Positions 1 through 64,000 of a stretch of 64,000 bases of DNA are shown here, in pieces. Position 1 is the first letter of the stretch; each line of letters opens with the position of its first letter. The stretch lies in the NCBI GenBank assembly GCA_029561455.1, contig JAKQIY010000059.1, forward strand, positions 62,001 to 126,000, in the 5' to 3' direction. This stretch comes from a bacterium (GTDB lineage Bacteria; Zhuqueibacterota; Zhuqueibacteria; Residuimicrobiales; Krinioviventaceae). A program made the translations under genes and the position numbers. A model generated the notes under the pieces. It worked only from the letters and a program-made list of their open reading frames with translations. It was not told the DNA's origin and ran no database searches.

Positions 1-407
1 ACAGTTAATATACTTTCTTTTTCCGCCATCCGCGCCAGGGTGCCGATAATATCGTCCGCTTCGAATCCGGGTTTGGCAATTTTGGGTACCCGTAATATTT
101 CCAGCATTTGCTGGATGCGGGGTAACTGGTCGATCATATCGCCCGGCATTTCGGCGCGCTGCGCCTTGTATTCCGCATACATTTCATGCCGGAAGGTCGG
201 CTCCTTGCTGTCAAACACCACGGCAAAATAGTCCGGCTTTTCACGATCCAGAATATTCAATATGATATTGGTAAAGCCATACACCACGCTGACATTCTCG
301 CCGCGCGAGTTGGTGAGGGGATTGCGCATAAAGGCAAAGTAACTGCGGTACGCCAGCGCCATGCCGTCGATCAAAAACAAGCGGGGCTTTTTTTTGGTTT
401 GGGACAT
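1..407 (-). CDS. polA: DNA polymerase I, N-terminal part (partial)
   Basis: The first 135 codons of DNA polymerase I read leftward from ATG at 405-407 and run off the window edge, so only the 5'-3' exonuclease (flap nuclease) N-terminus is visible. Near the start is the nuclease signature around DGMALAYRSYF (residues 14-24, with the metal-binding Asp14). Further on is GFEADDIIGTLA (about residues 114-125), whose acidic EADD cluster binds metal. Family knowledge: Pol I removes RNA primers and fills gaps in replication and excision repair. The stretch VVFDSKEPTFRHEMYAEYKAQR is the typical substrate-gateway region (written here as a family match, not a measured alignment). The reading frame is intact to base 1. 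No gene lies immediately upstream; 408-1161 is repeat-rich noncoding DNA. Confidence 0.93.
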   Translation of the reverse strand, partial: MSQTKKKPRLFLIDGMALAYRSYFAFMRNPLTNSRGENVSVVYGFTNIILNILDREKPDYFAVVFDSKEPTFRHEMYAEYKAQRAEMPGDMIDQLPRIQQMLEILRVPKIAKPGFEADDIIGTLARMAEKESILT

Positions 408-660
408 TTCATTTTCCACGTCATCCGGGGTTAATATTTCCCGGCTGTATTCCAGGCGTTGCGCCGGTTAACAATTTTATTGGCACAGCAGGCGCCCTGA
501 GCAAAAGCATGAGTGTTTGAGTTCCAGGCATTCATAGTTTTTTAAACAGCATCATCTTTCGACCGGATTCCGATTATAACATATAATTTATACAAAAATT
601 TCATGTTTTGCAATGGTTTGTTGAATTAGCTGTCAGTTTTCAGCTATCAGCTATCAGTTG

Positions 661-755
661 GTAGGATGGGGTTCTTTCGACAATTTGCGGATTTTAACTT
701 GCCGCCTCGGATCACGGTATTAGAAATTCATGGCATTACAGCAACCCCATCATTC
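661..755 (+). repeat. Intergenic repeat family X, copy 1 (MITE-like)
   Basis: A roughly 95-bp segment begins GTAGGATGGGG and ends CCCCATCATTC, so its ends are imperfect inverted repeats of each other. A second copy lies in the opposite orientation at 59320-59414, with the same ends and recognisably similar interior. No coding capacity is seen. It sits in the 750-bp noncoding gap upstream of polA, next to family Y. Confidence 0.6.
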
Positions 756-764
756 AGGCAGCGC

Positions 765-897
765 GTAGGTCGGGCCTGCGGCCCGACAGGAATTTTATAG
801 TGTGGTCCACCTGGGGTATGAGTTTGTTACAAAGGCAATTCTATGAATTCGAACCTGGCTTGATATTTGTCGTATTTGCGGCGAGGTGGGCTACACT
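765..897 (+). repeat. Intergenic repeat family Y, copy 1
   Basis: A roughly 133-bp segment begins GTAGGTCGGGCCTGCGG, contains GTGTGGTCCACCTGGGG, and ends GCGAGGTGGGCTACACT. The same blocks in the same order occur on the minus strand at 59445-59574, and a shortened version occurs at 58691-58768. The ends (GTAGG... and ...CTAC) are weakly inverted. It is noncoding. Confidence 0.6.
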
Positions 898-941
898 TTT
901 GAGGGCAGTCGGTTGAATGGGGTTTTTTGGTTAACTTGCAG

Positions 942-1003
942 TTTCAGATCGTCCGGGGTTTCACAACCCCGGACGGGGAATGCTTTCGGGTTTCCAACCC
1001 ATT
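942..1003 (+). repeat. Direct repeat Z, copy 1, with hairpin
   Basis: About 60 bp containing the hairpin CCGGGGTT-TCAC-AACCCCGG. An almost identical copy in the same orientation starts near 3659. The two copies bracket the AT-rich DUF262/DUF1524 pseudogene. They could be a repetitive extragenic palindrome or footprints of insertion by recombination. The remaining DNA to 1161 is AT-rich with no gene seen. Confidence 0.6.
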
Positions 1004-1161
1004 TTCATAATTTAACTGGATTCCAAGTTTTGAAATTCTGGTTCATTTTTAACAGTATGTTATGAATTCCAGTGTGATCAAATATGCTATGAGATAGTAA
1101 AAAACATAGTTTACAATACTTGATATGGTTTGCAATATAAGAATACAATTATTAAGTTACA

Positions 1162-3183
1162 TTAATCTAAAGAAATTCCTTCTTTCTCAATAACAAACTC
1201 AATATGTAAAAATTTTGCTTTTTCTTTCTTATCACCAATAATAAAATTCCAACGTTTTTCCCAAAAATCAATCATTTTTAAACCACGCTCCAAAATTTCT
1301 TTTGCTGTCCAATTTTCATAATTAGCAATTTGATTTTCTGAATAAGAACCATATCTATAGCCTACCATTGATTTAGGTATGCCCTTTTTTACTTCAAAGC
1401 TTTCATTTCCAAATGATTGATTTTTTTTCTCTGAAAGAGGAACTAAATTACCTAATGAGTTTTTAAGTAACCTCCTTTCTTTATCTGAATAATATTTAAA
1501 CTTTTCAGTCCAATAAGATTTTTTGGAGTTTTGTGGGTAAATGTGTTCAATGGTATAATAATCTCTCTTGTCTTCTCCTTCAGACAAGCCATTATCTATA
1601 AACTGCTCCCAATTTAATTTTTCTCGATAAGTTTTAGTTCGGTTTTTCAAACTAATTTCATATTCGTATAGGAAATACTTTATTCCAACCCACCTATAAA
1701 ACCCAGAATTTTTCATATCTGAAATAATTTGTTCTATATTTTCCTTTTTTCCAATAAAAGAGTTAACAATTTCGTCAATTTCTTTAATTATTTTATCAGT
1801 TGAAAACTCACCTTTTATAAAAAGATTTATCATGTTGAATAATTTTGTTTGATTAAAGTCAGAAATATAAGCATATCTATTAAGCGTTTGAACAAACAAA
1901 TATCGTTCCAGAGATTTTAAGAAAGATAATCTCGTTTGTTCTTTCTTTTCTTTTTCATAAATAGTCATTATTAATGGGGCTACTGTTGTTGCGATTGGTG
2001 ATGGATGTTTATTTAATTTTTCAAGCCAAAATTTTTCTTTTTCAGGTAAGAGACTATGATGGGGATTAAGTAAATGATACCATAGTTTAACCGATTCCTT
2101 TAAACTTTGGACATAATTATATATTTTTTCAATTTTTAGTTCATCTTCCAAGGAAACTTCAGGATTTATTACAGCAATGTTTTTGGGTGTGAATACTTGT
2201 TCTAATAAATATTCCCCTAGCCATGAATTAGAATTGTTTAAATGTCTTCTAAAGCGAATATCCCTTAGTAAACTCTCTTTTGATTGAATAGCATCACTGA
2301 AATATGTTATAAAATGATTGCTAAGGAAAATATCATCATCCAGTATTTTTTCTTTATTTCTACCAAGAAAGTGGTAAATAGATTTCCATCCTTCGTTAAT
2401 TGAAATGCGAAGTTTTTGTTTCTCAAAATCATCTGTCTTGAATTTTGTTGAAAGATAAATCAACCTATTTTTTAGAAGTTCTAAATGTGATAATGGCTTC
2501 CCACGATTATTCATTGTTTCGAATGCAACAAAGACATCAACATCATCTGATATTGAATAAATGTTATAAAGAAAATTTTGTGTTATTTTTTTGTAAAGTC
2601 TTTCTATTTGTTCAAAAGAGAGTTTTTTTAAATTTGCTAAAAAATATTTTTTAGCAAATTCAAGATTGTACGTATATATTGTTTCTTGCACAGGTAAAGA
2701 ACTATCTGTTTTTTCGAGGAAAATATTTGCTTTTAAGAATTCGTAACTAGGATTATCCTTTTCATAACCGAAAAGATAAGACCGTGATATACCTTCATTT
2801 TTAGAATCGTAAATAAATTTTTTTTTAATTTCTTCGGTAGAAGTAAAATTTAATCGAGTATTATCAGGCACGCACTCAACAATTGCTTGAATTAGAATTA
2901 TAGTAGTAGTTAATCTTTGTTGTCCATCAACTACATAATAGGGTGTATAGTTTTTAGAATTAATAATCCACAAATCATCGTACCATTGGTTTACTTGTTT
3001 AACCGGTACCTCTTCTAATGTTAGAACGCCAGTGTAATGGTTTTAATCATTTTCTAGTTGAGTAAGATCATTCCAGAAATCTCGCAATTCTTTTTCTGTC
3101 CATGCAAAGCCACGTTGATAATCAGGGATTCTAAGGAGACGCTCTGTAAAGATTTTTGATATTGACATAAGTTGTGTTTTCAT
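1162..3183 (-). pseudogene. DUF262/DUF1524 (GmrSD-like) restriction protein, broken by an in-frame TAA
   Basis: A single frame runs from ATG at 3181-3183 to the stop at 1162 (about 673 codons) but carries TAA at 3043-3045 (codon 47). The first 46 codons encode a typical DUF262 start (IPDYQRGFAWTEKELRDFWNDL), and the frame resumes as NHYTGVLTLEE. Next come the DUF262 DGQQRLTTT motif (ParB-like nucleotide-binding fold) and a C-terminal DUF1524 HNH-like nuclease segment (EHIYPQ, then NSLGNLVPL). Family knowledge: fused DUF262-DUF1524 proteins resemble GmrSD type IV enzymes that restrict modified phage DNA. A Lys AAA-to-TAA change would explain the break; sequencing error is the main alternative. 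A translated fragment could only start downstream, for example TTG at 2973. The gene is far more AT-rich than its surroundings and lies between Z repeats, which suggests horizontal acquisition. Confidence 0.85.
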
Positions 3184-3658
3184 TTTGTCCTTACTATTAT
3201 GTTGATTTTTTTAATTAAAAAAGGTCTCACTTTATTAAATAACATTTTTACAAATCACCCTCATATTATTTTTGAAATACAAATATCCTTTGTCTATTAA
3301 AGTCTTTTGTTTTATAACTTTAATTGATTTGTTGTAGTAACCTTCTCATATATTTTAGTTTACTAGTACAAAATTTTTCGTTTCACAAAATTAATTAAAA
3401 ATATCAAAATCTGTATTAAATTTTACATCATATAATATACAAGAAAATCCCGCCGCACCCATGTAATAGAAATCCATATCGATTGTCGATAAAAGTAAGC
3501 GAATTTTGCGGAAATATGCAAGAAATATTTTATAAAAGTTATCAGTTTACAGTTATCAGCCGTCAGTCGGGCAGAGTGTCATTGTAGCCCGGTAACTGTT
3601 AGTTGCGCTACAATCAACCGCGAATACACACCAATAAACGCTAATAAATATTCGCGTA

Positions 3659-3725
3659 CTTTCAGATCGTCCGGGGTTTCACAACCCCGGACGGGAAATG
3701 TCTTTTGGGTTTCTAACCCATCATT
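3659..3725 (+). repeat. Direct repeat Z, copy 2, with hairpin
   Basis: Nearly identical to 942-1003: TTTCAGATCGTCC, then the hairpin CCGGGGTT-TCAC-AACCCCGG, then a GGGTTTCTAACCCA tail. The rest of the noncoding gap 3184-3900 holds AT-rich DNA, a CAGTTATCAGC-type low-complexity stretch near 3540-3570, and a small CCGGGAT/ATCCCGG hairpin near 3773-3793. No gene is seen in it. Confidence 0.6.
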
Positions 3726-3834
3726 ATTACTAGACATTACACCAGGGTTAGAAATCCTGTTTTATTCTCCGCACCGGGATATGAATCCCGGCGCGATCAC
3801 TGCTGTAATATTCATTAACACCAGGTTTTTCACA

Positions 3835-3863
3835 TTGCCTTTAAATATGAAATTTTGTATACT
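3835..3863 (+). promoter_or_regulatory. Candidate sigma-70-type promoter for the U32 gene
   Basis: TTGCCT at 3835-3840 and TATACT at 3858-3863 are separated by exactly 17 bp. Transcription would start about 30 nt before the ATG at 3901. Seen by eye only; no Shine-Dalgarno sequence is obvious before that ATG. Confidence 0.4.
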
Positions 3864-3900
3864 AGGGTCAATAAAACTGGTTTTATTTTAAAATACATTC

Positions 3901-5718
3901 ATGACGACTCCATCTATAGAATTACTGGCCCCGGCGCGCGATCCTGACGCCGGTATTGCCGCGCTCCACTGCGGCGCGGATGCCGTGTACATCGGCGCGC
4001 CGCGGTTCGGCGCCCGCGCCCGCGTCGGCAACACCCTGCCGGGCATCGAAAAGCTGCTGCACGAAGCGCATAAATACTGGGCAAAAATCTACGTCACCGT
4101 CAATACCCTGCTCACCGACCGCGAATTACCTGAAGCGGTTATACTCATCCGGCAACTCTACGAAATGGGTGTGGACGGTGTCATCATCCAGGATGCCGGC
4201 TTGCTGGAATGCGACCTGCCTCCCATCCCCCTTATCGCCAGCACGCAAATGCACAACCACACTCCGGACCGGGTCGCTTTTCTGGAAAAGATCGGCATCC
4301 GGCGTGTCATACTGGCGCGGGAACTGAGCCTGGAAGAAATCCGCGCCATCCGCGCAGCTACCACCATTGAACTGGAATTTTTCGTACACGGGGCGTTGTG
4401 CGTCAGCTATAGCGGCCAGTGTTATATGAGCTACGCCATTGGCGGACGCAGCGGCAATCGCGGCGAATGCGCCCAACCCTGCCGCCGTAAATACAGCCTG
4501 ATAGACGCCGACGGCAAAACAATCATCAACGACCGCTACCTGCTGTCGCTGCGGGATTTGAACCTTTCCAACCACCTCGGCGCTCTTCTGGACGCGGGGA
4601 TCACTTCGTTTAAAATTGAAGGCCGACTAAAAGACGAAAATTATGTCAAAAACGTGGTCAGCGCCTACCGGCGTCTGCTGGATACGGAACTGCAACAACG
4701 CCAATGGCGGCGATCTTCTTCAGGAATGAGTGAAATTGATTTTGTCCCCGACCTGGACAAGAACTTTAACCGGGGTTATACGTCTTATTTCCTGTCCGGC
4801 CGTTCCAAAGAACTGGCATCACTGGATACACCGAAAATGATTGGGCAACTCTTAGGAAAAGTAACGGCAATGGATGATAATTCATTTACCCTTGAAACCC
4901 AGGCCGTTCTCACTGCGGGAGACGGCCTGGCGTTTTTCGACAGTAATAATGAACTTGCCGGAACATTTGTCAATCGTGTTGCCGGCCCGTGGATCTTCCC
5001 CGAAAAGATGCAGGGAATTGCCCCGGGAACAATACTCTACCGCAACCGCGACCAGGCATTTCAAAAACAGGTCTCGTCAAGCCGGCCGCGCCGGTATATC
5101 CCGGTGACAATACAATGCGCCGCCACTGCGACCGGACTGGCGGTGACGATGACCGATGCCGACGGCACTATGGCAGCAGCCGAACTTGTCGCAGAAAAGG
5201 TTCGCTCCGAAAAACCCCAGGCGATGCTCGCTACCCTAGTCAAGCAACTCGGTAAACTGGGGGACAGCGAATTTAAAGCCCAAGTACATATCGACGGGGC
5301 GGAACAATACTTTTATACGGTGGCGCAATTGAACGCCCTGCGCCGTGAAGCAGTAGAAAAACTGCGCGCGGAACGCTTGCGCAACCGCCCGGCTATAAAA
5401 GGTAACGTATTTAAAAATAACGAACCTTATCCGCAAACCAGGCTGTCTTTTAACGGCAACGTTTTGAACGAACAAGCCGCAGCCTTTTACCGCCGGCATG
5501 GCGTAACCGAAATTGAACCGGCGGCGGAAAGCGGACTGGATATGCGCAACCGCAAGGTGATGACAACCAGGTATTGCCTTGCATATCAACTCGGCGTTTG
5601 CCCCAAACAAAACCCCAGCGCCGGCTATAAAGAACCACTCTGGCTGGTAGACGAACAGGGGCGCCGTTTTCGCCTGGCTTTTAACTGCCGGGATTGTGTT
5701 ATGGAGATTTTTGGCTAA
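3901..5718 (+). CDS. U32 family protein (RlhA/YdcP-like, collagenase-like)
   Basis: This 605-residue protein opens with ELLAPARDPDAGIAALHCGADAVYIG, the TIM-barrel start of peptidase family U32. The family signature is around EFFVHGALCVSYSGQC, and four cysteines at C167, C174, C190 and C194 (C-x6-C-x15-C-x3-C) match the iron-sulfur ligands of this family. The C-terminal half and the ending (RYCLAYQLGVCPK ... FNCRDCVMEIF) match the longer U32 subgroup. Family knowledge: long U32 members such as RlhA hydroxylate 23S rRNA C2501, and the shorter TrhP modifies tRNA, so RNA hydroxylation is more likely than collagen cleavage. The exact substrate here is inference. The guanidinium exporter gene follows 42 nt downstream on the same strand. 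Confidence 0.85.
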   Translation: MTTPSIELLAPARDPDAGIAALHCGADAVYIGAPRFGARARVGNTLPGIEKLLHEAHKYWAKIYVTVNTLLTDRELPEAVILIRQLYEMGVDGVIIQDAGLLECDLPPIPLIASTQMHNHTPDRVAFLEKIGIRRVILARELSLEEIRAIRAATTIELEFFVHGALCVSYSGQCYMSYAIGGRSGNRGECAQPCRRKYSLIDADGKTIINDRYLLSLRDLNLSNHLGALLDAGITSFKIEGRLKDENYVKNVVSAYRRLLDTELQQRQWRRSSSGMSEIDFVPDLDKNFNRGYTSYFLSGRSKELASLDTPKMIGQLLGKVTAMDDNSFTLETQAVLTAGDGLAFFDSNNELAGTFVNRVAGPWIFPEKMQGIAPGTILYRNRDQAFQKQVSSSRPRRYIPVTIQCAATATGLAVTMTDADGTMAAAELVAEKVRSEKPQAMLATLVKQLGKLGDSEFKAQVHIDGAEQYFYTVAQLNALRREAVEKLRAERLRNRPAIKGNVFKNNEPYPQTRLSFNGNVLNEQAAAFYRRHGVTEIEPAAESGLDMRNRKVMTTRYCLAYQLGVCPKQNPSAGYKEPLWLVDEQGRRFRLAFNCRDCVMEIFG

Positions 5719-5760
5719 TACCGGGCCGAACACCTTAAGGGAAAAAAACAAGGAGGAACT

Positions 5761-6081
5761 TTGTCCTGGATCTATCTGCTCATCGCCGGGATGTTTGAAA
5801 TTGGCTGGCCGTTGGGCTTGAAACTATCACAAACCACCCCGCATAAAATCATGTGGATAGTTTTCGCTATTCTTGCCATGATTGCCAGCGGCTGGTTTTT
5901 GTGGCTGGCGCAAAAAGGTATCCCGATGGGAACAGCTTATGCAGTATGGACCGGCATCGGCGCGGTAGGCGCTTTTGTTCTTGGCGTAGTGATGTTCAAA
6001 GACCCGGCCTCAGTCATTCGCATTGTTTCTGTTTCATTTATCATTATTGGTATTATTGGCTTGAAATTATCGCATTCCTAA
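5761..6081 (+). CDS. gdx: SMR family guanidinium exporter Gdx/SugE
   Basis: A 106-residue, four-helix membrane protein matching the Gdx (SugE) branch of the small multidrug resistance family. The conserved membrane Glu is at position 13 (AGMFEIGW), the GTAYAVWTGIGAVGA block is in helix 3, and the end is GIIGLKLS. Family knowledge: it works as an antiparallel dimer exchanging guanidinium for two protons. The start codon is TTG, chosen because AAGGAGG lies 5-11 nt upstream and the first residues (MSWIYLLIAG) match family N-termini. It follows the U32 gene by 42 nt and precedes the DUF5808 gene by 27 nt, so co-transcription is likely. The short leader leaves no room for a guanidine riboswitch. 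Confidence 0.9.
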   Translation: MSWIYLLIAGMFEIGWPLGLKLSQTTPHKIMWIVFAILAMIASGWFLWLAQKGIPMGTAYAVWTGIGAVGAFVLGVVMFKDPASVIRIVSVSFIIIGIIGLKLSHS

Positions 6082-6108
6082 AAATATCTGCTAAAACAGG
6101 AGAAGACT

Positions 6109-6303
6109 ATGCTCGATAACGATGAAAACTACAAGTGGGGAATTTTCTATTATAACCTGCAGGATCGGCGCCTGTTTGTTCCCAAACGCAACAAGCTGCT
6201 GGGCTGGACGCTAAATTTTGCCAATCCCTGGGCATATATGATCATTGTCGGCATTATCGCTTTTGCCATACTGATGGAAAAGCTCGGTAACGCGGGGAAA
6301 TGA
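6109..6303 (+). CDS. Small DUF5808-like membrane protein
   Basis: A 64-residue protein with the pattern FYYNLQDRRLFVPKRNKLLGWTLNFANPWAY, which I recognise as DUF5808 (a short cytosolic segment with RLFVPKR and GWTLNF), followed by one transmembrane helix (about residues 42-57). Function is unknown in the family. The upstream AGGAGAAGACT gives a reasonable ribosome-binding site for ATG 6109. Its TGA overlaps the ATG of the next gene by 4 nt, so the two are translationally coupled. Confidence 0.75.
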   Translation: MLDNDENYKWGIFYYNLQDRRLFVPKRNKLLGWTLNFANPWAYMIIVGIIAFAILMEKLGNAGK

Positions 6304-7112
6304 CAAATACCGGTCAAATGATTTGTTTCGATAAAGAGACCGGCCTGGCGTATCGCCTGCGGCGCACAAACAGACAGGAGGCTCTTGTTTTCATCCACGG
6401 CTTTGGCTCGAACCAGGAGCATTTTCGTTTCGCTTTTTCTGCTCCCCCGCTGCTAGAGTTTACCCTCCTTGCCGTTGACCTGGCCGGATTTGGGGCAAGT
6501 CCGGTCCCGCCTGGATTTTCGTTTACAATGCACGATCAGGCGCTGCTGGTTCTGAAATTACTCGACACCCTGCAAATTATAAATTTTCATCTCTGCGGCC
6601 ATTCCATGGGCGGCCTGGTGGTAATGAACATGGCGGAACTGGCGCCGGGACGAACCCTATCGCTTATCAATCTTGAGGGTAATCTCACCCCGGAGGACTG
6701 TTTTCTGTCCGGTAAAGTGGCCGCAATGTCATTTACCGAATTCACCACTCATGGCCGGAAGGAACTGGAACGGGGCTTCCGGTTAGCCGGTATGAAAGAC
6801 CCGGCCATGCGCGACTATGCGGAAACGTTTGCCGCGACAAACAGCAAAGCGCTCTACAAAAGCGCCCTGCATACCGTGCAGGATTCGGCATTACCCCTGG
6901 TTGATAAGCTTGGCCGCATTAACAACTCCTGCTATATTTATGGTGATAAAAACCGTACTCTCTTTCCGGCTGAGAAGCTGCTGCATGACAACGGCGTACC
7001 GGTCTTTTATATCGAAAACGCCGGTCATGCCATGGCGCTGGAAAATCCCCGGCAATTATACAATACCATCCGGCAATTTATTGACAGCAAACACCCTGGG
7101 CTATTTGAGTAA
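6300..7112 (+). CDS. Alpha/beta hydrolase
   Basis: This 270-residue alpha/beta-hydrolase-fold protein has an oxyanion-hole motif FIHGFGS (about 31-37). The nucleophile elbow is GHSMGG with Ser102, the probable acid is Asp216 (YGDKN), and the catalytic His is His243 (NAGHAM). There is no signal peptide, so it should be cytosolic. The substrate cannot be told from sequence; esterase, lipase-like or C-C hydrolase activities are all possible. The start overlaps the DUF5808 stop (ATGA). No terminator hairpin directly follows; the next 300 bp hold a repeat. Confidence 0.85.
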   Translation: MTNTGQMICFDKETGLAYRLRRTNRQEALVFIHGFGSNQEHFRFAFSAPPLLEFTLLAVDLAGFGASPVPPGFSFTMHDQALLVLKLLDTLQIINFHLCGHSMGGLVVMNMAELAPGRTLSLINLEGNLTPEDCFLSGKVAAMSFTEFTTHGRKELERGFRLAGMKDPAMRDYAETFAATNSKALYKSALHTVQDSALPLVDKLGRINNSCYIYGDKNRTLFPAEKLLHDNGVPVFYIENAGHAMALENPRQLYNTIRQFIDSKHPGLFE

Positions 7113-7237
7113 AGTTGACTTTTATTTTCACAGTAAAAGTATCTTTTAACTGGTAACAGAGCAATAATTTTATTATCTTTTCTTAAAAATGAACAGGAAA
7201 ACATATTATAACTTAAATTTCTAAAAGAACCAGGTAG

Positions 7238-7331
7238 GATGGGCAGTGTTCCACTACAGTGATAAATTATTGAATAATAAGATATTAAATGTTTTCATGT
7301 TCTATACGACAACAGTGGGACACTGCCCATC
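7238..7331. repeat. Inverted-repeat (MITE-like) element in the 7113-7407 gap
   Basis: Arms GATGGGCAGTGTTCCAC (7238-7254) and GTGGGACACTGCCCATC (7315-7331) are imperfect inverted repeats with one mismatch around a 60-bp AT-rich centre. The left edge (GTAGGATGGG) resembles that of the elements at 661 and 25974, suggesting related families. The rest of the gap is AT-rich with no other gene. Confidence 0.55.
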
Positions 7332-7407
7332 GTTAGTAATTGTAAAAAATTATATTTCTTCTCTATCAATTTAGAAATTCAGGTATAATTATACAATGGA
7401 GTAATTT

Positions 7408-8235
7408 ATGAACGAAACCGGAGTAAAGACGCCTGCACAGATAACGGCTGATTGGCCGGACCTGGAATTTATTGAAAAGATCAAACCGGCAAATATTGCC
7501 AGTCACTCTTTTTCAAGTCAGTACGGGTATCTCTGTTACATAGCCTTGTACAAGTTTGCGGCAACCTTTTGCGAAGCGAAAACAGTTCTGGATGCCGCCT
7601 GCGGCCTGGGTTTCGGCAGTTATTTACTGGCGCATAAAGCGGCGCAGGTTACAGGCGTGGAAATTGTTGCTCAGGTTATCGATTATGCCAGGAGTAATTA
7701 TAAAAAAGATAATATGCAATTCATTCATGCGGATGCAACCAGTCTGGATTTTGCCGATCATTCTTTTGATCTGGTCGTTTCGCTTGAAACTTTTGAGCAT
7801 ATACCCCGTGATAAAGCAGGAAAATTTCTTAATGAACTGCAACGGGTATTAAAACCCGGCGGCATACTGGTTCTATCGACACCCAATCATGATGTGTACA
7901 GTAAAATCAGCCAAACGCCCGATCATGTCAACGAACTGAATGTTGATGAACTTGAATCTCTTTTGACGCAATATTTTGCCGATTGCCAACCCTATTATCA
8001 ACGCAAAGGAGTGCTGCAAACCACCGGCAAATATTATGCGTTTGTGAGCAAAGATCGTTTAAAACTACGGCGTTTTATTCCGAACCGGCTGAGAAATTTG
8101 ATTCGCCGCTTCACAGCTCCACAATTGCAAAAGAATCCGCAGGAAATTTTGCAAGAGGTTCAGGTACACCGGGCAGTAAATAAAGATGATGTCAAAAATG
8201 CCGTGGTGCAGATTTGGGTGTGCTCTAAAAAGTAA
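7408..8235 (+). CDS. Class I SAM-dependent methyltransferase
   Basis: This 275-residue protein has a Rossmann-type SAM site: motif I VLDAACGLGFGSYLL (about 59-73), the acidic residue after strand 2 (VTGVEI), and the post-motif FDLVVSLETFEHIP (about 117-130), which place it in the UbiE/Methyltransf_11 group. The C-terminal 70 residues are basic (RFIPNRLRNLIRR) and unusual for small-molecule enzymes of this group. They may contact RNA, lipid or glycan, which is a guess. The start ATG has GGAG 7 nt upstream, and a TATAAT at 7384-7389 could be the -10 box. It stands alone between an intergenic repeat and a convergent gene. Confidence 0.85.
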   Translation: MNETGVKTPAQITADWPDLEFIEKIKPANIASHSFSSQYGYLCYIALYKFAATFCEAKTVLDAACGLGFGSYLLAHKAAQVTGVEIVAQVIDYARSNYKKDNMQFIHADATSLDFADHSFDLVVSLETFEHIPRDKAGKFLNELQRVLKPGGILVLSTPNHDVYSKISQTPDHVNELNVDELESLLTQYFADCQPYYQRKGVLQTTGKYYAFVSKDRLKLRRFIPNRLRNLIRRFTAPQLQKNPQEILQEVQVHRAVNKDDVKNAVVQIWVCSKK

Positions 8236-8290
8236 CAGCCGGTTGTTTGCAAGATCATAAAAACTATAATATAATTTCCCCGAAAAAATA

Positions 8291-8324
8291 AAAAAACCGG
8301 GCAAACCTTTAAAAGCTGCCCGGT
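8291..8324 (-). terminator. Rho-independent terminator between convergent genes
   Basis: CCGGGCA (8297-8303) pairs with TGCCCGG (8317-8323). Read on the minus strand, the stem is followed by a run of T, so it fits the gene at 8367-9068 best. It may also stop the plus-strand methyltransferase transcript. Confidence 0.75.
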
Positions 8325-8366
8325 CTTCACACTATCACACTTTAAACCGACTGTAACTTACCACAC

Positions 8367-9068
8367 TTAAAAATTAATTGCAGCGCCTATCTGATAGATC
8401 ATCAGGTCGGTGGTGGATTCGCTCAGATCGTAATAAACTTTGCCGTTTTTAATTTCAATCGAACCTTCTTTCAGGTATTCCGCATTACCGCCTACCAGGT
8501 AGCGCACACCCAGGTCAACAAAAATGGTATACGGGGAATCATTCTGATTTACGCCTTCGTAGACTTTGATCATCAATCCGCCGCCACCGCCATAACTGGA
8601 GGTAAAATCATCCTGGTTGGTGGAACTGGCGATATTATCGTCATCATCCCAACCCTGGTCTTTAACTTCGGTGGTCGTGGAAAGATAACTGAAACCAAAC
8701 AGACCGTCGAGATAAGGACGTAAAGTACCTTCCTGCGGCTGTACCCGTAACATCAAGTGCCCCTGGAAAATACTGTTGGTGGTGGTAACGTCAACCCACA
8801 CATCGGGGATCGTCGGACTGAAAGGTTCTTCACGGGTATCGCTGCCATAAATCAGGAATCCCAGCGAGCCCCCCAGAATAAAAGGAGACTGGGGAATGTT
8901 GTACCCGAAATGTCCACCCAGACCAATGCCAACGTTATCAACATTTTCTTTAAATTCCGATTGCGGCGCCCCAATCAATAAATTCAGCCCGCCCTGAAAA
9001 CGGGTTTGCGAAAATACCGACACAACGGATACGAGTAATAAGATAACAACTAACGAACTACGTTTCAT
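8367..9068 (-). CDS. Outer-membrane beta-barrel-like secreted protein
   Basis: A 233-residue protein with a clear Sec signal peptide (basic MKRSS, hydrophobic VVILLLVSVVSVF, then SQ). Short alternating hydrophobic strands and many Gly/aromatic residues follow, ending in a strand with a terminal Phe (IGAAINF), typical of small outer-membrane barrels. I do not recognise a specific family. GGAGAGC lies upstream of the ATG. A terminator follows at 8291-8324. It appears monocistronic. Confidence 0.75.
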   Translation of the reverse strand: MKRSSLVVILLLVSVVSVFSQTRFQGGLNLLIGAPQSEFKENVDNVGIGLGGHFGYNIPQSPFILGGSLGFLIYGSDTREEPFSPTIPDVWVDVTTTNSIFQGHLMLRVQPQEGTLRPYLDGLFGFSYLSTTTEVKDQGWDDDDNIASSTNQDDFTSSYGGGGGLMIKVYEGVNQNDSPYTIFVDLGVRYLVGGNAEYLKEGSIEIKNGKVYYDLSESTTDLMIYQIGAAINF

Positions 9069-9248
9069 GATGCTCTCCTTATTTTAGAACGGGTATACGT
9101 TATTAATCCGTTTTTGTTACTCTGCTGGCAATTATTTCGTTGGAAATATAAAATATTATGATAAATTAAGATTTTAGACCGGTGATTTCCATCTAAATAA
9201 TTTACAAAAAGAAATTCTGATTTGCTATAGAGATAATGAAAAAACGTA

Positions 9249-10031
9249 ATGGTTCGTAAAGATTTTTTCAAGATACAAACCTGGTTCTTTGAATATGTCA
9301 ATGGCTTTACCTCCGATGACCAGTTTATCCGGCAGAATTATACGTTGAAAAAAGAGCACACATTACGGGTGTGCGACAACATTTTGACTATTGCCGGAGA
9401 GTTATCGTTTACATCCGATGAACTGCCGGTTGCAGAAATCTGCGCTTTATTGCACGATATCGGCCGGTTTGAACAATTTCAACAGTACCGCACATTTATG
9501 GACGCCAAATCCGTTAATCATGCGGAACTGGGGTTGGAAATTATTTCACGATACCGGGTTCTGGACGACATCGATCCGGTCGAAAAAGCGCAGATCCGCA
9601 ATGCCGTTGCCTGGCACAACCGGGCTGCCCTGCCGGATAGTCAGGATGCCCGCTCCATTGTTCTGGCTAAAATGCTGCGCGATGCGGACAAACTGGATAT
9701 CTGGAAAGTGGTAACGGACTATTTTAACGCGAAAAACAAAATAAAAAACGAAGCCATCGAGTTCAGCTTGCCGGATACCCCGGGTTTTACACCGGCAATA
9801 TATGCAGATCTGTTCAAAAACGGTATTGTAAAAACAGCCCATTTACAAAACCTGAATGATTTTAAATTATTACTGGTGGGTTGGGTTTTTGATTTAAATT
9901 ATAATATTTCCTTGCAGTTACTCAAGGAGCGCGGTTATTTGGACGCCATCCGCAGTGTATTGCCGCAAAATGAGGAAATAAACAGACTGTTCATCCATGT
10001 TAATGATTATATAAATGAAAGGTTGAATTAA
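9249..10031 (+). CDS. HD domain phosphohydrolase
   Basis: This 260-residue protein has the HD superfamily metal site: an early His (KEHTLRVCDN, about residue 36), the HD pair His69-Asp70 (LLHDIGRF), a later His (NHAELG) and a distal Asp (MLRDADKLDIW). Family knowledge: HD enzymes hydrolyse phosphate esters of nucleotides or related compounds; the substrate is not evident. The end of the DNA between the divergent 9068 gene and this start is AT-rich, and the ATG at 9249 lacks a strong Shine-Dalgarno sequence, so the start is moderately certain. Confidence 0.85.
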   Translation: MVRKDFFKIQTWFFEYVNGFTSDDQFIRQNYTLKKEHTLRVCDNILTIAGELSFTSDELPVAEICALLHDIGRFEQFQQYRTFMDAKSVNHAELGLEIISRYRVLDDIDPVEKAQIRNAVAWHNRAALPDSQDARSIVLAKMLRDADKLDIWKVVTDYFNAKNKIKNEAIEFSLPDTPGFTPAIYADLFKNGIVKTAHLQNLNDFKLLLVGWVFDLNYNISLQLLKERGYLDAIRSVLPQNEEINRLFIHVNDYINERLN

Positions 10032-10140
10032 AAAAGTACAAAATAAATGGGAACATATTGGTGTTTGTATTGTGAAATAGATGAAGGTCGCCGCAATTCA
10101 AATGCTGAATTGTTTATGCCCTGATCAACTAAAGTCACTC

Positions 10141-10163
10141 AAGGAGGTGAAATGTGAGTTATG
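10141..10163 (+). promoter_or_regulatory. rpsU ribosome-binding site with an ATG-TGA start-stop
   Basis: AAGGAGGTGA (10141-10150) is followed by ATGTGA (10152-10157), then GTT and the rpsU ATG at 10161. The first ATG is in frame with rpsU and optimally placed but is followed at once by a stop; the real start lies 13 nt from the AGGAGG core. Confidence 0.6.
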
Positions 10164-10346
10164 GTCAGAGTATACGGAACAAACTTGGAAAATGCTTTAA
10201 AGGTTTTTAAAAAGCAGATCCAGCAACAGGGCTTGTTCAGAGAGTTGAAGAAAAGAAGCTTTTACGAAAAACCCTCTGAAAAGAAGAAACGCAAACGCCA
10301 GGAAGCCCGTAAAAGAATGGTGAAGGTTACCATGAGTCATTATTAA
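10161..10346 (+). CDS. rpsU: Small ribosomal subunit protein bS21
   Basis: A 61-residue, strongly basic protein with the bS21 pattern: VRVYGTNLENALKVFKKQ, then RELKKRSFYEKPSEKKKRKRQEARKR. Family knowledge: bS21 sits near the 3' end of 16S rRNA at the anti-Shine-Dalgarno and aids initiation. In some Bacteroidota it takes part in autoregulation through its own strong Shine-Dalgarno sequence. The leader here has a long AAGGAGGTGA. A terminator immediately follows, so it is monocistronic. Confidence 0.93.
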   Translation: MVRVYGTNLENALKVFKKQIQQQGLFRELKKRSFYEKPSEKKKRKRQEARKRMVKVTMSHY

Positions 10347-10356
10347 ATAGAGAAAA

Positions 10357-10387
10357 GGGAACCCCTACAGGTTCCCTTGTTCTTTTT
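10357..10387 (+). terminator. Rho-independent terminator of rpsU
   Basis: GGGAACC (10357-10363) and GGTTCCC (10370-10376) form a 7-bp stem with a 6-nt loop, followed by TTGTTCTTTTTC. Confidence 0.85.
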
Positions 10388-10503
10388 CTGGGGCTTTACT
10401 TTTCAATTTTACTTTCAATGCCAATCCGGATTGTTTGTCTGCTCGCGCGAACAGTTCAACCGGCGCCCAGGACGACGCCAAACACGTGTTGCGTTTTAAA
10501 AAA

Positions 10504-10523
10504 ATTGCATTATATTATGCAAT
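10504..10523. promoter_or_regulatory. Palindrome upstream of the alcohol dehydrogenase gene
   Basis: ATTGCAT-TATATT-ATGCAAT is a perfect 7-6-7 inverted repeat about 90 bp before the yqhD-like start. It could be an operator; no adjacent regulator gene is present. Confidence 0.25.
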
Positions 10524-10612
10524 AATTAACCGGGTTTGCCTGTTAAAACCTAGTGAAATAGATTTTCCGGTAACGGTATTCACCAGTTTGAAAATAATTA
10601 AGTGAGGAAGTT

Positions 10613-11767
10613 ATGTTCAATTTTCAGTATTATAATCCGGTCAGAATAGTGTTTGGCAAGGGGGCAATAAAGGAATTATCCGCCCTGGTTGATAAAAGTT
10701 CCAAAGTGCTGTTGCTGTACGGCGGCGGTTCGATCAAAAAAAACGGCGTATATGACCAGATCATCGAGGCGCTGCAGGGCGTTCGCCTGGCCGAATTTTC
10801 CGGCATCGAACCCAATCCCCAGTACAGCACCTGTATGCAGGCGGTGGAACTGGCGAAACAGGAGCGGATAGATTTTCTGCTGGCGGCCGGCGGCGGTTCG
10901 GTCCTGGATGCGGTGAAATTTATTGCCGCCGCCATTAAATTCCCCGGCAAGGAACCCTGGGATATATTAAGCAAAGGCGCTAAAGTGAGCTCGGCGGTGC
11001 CGCTGGGCAGCGTTTTAACCCTGCCGGCCACCGGTTCGGAGATGAACACCAACGCCGTTATTTCCCGACAGGAGACCGGCCAAAAACTGGCCATGTCCAG
11101 CCGCTATGTGTACCCGGTATTTTCCATTCTCGACCCGGAGACCACCTATTCCCTGCCGGAACGCCAGGTAGCCAACGGCATTGTCGATGCGTTTGTGCAT
11201 GTGATGGAACAGTACATGACCTACGATGTGAATGCGCCGTTGCAGGATCGCTTTGCCGAATCCATTCTCATGACCCTGGTTGAACAAGGCCACAATGTCA
11301 TGAAAAATCCAAACGATTATGAAACCCGCGCTAATATCATGTGGGCCGCCACCATGGCGCTGAACGGCCTCATTGCCGTAGGCGTGCCGCAGGACTGGAC
11401 GACGCACATGATCGGTCACGAACTGACCGCCCTGTTCGGCATCGACCATGCCCGCACCCTGGCGATCGTTATGCCGGCCGTCTGGCAACACCAGCGCGCG
11501 GTCAAGGGCCCCAAACTAGCGCAATACGCCCGCCGCGTGTGGGGCGTGCAAACTAAAAATGACGAACAGGCCATCGACGCCGCTATCAGCAAAACCAAAA
11601 AGTTTTTTGCCGGACTAAATGTGCCGGTACGCTTGAGCGATGAAAAGCTGACCCCGGAACAATGCCGGCCAGCCGCCGAACAACTGGGTAAACGCAACGT
11701 CAGCCTCGGCGAACACGGCGCCATCACCGCCAAAGAAGTGATGGAGATTTTGGAATTGGCGAGGTAA
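10613..11767 (+). CDS. yqhD: Iron-containing alcohol dehydrogenase, YqhD type
   Basis: This 384-residue protein is collinear with E. coli YqhD from NPVRIVFGKGAIKEL onward: the NADP-binding GGGSVLDAVKF loop, the LPATGSEMN segment, and metal ligands Asp192, His196 (VDAFVHVMEQY), His265 (THMIGHE) and His279 (IDHARTL). Family knowledge: YqhD reduces short aldehydes from lipid peroxidation or overflow metabolism with NADPH and uses Zn or Fe. It follows the rpsU terminator by about 230 bp and AGTGAGGAAGTT upstream provides the ribosome-binding site. It appears to be a single-gene unit and marks the left edge of the AT-rich island. Confidence 0.92.
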   Translation: MFNFQYYNPVRIVFGKGAIKELSALVDKSSKVLLLYGGGSIKKNGVYDQIIEALQGVRLAEFSGIEPNPQYSTCMQAVELAKQERIDFLLAAGGGSVLDAVKFIAAAIKFPGKEPWDILSKGAKVSSAVPLGSVLTLPATGSEMNTNAVISRQETGQKLAMSSRYVYPVFSILDPETTYSLPERQVANGIVDAFVHVMEQYMTYDVNAPLQDRFAESILMTLVEQGHNVMKNPNDYETRANIMWAATMALNGLIAVGVPQDWTTHMIGHELTALFGIDHARTLAIVMPAVWQHQRAVKGPKLAQYARRVWGVQTKNDEQAIDAAISKTKKFFAGLNVPVRLSDEKLTPEQCRPAAEQLGKRNVSLGEHGAITAKEVMEILELAR

Positions 11768-12143
11768 AAGGGAATAGACTTGATATTTACAGGGTGGGTT
11801 TTGGCACACCTTATTGTTATCTTTAAGCTTTATATTTGCCAAGGGAAAAGGGTGCGACTGCAGTGATAACCTTAGAAGTAATGATTACCTACCCTAAAAT
11901 TTTTCTTCAAATACAAAATATTTCTTGCTTTTTTCCGTGAAATTAATTAAATATTGTTGTGGATACGGGGTATTTGTGACCTAGAGATTTGGAGTTTAAT
12001 TTTTATTATACATATTGTTTTTTAACTATTTGAAATCTATTATTTTCAAATCGAAAAATTTGAGGTATAAATTATATTAAAGAATAAAGTTCAGCTTAAT
12101 TTTTTCAACCAAGAATAGTGTTTGGAGTAATTTAAATTGAAAT
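11768..12143. other. AT-rich intergenic region, no gene seen
   Basis: Base composition drops sharply from the alcohol dehydrogenase gene into this gap. I see no ORF with family features, no tRNA-like cloverleaf and no clear terminator. Confidence 0.5.
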
Positions 12144-12602
12144 ATGAAAAAAACTAACCTCATAAAAAAACCACTTAAAGAATTATTTTCTCTGGAGTTA
12201 TGGAAGATTTTAATTCCTGTGCTAATTGCTACTAGTAGTTGGTTATTTAATGAACGAAGTAAAATTCAGTGGGAACAATATAAGAGAAAAGAAGAAAGCT
12301 ATATAGCACTAATAAGAAGTGTTCGTGGATTCTATATCTCAACACAAGACGCAAAACTTAGACTAAAATTTCTAGATCAATTAAATATTTGTTGGTTATA
12401 TGCACCGGATGAAGTTATTGAAAAAGGATATTTATTTTTAGAGACAGTACATAAAGATGCAAAAAAATCTGATCAAGAAAAAGAGACCGCTTTAGGTGAG
12501 TTTATGTTGGCAATACGGAAAGACATATTATCGAGACAAATTTTAAATAAAACAAATTTAAAATCATCAAATTTTCAGCATTTAAAGCCAATTGGACAAT
12601 GA
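12144..12602 (+). CDS. Small membrane-anchored protein of unknown function
   Basis: A 152-residue protein with one predicted transmembrane helix near the N-terminus (about residues 20-38, WKILIPVLIATSSWLF). A charged cytosolic helical region follows, containing FLDQLNICWLYAPDEVIEKGYLFL and a late EKETALGEFMLAIRKDI. I recall similar hypothetical proteins carrying the WLYxPDEVI core but no assigned function. No enzyme motif is visible. GGAG lies about 18 nt before the ATG, so the start is uncertain. It is AT-rich and sits just upstream of the radical SAM-HD gene (158 nt gap), where a membrane component of one system is conceivable but not shown. Confidence 0.65.
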   Translation: MKKTNLIKKPLKELFSLELWKILIPVLIATSSWLFNERSKIQWEQYKRKEESYIALIRSVRGFYISTQDAKLRLKFLDQLNICWLYAPDEVIEKGYLFLETVHKDAKKSDQEKETALGEFMLAIRKDILSRQILNKTNLKSSNFQHLKPIGQ

Positions 12603-12760
12603 TTATTAATAAATAATATTGACAATTTTTCATTAAATTTTCCAAGCTTCAAAATAGTTTTAACCGAAGAAACAGAATAATTTTAATAGTTAGTTGAAAG
12701 TAAACATATTATTGATAATTTTAAATATGCTAAACTACTTTGAATTATGGAGTATCTTTA

Positions 12761-14608
12761 TTGAAAATAACTGAATATGAATTTAGAGAATGTTGTTTTA
12801 AAACTGTTCCAGAAAACGGAAGAAAGCTCGTCTGGGAAATAACGCACAAATGCACCTTCGGTTGTTCTTATTGCTTCCAGACCAAAAAACGTATGGGGAA
12901 TCCTTTGCGAATATTACATCCCGCAGACTTTCGTAAAGTAATCCTAAAAATGGAGGGGCTTCGAATTCAGGACGTACTTCTTACTGGAGGTGAGCTTTAT
13001 TGGGTGCGAGAATCTCTACCCGATGTTTGCGATACACTACGGTCTGCTAATATTTCATTTTCAATATCCACAAATTACATTCATGATATTGATTTTGTTG
13101 AATCCCTATTAGAGCTTCATCCTCGTGCATTAAATATAAGTATAGACCCTCAGTCTACTGAAACGCGAGAGAAAGTTGTTCGTCAACTTGAATGTGTTAA
13201 ACGAATTCTTCATCGATGTGATGAGGAAAATATTCCTGTTAAAGTAACTGGTGTTGTTACATCTGCGTCTTTAATTAATATCGGAACTTATTTATCTGAT
13301 TTATCTTTACTTGTAAAAGAGCATCCCTCTTTTTCAAGTCTTTACTTTACATATCCGCATGATATAGGCTATATTAAATCAGGTGTTAGAGCTAAAGAAG
13401 CCGCTATTCGAAAAAGTTTATTAGATTTAGATGTTCCTTTAGAACTAAATTCTGTAATTCGATTTGTTAATTTTTATCGTTTTAATGCACCACTTCAGTT
13501 GTGTCCAGCAGGGACAAGTATTGTTCATATTGAGCCAAACGGAGATGTTTACCCATGTCATCTCTTTGCGAATTTGCCCAAGGATACATTTTTAATGGGT
13601 AACATATTGAATGACCATATTACAGACATAGACAAACGCTTATCTGACTTTGGGAGTAGGACAAAGGATGCAATCGAAGAATATAAGCTTACAAATGATT
13701 GCAATTCTTGTCGAGTTAAACAAAAATGTGGTGGTGGTTGTCTTGCAGAAGTTGTATCACTTGGTCAACTAATTGAACCTCAATTAGTTTGTAAAAAGAT
13801 TAGACCCCCGATACATCGCGTACTATTTGAACCAATTACAGATGTTCTACCACTCTCATCATCAAAAACCAAAGATCTATCAAGGGAAGAAAGAATAGCA
13901 ATAATGCAATATATTACCGATAACCTGAGTAAAGGACATGATTTGGCCCATGGTCTAGATCATGTTGAGAGTGTTGTAAAATATGCAAGATTTATAACTA
14001 AAGCTGAAGGTGCGGATTTAAGAACCGTCTCAGTCGCAGCTTTCTTTCATGATTTCGAGCCCCGTCGCCAATTGATATTTGAACAGCATACTGAATACTC
14101 TGCACAGACAGCAGTCAAATTTCTTAAAACATTGGGCTTTATGGATGCAGAATTAAATGCCGTATATGAATGTATTGTTAGTTCCTCATACGGTGCTCAT
14201 GAAATAGGTCTTAAGCCAATCTCCTTAGAGGCAAAATGCGTTCGTGATGCTGATTGGTTGGATGCAATTGGTGCACGAGGAATCGCTCGTGTGTTTGCTT
14301 TTGCTGCTGCACATGGTTGTGAAGAACTTGGAAGAGTAGAATGGCCACTTGATCCTCCCCCCAAAAAACGAATGAGTTTAATTGGCCCAGATCCATCTCC
14401 AATATATCATTTTTTTTCAAAACTACTTTGGGTAAGCGATCAAATGGCAACTACAACGGGTCGTTCAATAGCAAAAAAAAGACATGAAATGATGCTTTTA
14501 TTTCTAAGGGCATATAAGGAAGAAATGGACATGTCAACTATGGGTGAGTTAGATGATTTACTTAATGAGGATTGGAGTTTTGTTCCAAGCTCAAATAGAG
14601 ATTTTTGA
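12761..14608 (+). CDS. Radical SAM/SPASM protein fused to a YedJ-like HD hydrolase
   Basis: About 615 residues. The start is taken as TTG 12761 because GGAG lies 8 nt upstream; an in-frame TTG at 12740 is less likely. Residues 31-38 are the radical SAM C-x3-C-x2-C motif (CTFGCSYC), followed by the LLTGGE SAM-binding glycines. A SPASM-like auxiliary cluster region spans about 248-345 (LCPAG, YPCHLF, then CNSC-x5-CGGGC). From about residue 385 an HD domain begins: GHDLAHGLDHVESVV, FFHDFEP, RDADWLDAIGARGIARVFA and a C-terminal FSKLLWVSDQM...RHEMMLLFL. This order is typical of YedJ/YpgQ nucleotide phosphohydrolases. Both metal sites look intact. Known families: SPASM enzymes usually modify peptides or sugars; YedJ-like HD proteins hydrolyse nucleotides. 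The fusion is unfamiliar to me. Confidence 0.85.
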   Translation: MKITEYEFRECCFKTVPENGRKLVWEITHKCTFGCSYCFQTKKRMGNPLRILHPADFRKVILKMEGLRIQDVLLTGGELYWVRESLPDVCDTLRSANISFSISTNYIHDIDFVESLLELHPRALNISIDPQSTETREKVVRQLECVKRILHRCDEENIPVKVTGVVTSASLINIGTYLSDLSLLVKEHPSFSSLYFTYPHDIGYIKSGVRAKEAAIRKSLLDLDVPLELNSVIRFVNFYRFNAPLQLCPAGTSIVHIEPNGDVYPCHLFANLPKDTFLMGNILNDHITDIDKRLSDFGSRTKDAIEEYKLTNDCNSCRVKQKCGGGCLAEVVSLGQLIEPQLVCKKIRPPIHRVLFEPITDVLPLSSSKTKDLSREERIAIMQYITDNLSKGHDLAHGLDHVESVVKYARFITKAEGADLRTVSVAAFFHDFEPRRQLIFEQHTEYSAQTAVKFLKTLGFMDAELNAVYECIVSSSYGAHEIGLKPISLEAKCVRDADWLDAIGARGIARVFAFAAAHGCEELGRVEWPLDPPPKKRMSLIGPDPSPIYHFFSKLLWVSDQMATTTGRSIAKKRHEMMLLFLRAYKEEMDMSTMGELDDLLNEDWSFVPSSNRDF

Positions 14609-14757
14609 CTTTTAGTATATCCCGCGTTCAAATAACAAGTTCAACAGTTTTATATGGAACAAGTATTATTAGTGCGTGGCTTTAATGAACTTTTTACATC
14701 AAAAACGAAAAATATTATATTTATACTAGACACTATTGATTTTTATTAGGAGTGTAT

Positions 14758-15849
14758 ATGTTAAATCTATCTAAATTTTTAAAACCTATTCGAATAAATA
14801 TTAATAATGTTCTACTTGATCCCAATAATCCAAGATTTTCAGAATTAGGAGAGGAATTAATAGTAGTTCCTGAAGCAAGATATGCTGATGAAAAAGTTCA
14901 AGCTAACACTTTTGAAAAAATGAAAGATGATTCCTTCGATGTTAATGAATTAAAAGACACAATAAAAACTATTGGATTTTTACCGGTAGACCGAATTATT
15001 GTAAAAAAATGGAATAGTAAAAATGAAAACGATAAATATATAGTTGTAGAAGGTAATAGAAGGATATCAGCCTTAAAGTGGTTAATTGAATTACACCAAA
15101 TAGGTAAAGAAAATTTTACACCTGAACAGTTGCAAAACTTTTCTCAATTAGATTGTTTATTGTTAGATGATAAACTCGCACCGGCTTCTGCATTTTTGAT
15201 ATTACCTGGTTTAAGGCACGTATCTGGCGTTAAAGAATGGGGGCCTTATCAAAAAGCTAAAGCAATTTTTGTTTTAAGAAAATCTGGTATGTCTCCTCAA
15301 GATTCTGCTCAAAGTTTAGGGTTATCCACACGAACAGCAAACCAAGCATATCGTTGTTACTTAGGTCTTGAACAAATGAAAGCTGATGAGGAATTTGGAG
15401 AATTTGCAGAACCTCAAATGTATAGCTACTTTGAAGAAGCACTTAAAAGACCAAATGTAAAAAAATGGTTAGGTTGGGATGATTCAAAAGAACAATTTAT
15501 AAATTTAAGCAATATAAATGAATTTTTTAGTTGGATGGTCTCAACTGAAAATAATAGTCCCAAACTCCCTGAAGCAAAAAGTGTACGTGAATTAGCTCAG
15601 TTTTTAGATGATGAAAATGCCTTTAAAATTTTTCGATCACCAGAAGGATCAATAAGTAGAGCTTTAGCTAAATATGAAACTGATCATCCAGAGGATTGGT
15701 ATCCGAAAATATTAATAGCAACAGACGCATTAAAATCTTTAACACCTGATATGTTAAGAAATATGGATGAAAAAGAGTTAGAAGCATTAAATCAACTACG
15801 CAATCGAGTAGATTTAGTATTAGATGATCGAAATAAACTTAAAAAGTGA
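14758..15849 (+). CDS. ParB-like N-terminal nuclease/NTPase fold protein
   Basis: About 363 residues from ATG 14758 (AGGAG 5 nt upstream; an earlier GTG at 14752 overlaps that site). The first 130 residues resemble the ParB/sulfiredoxin fold: INNVLLDPNNPRF, then VVEGNRRISALKWL, where E98-GNRR102 occupies the position of the ParB GERR or DUF262 DGQQR motif. A helix-turn-helix follows (GMSPQDSAQSLGLSTRTANQAYRC), then a C-terminal helical region. It lacks chromosome-partition context. The stop overlaps the GTG start of the Mrr-type endonuclease by 4 nt, so the two proteins are made together. A role as modified-DNA sensor for that nuclease is inference. Confidence 0.78.
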   Translation: MLNLSKFLKPIRININNVLLDPNNPRFSELGEELIVVPEARYADEKVQANTFEKMKDDSFDVNELKDTIKTIGFLPVDRIIVKKWNSKNENDKYIVVEGNRRISALKWLIELHQIGKENFTPEQLQNFSQLDCLLLDDKLAPASAFLILPGLRHVSGVKEWGPYQKAKAIFVLRKSGMSPQDSAQSLGLSTRTANQAYRCYLGLEQMKADEEFGEFAEPQMYSYFEEALKRPNVKKWLGWDDSKEQFINLSNINEFFSWMVSTENNSPKLPEAKSVRELAQFLDDENAFKIFRSPEGSISRALAKYETDHPEDWYPKILIATDALKSLTPDMLRNMDEKELEALNQLRNRVDLVLDDRNKLKK

Positions 15850-16583
15850 CAAAAATGTCAAAGCCATCATCTCAAATAATTGTTACTTGGATACTCAATG
15901 AATTATCAAATGATAAGTGGTTACCTTTAAAAGATATTATTTTTGGTATATTAAAAAAAAATATTCAAAAATGGAGCGATTCAAAAATATCAGATTTAGT
16001 AGAAGAAGAGTTAAACCATATTTCTGAGATGCTACGGAATATTTATGCAGATTCAAAATTTAATGGTGAAATCGAATCATTTGAGATAGATAATGAAATA
16101 AATCCTTATATAAGATCAGTTAACATACATGTGTCAGAAATAAAAAAAAAGCTGTATTCTATTGATCCAATTCAATTTGAGCATCTTTGTGTTAATTTGT
16201 TAGAAAAACTTGGTGCTCAGGCTTCAATAACACCTCAAACAAGGGATGGTGGTATAGATTTCTATGCTTTTGAATTTGCTTTTAATTCAGAAATAATTAC
16301 ACCGAAATATTCAAAAATTGTAGTAATTGGTCAAGCTAAAAGATATGCAGAGAATAACCATGTAACAGAAAAAGTTTTACGTGAATTTATTGGCAGTTCG
16401 ATACATAAACTTGAGCAATTTAGAAATGATAAAAAAATATGTGCACTTACACCAGTGTTATATGCGTTTTGGACTACTTCAGAAGTTGAATTTCGTGCAA
16501 AAAAATATGCACAAGATATGGGTATATGGATTATGAATGGAAGTACTTTTGCGGATTACGTTTTAAAATTTAAATTATTATAG
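15846..16583 (+). CDS. Mrr-type restriction endonuclease
   Basis: This 245-residue protein has a C-terminal Mrr_cat PD-(D/E)xK domain: FEHLCVNLLEKLGAQASITP, then GGIDFYAF with Asp138 and VIGQAKRY with Gln163-x-Lys165, the D...QxK catalytic set. The N-terminal 100 residues are helical and may bind DNA or the ParB-like partner. Family knowledge: Mrr enzymes cleave DNA carrying modified bases (type IV restriction). The GTG start at 15846 overlaps the upstream stop (GTGA), and an ATG six codons in is an alternative. A good terminator follows. It is AT-rich like its partner. Confidence 0.83.
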   Translation: MTKMSKPSSQIIVTWILNELSNDKWLPLKDIIFGILKKNIQKWSDSKISDLVEEELNHISEMLRNIYADSKFNGEIESFEIDNEINPYIRSVNIHVSEIKKKLYSIDPIQFEHLCVNLLEKLGAQASITPQTRDGGIDFYAFEFAFNSEIITPKYSKIVVIGQAKRYAENNHVTEKVLREFIGSSIHKLEQFRNDKKICALTPVLYAFWTTSEVEFRAKKYAQDMGIWIMNGSTFADYVLKFKLL

Positions 16584-16678
16584 AATGTAACAATAAATTG
16601 TTAAACAAATTGAATTTTCATTTGCTAAAATATTTTTAAATCAAACTATAATTTTTATCTATCATTCTACAATCACAG

Positions 16679-16705
16679 GCCCGCCTCCCCAGGCGGGCTT
16701 TTTTT
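16679..16705 (+). terminator. Rho-independent terminator of the ParB-like/Mrr operon
   Basis: GCCCGCCT (16679-16686) pairs with AGGCGGGC (16691-16698) and is followed by a T run. Confidence 0.88.
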
Positions 16706-16707
16706 AC

Positions 16708-16777
16708 TTCATATCTACATCCCCTATTTTACCGCAAACACAGCTGTAATCGCTGGGGCAGCGATCAAATCCAGGCC
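16708..16777 (+). repeat. Direct repeat flanking the R-M cassette, left copy
   Basis: About 70 bp starting TTCATATCTACATCCC. It aligns with 18670-18740 in the same orientation. The two copies bracket the methylase/HNH endonuclease genes, and both look like the end of a GH3 gene on the minus strand. Confidence 0.6.
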
Positions 16778-16885
16778 GCGCCGGACGGAAAAAAAGCCGC
16801 CAACATCACTTAATAATCACCTTTTGCAATGATCTTTTGTCCGTCGTTATTGACTATTGACATCAGTTCCTGGGTAATACAAATG
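16724..16885 (-). pseudogene. 3' remnant of a glycoside hydrolase family 3 gene
   Basis: Read on the minus strand, this segment gives QELMSIVNNDGQKIIAKGDY, then a stop and a one-base shift, then GGFFSVRRGLDLIAAP, then AITAVFAVK and a stop. The intact GH3 protein of this window (33261-35462) ends with PDLMSIVNDNGDKIIEAGDF..., GVDLGAAPSVAAVFAVK, so the match covers the last 50 or so residues. It is a decayed gene tail with one nonsense codon and one frameshift; nothing further upstream was recognised. It lies directly left of the R-M cassette. Confidence 0.72.
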
Positions 16886-16967
16886 TAATATATTTGTAAT
16901 ATTTATATTGACAATGATTGCATATTATTTTAATTTACAACAAGTTTATAAAATCCAGGAAATATAA

Positions 16968-17915
16968 ATGAAGGTTCCGCATCCTATACAATATCAGGGC
17001 AGTAAAAGAGCGCTGGCCTCTACCATTCTCCGCTATCTTCCTGATAAATTTTCCGGACTAGTAGAGCCTTTTGCCGGAACTGCGGCCATTTCCATAGCCA
17101 TTGCCATACGGAACCGGTCTAAATCCTATTGGATTAATGATTATAACAAACCACTTGCAGAATTGTTAGAGCTTGTCATAAATTCCCCGGTTGAACTGGC
17201 TGATTTTTATAAAAAACTCTGGAATCAACAGCATGATGATTCCCTGGAGCATTATTATCAGGTAAGAGAGGATTTCAACCGCACACGCGATCCCAGGTTA
17301 TTTCTGTATTTGCTTTCCCGCTGCGTAAAAGGTTCTGTTCGTTACAATAGCGAGGGCCTCTTTAATCAAAGTCCGGATAAAAGACGACACGGAACTCGTC
17401 CCGAAACCATGCGGGAAAATATTCTTGGCGTCTCTTATCTTTTAAAAGGAAAAGCAAAAATAACCTCTCTCGATTACAAACAAGTATTGTTGGAAGTAAA
17501 AGAAGATGATGTTGTTTATATGGACCCTCCATACCAGGGTGTGTGCGGTGACAGGGATTCCCGCTATTATTCTGGTATAGTCTTTAATGAATTTGTTGCT
17601 GCGCTGCAAGATCTCAATGCCCGTAATGTACGCTACGCTGTCAGCTATGACGGACGGACAGGCAACAAGACCTTTGGTGTTCATTTACCGGAGAGTCTCG
17701 ACCTCACTTTAATTGAACTGGAGGCCGGACGTTCAACGCAAGCTACTTTACTGAATAGAGATGATATTACTATAGAATCATTATACTTGTCGCCTCGCCT
17801 TGCAGAGGAAGTTTATGCCTTGCCTCATTTTCATAAACGTCAAAAGACTGAACAACTCGTATTAATGGAGCCCAAAACCGGCTATGCCACACAAATACCC
17901 AAAAAAATTTCTTGA
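16968..17915 (+). CDS. D12-class (Dam-like) DNA adenine N6-methyltransferase
   Basis: This 315-residue protein begins IQYQGSKRALASTILRYLP. The SAM-binding PFAGTAA lies at 34-40 and the catalytic DPPYQG at 186-191, so motif order is X-I-IV, as in alpha-class N6-adenine methylases (MethyltransfD12). No target-recognition domain is identifiable by eye, so GATC or any other site cannot be claimed. It overlaps the following HNH endonuclease gene by 32 nt, an arrangement expected of a type II restriction-modification pair. Confidence 0.9.
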   Translation: MKVPHPIQYQGSKRALASTILRYLPDKFSGLVEPFAGTAAISIAIAIRNRSKSYWINDYNKPLAELLELVINSPVELADFYKKLWNQQHDDSLEHYYQVREDFNRTRDPRLFLYLLSRCVKGSVRYNSEGLFNQSPDKRRHGTRPETMRENILGVSYLLKGKAKITSLDYKQVLLEVKEDDVVYMDPPYQGVCGDRDSRYYSGIVFNEFVAALQDLNARNVRYAVSYDGRTGNKTFGVHLPESLDLTLIELEAGRSTQATLLNRDDITIESLYLSPRLAEEVYALPHFHKRQKTEQLVLMEPKTGYATQIPKKIS

Positions 17916-18603
17916 ACTATGTAACGCTGTTACTGCAAAACGTCCTAAAACTGTCATTGACCATATTTTAAAGTATGGTCATATTACAACAGAAGAAATA
18001 AAGGGAAAATATGGGTATAATCATCCACCAAGAGCAATTCGTGATGTCCGTGAGCATGGCATTACGATTGAAACCTATCGGGTAACCGGTTCAGATGGCA
18101 GAAAGATAGCTGCTTATCGTTTTGGCGATGTAACCAGTAAACAATTCAGAAAACAATCAGGTCGGACTGGTCTGTCAAAAAAGATTAAAAGTTTTCTCAT
18201 CGAGAAATATGGATGTAAATGCTTTATTTATCTTGAAAAGATGGGTGAACCGGAATTACAAATCGACCATCGTATTCCTTATGAAGTGGCGGGTGATGTA
18301 AAAAATGCTGATCCGGATGAATTTATGTTATTGTCCGGTTCTGCAAATCGGGCAAAATCATGGTCCTGTGAACATTGTGAAAATTGGCAGAATAAAAAAG
18401 ATAAAGAAATTTGTCTTACCTGTTACTGGGCATACCCGGAGAATTATTCTCATGTGGCTATGCACCCGGTACGTCGTGTTGATTTGATATGGCAAGGCGA
18501 TGAAATACAACATTATGACAAATTAATGAAAGACGCCAATGATTCGGGACAGACAATTCCGGAATTTATCAAAGAGATAATAGAAAAAGCAATTAACCAA
18601 TAA
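17884..18603 (+). CDS. HNH-type restriction endonuclease (putative type II)
   Basis: This 239-residue protein has an N-terminal winged-helix-like part (VIDHILKYGHITTEEIKGKYGYNHPPRAIRDVREHG is the region 20-55). Its nuclease core includes LQIDHRIPYEVAGD (Asp128-His129), typical of beta-beta-alpha-metal restriction enzymes. Four zinc-type cysteines follow in two C-x2-C pairs (CEHC and CLTC). The gene overlaps the adenine methylase by 32 nt, so it is most likely the partner restriction enzyme. The recognition sequence is unknown. Composition is AT-leaning compared with the genes from 18.9 kb onward. Confidence 0.83.
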   Translation: MPHKYPKKFLELCNAVTAKRPKTVIDHILKYGHITTEEIKGKYGYNHPPRAIRDVREHGITIETYRVTGSDGRKIAAYRFGDVTSKQFRKQSGRTGLSKKIKSFLIEKYGCKCFIYLEKMGEPELQIDHRIPYEVAGDVKNADPDEFMLLSGSANRAKSWSCEHCENWQNKKDKEICLTCYWAYPENYSHVAMHPVRRVDLIWQGDEIQHYDKLMKDANDSGQTIPEFIKEIIEKAINQ

Positions 18604-18669
18604 AATCAAAACAATAAATCCAGTTGCAAGTCAGTCATAAACACTATGGACGCTCCTCCGAAGCCCTGT

Positions 18670-18740
18670 TTCATATCTACATCCCAAACTTTCCCGCAAC
18701 CACACCCGCAACACTCGCGGCGGCGCTAAAACCCAGGGCT
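18670..18740 (+). repeat. Direct repeat flanking the R-M cassette, right copy
   Basis: TTCATATCTACATCCC again begins the unit, and the following 55 bp align with 16724-16777 with substitutions. Minus-strand translation gives LGFSAAASVAGVVAGK, comparable to the GH3 tail. The rest of 18604-18911 holds no gene; a weak promoter could lie around 18813-18843. Confidence 0.55.
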
Positions 18741-18911
18741 TGCAAAATCTAAGTTAGCTCATTCGTAATTCTCAATTCGTAATTGCATTTCTCCATTAGC
18801 TCTCAGATTTTTTTGTAACAATTCATTCCCCCCTGCGTATATCGCATTTAGATGGCATAGAGAGCGCTCATATTTTACAATAAATATTTGAACAACGGAG
18901 GAACTGATCCA

Positions 18912-20018
18912 ATGAAAAAGGGCAAGTCAAAGAAAAGAATATTCTGGATTGCGGGCGTGATTGTGGTCGTGCTGCTGGTCGGCGCGGTGGCAATGAGCAA
19001 GGGCAAGAAAAAAGATACCGGACAAAAAACTGTCCAAGTAGCAAAAGCTGATATTATCGACAAGGCGCTGGCGGTGGGCTCTATCGAGCCGATCAATGAA
19101 ATCGCCGTGAAATCCAAAGTATCCGGCGTAGTTGGTAAAATGTATGTTGAAGTGGGCGATTTTGTCAATAAAGGCGATATTTTGCTGGAAGTGAACCCCG
19201 ACCCGACGCCGCTGGAACTGGCGTCCGCTAAACGCAATGTGGAACGGGTAACCATTGAACTGGAAACCCTGAAACGCGAACTGAGTCGGAAAAAAGAACT
19301 GCTGGATAAAGGCTTGTTGTCCGACCAGGAATATGAAAACCTGAAACAACAATTTGAACAAGCTGAACTGAGCAAAAAAGTAGCCCAGGAAAGCCTGGAC
19401 CTGATCGAAAAAGGCAAAGTCAGAATTGCCGATACCAATATTGAAACCGTAGTTAAAGCGCCTATCACCGGTTTTATTCTGGAAAAAAATGTGAACCTGG
19501 GCGACCCGGTTGTGCCGCTGACCTCTTACCAGGCCGGTACTGAACTGATGAAAATGGCCAACATGGAAAACCTGATATTCAAAGGCACTGTGGATGAAAT
19601 CGACGTCGGCAAGATCAAGGAAGGCATGGCGGCGGATCTGCAAGTCGGCGCTCTGCCCGGCAAAAAAGTATCCGGCAGCGTTTACCTGATCTCGTTAAAA
19701 GCGCGCAAGCAAGACAACACCACCGTGTTCCCGGTCGAGATATTGATCGACCAGACCGACGGCGCCGTGCTGCGGGCCGGCTTCTCGGCTAATGCCAATA
19801 TTATCATCGCCAAAAAAGACAGCGTTCTGTCTATACCCGAACGGGTGGTCACCTTCCGTAACGACTCGGCGTTCGTTATGCTGCCGGCGCCAGAAGGCTC
19901 GGAAGCCAAGGAACAATACATTCAAACCGGCCTGAGCGACGCGGTTACCATTGAAATCACTTCCGGTTTGGAAGAAGGCCAGGAAGTTCTGGAAAAGAAA
20001 CCAAAGGAAATCATTTAA
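18912..20018 (+). CDS. Periplasmic adaptor, MacA/HlyD family
   Basis: About 368 residues from ATG 18912, chosen because GGAGGA lies 9 nt upstream; a TTG at 18888 is discounted. An N-terminal signal anchor (KKRIFWIAGVIVVVLLVGAVAM) is followed by the lipoyl half-motif (VSGVVGKMYVEVGDFVNKGDILLEV). Next come a coiled-coil hairpin (about 105-160), the second lipoyl half (VVKAPITGFILEKNVNLGDPV) and beta-barrel/membrane-proximal domains. Family knowledge: MacA links an inner-membrane ABC transporter to an outer-membrane channel. It starts a three-gene operon with two permeases 11 and 42 nt apart. Confidence 0.9.
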   Translation: MKKGKSKKRIFWIAGVIVVVLLVGAVAMSKGKKKDTGQKTVQVAKADIIDKALAVGSIEPINEIAVKSKVSGVVGKMYVEVGDFVNKGDILLEVNPDPTPLELASAKRNVERVTIELETLKRELSRKKELLDKGLLSDQEYENLKQQFEQAELSKKVAQESLDLIEKGKVRIADTNIETVVKAPITGFILEKNVNLGDPVVPLTSYQAGTELMKMANMENLIFKGTVDEIDVGKIKEGMAADLQVGALPGKKVSGSVYLISLKARKQDNTTVFPVEILIDQTDGAVLRAGFSANANIIIAKKDSVLSIPERVVTFRNDSAFVMLPAPEGSEAKEQYIQTGLSDAVTIEITSGLEEGQEVLEKKPKEII

Positions 20019-20029
20019 AGGATTATAAA

Positions 20030-21271
20030 ATGAGTCCAATCTCAGATACAGTACGCGAAGTGTTTTACTACCTGCGCCAATACAAGTCCAGAACTTTTAT
20101 GACCATGTTCGGCATCGTCTGGGGGTCGATGACGGTCATCCTGCTGCTGGCCTTTGGCGTGGGTGTGCAAAAATCCATGAGCAAAAACATGCACGGCATG
20201 GGCGATGGTGTTGCCATTTTATGGCCCGGTACCACCAGCATCCCTTTTGAAGGATACGGTAAGGAACGCAATATGCGCTTTATTTCTGAAGATGCGGAAC
20301 TGTTACGCACGGAAATCGGCGAGTTCAGCGCCATCAGCCCGGAATTCATTCGCTATGGCGTACCGGTCCGTAATGCCGACAAGATCAACCAAACCGCCGT
20401 TACCGGGGTTATCCCGGAATATGGGCCCATGCGCAATGTAATCGCCGTCGAAGGCGGGCGCTGGTTGAACGATCAGGATATTAAAGAACGGCGCCGGGTA
20501 TGCTTTTTGGGTTATGAACTGCGCGATCTGCTCTTTGGCGAAGACGCCGATGTGATCGGCCAATATGCATATATCGGCGATACCCCGTTCCTGATCATCG
20601 GCGTGCTTAAAAAGAAAACCCAGCCTTCGTCCTACTCTTCACGCGACCAGGATCGCGCTTTTATCCCGTCTACTACATTTATGTCCATATACGGCGCTAT
20701 CTATGTTAACAATATGGTCTACCAGCTCAAAGACCCGCGTATGAATGAGGTCGTGAAAACGGAAATATATAAAGTGCTGGGCAAAAAATATAAATTCGAC
20801 GCCAACGACAAGCAAGCGCTGGGTATTTGGGATACCACCGAGCAGGACAAGTTTATTTTCTACTTTACGCTTGGCTTTAAAATCTTTTTAGGCTGTATCG
20901 GCGCCATTACGCTGGTAGTCGGCGGCATCGGGCTGGCCAATATCATGTATGTGGTCGTTCAGGAACGCACCAAAGAAATCGGCATTAAAAGATCTATCGG
21001 CGCCAAAAGCAAAGATATTATGATGCAATTTATCATCGAAGCGTTTATCATCATCGGTATCAGTGCGGTCATCGGTTTTGCCCTGGCAATTATACTTATA
21101 AAACTGATCTCGCTGCTGCCGATAGAAGACTATGTCGGGCACCCGGAATTATCGTTATCCGTTGCCTTTGTATCTATAGCTATTTTGGGAATTATCGGTT
21201 TCCTGGCGGGCTACTTTCCCTCCCGCCGCGCTGCAAAATTGAATGTGATTGATTGTTTGCGCTATAAATAA
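20030..21271 (+). CDS. MacB/FtsX-type ABC transporter permease (first)
   Basis: This 413-residue protein has a first transmembrane helix near residue 20-45 (TFMTMFGIVWGSMTVILLLAFGVG) and a large extracytoplasmic MacB_PCD domain (about 50-270). Three C-terminal helices lie in the FtsX domain, with the signature VGGIGLANIMYVVVQERTKEIGIKRSIGA and the end PSRRAAKLNVIDCLRYK. Family knowledge: such permeases work as dimers with a MacB-type ATPase. There is no ATP-binding domain in this protein or the next. It is clearly paralogous to the following gene, so the two could form a heterodimer. Confidence 0.9.
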   Translation: MSPISDTVREVFYYLRQYKSRTFMTMFGIVWGSMTVILLLAFGVGVQKSMSKNMHGMGDGVAILWPGTTSIPFEGYGKERNMRFISEDAELLRTEIGEFSAISPEFIRYGVPVRNADKINQTAVTGVIPEYGPMRNVIAVEGGRWLNDQDIKERRRVCFLGYELRDLLFGEDADVIGQYAYIGDTPFLIIGVLKKKTQPSSYSSRDQDRAFIPSTTFMSIYGAIYVNNMVYQLKDPRMNEVVKTEIYKVLGKKYKFDANDKQALGIWDTTEQDKFIFYFTLGFKIFLGCIGAITLVVGGIGLANIMYVVVQERTKEIGIKRSIGAKSKDIMMQFIIEAFIIIGISAVIGFALAIILIKLISLLPIEDYVGHPELSLSVAFVSIAILGIIGFLAGYFPSRRAAKLNVIDCLRYK

Positions 21272-21313
21272 ACATTGTAAACAGGCAGATATTTACCAAA
21301 ACGGGATAATTAT

Positions 21314-22558
21314 ATGTACATATTCATGTTATTACGGGAATTCCTGGATGATATTAAAAAGCAGAAAACCAGGGCTTTTTTAACCACTATCGCCATAACC
21401 TGGGGTACGTTGGCGGTCATCCTGTTAATGGCGTTTGGCGACGGTCTGGCTTTTCGCATGCAGCAAAGCCTGTTGAACGCCGGCGACAAGATCATCCGGA
21501 TTTATGGCGGACAGACGACAAAAAAATTCAAAGGTTTGCCGATTGGTCGCGGCGTTAATCTGGTTGAAGAAGACGCCCATATTTTGCTGGAAAGCATACC
21601 GGAAATTGTAGCGGTAAACGCTCAACTCGGTAAATGGGTGCGCCTGCGTAATGGCGATAGAAGCGCTTCGACTTTTATGGAAGGCGTTTACCCGGAATTT
21701 GAATTTTTACGCCGCACCTATCCCGCCGCCGGCGGTCGCTTTTTAAACCAAAAAGACCTGGTCGAAAAGAAACGAGTGGTATTCCTGGGTGGTGAAATGG
21801 CCAAACAATTGTTCGGTACCGAAGACCCCATTGGGAAAATGATAACTATCGACGGCACGCCTTTTACAGTTATCGGCACCATGCCGAAAAAAATGCAAAC
21901 CTCCATGAATAACGGCCCGGATGATGAACGGGCGATCATCCCGTTTTCCACATTCCAAAGTATGCACGGCTGGCGTTATTTGCATGAATTGATAGTGAAG
22001 CCCAGGAATCCGGAAGACAGCGAACAGGTCAAAGCTGAAGTTATGCGGATTATGGGCAAAAAATACCAGTTCGATCCTACAGATGAAAATGCGCTGCCGA
22101 TGTGGGATTTTATCGAGCAGGAAAAAATTGGTGGCAAAGTTTTCAAAGGCATCAATATATTCCTGGGAGTCATCGGTACCATGACCCTGTTGATTGCCGG
22201 CGTCGGTGTTGCCAACATCATGTATGTCGTTGCTAAAGAGCGCACCCAGGAAATTGGCATAAAACGGGCGATTGGCGCCAAAAAACGGCATATTATATTC
22301 CAGTTTATCTTTGAATCCCTGTTACTGGCAGGCATAGGTGGCGCGTTAGGATTTTTTATCTCTATGAGCATTATTAAAATGGTATGGATGATGCCGGCCG
22401 GAAATGGCGCTATGCAGTTTTTAGGCAGGCCGTTACTCTCCCAGACTGTTGTGGTAACATCTATTTTAATTTTAACATTAATTGGTCTGCTGGCTGGATT
22501 ATTCCCGGCGCGCAAAGCCGCTAATGTTGATCCTGTTGAAGCGTTACGTTATGAATAA
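21314..22558 (+). CDS. MacB/FtsX-type ABC transporter permease (second)
   Basis: This 414-residue paralogue of the preceding permease has the same layout: helix 1 (TRAFLTTIAITWGTLAVILLMAFG), a periplasmic domain, then VGVANIMYVVAKERTQEIGIKRAIGA and a terminal FPARKAANVDPVEALRYE. It carries no ATPase domain. With the adaptor gene it forms a transport operon for an unknown substrate (lipoprotein, peptide or macrolide are family options). A stem-loop follows the stop. Confidence 0.9.
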   Translation: MYIFMLLREFLDDIKKQKTRAFLTTIAITWGTLAVILLMAFGDGLAFRMQQSLLNAGDKIIRIYGGQTTKKFKGLPIGRGVNLVEEDAHILLESIPEIVAVNAQLGKWVRLRNGDRSASTFMEGVYPEFEFLRRTYPAAGGRFLNQKDLVEKKRVVFLGGEMAKQLFGTEDPIGKMITIDGTPFTVIGTMPKKMQTSMNNGPDDERAIIPFSTFQSMHGWRYLHELIVKPRNPEDSEQVKAEVMRIMGKKYQFDPTDENALPMWDFIEQEKIGGKVFKGINIFLGVIGTMTLLIAGVGVANIMYVVAKERTQEIGIKRAIGAKKRHIIFQFIFESLLLAGIGGALGFFISMSIIKMVWMMPAGNGAMQFLGRPLLSQTVVVTSILILTLIGLLAGLFPARKAANVDPVEALRYE

Positions 22559-22581
22559 ATAATGACAAACATATTATAGCA

Positions 22582-22615
22582 GCAAGCCCGCCCGGCAATT
22601 ACCGGACGGGCTTGC
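22582..22615. terminator. Stem-loop between convergent genes
   Basis: GCAAGCCCGCCCGG and CCGGACGGGCTTGC form a 14-bp stem with one mismatch and a 6-nt loop. It lacks a strong T run, so it may be a two-way attenuator of convergent transcription. Confidence 0.6.
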
Positions 22616-22641
22616 TCATTTATGGGAGTTCAGGGGAAAGC

Positions 22642-25485
22642 TTATTTAACATATAACAGTCGAAGAGTTTGCCGGCAAGTTCCGCTCTCTAGCCTGGCAA
22701 GATATAAACCGGTTGGCAATCCACCGGGCTGCCAGGTGAAATGCCAGGTCCCGGCGTTGACCATACCGCTATAAATAATATCGGCCAGTTGGCCGGTAAC
22801 TGAAAAAATTTTTAATTCAATATAGGCTTTTTTCGGACAATCAACCTGAAAAGTGGTGGCAGGATTGAAAGGATTGGGGTAATTGGGGTACAACCGGAAC
22901 CGGACCGGTATTTCAGTCGCGTTTTTTTCGCCGGACACGCCAACATCGAGCGGGGTAACAAAAGAAGAGATGGCGCTTGACGTTTCATGCCCATCCAGAT
23001 CACAGGCGCTGACCTGCCAAAAGTAATTGGCGTCATCTTTCAGGCCGCCCGGCACTGTCCATTCGGTATCCGGCGTAGTATCCTGAAATATCGTTTCAAC
23101 AAAATCGACGGCGGCGCTCACTTTAACACGATAGTACAAACTGTCGCCGGGGTCTCTGTCATATGCCGCCTGCCAACGTAAAACCGGGCTGCGGTCTTTG
23201 ACCTTTTCTTTATCCACAGGCGCAAGCAAAACAAAAGCCTCCGGCGCATGGCCGATATATTGGATAGCGCCAAAATCCCAGGTATTATTCAACGGCCGCG
23301 CCGCATTGTAAAAATCATTATTAAACCAATTGAGCAGGCTCACCCCGGCGCGCCGGGCGGGCGAACCGGTCATTAAAGCAACGCCGGCGGCGCTGTCCGG
23401 TAATGCCAGTCCGCACAACAACTGCGGGTCAACATCCATGGAACCGCTAGCAAACAGCTCATTGCCCCGGTTTTGCCAATAGGCGCGGAAATCGGCAATA
23501 TTATAAAACACCCGCTGTTCATCAGGAATATCCAGGTCACGGTAATAAATAATCGCCCCGGTTTTGGCGTCAGGTCCGCTGTAATACAGGTTATGATGCA
23601 GTACATGAGAATGATCCGCCACATCGGCGATGCTCAATTGGTACCAGGCGTTTCCGGTAAATATGTTATTAATGATCGTTTCATTACGCGCTTCGCGCAC
23701 TCCTGCAAGAGTGGTAACCACGGCAAGACCGGCTTTGTAACCGGCATACTCGCAATAACCGTTGCCGATAATGGTATTATTCAGCACATAGCAGCCGGAA
23801 CTGGCGGTAAGGGCAATACCCGGGCCGTCGTTGCCGAAACAGATATTATTATAAATCCAGGTGCTGTCCGCGCCCTGGTCGGCAATGATACCATTGCCGT
23901 CGCTCCACCAGTCCCAGCCAGTTTCCCCGGCTGTGCCCTGGCGATTGTTATAACAAAGGTTTTGCCGCACAATATTATCAGGCCCCATACCATGAATGTT
24001 AATCCCGCTGCAGCCACCGTGCATCCAGCCATTGGCGAAAGATTTATTGTTTTCAATAACATTACGACGCCCCAGAACGCTGATGCCCCAGGCGCCATTG
24101 CCACTGCAGGTATTGCCCGCAACCAGGCACTCTTCACAATTTAACAACGAAATAGCCGAAGCGCCCAGGTTAGATATTTTATTGTTAATAATTTTAACAT
24201 TATGTATAAAGGCATCTGCGCCATCCACATAAATTCCATGCCCGGCTTTGCCGCCCTGTTGCGGGGTTTTTACCCAGGCGGTATTATAATCGCTTTTATC
24301 AACTGTGGCGGGATAGCAGAGATCATAGATCTCGTTACCTTCAATCGTAATATCATTTGTGGAAATGATATTTATGGCTGAATAGCTTTTTACAATCTGG
24401 AAAACCGAATTGCCGGGAGTGCCGTATATGATGTTATTGCTTATACTATTCCCGGCGCCGGCCTGGTAAACGCTGAGTTGTTCGGAATGATCGGCTAACA
24501 GCGACCAGTTCTCCCTGAATGTATTTCCGTCTACCAGGTTATCTGCTGCTCCCTTTCCCCGGATTGTTAATGTATAATCGCCGTGGTTTTCACTGAACAG
24601 GCAGCCGGAAACAGTGGTGGAATGAGTGTTAATTAAAAAACAGGCACTGCCGGAATTTTGCACAAAATCGTTACCGGTTACAATATTGTAACCCGGCGCT
24701 ATATCCCCCGCGTCGTATTGATCATTCTCGATGCCCACATACAGGGCAATTTTTTCCAGGTATTGAAAAGTATTTTGGGTGATCAGGGTATTGGAGGTTC
24801 CGGCGCACCACACCCCGCGGTCGGTTAAATTATTACCCGGCTGCGATTGGGTAAAATTATTACTTTTGATTCTGTTCAGTTCTCCACAATCTTGTAGATA
24901 GATATGTGAATCCCACACCCGTTCGCCATTACCGTTGTCCTGAAATTCGCAATCGGAAATTTCATTAAAAAAACTGCTGTTTTTCAAATGAACGGTCGCC
25001 GACCCGGCATTATTTTTAAAAACACACCGGGAAACCAGGCAATAATGGGAATTATCGAGCAACAGGGCTTTACGATCCTCCGGGGAATCACGGAATTCCA
25101 AGCCGATCAGGTGTATATACGATACGCCGTTGAGGTTAACGGCATAAGAACCGTTCCAGTCGGCCGCAGTGAGTACGGGTTTCTCTTCGGGATAGTTAGT
25201 AATTACTATGGGCTGCACATCATTGCCGGAATTAGTGATCATTACCTGTTCAGGGTAATTGCCGGAACGTATTAGAACTGAATCACCGGGCTGAATAACT
25301 GATGCGGCTTTGGCAATGGTTTTGAATGGCCCTGCGGGTGCATTTATATCGATCGGCTCCAGGCCATTGTATTGGTCGTCGCCTGATGATTGGGAAACAT
25401 ACCAGGTTATTGCTCGTCCAGTCAGGGGATAGAAACAAACTAATACCAATACAAATAACAGAAAATTTTTCACTTTTACTCTCAT
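22642..25485 (-). CDS. Secreted right-handed beta-helix protein with type IX sorting domain
   Basis: About 947 residues from ATG 25483-25485 (an in-frame TTG 10 codons upstream is discounted because the signal peptide begins MRVKVKNFLLFVLVLVCF). After ITWYVSQSSGDDQYNG comes a long parallel beta-helix (about 30-690) with repeated N-x-I/F-x-x-N units, as in pectate-lyase-like and alginate-epimerase-like proteins. A fibronectin III-like module follows (RSPVLRWQA... YFWQVSACD), then a C-terminal YPNPFNPATTF domain ending GLYLARLESG...LYVK. Family knowledge: that last domain directs type IX secretion and surface attachment. Polysaccharide binding or cleavage is inference. Confidence 0.88.
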   Translation of the reverse strand: MRVKVKNFLLFVLVLVCFYPLTGRAITWYVSQSSGDDQYNGLEPIDINAPAGPFKTIAKAASVIQPGDSVLIRSGNYPEQVMITNSGNDVQPIVITNYPEEKPVLTAADWNGSYAVNLNGVSYIHLIGLEFRDSPEDRKALLLDNSHYCLVSRCVFKNNAGSATVHLKNSSFFNEISDCEFQDNGNGERVWDSHIYLQDCGELNRIKSNNFTQSQPGNNLTDRGVWCAGTSNTLITQNTFQYLEKIALYVGIENDQYDAGDIAPGYNIVTGNDFVQNSGSACFLINTHSTTVSGCLFSENHGDYTLTIRGKGAADNLVDGNTFRENWSLLADHSEQLSVYQAGAGNSISNNIIYGTPGNSVFQIVKSYSAINIISTNDITIEGNEIYDLCYPATVDKSDYNTAWVKTPQQGGKAGHGIYVDGADAFIHNVKIINNKISNLGASAISLLNCEECLVAGNTCSGNGAWGISVLGRRNVIENNKSFANGWMHGGCSGINIHGMGPDNIVRQNLCYNNRQGTAGETGWDWWSDGNGIIADQGADSTWIYNNICFGNDGPGIALTASSGCYVLNNTIIGNGYCEYAGYKAGLAVVTTLAGVREARNETIINNIFTGNAWYQLSIADVADHSHVLHHNLYYSGPDAKTGAIIYYRDLDIPDEQRVFYNIADFRAYWQNRGNELFASGSMDVDPQLLCGLALPDSAAGVALMTGSPARRAGVSLLNWFNNDFYNAARPLNNTWDFGAIQYIGHAPEAFVLLAPVDKEKVKDRSPVLRWQAAYDRDPGDSLYYRVKVSAAVDFVETIFQDTTPDTEWTVPGGLKDDANYFWQVSACDLDGHETSSAISSFVTPLDVGVSGEKNATEIPVRFRLYPNYPNPFNPATTFQVDCPKKAYIELKIFSVTGQLADIIYSGMVNAGTWHFTWQPGGLPTGLYLARLESGTCRQTLRLLYVK

Positions 25486-25604
25486 TATAGGTTCTTGGCA
25501 GGAATAAAGAAACAAAAACTATACCAACAAAATAATTTTAAGAACTGATTTAAATAAAACCGGATGATTCATTAATTTTGAATACTATACCAATTCAGTA
25601 ACAG

Positions 25605-25681
25605 AATGGGGTCTTGCCCGGTATAAAGAAAAATATCTTTATTTGGGAAAAAGAGTTGAAAAAATACCAGATTTTAATCAG
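25605..25681 (+). repeat. Repeat, partial copy of the GATGGGGTCTTGCCC family
   Basis: GAATGGGGTCTTGCCCGGTATAAAG followed by the AAAATATCT...GAGTTGAAAAAATACCAGATTT block (given as a pattern). It matches 25976-26056 closely but lacks the right inverted arm, so it looks like a truncated copy of that element. Confidence 0.55.
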
Positions 25682-25705
25682 GATGTCTAGGCCGCAAGCT
25701 TCTCC

Positions 25706-25918
25706 GGGGCTGTATCAAAAGCCCCAATTTACCAAAAATCATTTAAAACATAAAGCATCAAAACAAACTTGTCATTTCGAGCGAAGCGAGAAATCTTGTT
25801 TTTACAATATTTTAAATACGAAAGATTCCTCGTCGCTTCGCTCCTCGGAATGACATGAAAGGCTTTTTTACTCAAATTTGTATACTGGTCTACTTTTTGT
25901 GGCTCTTGATACAGCCCC
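25706..25918. mobile_element. MITE-like element, 213 bp, copy 1
   Basis: Terminal inverted repeats GGGGCTGTATCAAAAGCC and GGCTCTTGATACAGCCCC flank 177 bp. The interior carries a second inverted repeat: TGTCATTTCGAGCGAAGCG on the left, CGCTTCGCTCCTCGGAATGACA on the right (22-nt arm given in two parts: CGCTTCGCTCC, TCGGAATGACA). No transposase is encoded. Copy 2 lies at 43561-43770 with the same architecture. No convincing target-site duplication is visible. Confidence 0.7.
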
Positions 25919-25975
25919 GCGTAAGTTGGATGCAAAACTTGGTTACGCAAATAGTTATTAATTATAGTTTTTTGT

Positions 25976-26078
25976 AGGATGGGGTCTTGCCCGGTATAAA
26001 GAAAAATATCTCTATTTTGGAAATAGAGTTGAAAAAAATACCAGATTTCTAATAAAGCAATACCAGGGCAAGCCCCCA
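25976..26078. repeat. Inverted-repeat element, GATGGGGTCTTGCCC family
   Basis: Left arm GATGGGGTCTTGCCCGGTAT and right arm ATACCAGGGCAAGCCCCCATC are imperfect inverted repeats about 100 bp apart. A truncated copy lies at 25605-25681; the MITE at 25706-25918 sits between them. The whole gap 25486-26286 is repeats plus AT-rich DNA without genes. Confidence 0.6.
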
Positions 26079-26230
26079 TCAAATGTTGACTTGTGACTTA
26101 CAGTCATCCAGACAATGTATTGCATCACACTTACAATAAAAAAATTACCATAATTTTTTATTATAGGTTCCTGTATATGGATAAAAAAATTGTTGAAAAT
26201 GAAACAAATTTTTATTAACATACGTAAAGT

Positions 26231-26249
26231 AAATGACTATCAGTCATTT
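26231..26249. promoter_or_regulatory. Candidate operator for the TetR-family repressor
   Basis: AAATGAC-TATCA-GTCATTT is a perfect 7-5-7 inverted repeat, 38 bp upstream of the tetR start. The TGAC-N5-GTCA core is typical of operators bound by TetR/AcrR dimers, so autoregulation of this repressor-efflux operon is likely. Confidence 0.65.
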
Positions 26250-26286
26250 TATTGATTGGTAATTAAAGAATTCAGGAGAGTTAAGT

Positions 26287-26925
26287 ATGGGAATTCAGGA
26301 ACGACGGGAACGTGAAAAAGAACAGCGTAAAAATGCCATTCTTGATGCGGCGGAACGGGTTTTTTTCTCCAAAGGTGTAACGGCTGCCACGATGGATGAT
26401 GTTGCCGATGAAGCAGAATTGAGTAAGGGAACTCTATATTTGTATTTTACCAGCAAGCAAGAGTTGTACCTTGGTATTCACCACCGCGGCTTTGACCTGA
26501 TGGAAAATCTATTCATAAAAGCGGTCAAAAATAAAAAAACCGGTCTGGAAAAGATTAAAGCTGTTGGCGAAGCCTATTTTAAATTTGCCTGTGAGTATCC
26601 CGATCATTATAAAGCTATCATGTATTTTGAAAATACCGGTATGGATTTCACTGAACAGAACTTTTTTAGCGATCATCTCAAAAATCATGGACATAAAGTT
26701 ATGCAATTTGTGGAAAACCTGATTCGCGAAGGCATTCAGGACGGTTCGATCAACAACTCTCTGGATGCGGAAAAACTTGCCTACCTGCTTTGGGGACAAA
26801 CATCCGGTATTATCCAGATTGTTATGAAAATGAGTAAACATCCCGATTTTGGAACCAGCTTTACACCGCCGGAGTTGTTTAAAGAATTTATGCACATGAC
26901 AGAAAAAATTATTAAAGCCAAATAA
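26287..26925 (+). CDS. TetR/AcrR family transcriptional regulator
   Basis: This 212-residue protein has an N-terminal TetR helix-turn-helix (about 15-60): ILDAAERVFFSKG, then TMDDVADEAELSKGTLYLYFTSKQEL. The C-terminal helical ligand domain is diverse, as expected. CAGGAGAG lies 8 nt before the ATG. A perfect palindrome at 26231-26249 is its likely binding site. It precedes the adaptor and RND pump genes by 23 nt on the same strand, so it probably represses the whole efflux operon until a toxic ligand is bound. Confidence 0.92.
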   Translation: MGIQERREREKEQRKNAILDAAERVFFSKGVTAATMDDVADEAELSKGTLYLYFTSKQELYLGIHHRGFDLMENLFIKAVKNKKTGLEKIKAVGEAYFKFACEYPDHYKAIMYFENTGMDFTEQNFFSDHLKNHGHKVMQFVENLIREGIQDGSINNSLDAEKLAYLLWGQTSGIIQIVMKMSKHPDFGTSFTPPELFKEFMHMTEKIIKAK

Positions 26926-26948
26926 ATACTACCAAACAAGAGGGAAAT

Positions 26949-28019
26949 ATGAACAAATTAGCAGGCAGACTCCTGATTCCAGTTTTAACAATTGCAATTA
27001 CTCTGGTGAACTGCAAATCAGGCGGGGAACAATTACCGGTAACCGATCAATTAACAGTAGAAGCCCGGCCGGTTTTGGAAAAAGAAATTTTAACTACCAT
27101 ACATACAAGCGGAATTCTGCAATCTAGCGCGGCAACCAAACTGTCCTTCAAGATCGGCGGCATTGTGGAAAAGATCCTGGTGCGGGAAAGCGAAACTGTT
27201 ACTAAAGGTCAGACGCTGGCGGAACTGAAAATGACAGAAATAAATGCCCAGGTTGAACATGCCAAAACCGCCCACGATAAAGCGATACGCGATTATGAAC
27301 GCGCTAAAACATTGTATGACGGCAGTGCGGCATCTTTACAGCAAAAGCAGGACGCCGAATCCGGTTTGCAAATAGCTGTTTCCAACCTGAACATTGCGGA
27401 ATTTAATTTACGCTATGCTAAAATAACCGCTCCGGAAAACGGTAAAATCCTGAAAAAACTTATGGAAGAGAATGAACTGGTCGATGCCGGGTACCCGGCC
27501 CTGGTTTTTGGCTCTACCGATAAAAGCTGGATCATCAAAGCTTACCTGACCGATCAGGATATTATCCGGGTGCATTATGGAGATACAGCCCGCGTCAGGT
27601 TCGATGCCTGGCCGGAAAAGTCCTTTAAAGCAGTGGTCAGTGAAATATCCGAAGCGGCCGAAGCTAACAGTGGTTTGTTCAAAGTAGAACTGCGCCTGGT
27701 CGATAAACCATCACGATTCATAAGCGGACTGGTTGCCCAGGTCGATATTTTCAACTCTTCGCAACAACGCTGTTTGTTTGTCCCAATCAGCGCGCTGGTT
27801 AAAGCCGACAGCGATAGCGGCTATGTTTATATTGTTCAAAACGATACTGCGAACAGTGTGCCGGTAAAAATTATTGCTCTTTATGAAAACGAAATCGCCG
27901 TGATGGGATCGCTGCAAAAAGGCGACCAGGTAATAACTGCGGGCGCTCCATATCTGAAAGATGGGGATAGGATTAATGTAGCGCCAACAGAGGTCGCAAA
28001 AATGGAGGTTGGCCAATGA
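26949..28019 (+). CDS. RND efflux periplasmic adaptor lipoprotein
   Basis: This 356-residue membrane fusion protein has a lipoprotein signal with lipobox Cys22 (TLVNC). The lipoyl domain is split (LSFKIGGIVEKILVRESETVTKGQTLAEL and ITAPENGKILKKLMEENELVDAG) around a coiled-coil hairpin (about 90-135), with a beta-barrel and membrane-proximal domain following. Family knowledge: it bridges the RND pump to an outer-membrane channel. Its TGA overlaps the pump ATG by 4 nt. No TolC-type channel gene is in the window. Confidence 0.92.
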   Translation: MNKLAGRLLIPVLTIAITLVNCKSGGEQLPVTDQLTVEARPVLEKEILTTIHTSGILQSSAATKLSFKIGGIVEKILVRESETVTKGQTLAELKMTEINAQVEHAKTAHDKAIRDYERAKTLYDGSAASLQQKQDAESGLQIAVSNLNIAEFNLRYAKITAPENGKILKKLMEENELVDAGYPALVFGSTDKSWIIKAYLTDQDIIRVHYGDTARVRFDAWPEKSFKAVVSEISEAAEANSGLFKVELRLVDKPSRFISGLVAQVDIFNSSQQRCLFVPISALVKADSDSGYVYIVQNDTANSVPVKIIALYENEIAVMGSLQKGDQVITAGAPYLKDGDRINVAPTEVAKMEVGQ

Positions 28020-31000
28020 ATCCTGTCCGGTTCTCGGTTGAAAACCATCATTTTACCATCATGGTGGTTGTTTTGCTTATTTTCTTTGGCCTCTTTTCAA
28101 TAAAAAAAATGCCCAAGTCGGAAAACCCGGCGGTTGAACCTCCCGGAGTATCAATTATTGTTATTTATCCGGGCGCGACTCCCGATGATATTGAAGAACT
28201 GATCTCCTCGCCGATCGAAGAAGCCGTTAATGGCGTGCAGGATGTTGACGATATTTATTCCACCAGCGGCAACGGTTTCAGCTCGATCTGGGTCGAGTTC
28301 GATTTCGGGGTGGATATTGATGATGCTTATAATCATGTAACGGAAAAGATCACCAGTATCCGTAACGATCTGCCTGATAATATTACCAGCCTCGAAGTGA
28401 CCAAGTGGGATCTGGATGCGGTAAACATCATCGAACTGGCGTTAATTTCGGAATCCGCTTCCTATCGTGATCTGGAACGGCAGCTTGAGCTGTTAAAAAA
28501 AGAAATCGAGCGTCTCAACGGCATCCGCGATGTCGAAATGCACGCCCTGCCCGAACAGCAAGTGCGAGTTTCCATCAACCTCGAAAAAATGGCGCAGCTG
28601 GGCATTCCCCTCGACCGGGTGATCGGTATGATCCAGACTACCAATTCCAGTATCCCCGGCGGTAAAATCGACCTCGGCGGTCGTAATTTCAATATTACGA
28701 CCGGCGGCTCTTTTGAAAATCTGGACGATATTCGCAATACCCGCATTCCCGCCGGCAATGGCCAAACACTTTATCTGAAGGATATTGCCGCCGTTGCATA
28801 TACCGACGCCGATATGGAACACCATGCGCGTTTCAACGGCAAACGGGCTGTGCTGCTGACCGCCAATCAAAAAAAGGAAACCGATATTTTTCAGATCATC
28901 GATCGCATCAAAGTTAAAGTCGCTGCCTTTGAAAAAGAACTACCCCCGGACATGGAAATCCAAATCGCCTTTAACCAGGCGGAAAGCGTTTCCCATTTTA
29001 CCAGCGATTTCCTGATGAACTTGCTGGAAGGTATAATCCTTGTCGGTGTGGTCATCTGGTTAGGCATCGGTACCCGCCCCGCGCTGGTGGTTATGCTGAC
29101 TATCCCCGCCTCTATTTGCATTGCCATGGGATTTCTTCATTCCAGCGGCTATGGCATTCAGCAAATGACCATTGCCGGTCTGGTGATAGCCCTGGGGATG
29201 CTGGTAGACAATGCTATCGTAATATGCCAGAATGTAAACCGGCTGATCACGCTTGGTGAAGGTTTGAAAGAAGCCGCCATTCACGGCGCCAGCCAACTGG
29301 GCGCTTCGGTCGCCAGCGGCACGGTAACAACCTGCATCGCCTTTATGCCGATCTTGTTGATGAAAGACGTAACCGGTCAATATGTGCGCAGCATGCCGCT
29401 CACGGTTATTTATACCTTGCTGGCTTCATTGCTGCTGGCGCTGATTTTTGCGCCTTATTTATGCAGCCGCTTTTTAAAAATTGAACAAGCCGCGCGTAAA
29501 GGGAAAATCCAGATATGGATTGAAAAACTTGTAGAGACATCCTATCGTAAAGCCCTGAAAAAAGCCCTGAACAAACCGGGAATAATTATCACAATATCCA
29601 TAATTGGCTTTTTTATCAGTCTTGGTTTTATTCCTCTCATCGGCGTCAGCATGTTCCCCAAAGCGGACAAGCCAATGTTCTTTATCGATATATCCACGCC
29701 TAGCGGCACCAGCCTGGAGACCACCAACAAGGTTGTACTCCGGGTTGAAGATATTTTGTTGAATAAAGATTACCTGCAGCATTATGTCAGCAATATCGGC
29801 GGCGATAATCCGCGCCTTTATTACAATGTCATCCCGCAGCAATCCAAATCTAATGTGGGACAAATTTATGTGCAGATCAAAGAAGAATTCAGACAGGACA
29901 TTCCGCAGATCATCGAACAATTACGCAGCGAATTCCGCTTCGTTCCCGGCGCCAAGATTGAGCTCAAACAACTGGAACAGGGCCATCCTAACGATGCCCC
30001 GATTGCTTTTGTCGTAATCGGCAAGGATATTGAAAAGATCAAGCAGTTATCACAACAGGTTGAAAAGATGTTCCATAATACGGCAGGACTGATCAATATC
30101 AGGAACCCGATGGATAGCGAAAAAACCGATCTGCGCTTTCGCATAAACCGGGATAAAGCCGCTATGCTGGGGTTAACCCTTGCCGATATCGACATGACCA
30201 TCAGGGTATGCCTGTCCGGTTATGCCGCTTCTTCTTTCCGCGATTCGGATGGTGATCTTTATGATATTGTGGTGCGCCTGCCCATCAAAGAATCTCCCAA
30301 ACTGGAAGATTTTGATCGTATCTATATCACTTCGCCGGCAGGAGCAGCTATACCGCTTAGGCAAATAGCCGCAATCGAATTCGATTCCAGTCCGGTAACA
30401 ATATATCATTATCAACTTGAACGCAGCAACACCATAATGGCCGATGTGCTGCCGGGTTTTTCGGTAGACAAAAAAGCCAATGAACTCATTGAAAAATTGG
30501 ACGCTTTCGATTGGCCGGCCGGATATTACTATCATGTCAGTGGGGAAAAAGAAGCCCAGGGAGAATCCTTTGGCGGGTTGGGAGCTAACTTTATCATAGC
30601 CCTTATCGGTATCTTTGCCACACTGGTGTTGCAATTCAAATCGTTTCGCCAGCCGTTCATTATCTTTACTACCATCCCGCTGGCGATCATCGGGGCGATT
30701 CTGGCTTTACTGGCAACCGGCAATTCGTTTTCGTTTACCGCCATGATCGGCTTAACCAGCCTGGCCGGAATCGTTGTCAACAATGCCATTATTCTCGTAG
30801 ACTATGCTAACGAGCTGCGCCGCGGCGGTATGGAGTTGGAAACGGCCGTGCAGGTTTCCAGCGAAACCCGCTTTATGCCCATCCTGCTCACCGCAACCAC
30901 GACCATCGGCGGCCTGCTGCCCCTGACTTTGTTCGGCGGTACCATGTGGGGGCCGATGGGTTGGGCGATCATCGGCGGATTGACCACCTCCACCTTCCTC

Positions 31001-31063
31001 ACCCTGTTTGTAACCCCGGTGCTTTATAAATTGTATACCGGAAAAGAAAGCGCACAATCCTGA
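28016..31063 (+). CDS. RND family efflux transporter (AcrB/MdtC-like)
   Basis: This 1015-residue pump has the RND layout: helix 1 (HHFTIMVVVLLIFFGLFSI), a large periplasmic loop (YPGATPDDIEELISSPIEEAV), and helices 2-6 with the proton-relay segment (GLVIALGMLVDNAIVICQNV, carrying the Asp of helix 4). The second loop and final helices follow (SLAGIVVNNAIILVDYANELR). Family knowledge: a proton-driven trimer exporting drugs or other amphiphiles. It is translationally coupled to the adaptor. It is a complete-length member. A strong hairpin follows the stop. Confidence 0.94.
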   Translation: MNPVRFSVENHHFTIMVVVLLIFFGLFSIKKMPKSENPAVEPPGVSIIVIYPGATPDDIEELISSPIEEAVNGVQDVDDIYSTSGNGFSSIWVEFDFGVDIDDAYNHVTEKITSIRNDLPDNITSLEVTKWDLDAVNIIELALISESASYRDLERQLELLKKEIERLNGIRDVEMHALPEQQVRVSINLEKMAQLGIPLDRVIGMIQTTNSSIPGGKIDLGGRNFNITTGGSFENLDDIRNTRIPAGNGQTLYLKDIAAVAYTDADMEHHARFNGKRAVLLTANQKKETDIFQIIDRIKVKVAAFEKELPPDMEIQIAFNQAESVSHFTSDFLMNLLEGIILVGVVIWLGIGTRPALVVMLTIPASICIAMGFLHSSGYGIQQMTIAGLVIALGMLVDNAIVICQNVNRLITLGEGLKEAAIHGASQLGASVASGTVTTCIAFMPILLMKDVTGQYVRSMPLTVIYTLLASLLLALIFAPYLCSRFLKIEQAARKGKIQIWIEKLVETSYRKALKKALNKPGIIITISIIGFFISLGFIPLIGVSMFPKADKPMFFIDISTPSGTSLETTNKVVLRVEDILLNKDYLQHYVSNIGGDNPRLYYNVIPQQSKSNVGQIYVQIKEEFRQDIPQIIEQLRSEFRFVPGAKIELKQLEQGHPNDAPIAFVVIGKDIEKIKQLSQQVEKMFHNTAGLINIRNPMDSEKTDLRFRINRDKAAMLGLTLADIDMTIRVCLSGYAASSFRDSDGDLYDIVVRLPIKESPKLEDFDRIYITSPAGAAIPLRQIAAIEFDSSPVTIYHYQLERSNTIMADVLPGFSVDKKANELIEKLDAFDWPAGYYYHVSGEKEAQGESFGGLGANFIIALIGIFATLVLQFKSFRQPFIIFTTIPLAIIGAILALLATGNSFSFTAMIGLTSLAGIVVNNAIILVDYANELRRGGMELETAVQVSSETRFMPILLTATTTIGGLLPLTLFGGTMWGPMGWAIIGGLTTSTFLTLFVTPVLYKLYTGKESAQS

Positions 31064-31080
31064 TTCAAGTAAACAGGTTT

Positions 31081-31116
31081 ACCAGCAACGCCGCCGACGG
31101 CGACGGCGTTGCTGGT
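31081..31116. terminator. Stem-loop terminator between convergent genes
   Basis: ACCAGCAACGCCG and CGGCGTTGCTGGT form a perfect 13-bp stem with a 10-nt loop. The T run is weak; it lies between the RND pump (plus) and the phosphodiesterase (minus). Confidence 0.65.
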
Positions 31117-31143
31117 ATTAAACAATATTGCCTTGCTAATTAA

Positions 31144-33066
31144 TTACCTGACAATTACCATTTTCCGGGTTTGAGTATCATTCCCGGCCGTTAAACGATA
31201 AAAATAAATGCCGCTGGCCAGAGATTGGCTATTGAATGTGACCGTATAACTGCCCGCCGGTTTATTCTGTCTTACCAATACCGACACTTCGCGCCCGGTT
31301 CGGTCATAGACTGCCAATGTAACCAAAGCGCATTTCGAAATTTCAAATTGAATTGTGGTAACCGGATTAAACGGATTGGGGTAATTCTGCTGCAAGTTGA
31401 ACCGCTCCGGTGAAACGTGGTTGTGGATTATGGATTGGGGCTGCCCGGTACGAGCCAGCACCCTGCCGTCCAGTCCCCATGAGGTATCTATGGCCACGCC
31501 GAAATGCGCCAGGGCAGTAACAGCCACATCGACAGTTTTGGGCGCCGGGGTATTCTCAAAATCAAGCAGTTCCACACGGGCATCGACCGTCAGCCATTTT
31601 GGGTCGGCGCCATACAAAATTCCATGGTCCTGGTTGGAACTATAGTCCGTCACTACTGTATCCTGTTCAGCATCCATTTTCCAATACCCCAATAGTGCGG
31701 CATAATCCGGGTGCGCTTCTGTAACCGGACTGAACATCCAGCGGCGCAGGGTGCTATCGGCTAACGCTGCTTTCCAGATCCGGCATTCACTGATGCTGGC
31801 ATCGGCAAAATTGTCCGATTCCCAGGTTGCGTCCTGGCCGATGCCCAAACCCAGGTTGCTGGTAATATCACCAATATCTGAAATATCGATACCGCCGGTT
31901 TTTATACCATCCTGGTACAGGGTCAGCATACTATCCCTGTCAAAAACTGCGGCGATATGGTGCCATACATTGTCATAAACAAGCGGCCCGGAAATTTGCC
32001 GGTTCCGGTCACCATCGGCAATATTCACCAGCCAGGTGCCGTTATCCCATTGCAGTATGGCAAAACCGGGATTATTCACAGAAGCGGTGTTTTTATTAGC
32101 GATGAGCGCCGGGTAACCGGACCAGCCGGATGATTTCACATTCATTTCAATGGTAAAATCCTGTTCCGCGCCGAACTGGTAGAGAGAGGAATCGGCAATG
32201 GCGATATAATCATCCGCGCCGTTCAGTTTTACGCCATAAGGCGGGACTTGCAAGGTGTCCAGTATAAATAAATTGCCGGTCTCTTGCTGCGCTATTCTTA
32301 CACCGCTGACGCCGATAAAAACCCGCATTTCATTCAGGACACTGCCGCCGTGATGTGAAGCGTTACCGCCGTGATCGGCCAGGGTGAGGATCAGCCAGTT
32401 TTCCTGTGAATATGCAGGGCGGTTATGCAGTGCGGCGAGCACATTACCGACCAGGCCGTCGATCTTTTCAATAGCGGCTATATACTGCGGGCTGTCAGGA
32501 CTGAAATTATCGCTGTGGCCGGCGGCGTCGATCTCCCCAAACTGCACAAAAATGCAGTCATAATTATCATTGTTCAGCAAGTTGATTGTCTCTGCGGCAA
32601 GGTCGTCGTCATCGCTTATGCTGCGCACATAATCGGCGTTCGTAGTAACGCCGCTATTGATGCCACCCCAGTATACCAGCGAAGCAATTTTGAAATCGGG
32701 ATTTATATCCTTTAACCGCTTGAAAAAGTGTGGATATTGTGTATGTCGGCTGTTGGCAAAAGTATTATCGGTTACACCGTGTTTGTCATTCCACACGCCG
32801 GTCATGATCGATGACCAGCATGGCCCGCTTTTGGTTGGCGGACGGCTGAGCGCATACCAGCTATACGTGCCGCTTTCCACCAGCGCCCGCATATTCGGCG
32901 TCTGCGCCAACAGTAATGCATCGGGACGGCAGCCATCGATGCCCAAAATCAGCAGCTTGGGCGTTTGCTCGTCCCGGCTCAAACCCGGACTGAATAATGT
33001 GATTATTAACAAAAAAACCACCAAGATTCCCCGATATATGCTATTGCTCCGCATCCTGATTTTCAT
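31144..33066 (-). CDS. Secreted type I phosphodiesterase with LamG and type IX sorting domain
   Basis: This 640-residue protein begins with a signal peptide (GILVVFLLIITLFSPGLS). An alkaline-phosphatase-superfamily phosphodiesterase domain follows: LGIDGCRPDALL (metal Asp44), nucleophile region SRPPTKSGPCWSSIMTG (Thr78), EIDAAGHSD and LADHGGNASHHGG (metal Asp/His). A LamG/concanavalin-like module is embedded at about 275-440 (TIEMNVKSSGWSGYPALI, VWHHIAAVFDRDSMLTLYQDG). The C-terminus has YPNPFNPVTTIQFEI and GIYFYRLTAG, a type IX sorting domain. Family knowledge: such enzymes cleave nucleotides, phosphodiesters or phosphonates outside the cell. The LamG insertion suggests glycan binding. ATG 12 nt downstream is an alternative start. 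Confidence 0.87.
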   Translation of the reverse strand: MKIRMRSNSIYRGILVVFLLIITLFSPGLSRDEQTPKLLILGIDGCRPDALLLAQTPNMRALVESGTYSWYALSRPPTKSGPCWSSIMTGVWNDKHGVTDNTFANSRHTQYPHFFKRLKDINPDFKIASLVYWGGINSGVTTNADYVRSISDDDDLAAETINLLNNDNYDCIFVQFGEIDAAGHSDNFSPDSPQYIAAIEKIDGLVGNVLAALHNRPAYSQENWLILTLADHGGNASHHGGSVLNEMRVFIGVSGVRIAQQETGNLFILDTLQVPPYGVKLNGADDYIAIADSSLYQFGAEQDFTIEMNVKSSGWSGYPALIANKNTASVNNPGFAILQWDNGTWLVNIADGDRNRQISGPLVYDNVWHHIAAVFDRDSMLTLYQDGIKTGGIDISDIGDITSNLGLGIGQDATWESDNFADASISECRIWKAALADSTLRRWMFSPVTEAHPDYAALLGYWKMDAEQDTVVTDYSSNQDHGILYGADPKWLTVDARVELLDFENTPAPKTVDVAVTALAHFGVAIDTSWGLDGRVLARTGQPQSIIHNHVSPERFNLQQNYPNPFNPVTTIQFEISKCALVTLAVYDRTGREVSVLVRQNKPAGSYTVTFNSQSLASGIYFYRLTAGNDTQTRKMVIVR

Positions 33067-33260
33067 CCTAGTTGTTCAACTTTCTGATTTGACTTAATAT
33101 ATAATAACCTGCAATGAAACGCCATATTTTTATTGTGAAATCAGGGTATATCTGTTAATTGCATTGCGTTGGTTTAAATCTGGTTGCATTTTTATAAAAC
33201 TTTATGTACAATGTAACAATGCTTAAATAATCAACCGTGAACATTATGGAGGAACCCGTT

Positions 33261-35462
33261 ATGATGAAAAAGTTAACCGGTATCATTTTAACCCTGGTGT
33301 TATTAACGTCGTTAGTTCGGGCCGATGATAATCCGGCCAATATGCTGTTTATGGATCCCACCCAGCCGATTGAAAAACGGGTGGATGACCTGGTGTCGCG
33401 CCTGACGCTGGAAGAAAAAGTATGGCAAATGATGTACACCGCCCGTGCTATTCCGCGTTTGGGCATTCCCGAATACAACTGGTGGAGCGAAGCGCTGCAC
33501 GGCGTTGGCCGCGCCGGTGAAGCCACCGTATTCCCGCAGGCTATCGGCATGGGCGCGACATTCGATCCCGACCTGCTGTACCAGGTGGCTACCGCCATTT
33601 CGGATGAAGCCCGCGCCAAATATGCCGTCGCTTCTGCCGCCGGTAACCGAGCCCAATACCAGGGCCTCACCTTCTGGTCCCCCAACATCAACATTTTCCG
33701 CGATCCGCGCTGGGGCCGGGGACAGGAAACCTATGGCGAAGATCCCTTTCTAACATCGCAAATGGGCGTATCTTTTATCAAAGGCTTGCAGGGCTACCAT
33801 CCCAAGTATTTAAAAGTAGCCGCTTGCGCCAAACATTACGCCGTGCATAGCGGTCCCGAAGGCCTGCGCCATGAATTCGATGCCGTAGTCAATAAACGGG
33901 ACTTGTGGGATACCTACCTGCCCGCTTTTGAAGCGGCGGTAAAAAAAGGCCATGTAGAAGCCGTGATGGGCGCGTATAACCGCACCCTCGGCGAACCCTG
34001 CTGCGCCAATAACCTGCTAATGAAAGAAATCCTGTTCGGTAAATGGGGTTTTACAGGCCATTTTGTATCCGATTGCTGGGCGCTGGTAGATTTTCATGCC
34101 GGTCACAAAGTAACCAAAACCCCGGAAGAATCCGCCGCAATGGCGCTGAATATGGGCGTCGATCTGAACTGCGGCAGCACCTACCCCTTCCTCATTAATG
34201 CCGTGGCGCAGGGGTTGACTGATGAAAAAACCATCGACAAAAACCTGAAAGAACTATTAACTACGCGCTTTAAACTGGGCGTGTTCGATCCGCCGGCCAT
34301 GAATCCTTATAATGCCATTTCTGTGGATGTTATCAATAGCCCAACACATCGCAAGTTGGCGCGCCTGGCGGCCACCAAAACCTTTGTGCTGTTGAAAAAC
34401 AAAAACAACACCCTGCCGCTGCGCAAGGACTTGCCGAACGTTTACGTTATCGGTCCCCTAGCAACCGACATTCAGGCGATGCTGGGTAATTATTACGGAC
34501 TCAATCCGCAGATTGCCACGGTGCTGGAAGGCGTTATGTCTCAAGTATCCAAAGGCACTGCTGTAACCTATAACCAGGGCGCACTGCTGGATAAAGAGAA
34601 CCCCAATCCCATTGACTGGTACAGCGGCAACGCGAGCGGCGCCGATGCGACTATTGCTGTAGTCGGGATAAACGGACTCATCGAAGGCGAAGAGGGCGAA
34701 TCCATTGCCTCGTACCACAAAGGCGACCGCGCCGACCTCGACCTGCCGAAAAGTCAAATTGAACTGCTGAAAAAGCTGCGCAACGCCGCCGGCAGTAAAA
34801 AGCTGGTCGTTGTCGTGCTGGGCGGTTCGCCGCTGGCGCTGGGTGAAGTGATGGATTTGGCGGACGCGGTGCTGTTTGCCTGGTACCCCGGCGAAGAAGG
34901 CGGTAACGCCGTTGCCGATGTACTGTTCGGCGATGTCGCCCCATCCGGCAAGCTGCCACTCACCTTCCCGAAATCGGTAAAACAGTTGCCGCCTTATGAG
35001 GATTACAATATGAAAGGCCGCACCTACCGTTATATGACCGAAGAGCCGCTGTTCCCGTTCGGGTTCGGTCTGAGCTATACCCAATTTGCTTACAGCGATG
35101 TGAAACTGGATAAAGCCGCAGTGAATAACGGCGAGTCCGTAACCGCTTCTGTCACAGTGACCAACAAGGGCGCCTGCGCCGCCGAAGAAGTGGTGCAGTT
35201 GTACATTACCGACGTCAAAGCCTCGGTAACCGTTCCGCAATACGCCCTCAAAGGTTTTAAACGTATTGCCATGGCCGCCGGTGAAAGCAAAACCGTATCG
35301 TTCGCAGTCACTCCGGACCTGATGTCCATTGTCAACGACAATGGCGACAAGATCATCGAAGCCGGCGATTTCAAAGTAACCATCGGTGGTTGCTCACCCG
35401 GCCAGCGCGGTGTTGATCTCGGCGCCGCGCCGAGCGTTGCGGCGGTATTTGCGGTGAAGTAA
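33261..35462 (+). CDS. Glycoside hydrolase family 3 (beta-xylosidase-like)
   Basis: About 733 residues from ATG 33261 (GGAGGA 7 nt upstream); earlier in-frame GTG and ATG codons lack such a site. The signal peptide is KKLTGIILTLVLLTSLVRA. The GH3 N-terminal barrel includes YNWWSEALHGVGRAGEATVFPQ, which favours the beta-xylosidase branch, and the nucleophile Asp271 in HFVSDCWALVDF. A GH3 C-terminal domain (VLLKNKNNTLPL; GEEGGNAVADVLFGD) and a fibronectin III-like domain (FGFGLSYTQF ... RIAMAAGESKTVSF) complete it. Family knowledge: it releases xylose or glucose from oligosaccharides in the periplasm. It has no sorting domain. A decayed relative of its 3' end lies at 16724-16885. A terminator follows. 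Confidence 0.92.
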   Translation: MMKKLTGIILTLVLLTSLVRADDNPANMLFMDPTQPIEKRVDDLVSRLTLEEKVWQMMYTARAIPRLGIPEYNWWSEALHGVGRAGEATVFPQAIGMGATFDPDLLYQVATAISDEARAKYAVASAAGNRAQYQGLTFWSPNINIFRDPRWGRGQETYGEDPFLTSQMGVSFIKGLQGYHPKYLKVAACAKHYAVHSGPEGLRHEFDAVVNKRDLWDTYLPAFEAAVKKGHVEAVMGAYNRTLGEPCCANNLLMKEILFGKWGFTGHFVSDCWALVDFHAGHKVTKTPEESAAMALNMGVDLNCGSTYPFLINAVAQGLTDEKTIDKNLKELLTTRFKLGVFDPPAMNPYNAISVDVINSPTHRKLARLAATKTFVLLKNKNNTLPLRKDLPNVYVIGPLATDIQAMLGNYYGLNPQIATVLEGVMSQVSKGTAVTYNQGALLDKENPNPIDWYSGNASGADATIAVVGINGLIEGEEGESIASYHKGDRADLDLPKSQIELLKKLRNAAGSKKLVVVVLGGSPLALGEVMDLADAVLFAWYPGEEGGNAVADVLFGDVAPSGKLPLTFPKSVKQLPPYEDYNMKGRTYRYMTEEPLFPFGFGLSYTQFAYSDVKLDKAAVNNGESVTASVTVTNKGACAAEEVVQLYITDVKASVTVPQYALKGFKRIAMAAGESKTVSFAVTPDLMSIVNDNGDKIIEAGDFKVTIGGCSPGQRGVDLGAAPSVAAVFAVK

Positions 35463-35486
35463 GGGGAAAGATTATAGAATAGATAT

Positions 35487-35520
35487 AAAAAGGCCGCTAA
35501 TTTTTAGAGCGGCCTTTTTT
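35487..35520 (+). terminator. Rho-independent terminator of the GH3 gene
   Basis: AAAAAGGCCGCT pairs with AGCGGCCTTTTT around a short loop and runs into a T tract, 25 nt after the stop. Confidence 0.88.
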
Positions 35521-35644
35521 ATTTCTTAATTTTCTACTATCGAAAAAGGGGGAAATCCAAATTTGATTCTATTCATTTACACACTAAAATTTGTAGACTC
35601 TTTCCACTTTATATATTATGGTATTTCAGGCTGTCTCAATAAAT

Positions 35645-35938
35645 TCATTTGTTTCCATCGCGTTTCCGCTGCAAGTATTTCCGCACCCGCTCCGCCAAAT
35701 CCTTGCCGTAATGGTACTCGATGAACAGCAGATTGACCTCTTGTTCATCCAGGTCTTTGTTGGCCCGGGCAATGGCGCGTTTCGATAGCCGCATGGCAGT
35801 AAAAGTGAGGGAGCTGATCTGAGCCATTTTTTGCGCCGGAGTTTGCTTGCGTATCAGCTCAATGAGCTTTTCTTCAGCTTGCGGGTGGGTATCAGGTGAT
35901 TGGGTTTTCATGGCGTAACCATAATTTTGTTCAACCAA
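35645..35938 (-). CDS. Small helical protein of unknown function
   Basis: A 97-residue protein (or 88 if translation begins at the internal ATG of MKTQSPD). The sequence AEEKLIELIRKQTPAQKMAQISSLTFTAMRLSKRAIARANKDLDEQEVNLLFIEYHYGKDLAERVRKYLQ is a soluble helical pattern (described here in summary). I recall similar small proteins in diverse bacteria, often beside nucleotidyltransferase or toxin-antitoxin genes, but no function is assigned and no such neighbour is present. It is followed by AT-rich DNA. Confidence 0.6.
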   Translation of the reverse strand: MVEQNYGYAMKTQSPDTHPQAEEKLIELIRKQTPAQKMAQISSLTFTAMRLSKRAIARANKDLDEQEVNLLFIEYHYGKDLAERVRKYLQRKRDGNK

Positions 35939-36086
35939 TCATAGTTTTTTCACAATGTAAAAAGATTATCACTCTATTCAAACCTGCAAATTTAATATAA
36001 AATAATCATACTGAAATTCAAATAAATAAATTAATAATCGTCAAATCCAATTTAGCAGGCACAATCCTCATTTATTTATCCGCAGA

Positions 36087-36488
36087 TTACACAGATTCGC
36101 GCAGATTAAAAATAAGTCGTTTGTATTGTAACTGACTAGCTCCGAAATTAAGTAACAACGCTCTGCTTTTTCGAGATGCTTTTAAATAATTAATCACTTG
36201 TGCTTCTTCGGTTCCGGAAATACCTGACAAGGCTTTCAGTTCAACAATAATTGAATCATAGCAAACAAAATCTGCCTTAAAAAATGTTTTTAATCATTTG
36301 CTCTTGTAAAAAATGGGCAATTCTACTTCTCTTTGGTAAGGTATATTTCTATTTTGAAATTCAATTTCCAAAGCTTCCTGGTAAACAGCTTCTAAGAATC
36401 CATGCCCCAATTCGCTATGAACCATCATTGCTGCGCCAATTATTGCATAAGTTTCAGGGTCTTTATGGTCTGCATTATTCTGTGATAT
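36087..36488 (-). pseudogene. GxxExxY (PD-(D/E)xK-like) protein, degenerate
   Basis: One minus-strand frame of 134 codons reads [21 protein letters not shown], then [14 protein letters not shown], a TGA (36294-36296), then LKTFFKADFVCYDSIIVEL and KALSGISGTEEAQVINYL. These are the GxxExxY motif (HGFLEAVY) and nuclease-like core of the family. The expected start position, after GGGAGG, is ATA rather than ATG, and the in-frame TGA removes the second half. The 3' end (NLRESV-stop) is formed by the same ATCTGCGCGAATCTGTGTAATC sequence that recurs downstream as a repeat. Family function is unknown, possibly nuclease-like. It is not present as an intact ORF. Confidence 0.8.
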
Positions 36489-36548
36489 CTCACACCTCCC
36501 TCAATAATAAAACGTTATTATATAATTCTCTTAATGAATAATCTCCTC

Positions 36549-36960
36549 TTTTTATCCGCAGATTACACAGATTCGCGCAGATCAACAACCAGCGCCTTTT
36601 ATCTGCGTTAATCTGCGACATCTGCGGACCTCCCTTTCTTTTAAAAAACTAAAAAAAACTGCAACCTGTTGACTTTATCAAAACACCACCCTGATAGTTT
36701 CAATCCCTGGTTTTTATCCGCAGATTACGCAGATTCGCGCAGATCAACAACCAGCGCCTTTTATCTGCGTTAATCTGCGACATCTGCGGACCTCCCTTTC
36801 TTTTAAAAACTAAAAAAAACTGCAACCTGTTGACTTTATCAAAACACCACCCTGATAGTTTCAATCCCTGGTTTTTATCCGCAGATTACACAAATTCGCG
36901 CAGATTAAAAACCTGTATTTTTTCATCTGCGTTAATCTGCGCCATCTGTGGATAAAAAAA
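36549..36960. repeat. 162-bp tandem repeat, 2.5 copies, with internal palindromes
   Basis: Units start at 36549, 36711 and 36872 (the last partial). Each contains TCCGCAGATTACACAGATTC, later the inverted ATCTGCGTTAATCTGCG and ATCTGCGGA, and a CCTGATAGTTTCAATCCCTGG spacer (21 nt in the genome; quoted shape only). The first two units differ by one base in an A run. A single arm also occurs at 36078-36112 at the end of the GxxExxY pseudogene. It is noncoding. Confidence 0.8.
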
Positions 36961-36965
36961 ACACC

Positions 36966-38108
36966 TCAATTCTGCGGCACGGGTTTGGGCGGATTGGTGA
37001 TGATCTCCTCCGGGATGATCAAGCCCACCGATAAAGATAAATAACAATTCTTCATATCAAAAAGATCACCAATTTCTTGCGATGCAAAAGCAAAAGCAGG
37101 CTGAATATCAATAATGTTATTGATATTATAGGATAAGCCAAGGACAAATCCAGGTCTGGTACCCCTGTGCCCGGAATCTATAAATTGCTGACCATAAAAA
37201 GTTGTTCCTATTCTATTTACATAATGACCCGCATCATCATATTTAAATTTATCTACAGTTGTTGTACTGTTCCAGCCTTTGCTGGTTACATAAACAACTG
37301 ATTTGATATTATCATCCCATTTATGGCCCTGCATTTCCAGTTGCGCAGCTCTGGCAAAAAACATACCCACACTAGCCTGGAGTGAAAGAATTGTTTTTGG
37401 TGTGCGGTTTAATGAAATCCGAATCGAAGGCAATACTTCGATCATGGAACGGTAACCTGTGGCATGATCAAAAGTATAATTGCTTAAATCTAAACGAGTT
37501 GCCTCATCAATTTCCGGCAACAGATTATACTGCCTGTTTATATCGCAATGTGTAAAGGCCCACCGGCAGCCGATGGCTATTTTTGAGGATAATGAATAAT
37601 ATGTATAAGCGCCAATGATATAGCCCTTTTCCCACTCTGCTTTATCAGAGCCTAATCCTTTTATACAACCGCCGTTTAAAACAATAAATTTTCGCGAATG
37701 GGTCAATAGTCCCTTACCTGCTCTGGCTTTATCTTCCTCCGCTAAACTTGTTTTTGGCTCCTCAGATGTCTGTTTGGATCTGGTAATATATTCAATTTGC
37801 ATTTTAATTTTTTGAATCGCCACTTCATCCCGCAATAAAAGAGTACTCCGTTCTTGCCCTGTTGCTTTATCCAGGTAATTTATTGCCAGGTAATAATAGC
37901 CATCAAGCTGTTTGTAAATTGTAGCAGATTGAAAATCCCGAATATCTGCAAACAAACCGTACTTTTCCCGTTCCTCAAGGTCGATCATATCTCCTACCAG
38001 GGGACTGACAATAAAAGGATTATCAAACTGCTGACAATACAAGGATTGATTGGGTAGACTTGATATTATGAACACAAAAAAAATATACAACCGCAAATTT
38101 ATATTCAT
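36966..38108 (-). CDS. Secreted protein of unknown function, tandem paralogue 2
   Basis: A 380-residue protein with a signal peptide (YIFFVFIISSLPNQSLYCQ). The body begins FDNPFIVSPLVGDMIDLEER and contains FQSATIYKQLDGYYYLAINY. A barrel-like second half follows (YIIGAYTYYSLSSKIAIGCRW ... FVLGLSYNINNIIDIQPAFAF), and the end is EEIITNPPKPVPQN. It is clearly homologous over its full length to the next gene upstream. I recognise no family; the C-terminal half suggests an outer-membrane barrel. Ten nt separate the two genes, which therefore form an operon. Confidence 0.75.
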   Translation of the reverse strand: MNINLRLYIFFVFIISSLPNQSLYCQQFDNPFIVSPLVGDMIDLEEREKYGLFADIRDFQSATIYKQLDGYYYLAINYLDKATGQERSTLLLRDEVAIQKIKMQIEYITRSKQTSEEPKTSLAEEDKARAGKGLLTHSRKFIVLNGGCIKGLGSDKAEWEKGYIIGAYTYYSLSSKIAIGCRWAFTHCDINRQYNLLPEIDEATRLDLSNYTFDHATGYRSMIEVLPSIRISLNRTPKTILSLQASVGMFFARAAQLEMQGHKWDDNIKSVVYVTSKGWNSTTTVDKFKYDDAGHYVNRIGTTFYGQQFIDSGHRGTRPGFVLGLSYNINNIIDIQPAFAFASQEIGDLFDMKNCYLSLSVGLIIPEEIITNPPKPVPQN

Positions 38109-38117
38109 CGTTTCCCC

Positions 38118-39278
38118 TCAATTCTGCGGCATGGGCTTGGGCGGATTGGTGATGATCTCCTCCGGGACGATCAGGCTCAGTGAAACTGACAAGTAACAAT
38201 TCTTTAAATCAAACATATCCTTAACATCCCGCGAGACAAATGTAAACGTCGGTTGAATATCGACAATGTTTTTGATATTACAGGATAAACCAACAGAACA
38301 GCCTGGTTTGGAGCCTTTGCTGCCCATGGCCGCATTATCATCCTCCCATGTTGGCAACCCCCTATATGACCATGGCATACCTGATTCATCATAAATAATT
38401 TTATCAACAATTGTACATCTATCCCAGCCTTCTGATGAAATCTTGACTATCGATTTTTCATTTTCCTCCCATTTATGGCCTTTAATCTCAATTTCGGATG
38501 CCCGTAGTAAATATAAACCAATACTGTACTGCATGGAAAGAATAGTGTTCCTGGTCCGCAGCATTGCGATGCGAATGGAAGGAAGTACTTCAATCATGGA
38601 GCGATAACCTGAGGCAGTGTCAAAAGTATATTTCGATAAATCAATTTTACTTGCACGATCTGCTGCCGGCATTAAATTGTACCTTTCATTGATCGTACAT
38701 TGCGTAAACGCAAACCGATAACCGATGGCCACTTTATCGGAAAGTGAATAATAATTATATGCCCCCATCGAATAGGCTGATTTCCACTCGGCTCTGTCCG
38801 AACCGATACCTGTTAAAAAAGTACTGTTTAAAATGAAAAATCGCCTGGGGTGTTGTAACAGTTCACTGGTGACGCCAACTTTATTTCCCCGGACAATTTT
38901 CCCTTTTTTCAACATCATCCCTGGAGGCAACGTTGATGTATTCAGGATTCTGCCAATACCATCAATCTGCAGGCGAATTTTTTGTATCGCCCGGTTGTCG
39001 CGCAATAATAGACTGCTTCGTTCCAGACCGGTTTCTTCTTCACAAACAGTTACTGCCAGGTAATAACGATTATTATGAATTTTATATGCCGAGGCACTCT
39101 GAAAGCCCTGCGTCTCCGGAAACAGGTGATACTTGTCCCGCTCCGCCCGGTCGATTTTAGCGCCCACCAGGGGGTGAATGATATATTCCTTGTCAAAATC
39201 CTGACCATAACCTGCCCGGCTCTGTATACAGATCAGGATGAACAATCCTAATATTACCACCCGCAAAAATCCGGTCAT
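38118..39278 (-). CDS. Secreted protein of unknown function, tandem paralogue 1
   Basis: A 386-residue protein with a signal peptide (LRVVILGLFILICIQSRAG). It has the same order of blocks as its neighbour: FDKEYIIHPLVGAKIDRAER, FQSASAYKIHNNRYYLAVTV, YSMGAYNYYSLSDKVAIGYRF, GLSCNIKNIVDIQPTFTF and the identical tail EEIITNPPKP. It is probably the first gene of a two-gene operon produced by tandem duplication. The function is unknown; an outer-membrane location is inferred from the signal peptide and strand pattern. Confidence 0.75.
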   Translation of the reverse strand: MTGFLRVVILGLFILICIQSRAGYGQDFDKEYIIHPLVGAKIDRAERDKYHLFPETQGFQSASAYKIHNNRYYLAVTVCEEETGLERSSLLLRDNRAIQKIRLQIDGIGRILNTSTLPPGMMLKKGKIVRGNKVGVTSELLQHPRRFFILNSTFLTGIGSDRAEWKSAYSMGAYNYYSLSDKVAIGYRFAFTQCTINERYNLMPAADRASKIDLSKYTFDTASGYRSMIEVLPSIRIAMLRTRNTILSMQYSIGLYLLRASEIEIKGHKWEENEKSIVKISSEGWDRCTIVDKIIYDESGMPWSYRGLPTWEDDNAAMGSKGSKPGCSVGLSCNIKNIVDIQPTFTFVSRDVKDMFDLKNCYLSVSLSLIVPEEIITNPPKPMPQN

Positions 39279-39708
39279 TGTTGCCCTCCATAATTACAAT
39301 AAAATCGTCAAAATAAAGCACTTCGCCTAGTTGTAAACATCTGCTCCATTAATTATGTCAAGACTGCTTTGCAAGATAAACCAACGACTGCAACTAAAAC
39401 CATGTACATGTTGCTGTTCAAGATCACATCTTTTCTTTTAGCGCTTGCCGCGCAGTATTTCGAATAACCTGGCAAAAATATAATATACAGAGCAACGCAC
39501 ACATCCGCCCGGGTTAAATACTCCCCGTGTTCGTAGAACTAGATAATTATTTTTACAGAAAAATGCAAGAAAAAAATTGTATTTTTAAAAAATTCTCGTT
39601 AAAAATTAACAGGCAGGCATAATTGATGTAACTTTTATATCTTTAATACCCGGTTCCAAACTACTAGTTCCTGTATTGTTCCTTGCCAATGCTCATTCAG
39701 ATAAAAGA
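39279..39708. other. Intergenic region, no gene seen
   Basis: This 430-bp stretch lies between the divergently ordered unit upstream of 39278 and the histidine kinase 3' end. It is moderately AT-rich without recognisable ORF, RNA or strong hairpin. Confidence 0.5.
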
Positions 39709-40860
39709 CTATACTGGAAAAACAATTCTACACTCGACACCATGGTTCTTGATAAATTCCAATGTACCGTGCAATTGCATGGTTAAACCCTTTATCAGCC
39801 TCATCCCCATCGACTGGGAATTGCTGATATCAAAGTCATCCGGCAAACCAACACCATTATCCCGATAATTAATTGTTACCGAATCACCGGATCGGGATAT
39901 GTGCAGAGAAATTTGCGGATTGCCGATTCCTTTAAAAGCATGTTTGATTGAATTAGTCATCAGTTCTGAAATGATCAGCGCACAGGGCAGAGATATGTCC
40001 GGGGGCAGGGTCAGCGGTTCGATGTTGTAGTGCATTTCTATATCCTGGTGCATAAAATCCTGGATAATAAAACTACACAACTGCTTGATATATACATCCA
40101 GCACAGGCGCAGTCGTGCCGCCGGTTTGGTACAATTTTTCGTGGATCAGGGAAATAGTGCGAATCCGGTTCTGAATTTCCATAAGGATATGCTGAATATT
40201 CGTCTCATTGTTGATCTCTTTGGACTGGAGATAGATCATACTGATCAACAAGTTAAACTGGTTTTTAATACGGTGATGCACCTCGCGGATTTGCAGATCT
40301 TTTTCTGATAATTTTTTCTGTAATTGCTCATAGAACAATAAATACTTTAAATCCGTTTCAATAATATCTTTGAATTGCTGGATCAGTTCAACATAATCAT
40401 TGGTAAACTGGTTGGTTTTATCGGTCAGCACACAAAAAGTGCCGAACATCTCCCCGTCTTCCCATTGAATAGGCATACCGAGATAAGAACGCATTCCCAA
40501 AGGCGCATGGGGATTATTTTTCCAGTATTCCGATTCCCAGGTATCGTTGACCAACATTCCATGCCGTTTCCCGGCAACTGTTTCGCAAAACATACCAATT
40601 CCCAGTTTATCGTGGTCATCCTTTTTATATGGATTTCCCGTTGTCTTGCTGGCGATGAATATTTCCAGGTTATCAGGGGTTAGTTTGGTAATCAATCCGG
40701 AAGGAACCCGCATAATTTTTGCTGTCAAATCGACAATTTTTTGCCATTTCTCCTGCATCGGCTCGGGTATTTCCGGCTTGCCGGTAGATATGGGGATAAT
40801 TATTTGCGCAGCTTCATTTTCAACCTTAACCCGCGCATACTTTTGAACTGATTCAGGCAT
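39709..40860 (-). CDS. Cytosolic sensor histidine kinase, GAF + HisKA_2
   Basis: This 383-residue protein has no transmembrane segment. A GAF domain occupies about 25-170 (MFCETVAGKRHGMLVNDTW, LGMRSYLGMPIQWEDGEMFGTFCVLT). The HisKA_2 dimerisation motif REVHHRIKNQFNLL places the phosphoacceptor at His195 or His196. An HATPase_c domain follows with the N box (LIISELMTNSIKHAF) and G1 box (YRDNGVGLPDDF). Family knowledge: HisKA_2 kinases with GAF sense light, redox or small ligands and signal to stand-alone receivers. No response regulator is adjacent, so it is an orphan. GAF cysteines for a bilin or haem were not identified. Confidence 0.9.
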   Translation of the reverse strand: MPESVQKYARVKVENEAAQIIIPISTGKPEIPEPMQEKWQKIVDLTAKIMRVPSGLITKLTPDNLEIFIASKTTGNPYKKDDHDKLGIGMFCETVAGKRHGMLVNDTWESEYWKNNPHAPLGMRSYLGMPIQWEDGEMFGTFCVLTDKTNQFTNDYVELIQQFKDIIETDLKYLLFYEQLQKKLSEKDLQIREVHHRIKNQFNLLISMIYLQSKEINNETNIQHILMEIQNRIRTISLIHEKLYQTGGTTAPVLDVYIKQLCSFIIQDFMHQDIEMHYNIEPLTLPPDISLPCALIISELMTNSIKHAFKGIGNPQISLHISRSGDSVTINYRDNGVGLPDDFDISNSQSMGMRLIKGLTMQLHGTLEFIKNHGVECRIVFPV

Positions 40861-41170
40861 CTTTTTGTCCTCATCATTCGACTTTATTAATTCATTAACA
40901 AAAATATTGCAATTTTTATGCCCATTCCTTCATTTATATATGTATAATTTCAAAATTTTCAACAAGTTCAACATTAATCCGGGAGATAAAAACCAATTAT
41001 CAGTTACCTGCTTTAAAAATGGTTATCTTTATTTTTGTTATTTGTAAATGACCCCAGGCAACCAAATAATCATGTACCATTTACTACCTTTAGACCCTGA
41101 CATAAACACATGCAAGAAAACCAGGCAACAAAATCCATTCCTTTGAACTTTTTTAAAAAGTTATTTCCCC
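40861..41170. other. Intergenic region, no gene seen
   Basis: AT-rich DNA upstream of the histidine kinase and downstream of the M28 operon. It contains no recognisable gene; the terminator at 41171-41213 closes the operon to its right. Confidence 0.5.
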
Positions 41171-41213
41171 CCAAAAAAACAAGTGTCCAAAATTAAAATA
41201 ATTTCGGACACTT
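41171..41213 (-). terminator. Rho-independent terminator of the M28 peptidase operon
   Basis: On the minus strand AAGTGTCC...GGACACTT, extended by the GAAATT/AATTT pairing, is followed by GTTTTTTT. It begins 5 nt after the stop of the gene at 41218. Confidence 0.85.
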
Positions 41214-41217
41214 GAAA

Positions 41218-41718
41218 TCACCAGTTTACCCCGGTTTTAAGTATTGTAACTTCATAATAACAGCCGCCATCCGGCCCGATTCCGTAACCTGTTTCCAGCG
41301 CAGACACAAAACTGTGCGCTTTCTGAAAACGAAGCACTGAACCGGCTAAACCGACCGTCCATACCGGAGTAGCAGGACGTTGGCCATTGTTTAATAGGGT
41401 TTCTGTACGATCACCCCAAAGTAAACTAAATGTAGAGAAAATTACCGGTGCCCATCCGCCATGACGCTGATAGCCGAGAGCAAGCCGGGTTGAAATTGCA
41501 TTACCATTTGCCCATAGCACATCAACATCTGTATTGACAATATAATTCTGCTTGTGGATGACTTGAATACCTGCGCCTACCCCCAATCCACCTGTATTGA
41601 CGCGATCTGAGGAGTAATAGAGACATTTTTGTTGTATAAAAGGTGTACATGTTAATGGCTGAGCGAAGCCAGCTGTTACGACCGATAGCAGTAATACTAA
41701 AAAAATAGTCCTTTTCAT
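41218..41718 (-). CDS. Small secreted protein, barrel-like
   Basis: A 166-residue protein with a signal peptide (MKRTIFLVLLLSVVTAGFAQ). A Gly/aromatic-rich strand pattern (VNTGGLGVGAGIQVIHKQNYIV, TRLALGYQRHGGWAPVIF) suggests a small outer-membrane or periplasmic beta protein. No family is recognised. Its ATG overlaps the upstream M28 peptidase stop by one base (TAATG), and it is the last gene of a three-gene operon ending at the terminator. Confidence 0.7.
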   Translation of the reverse strand: MKRTIFLVLLLSVVTAGFAQPLTCTPFIQQKCLYYSSDRVNTGGLGVGAGIQVIHKQNYIVNTDVDVLWANGNAISTRLALGYQRHGGWAPVIFSTFSLLWGDRTETLLNNGQRPATPVWTVGLAGSVLRFQKAHSFVSALETGYGIGPDGGCYYEVTILKTGVNW

Positions 41719-42752
41719 TATTGTACCTCCGCGAATAAAGCTACAGCCGCAGTTAAGGCACGGGTATTACGCGCCAAAAAGGTTGGATCAAGAGTTTCCG
41801 GTGTGTCGGTTGTTTTGTGATAATGGGGATTGCGGAAATTAGCCGTATCGGTAAGAAAAATCGTCGGCACACCGCGATACCACAACAACCCATGATCGCT
41901 GCGCATTAACAATGAGGAGAGGAAATAGGTGCCGTCGCCGGGAGCAATAACGCCAACAAGTTTTGCCAGTTTACTGTTATTGCCAAGCGCTACCATTCTT
42001 TGCGTCAATTCTGCGGAATCATTATTACCAATGACCAGCAGAAAATCGCCCTTGTCAGGCAGGGAAATTCCTATGATCTCGTCCTGGCTGCCGGGCTTGT
42101 TGCTTGCATAGCCAACCATATCCATAATTATTGCCGCGCTTACATTATCGGCATAACCGGCTTGAACGTAACGGGTACTGCCGATGGAACCGAATTCTTC
42201 CAGGTCAAAGGCCACAAAACGGATAGTCCTGGCGAAACTAAAATTACGTACCGCCCGCGCAGCTTCCAGCATTGCGGCCACTGCGGAACCATTATCATCG
42301 GCTCCGGCATAATATGCGTCAAGATGACTGCCCACCAACACAACTTCACTCTTGCGCGATGTGCCTGGCCATTCCGCTACAACATTATACGCCGTTTGCG
42401 GGCCGGTTCCCAGGGCTATTGTATCCGGGTCGTAACCCATAGCGGAAAATGCCTCCGCAACCAGCTTGACCGATGCATCGCGGGTCAGGTCGCAGGCCGG
42501 GAACAACTCTTTTTCTTCAAAACCTTCACAATTGACGGTAACATCCGTTGCCCGTACCTGGGCAAGCTGTTCCACCCAGGGCATAAGATTACCGCTAATA
42601 ACATCATCAGCAACCCTGGCAGCTTTATCAAAACCGGTTGTGTCGGGAGCATTAGGTGAACAAGCTAAAATTATAGTAACGTATATTATAATAATCCACA
42701 AAATAACGTTATGTTTTACAGTAAGAAAGTATTGACTATTTTCTCTTCTCAT
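41718..42752 (-). CDS. M28 family zinc aminopeptidase, lipoprotein
   Basis: This 344-residue protein has a lipoprotein-like signal (ILWIIIIYVTIILAC, Cys about 31). The M28 core is VVLVGSHLDAYYAGADDNGSAVAAMLE (His and Asp metal ligands), then FVAFDLEEFGSIGS (catalytic and metal Glu pair), and later RSDHGLLWYRGVPTIFLTDTANFRNPHYH, which supplies the final His. Family knowledge: M28 enzymes remove N-terminal residues using two zinc ions. It should act in the periplasm. It overlaps both neighbours in the operon by 1-4 nt. Confidence 0.88.
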   Translation of the reverse strand: MRRENSQYFLTVKHNVILWIIIIYVTIILACSPNAPDTTGFDKAARVADDVISGNLMPWVEQLAQVRATDVTVNCEGFEEKELFPACDLTRDASVKLVAEAFSAMGYDPDTIALGTGPQTAYNVVAEWPGTSRKSEVVLVGSHLDAYYAGADDNGSAVAAMLEAARAVRNFSFARTIRFVAFDLEEFGSIGSTRYVQAGYADNVSAAIIMDMVGYASNKPGSQDEIIGISLPDKGDFLLVIGNNDSAELTQRMVALGNNSKLAKLVGVIAPGDGTYFLSSLLMRSDHGLLWYRGVPTIFLTDTANFRNPHYHKTTDTPETLDPTFLARNTRALTAAVALFAEVQ

Positions 42753-43297
42753 AGACTTCTCCCAACTGAAATAATGCCAAGTTGAACGCGGGTTGAACGG
42801 CCCGTATGTCCCAGTTGTGTACCGATATGTATTTCAAACAGGCTCATTCGCCATTGCTCACCAAGCTTGAAAGAAAGCGGCGCCGAATGACCGGCAATGT
42901 AAAAGTGAGAAATATCCCCCTCCATAGCCTGGGTAGTTTCTCTTAAAAGTTTGTTTCCTTCTTTAAAATGCGCGCGATTGGTAACGCCAAACTCAAAACC
43001 CATTAACGGCCGCCAGAAACCATATTGTGGAGCGGCCAAAATACGAACAAATCCTTCGCCCAGCGCCGGGTTAAATCCCAAACGAGCGCCCGCCTGCCAA
43101 TCCCATAATCCGGAAATAGTGCCGCGGCAAGCGGTTTCAACAGCGCTGCTTGTTTGAAATGAAAAAACAGACTGGTATAACATCATCGAAATGCCACTGC
43201 TTACTTCGAGTTTGTTTTCCTCATCAATAGCCTGTCCATAAAGCGGTGTTAAGATTCCGATGAGTGTTATGATAATTACGAAAAATCTCATAAACAT
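42749..43297 (-). CDS. Small secreted protein, barrel-like
   Basis: A 182-residue protein with a signal peptide (MRFFVIIITLIGILTPLYGQ, from either of two Met codons). The strand-rich body includes YQSVFSFQTSSAVETACRG, RILAAPQYGFWRPLMGFEFG and VQLGIISVGRSL. No family is recognised. It is the first gene of the operon with the M28 peptidase, overlapping it by 4 nt. Confidence 0.7.
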   Translation of the reverse strand: MFMRFFVIIITLIGILTPLYGQAIDEENKLEVSSGISMMLYQSVFSFQTSSAVETACRGTISGLWDWQAGARLGFNPALGEGFVRILAAPQYGFWRPLMGFEFGVTNRAHFKEGNKLLRETTQAMEGDISHFYIAGHSAPLSFKLGEQWRMSLFEIHIGTQLGHTGRSTRVQLGIISVGRSL

Positions 43298-43348
43298 CCT
43301 TTCGGGTTAATTAAAGTACTTTTTTTAAAATTATTGTCGTTCTTTATA

Positions 43349-43560
43349 CTACTCTCGTGAAACAGCTAATTTTAATATTTTATCAGTTGTCAAGGGACTG
43401 AACCATTTATAGGAGCGTTCTTCAATCGTATTCTGTGATCCATTTACAATAGCAGCAATTGTAACATTTTCCTGCGGAATATAATACACATGAGCCGAAT
43501 AACCGATTGCCGTACCCGAATGACCAAAGACATTTCCATATACAGAATACTTTTTTCTCC
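43349..43560 (-). pseudogene. C-terminal remnant of a serine hydrolase (beta-lactamase family)
   Basis: About 70 codons read RRKKYSVYGNVFGHSGTAIGYS, with a downstream VYYIPQENVTIAAIVNGS pattern. This is the C-terminal part of class C beta-lactamase-like (Beta-lactamase family) serine hydrolases, including the HSGTAIGY block where the family often has H-x-G. All upstream domains, including the SxxK nucleophile, are absent. The coding match stops exactly where the MITE at 43561-43770 begins. Any protein made from the ATG inside the MITE (43597) would be a non-functional fusion. Confidence 0.72.
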
Positions 43561-43770
43561 GCGGCTGTATTAAAAGCCTCAATTTATTCAAGGTCATTTA
43601 AAAAGTATACATAACAAACTTGTCCTTTCGAGAAAAGCGAGAAAACTTGTTTTTACAATATTTTAAACAAGAGAGATTCCTCATCACTTTGCTACTCGGA
43701 ATGACATGAATGATATTTGATACTCAAACTTGTAACCTACTCCGCTTTTTTAGGTTTTTGATACAGCCCC
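43561..43770. mobile_element. MITE-like element, 210 bp, copy 2
   Basis: Ends GCGGCTGTATTAAAAGCC and GGTTTTTGATACAGCCCC match the termini of copy 1 (25706-25918). The interior repeats its TTGTTTTTACAATATTTTAA core and GACA-ended arms with substitutions. It abuts the truncated serine hydrolase. The 80 bp on its other side lack any hydrolase sequence. Confidence 0.68.
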
Positions 43771-43851
43771 CCAAAAATAACGGCAATTAAATTGCTCATT
43801 TATCAAAAATATATACCACAGATCAAATCCACAAATTAAACCCAGTCCGCA

Positions 43852-44622
43852 TTATTTTAATTCAAATGTTACCTTGACTTGACTTTGAGATGATACGGTT
43901 TGTGCAAAGTAATCATCACCTATTGACTCATCCAATACAGGTATATCTACGTTACTTGTGCTAACTGGATTGAATGGATTGGGATATTTTGGGGACATAT
44001 CAAACGCAACCCATATATTACTTTTTTCCTCATTTGGTTGTTTAATCTGGATTTCTTCAACACTAAGGACTTTTCCTACTCCGACTCCCAATGCTGTGGC
44101 AATATCTTCGGCTTTTTCACGTGCTTTTTGGGCGGCGGCTATTCTCGCCCGCCTTCTTAAACCTGCTTCGTCTTTTACTGAAAAAATGATTGAATATACA
44201 CGTTCCACCTTTTTTTCTGCCAAGATATATAGCGCTGTTTTAAGATTATTTAAGCTGTCAACCTTTACCTGGGCAGTAATAATAGTTCTATAATCGTTTC
44301 CGGAAGAAAAAAGAGATTTATTGCCATAATTTTCGCCACTAAAAAATTCAGAAGTAGAAATATTCTTTTGATCGATTTGTGCAGCTTTCAGGTCTTGTAC
44401 CAGGCTTGCCATTTTATCGGTTGCTTGTTCAACTGCGCCCCGAAGTGACGAGCCAACCCCTTTTACCGAAAAAGTTAATGTCGCCTGATCGGCTGGTTCT
44501 TTAAGTTCCACGCTGCCGTTAACGGTAATTTGATTTTGCTGAACAGAAACATCTTGCGTCATCCCATTTGTTACCAATAGCAAGAGTGAAAATAAAAAAA
44601 ACCCAAATAAGTGTTTCATCAA
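43852..44622 (-). CDS. SIMPL/DUF541 domain secreted protein with an internal YPNPFNP motif
   Basis: A 256-residue protein with a signal peptide (GFFLFSLLLLVTNGMTQ) and the SIMPL (DUF541) pattern: ITVNGSVELKEPADQATLTFSVKGVG, ISTSEFFSGENY, and AAQKAREKAEDIATALGVGVGKVLSVEE. The terminal strand is VKVTFELK. Family knowledge: SIMPL proteins are periplasmic, of unclear function (oxidative-stress links in E. coli YggE). Unusually, KYPNPFNPVSTSNVDIPV lies at about residues 212-229, in the loop before the last strand. That motif normally introduces a type IX sorting domain, which is absent here. Confidence 0.85.
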   Translation of the reverse strand: MMKHLFGFFLFSLLLLVTNGMTQDVSVQQNQITVNGSVELKEPADQATLTFSVKGVGSSLRGAVEQATDKMASLVQDLKAAQIDQKNISTSEFFSGENYGNKSLFSSGNDYRTIITAQVKVDSLNNLKTALYILAEKKVERVYSIIFSVKDEAGLRRRARIAAAQKAREKAEDIATALGVGVGKVLSVEEIQIKQPNEEKSNIWVAFDMSPKYPNPFNPVSTSNVDIPVLDESIGDDYFAQTVSSQSQVKVTFELK

Positions 44623-44770
44623 CTTGTCCTCCCAATTAAAATAAAAAACTAGCGCAGGGCAGGTCTTTACCTGCCAACAAAAAAATATTTATACTGAGTT
44701 AACTTTTATCCCGTAAACCAGGATTTAATCCCTGGCAGCCAGGTCTTTTTATCCCGGCATAACAACCGCT

Positions 44771-45955
44771 TTATTTCATCGTCACAGTGGTTGCGGCATT
44801 ACTATCTTTCACAATTCCGGCAACAATCGTTTTCATCTCCTCGTATCTGCCTTGCAGTTCTGCAATAACTTCCTCCTGTTTTTTAATGGTCTTTTCGAGC
44901 AGGACAATTCTTTCGGATTGTACTTTTAACTCCTCCACGGCAGATTTTAATTCATCGGTTCGGTTTATTAAACCCTTAACCCCGGCCAGGGTTACGCCAT
45001 CTATGCAAATAGTGTTTATACCCAGGCTGTCCGTTCCGCCGAGTTGAAAAGCCGCGTAAAAATCCTGCGCCACAGGACCGATATATTTTATCGAAGGGTC
45101 GCTGGCCTTATAATTCCATTTGGTAACGGGCATACTTTTTATTCCGGCAAGAAGATTTTCAAAATCAAGTTCCTCAAAATTCTCTTTCTTGTTCCGGTCA
45201 CAGTAATTACTCCAGCCGCTTTGATTGGGGCGCATATAGACGCCGGACACCGAGTCGATAAAAGAAGACCAGAGTCTGAAACCGCCCGTAAAGCGCATGG
45301 TTAATTGATTGTTGCTCGAAGCATAAACTCGCGCAAAGGGTGTATTATCGCCAATTAGAACAGCGCCCTCCTTGCCGTTTGTGGAAAGACCCGCGCCGAT
45401 ACACATAGAATGAACGCCTGTAGCCCAGGCGTCATAACCGATTGCAATGGCATAATCTGCTAATGCCTGGGTATAAGAGCCCAAAGCCAGCGAGTGTTGT
45501 CCGGTTGCGTAATTGTTTGTTCCGATTGCGACTGAATATGAACCAGTCGCTCTTGGCCTGTACCCCATAGCAATAGAATACAAAGCAAGTTTTGGGCTGC
45601 CGGTGCCGTCGTCATCCCAGTAGTTTGATTCTGCAACACCCGCCCTGAATGCCCCTGTACGCGGATACCACATAAAACGTGCTCCGGCGCCGGGCGCGAT
45701 AACATCGCCTGAACCTATTGCCCCGGTTGATAATATGCCGTTATAGCCGCCCACTTCAAGCTGGGCGCGTGGATTAGCCTGTTGCAAACCGACCTTGCCG
45801 GTTCCTTCTACTTTTAACAGGTTTGTGGTACCGCTGTTTATAACATCAAAACTGCTCGTATTATCTGCCGTTGGCAGTGTTAACGTGGTCGACTGTGAAT
45901 ATAAACTCACAGCAATGAACAAGGACAAAACTGAAAGTAAATAAATTTTCTGCAT
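44771..45955 (-). CDS. YadA-head/S74 intramolecular chaperone protein
   Basis: This 394-residue protein has a signal peptide (IYLLSVLSLFIAVSLYSQ) and a short LKVEGTGKVGLQQANPRAQLEVGG tail-fibre-like start. YadA-type head repeats follow at about 125-200 (ALYSIAMGYRPRATGSYSVAIG, GQHSLALGSYTQALADYAIAIG). An S74 peptidase/endosialidase chaperone region starts near SGWSNYCDRNKKENFEELD and includes PVTKWNYK and IGPVAQDFYAAF. A C-terminal coiled coil is present at about 330-375. Family knowledge: S74 domains trimerise and cut themselves off fibres. The gene is chromosomal with no phage genes nearby, so a surface adhesin is more likely than a tail fibre. Confidence 0.85.
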   Translation of the reverse strand: MQKIYLLSVLSLFIAVSLYSQSTTLTLPTADNTSSFDVINSGTTNLLKVEGTGKVGLQQANPRAQLEVGGYNGILSTGAIGSGDVIAPGAGARFMWYPRTGAFRAGVAESNYWDDDGTGSPKLALYSIAMGYRPRATGSYSVAIGTNNYATGQHSLALGSYTQALADYAIAIGYDAWATGVHSMCIGAGLSTNGKEGAVLIGDNTPFARVYASSNNQLTMRFTGGFRLWSSFIDSVSGVYMRPNQSGWSNYCDRNKKENFEELDFENLLAGIKSMPVTKWNYKASDPSIKYIGPVAQDFYAAFQLGGTDSLGINTICIDGVTLAGVKGLINRTDELKSAVEELKVQSERIVLLEKTIKKQEEVIAELQGRYEEMKTIVAGIVKDSNAATTVTMK

Positions 45956-46341
45956 TTTTATTACTCCTGTATATAATTTTTGCCATGGGAATTGTTTTCA
46001 ACCGGTAATTTTGCTACCAGGTTTTCAGATATCTTTTTTGGATATTCCTGCAACTAAAAATATACTATTTTTATGTCTTTTTTCATAACAGCAATTTATT
46101 TAACAATTTTTCCCAGCAGTTTTTTTATTCTTCAGGGGAAATAGCTGAATAATCTCGCACCCTGAAAACAGCTAACGCATCGCATAAAAGCAAAGCACTC
46201 CGGCTGCCGAAGGCATGGAGTGCAATCCCTGAATGGATTGCCGCGATTCGCAGACTCGCTCAACTAGTTGCCAACAGCCAGCGTAGGGTGGCTCTTGACC
46301 CACCAAAAAAATGTTGGGCTAAACCCTGCCCTGCCAATTAT
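45956..46341. other. Intergenic region with short repeats, no gene seen
   Basis: This 386-bp gap contains a GGTGGCTCTTGACCCACC palindrome near 46287-46304 and otherwise unremarkable DNA. No gene is recognised. Confidence 0.5.
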
Positions 46342-47004
46342 TCAAACCCGTTCCAGCTTTTCCAGCCAGGCATTAAAGTGCGGACATGCCTGCCTTAATG
46401 TTTGCAAGCCAATTTCTTGGGCAATTAACGGCCCATGCAGAGCTTTAGTGTAATCCGTAAATATGCGGATAATTCTTTTAGAAGGCGCGGTATTTACATC
46501 ATCATTTATATCTTCGGGAGTTGCAAATGCTTTTCTGATTTTCTCTAATTCCTGCCTTGGGCCCGGTTTATCATCAAACTGTTTGTTAATCTCGTTAACA
46601 TTCGTAAACAGCAATCCCTCGAATTCATGCTTGACCAGGTTGGCGATAAATCGACGATTGTCGATATCCTGTTGTAATGCAGCTTCCAGTCCGGCAAGTT
46701 TTTCATTGGAATTATTATACCTGACATCCATCCCCGGAAAATCATTGGGCAGGCCATACAAATCCAGCATGGTCGTACAAAAAGCGGCTTGATCCAGCAG
46801 GGAATTCATTATCTCTTTTCTGATTTGTTTATGATAACCATAATTTTTCTCATAGCCCCCTTTGCCTTTTCTTCCCAGACTTCTGTTCGTAGTAATCATT
46901 CGGGGATATAAAAAAACATTGCGAACATTATAAAAAGGTTGCAATACTTGTTTTACAAACTTTTCCTCAGTTTCGCCTTCCACAACAATGTATATCCGAC
47001 TCAT
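46342..47004 (-). CDS. DUF4276 family protein (TOPRIM-like partner of an AAA ATPase)
   Basis: About 220 residues from ATG 47002-47004 (an upstream GTG-type extension to 47037 overlaps the neighbour and is discounted). It begins MSRIYIVVEGETEEKFVKQVL, an acidic VEGETE motif like the first TOPRIM metal site, and has MLDLYGLPNDFPG in the middle, typical of DUF4276. The ATG overlaps the ATPase stop by one base (TAATG). From family context, ATPase-plus-TOPRIM pairs (OLD, PARIS and similar) abort phage infection; the nuclease role here is inference. Confidence 0.85.
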   Translation of the reverse strand: MSRIYIVVEGETEEKFVKQVLQPFYNVRNVFLYPRMITTNRSLGRKGKGGYEKNYGYHKQIRKEIMNSLLDQAAFCTTMLDLYGLPNDFPGMDVRYNNSNEKLAGLEAALQQDIDNRRFIANLVKHEFEGLLFTNVNEINKQFDDKPGPRQELEKIRKAFATPEDINDDVNTAPSKRIIRIFTDYTKALHGPLIAQEIGLQTLRQACPHFNAWLEKLERV

Positions 47005-48095
47005 TACGGTCGTCCCCCGAAAACATTTTTCTCCCACATTTCACCCAGCGAATAATCCTCCAGCCACATTTTCAGTTCCTCGCCGGCCAGTCTTTTAAAA
47101 GTCGATTCGCCGTCGTCATTTCGGTCCACAACAATAATATCCTCCGGTTCGAAATGATCCAGCAACTGCGAAGATTGGGTAGAGATGATCACCTGTGTTT
47201 TATGGCTGACGATTTTGACCAGATCGGCAAAGCGGGCCAGGGCATACGGATGCAGTCCCAGTTCCGGCTCGTCCAGTATAATCGTAGCCGGAGGATTGGG
47301 CTGCAACAGGGCGGTAACCAGGCAAATGAACCGCAGTGTGCCGTCGGATAAATGCCGCGCCGTAAAGGGAAAATCGGAATTCTTTTGCAGCCATTCGAAT
47401 TGGATATTATCTTCATTGCCCGGGATCGGGCGTAATTTAAATTCCTGGATGAACGGCGCAACCAGTTTTACAATATCTAGGATTTTATTATAACTTTCAG
47501 GATGCTGCTTTTGCATGGCATATAAAAACGCCGCCAGGTTGCCGGCGTCCGGTTGCAATTTTTCATTATTATTAATCGCTTGAATTTTTTTTACATCTGC
47601 CAAGTCGCCGGTGTCATGGAAATGATAAACAGTCCATCCTGAAATTGAAGAACAAACATCTTGATTCCATTTTTCATACGGGCCATTAGTTGTAAGGGAT
47701 TGCAGTTGTGATTCTTCATAACCTATAAGATTAGGTGTAAAGAGTTGATTGTTTTTCGAGTAATAAATTGTTTCAGATTCAATAATAAAACTATCCTTTT
47801 CTGTTGGTACCAAATTGAATGAATAACTATGAACATCAAAATAAAGATCAATATAAACTTTTTTAGTCACTTTTGAGCCCATATATACAAATTGTTCCGC
47901 CCCACCTTTTTTCTTGATATAGTATTGCAACCTCAACTTGACAATATTATTCAACAGCTCAAAAAACTGCACAAAATTACTTTTCCCGGCGCCATTCGGC
48001 CCAACCAGGATACTCAAGTTGTTGAGTTCAAAATCTTCAAGCTTTTTAATTGATTTGAATCCATGTATAGATATTTTTTTAAGTGGATATGCCAT
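47004..48095 (-). CDS. AAA family (OLD/SMC-like) ATPase
   Basis: This 363-residue ATPase begins ISIHGFKSIKKLEDFELNNLSILVGPNGAGKSNFVQFF, with Walker A at about 32-39. The middle region is lid-like and variable. The late HLSDGTLRFICLVTALL signature and ATIILDEPELGLHPYAL Walker B/D-loop follow. This order is typical of AAA_21/AAA_15 ATPases coupled to TOPRIM or HNH effectors. It is translationally coupled to the DUF4276 gene. No other partner gene lies upstream (48096-48227 is noncoding). Confidence 0.9.
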   Translation of the reverse strand: MAYPLKKISIHGFKSIKKLEDFELNNLSILVGPNGAGKSNFVQFFELLNNIVKLRLQYYIKKKGGAEQFVYMGSKVTKKVYIDLYFDVHSYSFNLVPTEKDSFIIESETIYYSKNNQLFTPNLIGYEESQLQSLTTNGPYEKWNQDVCSSISGWTVYHFHDTGDLADVKKIQAINNNEKLQPDAGNLAAFLYAMQKQHPESYNKILDIVKLVAPFIQEFKLRPIPGNEDNIQFEWLQKNSDFPFTARHLSDGTLRFICLVTALLQPNPPATIILDEPELGLHPYALARFADLVKIVSHKTQVIISTQSSQLLDHFEPEDIIVVDRNDDGESTFKRLAGEELKMWLEDYSLGEMWEKNVFGGRP

Positions 48096-48227
48096 TTATT
48101 GCCTCGGAGATAAAAGTATAGTTTGTATAAATATATAAAATGTAGGGAAATAAACAATTAAATATTCACAGGAACAGTGAATTTATTATTAAAAGGATAA
48201 AATAGGAATGAAAGAAGGAAAATAAAG

Positions 48228-50183
48228 TTACTTAAACATACTAAAATCAGCCTCAGCTTGTTTTAATTCTTTTATTAAAAATGGACGCTTTATATCTATT
48301 TCTTTATATTTAATACTTGCTTGACTATTTAAATTATTCAATAAAGTGATATCTTTACGAATATCTTCTTTCAGTTTAATTTTTAAATCAATCATCTTTT
48401 TATTCAATGAATCAATATACTGTTTGGGAATTGGTTTTTTTGGATCATAGACGAATTCTTCTTTACATGTTTCTTTCCAAATAAGTAATATATTACAAAG
48501 ATTAATACCAAAACCAGGTATTTGAAGAATATCTAACTGGTTTACATCAGCAGCTGTTTCAATCCCATAAGATAAAAGAGTTGCCTTTCGATTTCTACTA
48601 ATATTATAAATGAATGCATTTGAAAGCATTTTAGTTTCCAAAAAAGAAACCATTTGAATATCATATCGTTTATTTTCCAATATTTGTAGTTCTTTTTTAT
48701 ATTCAGATTCAATATTAATAAATCTATTATAATTATAAAGAAGCTCCTTTTTTGTAGTAGTATATGTTTTGTTATAAGAATTTACTAATTCAACTAAGGT
48801 GCTGTAAATAGCTTTATTCTTTTTTTTAGATTCGTTATATCGAGATTCTCTTTTATCACGTTCATTAATATATTCATCTCTATATTTTCCCCTAGAAAAT
48901 AATTTTAAACCTACAATAAAACCACCAAAAATAAATAAAAAATTTTGAGAAATAAACGCAATAATCAGACTAAAAATTATTGTAACTATTCCAAAAAGAA
49001 ATGACAACCTTGGAAATTTCATCATTGGAGGAATACTTTTTCCAATTTCAATAACAATCCCATAGGATTCATCTTCCTTAATTATAAAAGGAACTTGTTT
49101 GAGTTGGTCAATAGCATTTTTATAAGCCGCAGCATCTTCAATTGAAAGATCAATAAATTGATTGATTGTTTTATAAACAAAAAAGAATACACCAAATTTA
49201 TTAATAAAAGTACACCAGGGACAAGCCGATAAATGATTTGGATACTTATGATTTTTTTCGTTTCTACAAGTAACAATAGTATTAAGTAATTTATTTAATT
49301 CTGATATCCAATATTGCTCTGTTGGTCGGGATTTGTTTTCAGAAGAACTTTTTGAGAATGCTATCTCAAATAGCTCTGCTAACGTTTTTGGAATAAGTGA
49401 AATCGGTATTGAACAAGGTGGAGGTTGAATGCCTAAAGATGGCGCATTTCTACTAAAAGCATATAGATAATGTCTTATTAATTCGCCATTATCTAATGAA
49501 TTAATAGTATTATTCGATGAAAAACCTGCAAAAGGGTGCCTCCCCATAAAAAGAAGTTGAAAAATCAATACTGCAAGTCCAAATAAATCATGATTAGTAT
49601 TACGTATTAACGAAGTTAAATTTTTCCCTTGCAATTCAGGGGGTGTATAGTGCACTACACCAACTTTACAAATAAAATATTTGTTATCAGTTGAAGGAAT
49701 TTGATAAGAGTCACAATCTATTAATTTAACTCTAGCATCGTCGCAGACAATAAAATTCTTTTCGTTGACATCGCCAAGAACAATTCCATGAGAATGCAAA
49801 GTATAAAATGCATAAACGAGATTTCGTGCAACATAAATTAAGAATTCCCATGTTGCATGTGGTAATAATTGCTTGCGAGATTTAGGGCCATATACTTCAT
49901 GTAATTCATAGCCTTTAAAGTAAGGGATTAAAATACCTTGGGGTGTTAGAGAATTATTAGTGTAAATTAATGCTTCAGGCCATGATGCTGTATTAGAAAG
50001 TTGAATCGTTTTAATTGATATCATGGATCGAAGTTTCTGCTCATGTTCTATACTCAATTTATTGTGGTAAATTTTTGCAACATAATTTGGCATGTTACAC
50101 ACAGTTAAAATATTACCTTCACCACCTCGTCCAATTTGCTTTCCGAGGATAAGATTCCGCCCATCATTTAAATGAAAATTCAT
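48228..50183 (-). CDS. TerY-P triad protein kinase (YegI-like)
   Basis: This 651-residue protein has an N-terminal kinase domain (1-310): glycine loop GKQIGRGGEGNI, the VAKIYH lysine, catalytic loop HSHGIVLGDVNEKNFIV (GD in place of the usual HRD) and metal-binding DCD (LIDCDSY). One or two transmembrane helices lie near 395-440 (LSFLFGIVTIIFSLIIAFISQNFLFIFGGFIVG region). A coiled-coil region follows, then a C-terminal helix-hairpin-helix segment (YGIETAADVNQLDILQIPGFGINL). Family knowledge: it is the kinase of the TerY-phosphorylation triad with YegK- and YegL-like partners. It overlaps the phosphatase gene by 4 nt. AT-rich. Confidence 0.88.
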   Translation of the reverse strand: MNFHLNDGRNLILGKQIGRGGEGNILTVCNMPNYVAKIYHNKLSIEHEQKLRSMISIKTIQLSNTASWPEALIYTNNSLTPQGILIPYFKGYELHEVYGPKSRKQLLPHATWEFLIYVARNLVYAFYTLHSHGIVLGDVNEKNFIVCDDARVKLIDCDSYQIPSTDNKYFICKVGVVHYTPPELQGKNLTSLIRNTNHDLFGLAVLIFQLLFMGRHPFAGFSSNNTINSLDNGELIRHYLYAFSRNAPSLGIQPPPCSIPISLIPKTLAELFEIAFSKSSSENKSRPTEQYWISELNKLLNTIVTCRNEKNHKYPNHLSACPWCTFINKFGVFFFVYKTINQFIDLSIEDAAAYKNAIDQLKQVPFIIKEDESYGIVIEIGKSIPPMMKFPRLSFLFGIVTIIFSLIIAFISQNFLFIFGGFIVGLKLFSRGKYRDEYINERDKRESRYNESKKKNKAIYSTLVELVNSYNKTYTTTKKELLYNYNRFINIESEYKKELQILENKRYDIQMVSFLETKMLSNAFIYNISRNRKATLLSYGIETAADVNQLDILQIPGFGINLCNILLIWKETCKEEFVYDPKKPIPKQYIDSLNKKMIDLKIKLKEDIRKDITLLNNLNSQASIKYKEIDIKRPFLIKELKQAEADFSMFK

Positions 50184-50944
50184 TTATTGAAATCTCTCCA
50201 AGCAAAAAAGATAGTCTTATCATCATCAGTTCTATTATTCACTTTTTCTGAATTTAAGAACATTCTAAGATTTTCTGTAAGATTTAAATCATCTGATAAA
50301 TTAAAGAAAGAATTAAAAATTGGTTCAAAAAAACCTTTATGTGGTGCTTTTATAGAAAAATCTAGTATTAAGGATTGAAGTCCATCAGTAAAACCTGCTA
50401 CTGCAAAAATTGGTTCTGTAACTTTTATAAATTGTAAATATTCAAACATATCAGGTGAAGTAATAAATACAGTTTCATTTGCAAATTCACCTATATGAGG
50501 CCACGTGATGGCTTTTGTACCTTCATCTGTTTTAATAACCCAAGCTCCATCGCCAATCTGAAAAAAAACTGATGCTTTGGAAGAAAGGAATGCTACTAAT
50601 AATGTACAAGAAAATTCTTTTAAATTAATACGATTTTCAGCAGCAATATTAGATAACAATTGAGTTGTCTTTCCAATCATTTCCTTTGCATAAGATACAT
50701 CAAAGTATGATATATCAATTTTTGACGATAAAATATTACTGATTATATTTTCAACTGCTATTATTGCTCCAAGTTTTGAATGGATTGCACTACCGGCTCC
50801 ATCTGAAATTCCAATTATTAAAAATTCTTCATCTCCATTATTAAATGTTTTATAATTACAATAATCCTGACAAGATATTGATTTTCTTAAATGTGAAGTA
50901 CCAATAACTGATGAATATAATTTATGCCACACATTAATCCTCAT
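50180..50944 (-). CDS. TerY-P triad PP2C-type phosphatase (YegK-like)
   Basis: This 254-residue PP2C-like phosphatase has the early SISCQDYCNY motif, where the Asp is a metal ligand, and IIGISDGAGSAIHSKLGA, the second metal-binding DG. Later come GDGAWVIKTDEGTKAI and VAGFTDGLQSLIL. These residues match the variant PP2C family found in TerY-P triads. It overlaps the VWA gene upstream and the kinase downstream by 4 nt each, so the three are co-translated. It probably reverses or balances the partner kinase. Confidence 0.88.
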   Translation of the reverse strand: MRINVWHKLYSSVIGTSHLRKSISCQDYCNYKTFNNGDEEFLIIGISDGAGSAIHSKLGAIIAVENIISNILSSKIDISYFDVSYAKEMIGKTTQLLSNIAAENRINLKEFSCTLLVAFLSSKASVFFQIGDGAWVIKTDEGTKAITWPHIGEFANETVFITSPDMFEYLQFIKVTEPIFAVAGFTDGLQSLILDFSIKAPHKGFFEPIFNSFFNLSDDLNLTENLRMFLNSEKVNNRTDDDKTIFFAWRDFNK

Positions 50945-51630
50945 ACTGTAACTTCTGCCCAGCCGGTTGGGCCAGTAGGATTCTCAAGTGGTACAGAATC
51001 TCCTGGTTTTGAGCGTGATACTTGTTGCTGGGAATTAGATAACCAGGAAAATAAATCACAAAATCTCAATCCTTTTAATTTCAAAGGTGGTCGTTTTTTT
51101 GATAATTGTGATAGTATCTCCATATTTGCATTTTCAACTCCAACAGCAAAAAACATAAAAGCTCGGTTGTTTTCACCATGCATTATTCGTTCTACAGCGT
51201 CAGTCCATATAGGTTTATTCATATCAGTAGGCTCGCCATCAGTTATTAGAAAAATCCAGGGTCGAAAATATTTTATACCATTTTGTTGATAATCATGCTT
51301 TCTTATATCTAAGAGATTCAATCCCTCAATTAATGCTTGTCCCATAGGGGTTTCTCCTTGTGCTATTAAAGTTGGGGGTACAAACGAATCTGCAGTAGAA
51401 AAGTCATTGACGATATTCACTGATCCGCCGAAAGTAACAATTGCAATTTCTACACGTTTTTTTGCAAGTTCATCAGTAACTAATTCTTCCTTATATTTTA
51501 AAATTCCATTCTGGAGTTCCTGAATAGGCTGGCCACTCATTGAACCAGACACATCTAATAATAAAATACAAGGACAACGTGGTTCGGGGTTGTCTACAAA
51601 AGATGTATCACCGAAAGGGATTTGTTCCAT
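50941..51630 (-). CDS. TerY-like von Willebrand A protein (YegL-like)
   Basis: About 229 residues from ATG 51628-51630; GGAGG lies 8 nt upstream, while an in-frame start at 51687 lacks a site. The VWA MIDAS motif is CILLLDVSGSMSG (DxSxS), with the distal Thr in GETPMGQALIEGL and the Asp in ITDGEPTDMNK. Family knowledge: TerY proteins use the metal site to bind partners in tellurite/stress and anti-phage systems. It is the first gene of the triad. A TTAACA-ATTC-TGTTAA palindrome lies 67-82 bp upstream (51697-51712) and could be regulatory. Confidence 0.9.
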   Translation of the reverse strand: MEQIPFGDTSFVDNPEPRCPCILLLDVSGSMSGQPIQELQNGILKYKEELVTDELAKKRVEIAIVTFGGSVNIVNDFSTADSFVPPTLIAQGETPMGQALIEGLNLLDIRKHDYQQNGIKYFRPWIFLITDGEPTDMNKPIWTDAVERIMHGENNRAFMFFAVGVENANMEILSQLSKKRPPLKLKGLRFCDLFSWLSNSQQQVSRSKPGDSVPLENPTGPTGWAEVTV

Positions 51631-51841
51631 ATTGAAATCCTCCAATAATATTATAAGTTTATAATAACTTACTATTGACAAATACATATTAAAACTTTAA
51701 CAGAATTGTTAAAAATAAAAAAATATTAAGTAAAAAATTCATCTTCCCAAGTCGCATCACTCCATTTTCTCAATAACTATTTACCAAATTTCTTACATAT
51801 ATGCAAGAAATATTTCATTTTTCCCAACAATCAATTTCCCC

Positions 51842-52663
51842 CTACGGCTGCCGCTTAAACCTGCCAAAATCTGGTTTGCGTTTTTCCAAAAAAGCGTTGC
51901 GGCCTTCCTGCGCTTCGTCGGACATGTAGTACAGCATCGTGGCGCAGCCGGCCAGTTCCTGCAAGCCGGCCTGGCCGTCGCAGTCCGCATTGAGCGCCGC
52001 TTTTAAGCAGCGGATAGCCGTAGGCGAGTTGGCGAGGATTTCCCGGCACCACTGCACGGTCTCGGCTTCCAGCTTGTCCAGCGGCACGACAATGTTCACC
52101 AGTCCCATGTCCAGCGCCTGTTGCGCGTTGTACTGGCGACAGAGAAACCAAATCTCGCGCGCCTTTTTTTGTCCCACAATGCGCGCCATATAACTGGCGC
52201 CATAGCCGCCGTCAAACGAGCCGACCTTGGGGCCGGTTTGCCCAAACACGGCGTTCTCCGCCGCAATGGTCAGGTCGCACATCAAATGCAGCACATGGCC
52301 GCCGCCAATGGCATAGCCCGCCACCATAGCGATCACCGGCTTGGGACAAGTGCGTATCTGCCGCTGCAAGTCCAGCACGTTCAGGCGGTGTACGCCTTTT
52401 TCGTCCTTGTAACCGGAATCGCCGCGGATTTTCTGGTCGCCGCCGGAGCAAAATGCCTTGTCCCCCGCGCCGGTAAGGATAATCACGCCGGTGTCCGGGT
52501 CTTCGCGGGCGTCTTCCAGGGCTGTGGACATTTCCTTCACCGTGAGCGGCCGAAAAGCGTTGCGCACCTGTGGGCGGTTGATGGTGATTTTAGCAATACC
52601 TTCCGCCTTGTCATATAAAATATCCATAAATTTGCCGGCCGGTTTCCAGTCCACCCTGCTCAT
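51842..52663 (-). CDS. menB: 1,4-Dihydroxy-2-naphthoyl-CoA synthase
   Basis: This 273-residue crotonase-fold enzyme has [10 protein letters not shown] and [22 protein letters not shown] (oxyanion hole), [34 protein letters not shown] with the MenB Asp and Tyr residues, and the end RKPDFGRF. Family knowledge: it closes the second ring of menaquinone precursor from O-succinylbenzoyl-CoA. It is the last gene of the men operon, separated by 1-2 nt from menH. No terminator is obvious before the TerY-P operon region. Confidence 0.95.
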
Positions 52664-52664
52664 A

Positions 52665-53417
52665 TCAGTTACCCTCCGCAGTTAAAAAAGCGCCCAGCGC
52701 TTTGGCAAATTTTTTGGGATTCATAAAATGGGCGTTGTGGCTGCACTCTTTGAGCGCCTCGCTACGAAACGCCGGATTGGCTTTCTGCATCTCTTTGAAA
52801 ATTTCCCGGTATTTCTTGTCATTCTCGCCCGTTATCAGCAGCGTCGGCATGGCAATCTTGCCCAGGTCGTTCCACAGCGGCTCCATCGCACCCTGGCCCA
52901 TATAGCGCAGGGATTTGGCCAGCAGCAGCGGATTGTTGCCCATGCGGGATTGCAATAATCTTTGAAACTCCGGATGCACCGCCAGGCCGTAAAACATGGG
53001 CTGATAGTACCAGCGCAGCAAGAAGGTCTCCATATCGCCGTCCTGATCGAGACCTGCTGCCAGCAATTCATCCGCTGCCCGGCGCTCGCTGCGTTCTTCC
53101 GCATCCTTAATTCCGGGTGAGGCAGATTCCAGGGCCAGATGCGAAAATCTGTCCGGATAATTGAGCGCCAGGAGCAGCGCCAGCCGTCCCCCCAGCGAAT
53201 AGCCCACCAGTGGACATTTGTCAATTTGCAGCTCATCGAGCAGGGCGATGATATTTTGCGCTGTTGCGGCCAAAGTATAATCACTGTCCTCCGCCATAGC
53301 CCCGGTCGCGCCATGCCCAGGCAGGTCGATGGTAATTGCGGATAACTGCTTGTCGAGCAAATTAATTACAGACTCCCAATCCCTGCCCGAACCCATAAAG
53401 CCGTGCAGGAACACCAC
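52665..53417 (-). CDS. menH: SHCHC synthase MenH (start uncertain)
   Basis: A 250-residue minimum from GTG 53417. It is an alpha/beta hydrolase with [14 protein letters not shown], the nucleophile elbow [11 protein letters not shown] and a late ECSHNAHF His. Together with its men neighbours this is MenH, which forms 2-succinyl-6-hydroxy-2,4-cyclohexadiene-1-carboxylate. The homologous beta-strand LHYEKTGDPGKPP is encoded just upstream in the same frame, back to about 53477. That stretch has no ATG, GTG or TTG; GGGAGG lies 5 nt before ATC (53475-53477) and 8 nt before ACG (53472-53474). The true start may therefore be non-canonical, giving about 270 residues. Confidence 0.82.
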
Positions 53418-53466
53418 CGGCGGTTTCCCGGGGTCGCCGGTTTTTTCATAATGTAATGGGTTTTGT

Positions 53467-55236
53467 CTAGACGTGATGAATTCCTCCCGTTAAATCAATA
53501 ATTTTTTGCCGGAGCATATCATGAAACTGATAATTCTCCTGCGTATCGGTGTCTACCTGAATAATGGCGGAACGATGATTCGCCAACGCAGTCTGCCACA
53601 TTTCCGCAAACTGGTGCATATCGCCGGGTTTATAAAAATCCAGCTCAAACTGTTGGGCTGTATTCTCGAATGAATATTCGTGCGGGGTAGTAAAATATTG
53701 TGTAAAAACATCCTGGTATTGCGCTATCGGTAAAAAATTGAAAATACCGCCGCCGTGGTTATTGACCAGCACAATAATGAGCGGCTGGGATAATGATTTA
53801 AGCAACATAAGGGAATTCAGATCATGCAGGAACGCCAGGTCGCCGGTCAGCAACACCACCGGCGCATCCAGTCCCGCCGCAAAACCCGTTGCCGAGGCAA
53901 TTGTACCATCGATGCCGCTGACGCCGCGATTGCAGGCTAATCTCACTGCCGGGCCGGACGGATCGGCAAACATGTCCATGTCCCGCACTGCCATGCTGTT
54001 ACCGAGAAACAATCCATACTCTGCGGGGATATGCTGCGAAATGAACCGCGCCACGCCCGGTTCGTTCAGTTCAACCCGTTTATCAATATGCTTTCGGAAC
54101 AGGGTTTCCGCAGAATGCGCCATACCGGTCAGCGCCTTCGTGCGGTTATTCAGCTTGCCGGAATGGAAATATTGCAACAGCGCGTTACAAAACTCCAATG
54201 GTGTATAAGGGAACCGTATTGTCACCCGGTGCGCGGGATCGATGCGGTTCGGGTTTCCAGCTACGTGAATATACTGTTCGGGGGTCAGCTTTTCAATGAA
54301 TTGCAGCAGGGATTTTGAAACCGGCAAACCGCCGAAATGCAGTACTATATCAGCGCGGGCCAGATCCGCAAAAGCGGGATTATACAGCAGCCGGTCATAC
54401 GCCGGAATGCTCGTCTCTGCCTTGCTGCCAAAGCGCAGTCCGGACAGCACATCCGGGAACAGCGGCCATTTCAAGACTTTGGTCAGCGCTTCGATTGCTC
54501 CTTGTTCATACCAACGCACCCGTCCCGCAATAATCAGGCCGTTTTTTGCCTTGTGTATATAATCGGCAATGAATTCAATATCGTCAATGTCAACGGTAGA
54601 GTGACCGGTATAATACACCGTCATCTGGTATTCAGGGTATTGCCATTGTTCCAGGTCGCGGAGGTAATCTGCAGAAATTGGTTGAAGCGCCGGGGCCAGC
54701 GGCTCGCGGAACATGCAGTTTAGATGTACCGGGCCGGGCGGAAAAGCTATAGAACGGTACACAAACTGGTCTATAGTGGTGAGCACCATGCGCGGGGAGA
54801 TTTTTTCGTCGGGACAAGGCATATCGAACTGCCAGCGGCAATAGTCGCTGTACAATCCCGGCTGGCGAATTGCCTGGTTGGCGCCGGTGTCGCGCAGTTC
54901 CGGGGGACGGTCGGCGGTGAGCAGCAGCATGGGGACAAAATCCTCAGACGCCTCGATCACCGCGGGATAATAATTTGCGGCAGCAGTGCCGGAGGTGCAG
55001 ATCAGCGCCGCCGGTACACCGCAAGCGCGCGCATAACCCAGCGCATGATACGCCGCGCCGCGTTCATCTATGGCAACAAAGCATTTCGCCTGCGGGTGCC
55101 GGACGGCGGCCACCGTCAACGGCGCGGAGCGAGAACCCGGCGAAATTATAAAATAGGTTACCCCGCTACGCACCAGTTCCTCGATAATGAGCGAAGCCCA
55201 CAGAGTGTTGATGTTTTCGGTGTGTATATTCTTCAT
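53467..55236 (-). CDS. menD: SEPHCHC synthase MenD
   Basis: This 589-residue thiamine diphosphate enzyme begins NTLWASLIIEELVRSGVTYFIISPGSRSAPLTVAA (FISPGSRS signature), with FVAIDERGAAYHALGYARA supplying the catalytic Glu region. The ThDP-Mg site is GDLAFLHDLNSLMLLK with VNNHGGGIF. Family knowledge: it condenses isochorismate with 2-oxoglutarate after decarboxylation. TAA-ATG adjacency joins it to menF, and its stop lies within the menH start region. Confidence 0.96.
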   Translation of the reverse strand: MKNIHTENINTLWASLIIEELVRSGVTYFIISPGSRSAPLTVAAVRHPQAKCFVAIDERGAAYHALGYARACGVPAALICTSGTAAANYYPAVIEASEDFVPMLLLTADRPPELRDTGANQAIRQPGLYSDYCRWQFDMPCPDEKISPRMVLTTIDQFVYRSIAFPPGPVHLNCMFREPLAPALQPISADYLRDLEQWQYPEYQMTVYYTGHSTVDIDDIEFIADYIHKAKNGLIIAGRVRWYEQGAIEALTKVLKWPLFPDVLSGLRFGSKAETSIPAYDRLLYNPAFADLARADIVLHFGGLPVSKSLLQFIEKLTPEQYIHVAGNPNRIDPAHRVTIRFPYTPLEFCNALLQYFHSGKLNNRTKALTGMAHSAETLFRKHIDKRVELNEPGVARFISQHIPAEYGLFLGNSMAVRDMDMFADPSGPAVRLACNRGVSGIDGTIASATGFAAGLDAPVVLLTGDLAFLHDLNSLMLLKSLSQPLIIVLVNNHGGGIFNFLPIAQYQDVFTQYFTTPHEYSFENTAQQFELDFYKPGDMHQFAEMWQTALANHRSAIIQVDTDTQENYQFHDMLRQKIIDLTGGIHHV

Positions 55237-56604
55237 TTATTGAAACAACCTGGTAAAGTTCAGCAGTTTGGTTTCATTTTCTTCCCATTCTTTTTGGGGA
55301 TCGGAACCCCGCACAATGCCCGAACCGGCGAACAGGGACAGGCTTTTACCGGCAATCAACCCGGAGCGGATGGCCACGGCAAACTCGGCCGCATCCTGAC
55401 CAATCCACCCTACTGGCCCGGCGTACCAGCCGCGTGCAAACGGTTCCAGTTCGGCGATCAACGCCAGTGATTCGGGGCCGGGGAATCCCCCTACCGCCGG
55501 GGTGGGATGCAGCCGCGCGATAATATCGCCATCGCCGACAAGTTCGCGCAGCCGTCCTTTGAATAACGTCTGCAAGTGCTGCATATACTGCAATTGCAGC
55601 AATTGTTCACTGGATTCGGTCTGCACCATTTCACACAATGGCGCAAGACTCGATCGTATCATATCGCTCACCCAGCGATGCTCGCGCAGGTCTTTATCCG
55701 AACTCAGCAGCGCATCGCCCAGTTGCGCATCGGTTACCGGATCGGAACTGCGCGGCCGGGTTCCGGCTACGGCTTCGCTGAACAGGGTGCGGCCGTCGCG
55801 GCGATACAGCCGTTCCGGGGTCGCGCCCAGAAACGCCATGTTCGGGAAAAGCTGCAAGCAAAAATGAAAGGAGGCGGGATTGTGCAGGGCCAGCTTTTGC
55901 AGCAGGTGTGCGGGGTCAAGCCCCTCCTCAAACTTTAATATCGATTGCCCGGCCAGCACAATTTTTTGCAAAGTACCCTCATCAATATGTTGCAGCGCCG
56001 TGGAAACAGATCGTATCCAGCGTTTTTTATTCGGCGTCTGCGTTAATTTCACATAACGGGGCAATTTCTCATTCAATATAATATCAGAAAAATCCAGTTG
56101 CTTGAATTCATAAACAATATCTATCAACCGATCATCCGCCTCTCTTCCATGCGGACATTGATAATTGATTGCAAATACAGTCCGTCCTGAAGCCTTGAAT
56201 AGTTCAAAGCGGGGAATGAGGAAACAATAACGTTGAAATTTTTTCCAGACAACATCCGGAAGACTATTGGGGTGAAATTGTAACCCACCATAATAGCGAA
56301 TGTGCGGATGCGAAGCAGTCAGGGTACTCTGTAAACCGGCAAACAAACGGGGATAATCCGTTTCCCTGCCGGAAACAATATCCGCCGCGCCGATTCCGGC
56401 CATGGCAAAATCGTTTTCGCGGCCGGACCAGTAGGTTTTCACAGCCGCATCCTGCTTGCGCAGCCAGTTTAAAATATCCATTTCCGGCAGCGTCATTTCG
56501 ACTCGCGCAAAGAGATTACCGACTGTTTCCGTGGTCCGGTTTGCCTGCCAATGCTCTTGCAATTGCTTAATAAATGCTTGCTTTTCCTGCTCTGCTAATA
56601 TCAA
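55237..56604 (-). CDS. menF: Isochorismate synthase MenF
   Basis: A 455-residue chorismate-utilising enzyme. The C-terminal domain shows KIVLAGQSILKF, the FLGATPERLYRRDGRTLFSEAVAGT block, DLREHRWVSDMI, and the signature PTPAVGGFPGPESLALI with WYAGPVGWIGQD. These are the substrate and Mg-binding residues of the anthranilate/isochorismate synthase family. Family knowledge: it converts chorismate to isochorismate, the first step of classical menaquinone synthesis. Its ATG overlaps the menG stop (ATGA). Confidence 0.95.
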   Translation of the reverse strand: MILAEQEKQAFIKQLQEHWQANRTTETVGNLFARVEMTLPEMDILNWLRKQDAAVKTYWSGRENDFAMAGIGAADIVSGRETDYPRLFAGLQSTLTASHPHIRYYGGLQFHPNSLPDVVWKKFQRYCFLIPRFELFKASGRTVFAINYQCPHGREADDRLIDIVYEFKQLDFSDIILNEKLPRYVKLTQTPNKKRWIRSVSTALQHIDEGTLQKIVLAGQSILKFEEGLDPAHLLQKLALHNPASFHFCLQLFPNMAFLGATPERLYRRDGRTLFSEAVAGTRPRSSDPVTDAQLGDALLSSDKDLREHRWVSDMIRSSLAPLCEMVQTESSEQLLQLQYMQHLQTLFKGRLRELVGDGDIIARLHPTPAVGGFPGPESLALIAELEPFARGWYAGPVGWIGQDAAEFAVAIRSGLIAGKSLSLFAGSGIVRGSDPQKEWEENETKLLNFTRLFQ

Positions 56605-57344
56605 TCTGTCCTCGTAATTGGATTATAACCGGTTTTATCTGCGCAATATATCGTGGCAATGCCGAAGGTGAGCGGGTAATAGCGTACTTGTACAAATCCC
56701 GCTTTTACCAGCATTGCGGTAAATTTATCGCCGTAAGGAAAGTCCTCGACGGTTTTGTTTAAATAGCTATATGCGGCTTTATCGCCGGACAGCATACCGC
56801 CAATACGCGGTAAAACATGTCTGAAATAAAACAAGTACATTTTTTTAATCCACTGGTTGCCGGGCAGGGAAAATTCCAGGATCAGCGCTCGGCCGCCCGG
56901 TTTAAGGATGCGCCGCATTTCTCCCAGGGCGTACTCCGGTTTCGGGATATTACGAATGCCAAAGGCGATGGTCACCGCATCGAACCGGTTATCCTGCACC
57001 GGCAAATGCAAGGCGTTGCCAGGCAGCAGCGCGATTCTATCCGACAAATGCCGTTCCGCTATTTTCCGACGGCCAATATTAAGCATGTCCACAGCCATAT
57101 CGACACCCACTGCCCGGCTTACTTGACCATTTCGGCATAGCGTCAGCAACACATCCGCCGTGCCGGTGGCGACATCCAAAATGGCAAGCCCGTCCCGCTC
57201 CGGCAGATGCCGAGCCAGCCTTTTACGCCAGGCCACATCGCAACGCAGCGACAGCAGCCGGTTCAGCAGATCATATCTGGCAGCTATGCGGTCAAACATG
57301 CGCCAGTTATCGGCTTTGGGTATAGATTTGGATTGAATGGACAT
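56601..57344 (-). CDS. menG: Demethylmenaquinone methyltransferase MenG/UbiE
   Basis: This 247-residue methyltransferase starts with MFDRIAARYDLLNRLLS and has motif I LDVATGTADVLLTL, then DNRFDAVTIAFGIRNIPKPEYALGEMRRILKPGG (UbiE signature) and ending FGIATIYCADK. Family knowledge: it performs the final C-methylation of menaquinone. As first gene of the operon it precedes menF with a 4-nt overlap. MenA, MenC and MenE are not in the window. Confidence 0.95.
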   Translation of the reverse strand: MSIQSKSIPKADNWRMFDRIAARYDLLNRLLSLRCDVAWRKRLARHLPERDGLAILDVATGTADVLLTLCRNGQVSRAVGVDMAVDMLNIGRRKIAERHLSDRIALLPGNALHLPVQDNRFDAVTIAFGIRNIPKPEYALGEMRRILKPGGRALILEFSLPGNQWIKKMYLFYFRHVLPRIGGMLSGDKAAYSYLNKTVEDFPYGDKFTAMLVKAGFVQVRYYPLTFGIATIYCADKTGYNPITRTD

Positions 57345-57442
57345 ATTTCCTGTTTTATTGTTATCAACCCGTTAAAGTAAAGAAAAATTTCATGGATAGC
57401 AATAATTTTGAATGACAGATCAACGACGGTAATTCAAATTAC

Positions 57443-57471
57443 TTGATATTTTGCAATAAAAATTGTAGAAT
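57443..57471 (+). promoter_or_regulatory. Candidate promoter for the TIM-barrel gene
   Basis: TTGATA (57443-57448), 17-bp spacer, TAGAAT (57466-57471). The likely start of transcription is about 50 nt before ATG 57531, in the divergent region between menG and this gene. Confidence 0.45.
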
Positions 57472-57530
57472 GTAATCATTATAATATTACAATTAATACG
57501 TTCATTTAATATCTGTTGAGGAGGTTTGGC

Positions 57531-58451
57531 ATGAAAAGAAGAGAATTTATCGCTTCCGGTGTGGCGGCGGGAGTTGGAGCGTTAACCATGGCGTCATCCA
57601 CACAAGTAACGGCGCAACCGGAGAGCAAGGGGAAATTCAAATTAAAATACGCCCCGCATTTCGGCATGTTCGAAAACCTGGCCGGTAAAGACCCCATCGA
57701 CCAGTTAAAATTCATTGCCGACGCAGGATTTAGGGCGTTTGAAGATAACGGCATGAAAGACAAGCCGGTGGACTTGCAGGAAAAAATCGCTGCGGCCATG
57801 GCCAACCTGAACCTGGAAATGGGCGTATTTGTGGCCACAGCCGATTTTCAGAACGTCAACTTTGCCAGCGCCAAAGCAGATATTCGGGAAGGATTGTTAA
57901 AAGCTATGCACGAAGCTGTTCAAGTAGCCAAACGCGTGAACGCCAAATATACTACAGTCGTGCCCGGTTGTTATGACAAGGGCCTGGAATGGGATTATCA
58001 AACAGCGAATGTGATCGACAACCTGAAACGCTGTGCGGAAATCCTGGAGCCGGCCGGTATCGTCATGGTGCTGGAACCACTCAATCCCTGGAAGGATCAT
58101 CCCGGCTTATTCCTCACCAAAGTACCGCAGGCATACATGATCTGCAAAGCGGTCAACAGTCCCTCCTGCAAAATCCTGTTCGACATTTATCACCAGCAGA
58201 TCACCGAGGGCAACCTCATCCCCAATATGAACAAAGCGTTGAGCGAGATCGGTTATTTCCAGGTAGGCGATAATCCGGGACGCAATGAACCCGGCACCGG
58301 CGAAATCAATTATCTTAATGTGTTCAAACATATTAACGCTATCGATAAAACCAAAATCGTCGGCATGGAGCATGGCAACTCCAAACCCGGCAAAGAAGGC
58401 GAACAAGCTGTGCTGGACGCTTATCGAAAAATGGATAGTTTTGAGATATAA
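57531..58451 (+). CDS. Tat-exported sugar-isomerase-like TIM barrel protein
   Basis: About 306 residues from ATG 57531 (GGAGG 7 nt upstream; a start at 57516 overlaps that site). The N-terminus MKRREFIASGVAAGVGALTM is a twin-arginine signal. The body is an AP-endonuclease-2/xylose-isomerase-like barrel: GMFENLAGKDPIDQLKFIADAGF, VLEPLNPWKDHPG, LFDIYHQQITEGNL, GDNPGRNEPGTGEINY and GMEHGNSKPG. Glu, Asp, His and Glu ligands characteristic of hydroxypyruvate isomerase-like enzymes are visible. Family knowledge: these isomerise or epimerise small sugars or hydroxypyruvate. Periplasmic location is inferred from the Tat signal. Confidence 0.87.
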   Translation: MKRREFIASGVAAGVGALTMASSTQVTAQPESKGKFKLKYAPHFGMFENLAGKDPIDQLKFIADAGFRAFEDNGMKDKPVDLQEKIAAAMANLNLEMGVFVATADFQNVNFASAKADIREGLLKAMHEAVQVAKRVNAKYTTVVPGCYDKGLEWDYQTANVIDNLKRCAEILEPAGIVMVLEPLNPWKDHPGLFLTKVPQAYMICKAVNSPSCKILFDIYHQQITEGNLIPNMNKALSEIGYFQVGDNPGRNEPGTGEINYLNVFKHINAIDKTKIVGMEHGNSKPGKEGEQAVLDAYRKMDSFEI

Positions 58452-58463
58452 TATTGAACAACC

Positions 58464-58490
58464 TCGCCCCAAGTCTCATGCTTGGGGCGA
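58464..58490. terminator. Stem-loop after the TIM-barrel gene
   Basis: TCGCCCCAAG and CTTGGGGCGA form a perfect 10-bp stem with a 7-nt loop, 12 nt after the stop. The T run is missing on the plus strand. Confidence 0.55.
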
Positions 58491-58581
58491 AAAACTCAGC
58501 CTCCGGCTGTGAAATAGTAAATACGCTGGGTCTACTTACAGTCTCAAAATCGCACCGGGATTCATATCTCAAGTGACAAAT

Positions 58582-58606
58582 GTAGGGGCACCCCTCGCGG
58601 ATGCCC
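58582..58606 (+). repeat. Short palindromic repeat W, copy 1
   Basis: GTAGGGGCACCCCTCGCGG followed by ATGCCC, matching the minus-strand sequence at 62980-63004 (GTAGGGGCAACCCTCGTGG, TTGCCC). Confidence 0.5.
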
Positions 58607-58690
58607 TTATCCAGAAGCGAGTAGAGGCAGGGGTTTCTTGCCCTGGAACAAGGGGCTTTTGCCCCTTGTCTTTAACGAGCGTGGAAAAGT

Positions 58691-58768
58691 CTAGTCCACC
58701 TCGTCGTAAATATAGCACAAGCCCGTACAGGTTCGTAGAATGCTGCCGGGCCATAGGCCCGACCTACA
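58691..58768 (-). repeat. Intergenic repeat family Y, short copy
   Basis: Contains TCCACCTCGTCGTAAAT...CAGGTTCG...CGGGCC/GGCCCGACCTAC in the order of family Y but lacks the GTGGTCCACC middle. It sits in 1.3 kb of noncoding, repeat-laden DNA (58452-59760). The region also holds two copies of AACCCCGTTAGGGGTG (58775 and 58824) and a CCACGTCAT-CT-ATGACGTGG hairpin (59088-59107). I see no gene in it. Confidence 0.5.
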
Positions 58769-59319
58769 GATTAAAACCCCGTTAGGGGTGAAATGTTTAT
58801 AATAAATGGATAAAATAACTCGTAACCCCGTTAGGGGTGGAACCTGGGTAAACAGGAACCAGTTATCTCGATACATCCCGAAAGATAAATCAACGGGACT
58901 AGCCGATGACCGTAATGCTTTTGTCATTCCAACGAACGCGGCAAGGAGGAATTGTGACATCGCGCAAGGGGCAAAAGCCCCATGTTCTGAGCAGCATTTT
59001 TTCTGCGGGTGCGCGCCCAATCCTGTCGGCTGCCCGGATTGAGGAACCCGGCGCCATTGTCCGTCTGGGGTGAGGAACAATTCATTGCCACGTCATCTAT
59101 GACGTGGATTACAAAACTTTACAAAATTGACTTTAGTCAAATACTTGTTTAGGCTAAAGTCCTGTTTTTGCTTTAATTGTCCCACGATCTGAAGGTCGTA
59201 GCAATGATAGGATTTGTTTATTGATCGGTCGTCGAGTAGGGCCGATGCTACATCTTCCGGCCCGTATTGAGATGACTTGCCCCGGGATGAGCGCTAAAAA
59301 AACATCCTGCCGGCTGTCC

Positions 59320-59414
59320 GAATGATGGGGTATCTGTATTGTTATGAATTCCTTATACCATAATCCGGGACGGCGAGTTCAAATCCGGTAATAGCCGAAA
59401 AAACCCCATCCTAC
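59320..59414 (-). repeat. Intergenic repeat family X, copy 2
   Basis: Read on the minus strand it starts GTAGGATGGGG and ends CCCCATCATTC like copy 1 at 661-755. Shared interior blocks include GGAATTCAT-like and CGGATT-like segments. It is noncoding. Confidence 0.6.
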
Positions 59415-59444
59415 ACCCTACATTTTCTGGTCAGTACGCAACAA

Positions 59445-59574
59445 AGTGTAGCCCACCTCGCTGCAAATCCGGCACATGTCCAATCAGGTTCGGAGTCATA
59501 GTGTTGCTTTTATAGCAGTCCTGTGCCCCAGGTGGACCACACTGATATTCTGCCAGGCCGCAGGCCCAACCTAC
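59445..59574 (-). repeat. Intergenic repeat family Y, copy 2
   Basis: On the minus strand: GTAGGTTGGGCCTGCGGCC, then GTGTGGTCCACCTGGGG, CCGAACCTG and GCGAGGTGGGCTACACT, matching 765-897 block by block. It is noncoding and adjacent to family X copy 2. Confidence 0.62.
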
Positions 59575-59650
59575 AGGCTAAAAATAGTATAATATCCCGA
59601 AAGCATTCAGATGCATAGCACATTTCCCCAATTAAGGCGTCAACAAAAAA

Positions 59651-59673
59651 ACCCGACTCACTAAAAGCCGGGC
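59651..59673 (-). terminator. Rho-independent terminator for the small lysine-rich gene
   Basis: On the minus strand GCCCGGC and GTCGGGT pair with two G-U wobbles around a 9-nt loop and are followed by a T run. It lies 87 bp after the stop at 59761. Confidence 0.7.
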
Positions 59674-59760
59674 TTTTTGTTATACTATACTTGAAAAAAA
59701 CCGCGCTGAAAAAGGCCGGCGTGTTGCGCCGCCTGTTATCAACGGTAACTCACCAAAGCG

Positions 59761-59868
59761 TTATGCGCTCTTGGATTCCTTTTCCTTTTTCAGTTTACGT
59801 TTTTCTTTTAAACTTTTCTGCGGTTTTTTCTTTTCTTCGTTTTTGGGTTTATCTTTTCCTTTAGCCAT
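59761..59868 (-). CDS. 35-residue lysine-rich protein
   Basis: ATG 59866-59868 is preceded by AGGAGG with a 5-nt spacer. The frame gives MAKGKDKPKNEEKKKPQKSL and then KEKRKLKKEKESKSA before TAA. Nearly half the residues are Lys, with no hydrophobic segment, so it is a highly basic, probably disordered protein that could bind nucleic acid or the ribosome. I recall short MAKG-type Lys-rich hypothetical proteins in other bacteria, without a function. A terminator and a strong ribosome-binding site support a real gene. Confidence 0.72.
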   Translation of the reverse strand: MAKGKDKPKNEEKKKPQKSLKEKRKLKKEKESKSA

Positions 59869-60172
59869 AATTACCTCCTGTTAGATTATGTGAATAGATA
59901 TACTGCCGGTTAATAATAAATAACCCTCCGGGGTAAACTTGTGCCCGGTATGGGTAAAAATAATAAACAACTATTTAATTTTTTTTTACATTGGTTCCCT
60001 AAATTGATCTGGTTATAATATAAACCTTTTACTTAAAAAAACAAGTACTATTGCATTTTTAAGATATTTTATTGATTTTATATAAACAATCCGGCCTTAT
60101 CAATGAACAATTTGATATTAGTAACATAAATAATCGGCCATATATTCAATAACGGTAAATGATATTCTCATT
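59869..60172. other. AT-rich intergenic region, no gene seen
   Basis: This 304-bp stretch lies upstream of the lysine-rich gene and downstream of the iminopeptidase gene. No recognisable feature beyond probable promoter DNA. Confidence 0.5.
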
Positions 60173-61192
60173 TTACCAGCCTTTTTCAAAATCCCGGGCG
60201 GCTTTGACCAGTTGCTCCTGAATGCCCGGTTCATCGGCGGAATGCCCGGCGCGCTCGACTATCACCAGCCTGGAGCGCGGTAGTTTCTGATGCAGCTTGT
60301 ATGCGGTTATCGGAGGACAGATCGTATCATAGCGGCCATTGATAATAATGCAGGGAATATCCGCTATTTTGTCGGCATTATTCAGCAATTGACCCTCTGC
60401 CAAAAAGCAGTGGTTGGCCATATAGTAATTTTCAATGATCGAAAACGCCAGGGGGTTCCAGCCGTCGGCGAACCAGGATTCAACAGTTGAATCGGCGACC
60501 TCAAGATAGGCGATCTTGCCTTCATACACCGCCCAGGCTTTGGCGCACTGATCCCGTAATGTGGTATCCGGGCCGGTCATTTTTTCGAGTAACTGGGCGG
60601 CATAGTTCTTTTTACTGCTATCGGTCAGCGCTTCCAGCTTTTGATAGTCCTGTGGAAAATATTCGGCCACTGCGCCATGATAATAGTGATCAAGCTCGGC
60701 CTGGGTGGAAGTGAACACCCCGCGCAGGACGATGCCGCTCACATTCTGCGGATAGGTTTCCGCATACGCCAGCGCCAGCGTCGAGCCCCACGAACCGCCG
60801 AACAGGATGACTTGTTCCAGCTTGAGGTGCATACGCAGTTTTTCAATATCCTCAACCAGGTTTTGCGTATTATTTTCCCTGATCTCTGCAAAGGGACGAC
60901 TCTCTCCCGCGCCGCGCTGGTCGTGCATAATGATATTGTATACCTGGGGATTGAAATAGCGGAAATAGTCCGGAGAACACCCCGCACCGGGACCGCCGTG
61001 CAGCACCATGACCGCCTTGCCCTGCGGATTGCCGCCCAACTGGTAGTAAATTTCATGAATATCGGAAACTTTAAGATACCCGGTTTGATACGGTTCGAGT
61101 TTAGGCCATAGCTGATATTGAGCGACGTTTTTATCACTGCAATTCATTGCGGCAATACAAATAAAAAGACCAATAAATCGGCACAGTTTCAT
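60173..61192 (-). CDS. Proline iminopeptidase-like alpha/beta hydrolase (lipoprotein)
   Basis: This 339-residue protein has a lipoprotein signal (FIGLFICIAAMNC) and S33 peptidase motifs: AVMVLHGGPGAGCSPDYF, IIMHDQRGAGES, the nucleophile elbow LFGGSWGSTLAL, an acid in NGRYDTICPP, and the His in VERAGHSADEPG. Family knowledge: S33 enzymes release N-terminal proline from peptides. An exported, lipid-anchored version is less common than the cytosolic enzyme. It stands apart from its neighbours by 36 nt on the 61229 side. Confidence 0.88.
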   Translation of the reverse strand: MKLCRFIGLFICIAAMNCSDKNVAQYQLWPKLEPYQTGYLKVSDIHEIYYQLGGNPQGKAVMVLHGGPGAGCSPDYFRYFNPQVYNIIMHDQRGAGESRPFAEIRENNTQNLVEDIEKLRMHLKLEQVILFGGSWGSTLALAYAETYPQNVSGIVLRGVFTSTQAELDHYYHGAVAEYFPQDYQKLEALTDSSKKNYAAQLLEKMTGPDTTLRDQCAKAWAVYEGKIAYLEVADSTVESWFADGWNPLAFSIIENYYMANHCFLAEGQLLNNADKIADIPCIIINGRYDTICPPITAYKLHQKLPRSRLVIVERAGHSADEPGIQEQLVKAARDFEKGW

Positions 61193-61228
61193 TCTGCGGT
61201 TCCTTTCAAATATGGTAAATTAACAGCA

Positions 61229-62014
61229 TTAGGCCTGCCTGGTTCCCAGAATCAAAAACACATTGCGTTTAAAGAACAACGCCCCCTCCTTTTCAAGAAA
61301 ATATGCAGAAATCTCTTGATCGGCCAGTCCTTTGGCCAATAACCGCTCTATTTTGATGTGGTTTTCCTCTGTCTGTGTTGCATGAGCAACGTACTCGCGC
61401 AGGTTCAATTCGACGCACAGCGAATATTCAGCCGTGATTGTTAAACCATTCTGCTTGTACAGGTCAATGATCTCTTGCTGCGACCGGGTACGATGGTGAC
61501 TGATATCGATCAGCTTTTCCAGCTTTTCAAAATAGCGGTCCACCGGCTCACTGTCATAAGCGACTATATCCTGCACCGAGATCCTTCCTCCGGGTTGGCA
61601 GCAGCGTATCATTTCCTGCAGGACCGGTTCGAGATCGGAGATATGATGAAAAGCAGACTTGCAGATGACGATTGAAAACGCCGCATCCTCACAGGGCAAA
61701 ACGGCAATGTCCCGGCAAATAAATTCCGCATTGGTGATATTTCCGGCTTGCGCCTGTTGCACGGCGAGTTCGATCATACCCTCGGATATATCTACTCCTG
61801 TTGCACTGTTAATCCGCGGAGCGCAAAAAAGGACGAATTCTCCCGTACCACAGGCGACATCCAGTAACTTGTCCTCCGGCTTGATATGGCAAAAATCAAA
61901 ATAGGCCTGCATATATTCCAGATTCCTGGTGACGGACCATTTGCTGAAATTACCTGCCTGTTGATTGAACTGTTTCCTGGTAATATCTTTAAAAGCCGAT
62001 GTATCCAATTTCAA
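61229..62014 (-). CDS. Class I SAM-dependent methyltransferase
   Basis: This 261-residue protein has SAM motif I LLDVACGTGEFVLFCAP (about 49-65), ATGVDISEGMIELA, and CKSAFHHISDLEPVLQEMIRCCQPGGRISVQDI (motifs II-III), so it is UbiE/Methyltransf_11-like. The substrate is not evident; its C-terminal 90 residues are not recognised. It has no signal peptide. Confidence 0.85.
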   Translation of the reverse strand: MKLDTSAFKDITRKQFNQQAGNFSKWSVTRNLEYMQAYFDFCHIKPEDKLLDVACGTGEFVLFCAPRINSATGVDISEGMIELAVQQAQAGNITNAEFICRDIAVLPCEDAAFSIVICKSAFHHISDLEPVLQEMIRCCQPGGRISVQDIVAYDSEPVDRYFEKLEKLIDISHHRTRSQQEIIDLYKQNGLTITAEYSLCVELNLREYVAHATQTEENHIKIERLLAKGLADQEISAYFLEKEGALFFKRNVFLILGTRQA

Positions 62015-62090
62015 ACCTTTCCCAACTAGATAATATCAATTCTGTATTTAATCGTTTTTATTATTACCCGGTTTTACAATTTTCTCTTAA

Positions 62091-62807
62091 TCAATGCAAA
62101 TCATAGCGCATAATCAGCTTGTCGATAGCCCGCTCAGGTGGTATTCCGGCTGCTAACGCCTGTTTTTCGAGTTCGAGGACAAACTCGTTACGCTCCCGCA
62201 AATCCGGGTGCGGATAACGGTCAACCTGGCGAAATCCCAGCTTTTCCCAAAAGTAATGCCCGGCGCAGCCGGTGACCTCGTAGATCATCGGTAAATCCTC
62301 AAACGCCTCGGCTTCAATATGTTCCCAGCCATTTGCACCTGCCCATTGGATCAGCGTTTTAACCATACGGGAACCGATGCCCTTGCGCTGCAAAGGTTTG
62401 TCGTGCTTGCGGCAATCGCCGGTCATCATACAATGCACCCACAGGGTCTTGTCGGCGATCTTGTCAAGCGCCGGAAAATCGCTGTCGGCAATATTATCAG
62501 CAGGACCGGCAGGGGCATCTTGTTGTAAACACAAACCACCGGCGCCGGGCATATTCCACACCACTGTTGGATAAAACCGCAACATGGCGATAACCTGCTC
62601 ACCCTGGCGGGCAATGATAGCGCAAGCGCCGTAGACACGGGTCAATTGTGATAACAGGCTACAATTCCTGGCGCGATAACAGCTAAAATTTAGTTGCGGG
62701 TCGCGCGGCGGCGCATCAATATCACTTGAAGTAAGCGGCCCGTTGTGCAGGCAGCGCCACAGCGGAAACTCCGCGCTCATGGGTTCGATGATGATTTCTG
62801 TATTCAT
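62091..62807 (-). CDS. GNAT family N-acetyltransferase
   Basis: This 238-residue protein has the acetyl-CoA binding region RKGIGSRMVKTLIQWAGANGW (Q/R-x-x-G-x-G/A-type) and the conserved AGHYFWEKLGFRQVDRYPHPDL near the C-terminus. The N-terminal 90 residues are variable. Substrate unknown; family members acetylate small molecules, antibiotics or proteins. It is the middle gene of three minus-strand genes with 76-bp and larger gaps. Confidence 0.82.
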   Translation of the reverse strand: MNTEIIIEPMSAEFPLWRCLHNGPLTSSDIDAPPRDPQLNFSCYRARNCSLLSQLTRVYGACAIIARQGEQVIAMLRFYPTVVWNMPGAGGLCLQQDAPAGPADNIADSDFPALDKIADKTLWVHCMMTGDCRKHDKPLQRKGIGSRMVKTLIQWAGANGWEHIEAEAFEDLPMIYEVTGCAGHYFWEKLGFRQVDRYPHPDLRERNEFVLELEKQALAAGIPPERAIDKLIMRYDLH

Positions 62808-62979
62808 TTTATTCTGTTAACAAAACTTCATACAATGCAATGTTTTTGAAGGTCATCTCGATACGAGCCGTACTTTTACCTGTCTAGGCATCGATAACAG
62901 GTAACAGAATTAGTATTTTACTACAAATTAACTACGGCCATAGCCGATAACCATTACAAATAAGTTCATATTAAGTGCA

Positions 62980-63004
62980 GGGCAACCACGAGGGTTGCCC
63001 CTAC
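62980..63004 (-). repeat. Short palindromic repeat W, copy 2
   Basis: GTAGGGGCAACCCTCGTGG then TTGCCC on the minus strand. The stem GGGCAACC/GGGTTGCCC lies just 12 bp downstream of the symporter stop and may also act as a transcription stop. Confidence 0.5.
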
Positions 63005-63016
63005 AATTAACAGATT

Positions 63017-64000
63017 TTAATGGAAAATAATATACAACACCGCCATGATACCCAGCAGCAATACGCTGAGCAACTTGTAATTTCCCAATCCCGGCCAGCC
63101 CTTGTCTTTCAGCGCCATAAAAGGTGTGGGCCAGTATAGTTTTTCGGCATCCTCGTGCTTTTGCTTGGGGAATGCAAAAGTGAAACTCACTTGCAAAATA
63201 ATACACACCACCAGCAGGTAGAACGCCATCATCATGAACGGCGTGTGGATGATAAAGCCCGGCACAAAGCTGAAAGTATCGGGATAAATTCGGTGCATAT
63301 TCTTGAGCACAAAGATCAGTGCGCCGAGTCCGGAGCCGATCCACAGCGTCAGTTTGGCGCTGGCAGCGGAAGCGCGCGGCCAGAATATACCGAGTAGAAA
63401 TACGGTCGTAACCGGCGGGGCAATGTGGGAAATAATATCGTTCAAACCCTCAAAAATACTCTGGTACGAATTGAGCAGCGGTACCAGGCCGATGGCAATG
63501 AGCATGGCGAAAAACGCGGCGATACGACCCACGTTTACCAATTGTTTATCTGTAGTTTTTGGGCGGAAACGTTTGTACAGGTCATAGCTGAACAGCGTGG
63601 AAACTGAATTGAGCGCCCCTGAGACCGTGCTCATCAAGGCAGCCATCAAAGCGGCGGCCATCACACCCGTCAAACCGGCCGGCAGCAGGTACTGGATCAT
63701 CAGGGCGTAGACTTCTTTGGAATTGTTGACCGGAATTGTCATAATGCCTTTATCGAGTATGGCATAAAAAACCAGTCCCGGCAGCACAAAAATAAACACC
63801 GGTAAAATTTTAATGAGCCCAGCGAAAATCGGACCAATACGAGCGTGATTTTCATTTTTCGCGCCCAGCACCCGTTGGACAATGGTTTGATCCGCGCACC
63901 AGTACCAGATGCCCAACACCGGGTAACCCAAAAAGATGGCATACCAGGGCATACCATTGGCGTCGCCGTGCGGGCGCAGCATGGAGAGTTTGCGCAGTTC
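63017..64000 (-). CDS. Sodium/solute symporter (SSS family), partial
   Basis: The frame continues past the window edge at 64000 (ELRKLS precedes the internal Met), so the N-terminal half is missing. The visible 328 residues carry WYAIFLGYPVLGIWYWCADQTIVQRVLGAKNE, ALMAALMSTVSGALNSVSTLFSYDLYKRF and several later transmembrane helices, the pattern of sodium/glucose or sodium/myo-inositol cotransporters. Family knowledge: Na+-driven uptake of sugars or polyols. Substrate is not deducible. A hairpin lies after the stop. Confidence 0.88.
   Translation of the reverse strand, partial: ELRKLSMLRPHGDANGMPWYAIFLGYPVLGIWYWCADQTIVQRVLGAKNENHARIGPIFAGLIKILPVFIFVLPGLVFYAILDKGIMTIPVNNSKEVYALMIQYLLPAGLTGVMAAALMAALMSTVSGALNSVSTLFSYDLYKRFRPKTTDKQLVNVGRIAAFFAMLIAIGLVPLLNSYQSIFEGLNDIISHIAPPVTTVFLLGIFWPRASAASAKLTLWIGSGLGALIFVLKNMHRIYPDTFSFVPGFIIHTPFMMMAFYLLVVCIILQVSFTFAFPKQKHEDAEKLYWPTPFMALKDKGWPGLGNYKLLSVLLLGIMAVLYIIFH

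Follow-up and report, generated by a model that had tools for sequence, protein, structure and literature searches.

Radical SAM enzymes and HD phosphohydrolases are known partners in the biosynthesis of oxetanocin A, where OxsB (radical SAM) and OxsA (HD phosphohydrolase) cooperate in trans, and OxsB is inactive when a semi-permeable membrane parts it from OxsA (PMC13331322). In another HD family, YpgQ has been described as a mononuclear Mn enzyme that hydrolyses both NTPs and dNTPs, with H29, H58, D59 and D124 as its metal ligands (PMC8177086). Here we describe a gene in which a radical SAM domain, a SPASM domain and an HD domain are carried by one polypeptide. It lies at 12740-14608 (plus strand) of the window, by which we mean the whole stretch of 64,000 nucleotides of bacterial DNA that was analysed. 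No radical SAM/SPASM-HD fusion was found in the literature. The initial annotation went further, knowing of no described system that joins these components; this has to be narrowed, since OxsB and OxsA do act together, albeit in trans and as separate proteins. The fusion is a rare, genuine domain combination in a composite defence island; we class it as an orphan enzyme and not as a proven new system of defence.

Layout of the locus

The fusion is the second of four intact ORFs (12144-12602, 12740-14608, 14752-15849 and 15846-16583), and the ORF list confirms that all lie on the same strand. They are also AT-rich, as had been claimed: GC is 28-35% across the block vs about 40-55% in most adjoining intervals, and GC3 is 0.16-0.24 vs 0.59-0.68 in the flanking ADH, HlyD and FtsX genes. 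What fails is the statement that housekeeping genes bound the block on both sides, as a type II restriction-modification (R-M) pair comes next on the right. It is made of a Dam-family N6-adenine methyltransferase (16968-17915, plus strand; PF02086, 1.2e-34; PADLOC MTase_II, 1.7e-70) and a type II restriction enzyme with an HTH_39 N-terminus (17884-18603, plus strand; PADLOC REase_II PDLC03566, 1.7e-55; HTH_39, 4.6e-5), whose genes overlap by 32 bp. A terminator-like hairpin followed by a T run (16677-16700, plus strand; 10-pair stem with 7 GC pairs) stands after the nuclease gene that ends the block, and so between that gene's pair and the R-M pair. An imperfect direct repeat of 68 bp (74%) has one copy on each side of the R-M pair, at 16708-16775 and 18670-18737, and is possibly a trace of its insertion.

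All these genes are contained in a segment (11768-18887) that is located between an Fe-ADH gene and an HlyD-type gene and is absent from a congener, G037 (same genus). There, the HlyD gene (16899-17918), with two FtsX genes beyond it, comes directly after the ADH gene (L117 18231-19379). The flanks are shared, with 73% identity for Fe-ADH and 84% for HlyD. None of the genes between ADH and HlyD matches any gene in G037, and nucleotide alignment of the flanks with G037 finds no homology inside the segment until just upstream of HlyD. Because the flanking genes are adjacent in G037 and the intervening ones unmatched there, about 7 kb was either gained in this genome or lost in the congener. As the segment that the congener lacks holds both an R-M pair and a ParB-like/PD-(D/E)XK pair, the defence-like setting proposed at first is borne out.

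The first ORF of the block (12144-12602, plus strand) encodes an orphan protein of 152 residues. It had been called a membrane protein, for which a hydrophobic stretch near its N-terminus is the sole basis; it matches no Pfam, NCBIfam, PADLOC or PHROG family, and no relative was found in plasmids, in 81 genomes of the phylum or in viral contigs.

Two further defence-type loci were observed elsewhere in the window. On the minus strand, an AT-rich block (47004-51687) carries an AAA ATPase of HEC-01A type (8.4e-142); its protein-kinase protein, PP2C phosphatase and vWA protein together resemble a TerY-P-like triad. Also on the minus strand, a GmrSD-type restriction gene (1162-3210; GmrSD_N and GmrSD_C) is interrupted by one in-frame stop codon, its N-terminal piece lying upstream in an unchanged frame.

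The radical SAM/SPASM half

Depending on the TTG chosen as start codon, the fusion is 622 residues long (from 12740) or 615 (from 12761). The sequence GGAG at 12749-12752, eight bases ahead of the second TTG, suggests that translation more likely begins there, at residue 8; with that start, C38 of our numbering becomes the Cys31 of the initial annotation. The radical SAM domain (12836-13252, plus strand, residues 33-171; Pfam PF04055, 3.7e-13) carries the CX3CX2C motif at C38, C42 and C45, three cysteines that are invariant in the A5 alignment. It is followed by a SPASM domain (13502-13792, plus strand, Pfam residues 255-324; PF13186, 1.5e-7; TIGR04085, 9.5e-14). Its seven cysteines are complete (C255, C273, C321, C324, C330, C334 and C351) and follow the pattern CX9-15GX4C-gap-CX2CX5CX3C-gap-C, as C255-x12-G268-x4-C273, C321-x2-C324-x5-C330-x3-C334 and C351. 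The Radical_SAM, SPASM and HD Pfam matches all exceed their curated cut-offs, as does TIGR04085. The first reading of intact radical SAM and SPASM cysteines is therefore upheld with full sets, and the protein belongs among the SPASM-domain radical SAM enzymes by both its CX3CX2C motif and its SPASM cysteines. Codon usage is similar in the two halves of the fusion (GC3 0.216 and 0.240), which argues for one coherent gene.

Placing this half within the superfamily is less straightforward. The best family is PHROG 1802 (1.7e-23), and no plasmid match was found at 1e-8. Among the curated NCBIfam models, the best scores come from peptide-type maturases (mycofactocin, 8.9e-16; SCIFF; StsB; PapB), all of them sub-threshold, and MoaA (50 bits) and viperin models score below threshold too. 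The named SPASM maturase equivalogs (mycofactocin, SCIFF, PqqE and others) reach at best 58 bits vs a cut-off of 265. The AF2 model is poor (pLDDT 50), and its weak fold matches are nearest to CteB (a sactipeptide enzyme), PqqE and EpeE. Given these sub-threshold scores and the poor model, the half seems to fall in no named subfamily. No convincing precursor-peptide ORF was found in the gaps around the fusion.

The HD half

The C-terminal half is an HD phosphohydrolase domain of YpgQ/YedJ type (13907-14530, plus strand, residues 390-597; PF01966, 6.2e-8 over residues 406-509). Among solved structures, those closest to it in sequence are Lin1889 (PDB 3b57, 1.8e-24) and YpgQ (5dqv, 1.6e-22). Its AF2 model, built from 27 sequences, reaches a pLDDT of 84 and superposes on YpgQ-ADP (5dqw) with a Z score of 20.1 and an rmsd of 2.6 over 184 residues; the YpgQ/YedJ family as a whole scores Z 18.6-21.4, and the next rows about 13. 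All four ligands of the mononuclear metal site (H, HD, D) are kept, and those of YpgQ (H29, H58, D59 and D124) would map to H408, H437, D438 and D505.

Two positions depart from the family. S411 stands in for the Arg of HxxxHxxR, which 79 of the 80 relatives retain. W506 replaces the Arg of DADRLDA, retained in 77 of 80, a count biased by a scan pattern that allowed only R or W. Both arginines are a matter of conservation in the relatives rather than of a proven requirement. Because S411 and W506 stand in place of near-invariant arginines, canonical dNTP hydrolysis by this half looks doubtful; its substrate use may differ, with NTP hydrolysis changed or lost. The YedJ-type assignment made at first consequently stands for family placement, by sequence, fold and ligands, but not for a canonical active site. 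The pattern DADWLDA returned chance matches only. At L104 5241-6179, a stand-alone HD relative is joined to a DUF3795 domain on its N-terminal side; this HD family thus does combine with other cysteine-bearing domains.

A single instance of the fusion

Searches of about 1,800 genomes from seven phyla, of plasmids and phages, and the viral scans turned up no second fusion. It is absent from the 81 remaining genomes of its phylum and, at E <= 1e-34, from about 1,700 genomes representing six other phyla. These six sets, labelled by phylum from the titles of their seed loci, comprised 395 Bacteroidota-type, 301 Chloroflexota-type, 349 Pseudomonadota-type, 249 Bacillota-type, 207 Planctomycetota-type and 204 Verrucomicrobiota-type genomes. 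Thirteen genomes of mixed origin gave stand-alone HD relatives and no fusion, tblastn against plasmids and phages gave only separate radical SAM or HD matches, and a contig search gave no fusion among the best 80 of at least 590 matched stretches. The search works, as the fusion query recovers itself and stand-alone HD relatives, with the limit that very diverged fusions could be missed. A Rosetta-stone test of the DNA flanking 80 stand-alone HD relatives (as much as 10 kb on each side, 1.32 Mb in total) found no radical SAM/SPASM gene nearby. In viral contigs, hits to peptide patterns and to two CGGGC-gap-GHDxxxH patterns proved on inspection to be chance matches, none of them a fusion.

The ParB-like/Mrr pair

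Downstream of the fusion, a ParB-like protein of 365 residues (14752-15849, plus strand) has an N-domain of PDC-M38A/PD-Lambda-5_A type (PADLOC PDC-M38A, 1.9e-52, a match spanning the first half of the profile; phrog_3694, 2.1e-29) and is only weakly matched as ParB by NCBIfam (5.6e-4). Its stop is overlapped by 4 bp (GTGA) by the start of a gene for an Mrr-type PD-(D/E)XK nuclease of 245 residues (15846-16583, plus strand; Mrr_cat, 2.3e-14), whose RDGGID...GQAK motif is common to the partners found in G068, phages and plasmids. In G068, from a different family within the class, a ParB-like relative (3.1e-39, 33% identity) is likewise overlapped by a downstream Mrr-type gene. The ORFs listed for 14 kb around that pair include no radical SAM fusion, no gene for the 152-residue protein and no methyltransferase, and scans of the whole G068 genome found neither the fusion nor the 152-residue gene. 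P2-like phages (Wphi, the P2 record and 12474III), a Pseudomonas phage and Persicobacter also have a ParB-like protein followed by one with the nuclease-motif variant DGG(I/L)D...Q-x-C. The same order is seen more weakly in Neorhizobium; in Bradyrhizobium it is absent, the next gene there being a further ParB-like one. None of the phage and plasmid loci with a ParB-like/PD-(D/E)XK pair carries the fusion.

A ParB-like gene and then a nuclease with DGG(I/L)D...Q-x-(K/C) is thus what positions 14752-16583 contain, in the same two-gene order as the known PDC-M38/PD-Lambda-5-type ParB-like and PD-(D/E)XK genes. The pair is a module in its own right, independent, mobile and restriction-like. One difference lies in what comes after it: in P2-like phages a cytosine methyltransferase follows, whereas here and in G068 none does. 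The initial annotation had proposed scoring how often the fusion's neighbours co-occur across genomes; conserved co-occurrence of the four genes is not seen, as a ParB/Mrr-type pair stands without the fusion or the 152-residue gene in G068 and in the phage and plasmid loci.

The phage loci deserve mention in their own right. In P2-like and Pseudomonas phages (L130 228-3266, L131 3980-7016, L132 96-3266 and L133 3983-6950), the ParB-like, PD-(D/E)XK-like and cytosine methyltransferase genes form a cargo block that looks like an R-M-like system, and no description of it was found in the literature. On a Bradyrhizobium plasmid (L127 3803-7001), at least two, and probably three, PDC-M38A/ParB-like genes stand in tandem.

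A proposed role for the fusion

What, then, might such an enzyme do? Our best explanation, offered tentatively and with confidence a little short of even for the whole of it, is that the locus is a defence island, composite and laterally acquired, in which at least three cassettes are independent of one another and the fusion is an orphan bifunctional enzyme. The cassettes would be the fusion gene (with or without the 152-residue gene), the ParB-like/Mrr-type nuclease module and the type II R-M pair. By analogy, the fusion is probably one OxsB/OxsA-like enzyme acting on a phosphorylated small molecule. Its radical SAM/SPASM half would use a 5'-deoxyadenosyl radical to act on a small substrate that is phosphorylated and nucleotide-like; its HD half, as a mononuclear metal phosphohydrolase, would take phosphate or pyrophosphate off the substrate or product. 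Covalent joining would hold the intermediate local, much as OxsB needs OxsA nearby. That both halves share a substrate, that it is a nucleotide, the order of the steps and the biological role are all put forward conditionally; against a shared substrate, a single instance of the fusion is known, so neither conservation nor co-occurrence backs it.

A rival reading takes the SPASM half as a peptide or protein maturase, in the style of RiPP or anaerobic sulfatase maturation, with the HD domain in an accessory phosphohydrolase role or a regulatory one. A complete set of seven SPASM cysteines typifies peptide maturases more than nucleotide enzymes, so a peptide substrate is a serious rival here; the peptide-type maturases at the top of the NCBIfam scores and the low-confidence fold likeness to CteB, PqqE and EpeE point the same way. 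Nevertheless, we judge this reading unlikely: the named-maturase matches are all far under their cut-offs, MoaA and viperin models score too, and neither the gaps nor the island show a transporter, a leader-binding domain or a plausible precursor ORF. Could the fusion instead act in defence by itself, independently of its neighbours, making or destroying a nucleotide by way of a viperin-like product and NTP hydrolysis? The island setting, an HD family that includes an NTP hydrolase and the score of residues 31-176 with prokaryotic viperin models (2.9e-12) would suit such an enzyme. However, that score is no better than the one for MoaA and reflects only the shared radical SAM core, the HD active-site Arg is replaced and, to our knowledge, viperins have neither a SPASM nor an HD domain, which makes this distinctly unlikely. 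The stronger claim, that the fusion founds an unrecognised class of single-polypeptide anti-phage enzymes, in which the radical SAM/SPASM half alters a nucleotide and this product, or else NTPs, is hydrolysed by the HD half, we hold to be highly improbable.

Equally improbable is one four-gene anti-phage system, as entertained at first, uniting the 152-residue membrane protein, a nucleotide-altering fusion, a ParB-like sensor and an Mrr nuclease. The genes are indeed contiguous, on one strand, similarly AT-rich and all within the segment that the congener lacks. Yet ParB-like/Mrr-type and ParB-like/PD-(D/E)XK pairs do without the other two genes in G068, P2-like phages and plasmids, and for this reason a joint system is unsupported; moreover, the intergenic gaps are 137 and 143 bp vs the 4-bp overlap inside the pair, and GC3 is unequal (0.22-0.24 in the fusion vs 0.16 in ParB/Mrr). 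Independent cargo, the alternative that the initial annotation had allowed for, fits better. A private and recent fusion that arose by accident in mobile DNA, possibly inert and never selected as a two-step enzyme, is in turn very unlikely: a second instance appeared in no search and the HD arginines are replaced, but the 622-codon frame is open, every cluster and metal ligand is retained and both halves have common codon usage.

If the preferred reading of a covalent radical SAM-HD enzyme is right, the fusion would be a one-protein counterpart of OxsB/OxsA and would reveal how dephosphorylation is linked to radical chemistry. Should its substrates in the defence island also be nucleotides, a SPASM enzyme would be added to the few radical SAM proteins known in defence.

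Comparison with known enzymes

With prokaryotic viperins (pVip), the likeness is confined to the radical SAM core and is generic to the superfamily; the fusion scores 36.8 bits on NF038283 vs a cut-off of 180 and falls outside that family. With MftC, SCIFF/CteB and PqqE it shares the CX3CX2C motif and the full SPASM cysteines, but it lies far under the equivalog cut-offs, has no precursor or pathway genes in view and bears a C-terminal HD domain. YpgQ, YedJ and Lin1889 share with its HD half the fold, the four metal ligands and about 30-38% identity over ~200 residues; the fusion differs by S411 and W506, and its HD domain sits behind a radical SAM/SPASM half. Finally, OxsB and OxsA offer the nearest precedent, combining a radical SAM enzyme with an HD phosphohydrolase, a (d)nucleotide substrate and a need for proximity (PMC13331322), and the fusion resembles them in logic only. 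They are separate proteins, OxsB being cobalamin-dependent and OxsA having its own tailored HD site. Because no cobalamin domain is matched in the fusion (Pfam) and its HD family is different, it is no member of the OxsB/OxsA type; it brings together in one polypeptide a SPASM domain, in place of the cobalamin domain, and an HD domain of the YpgQ family.
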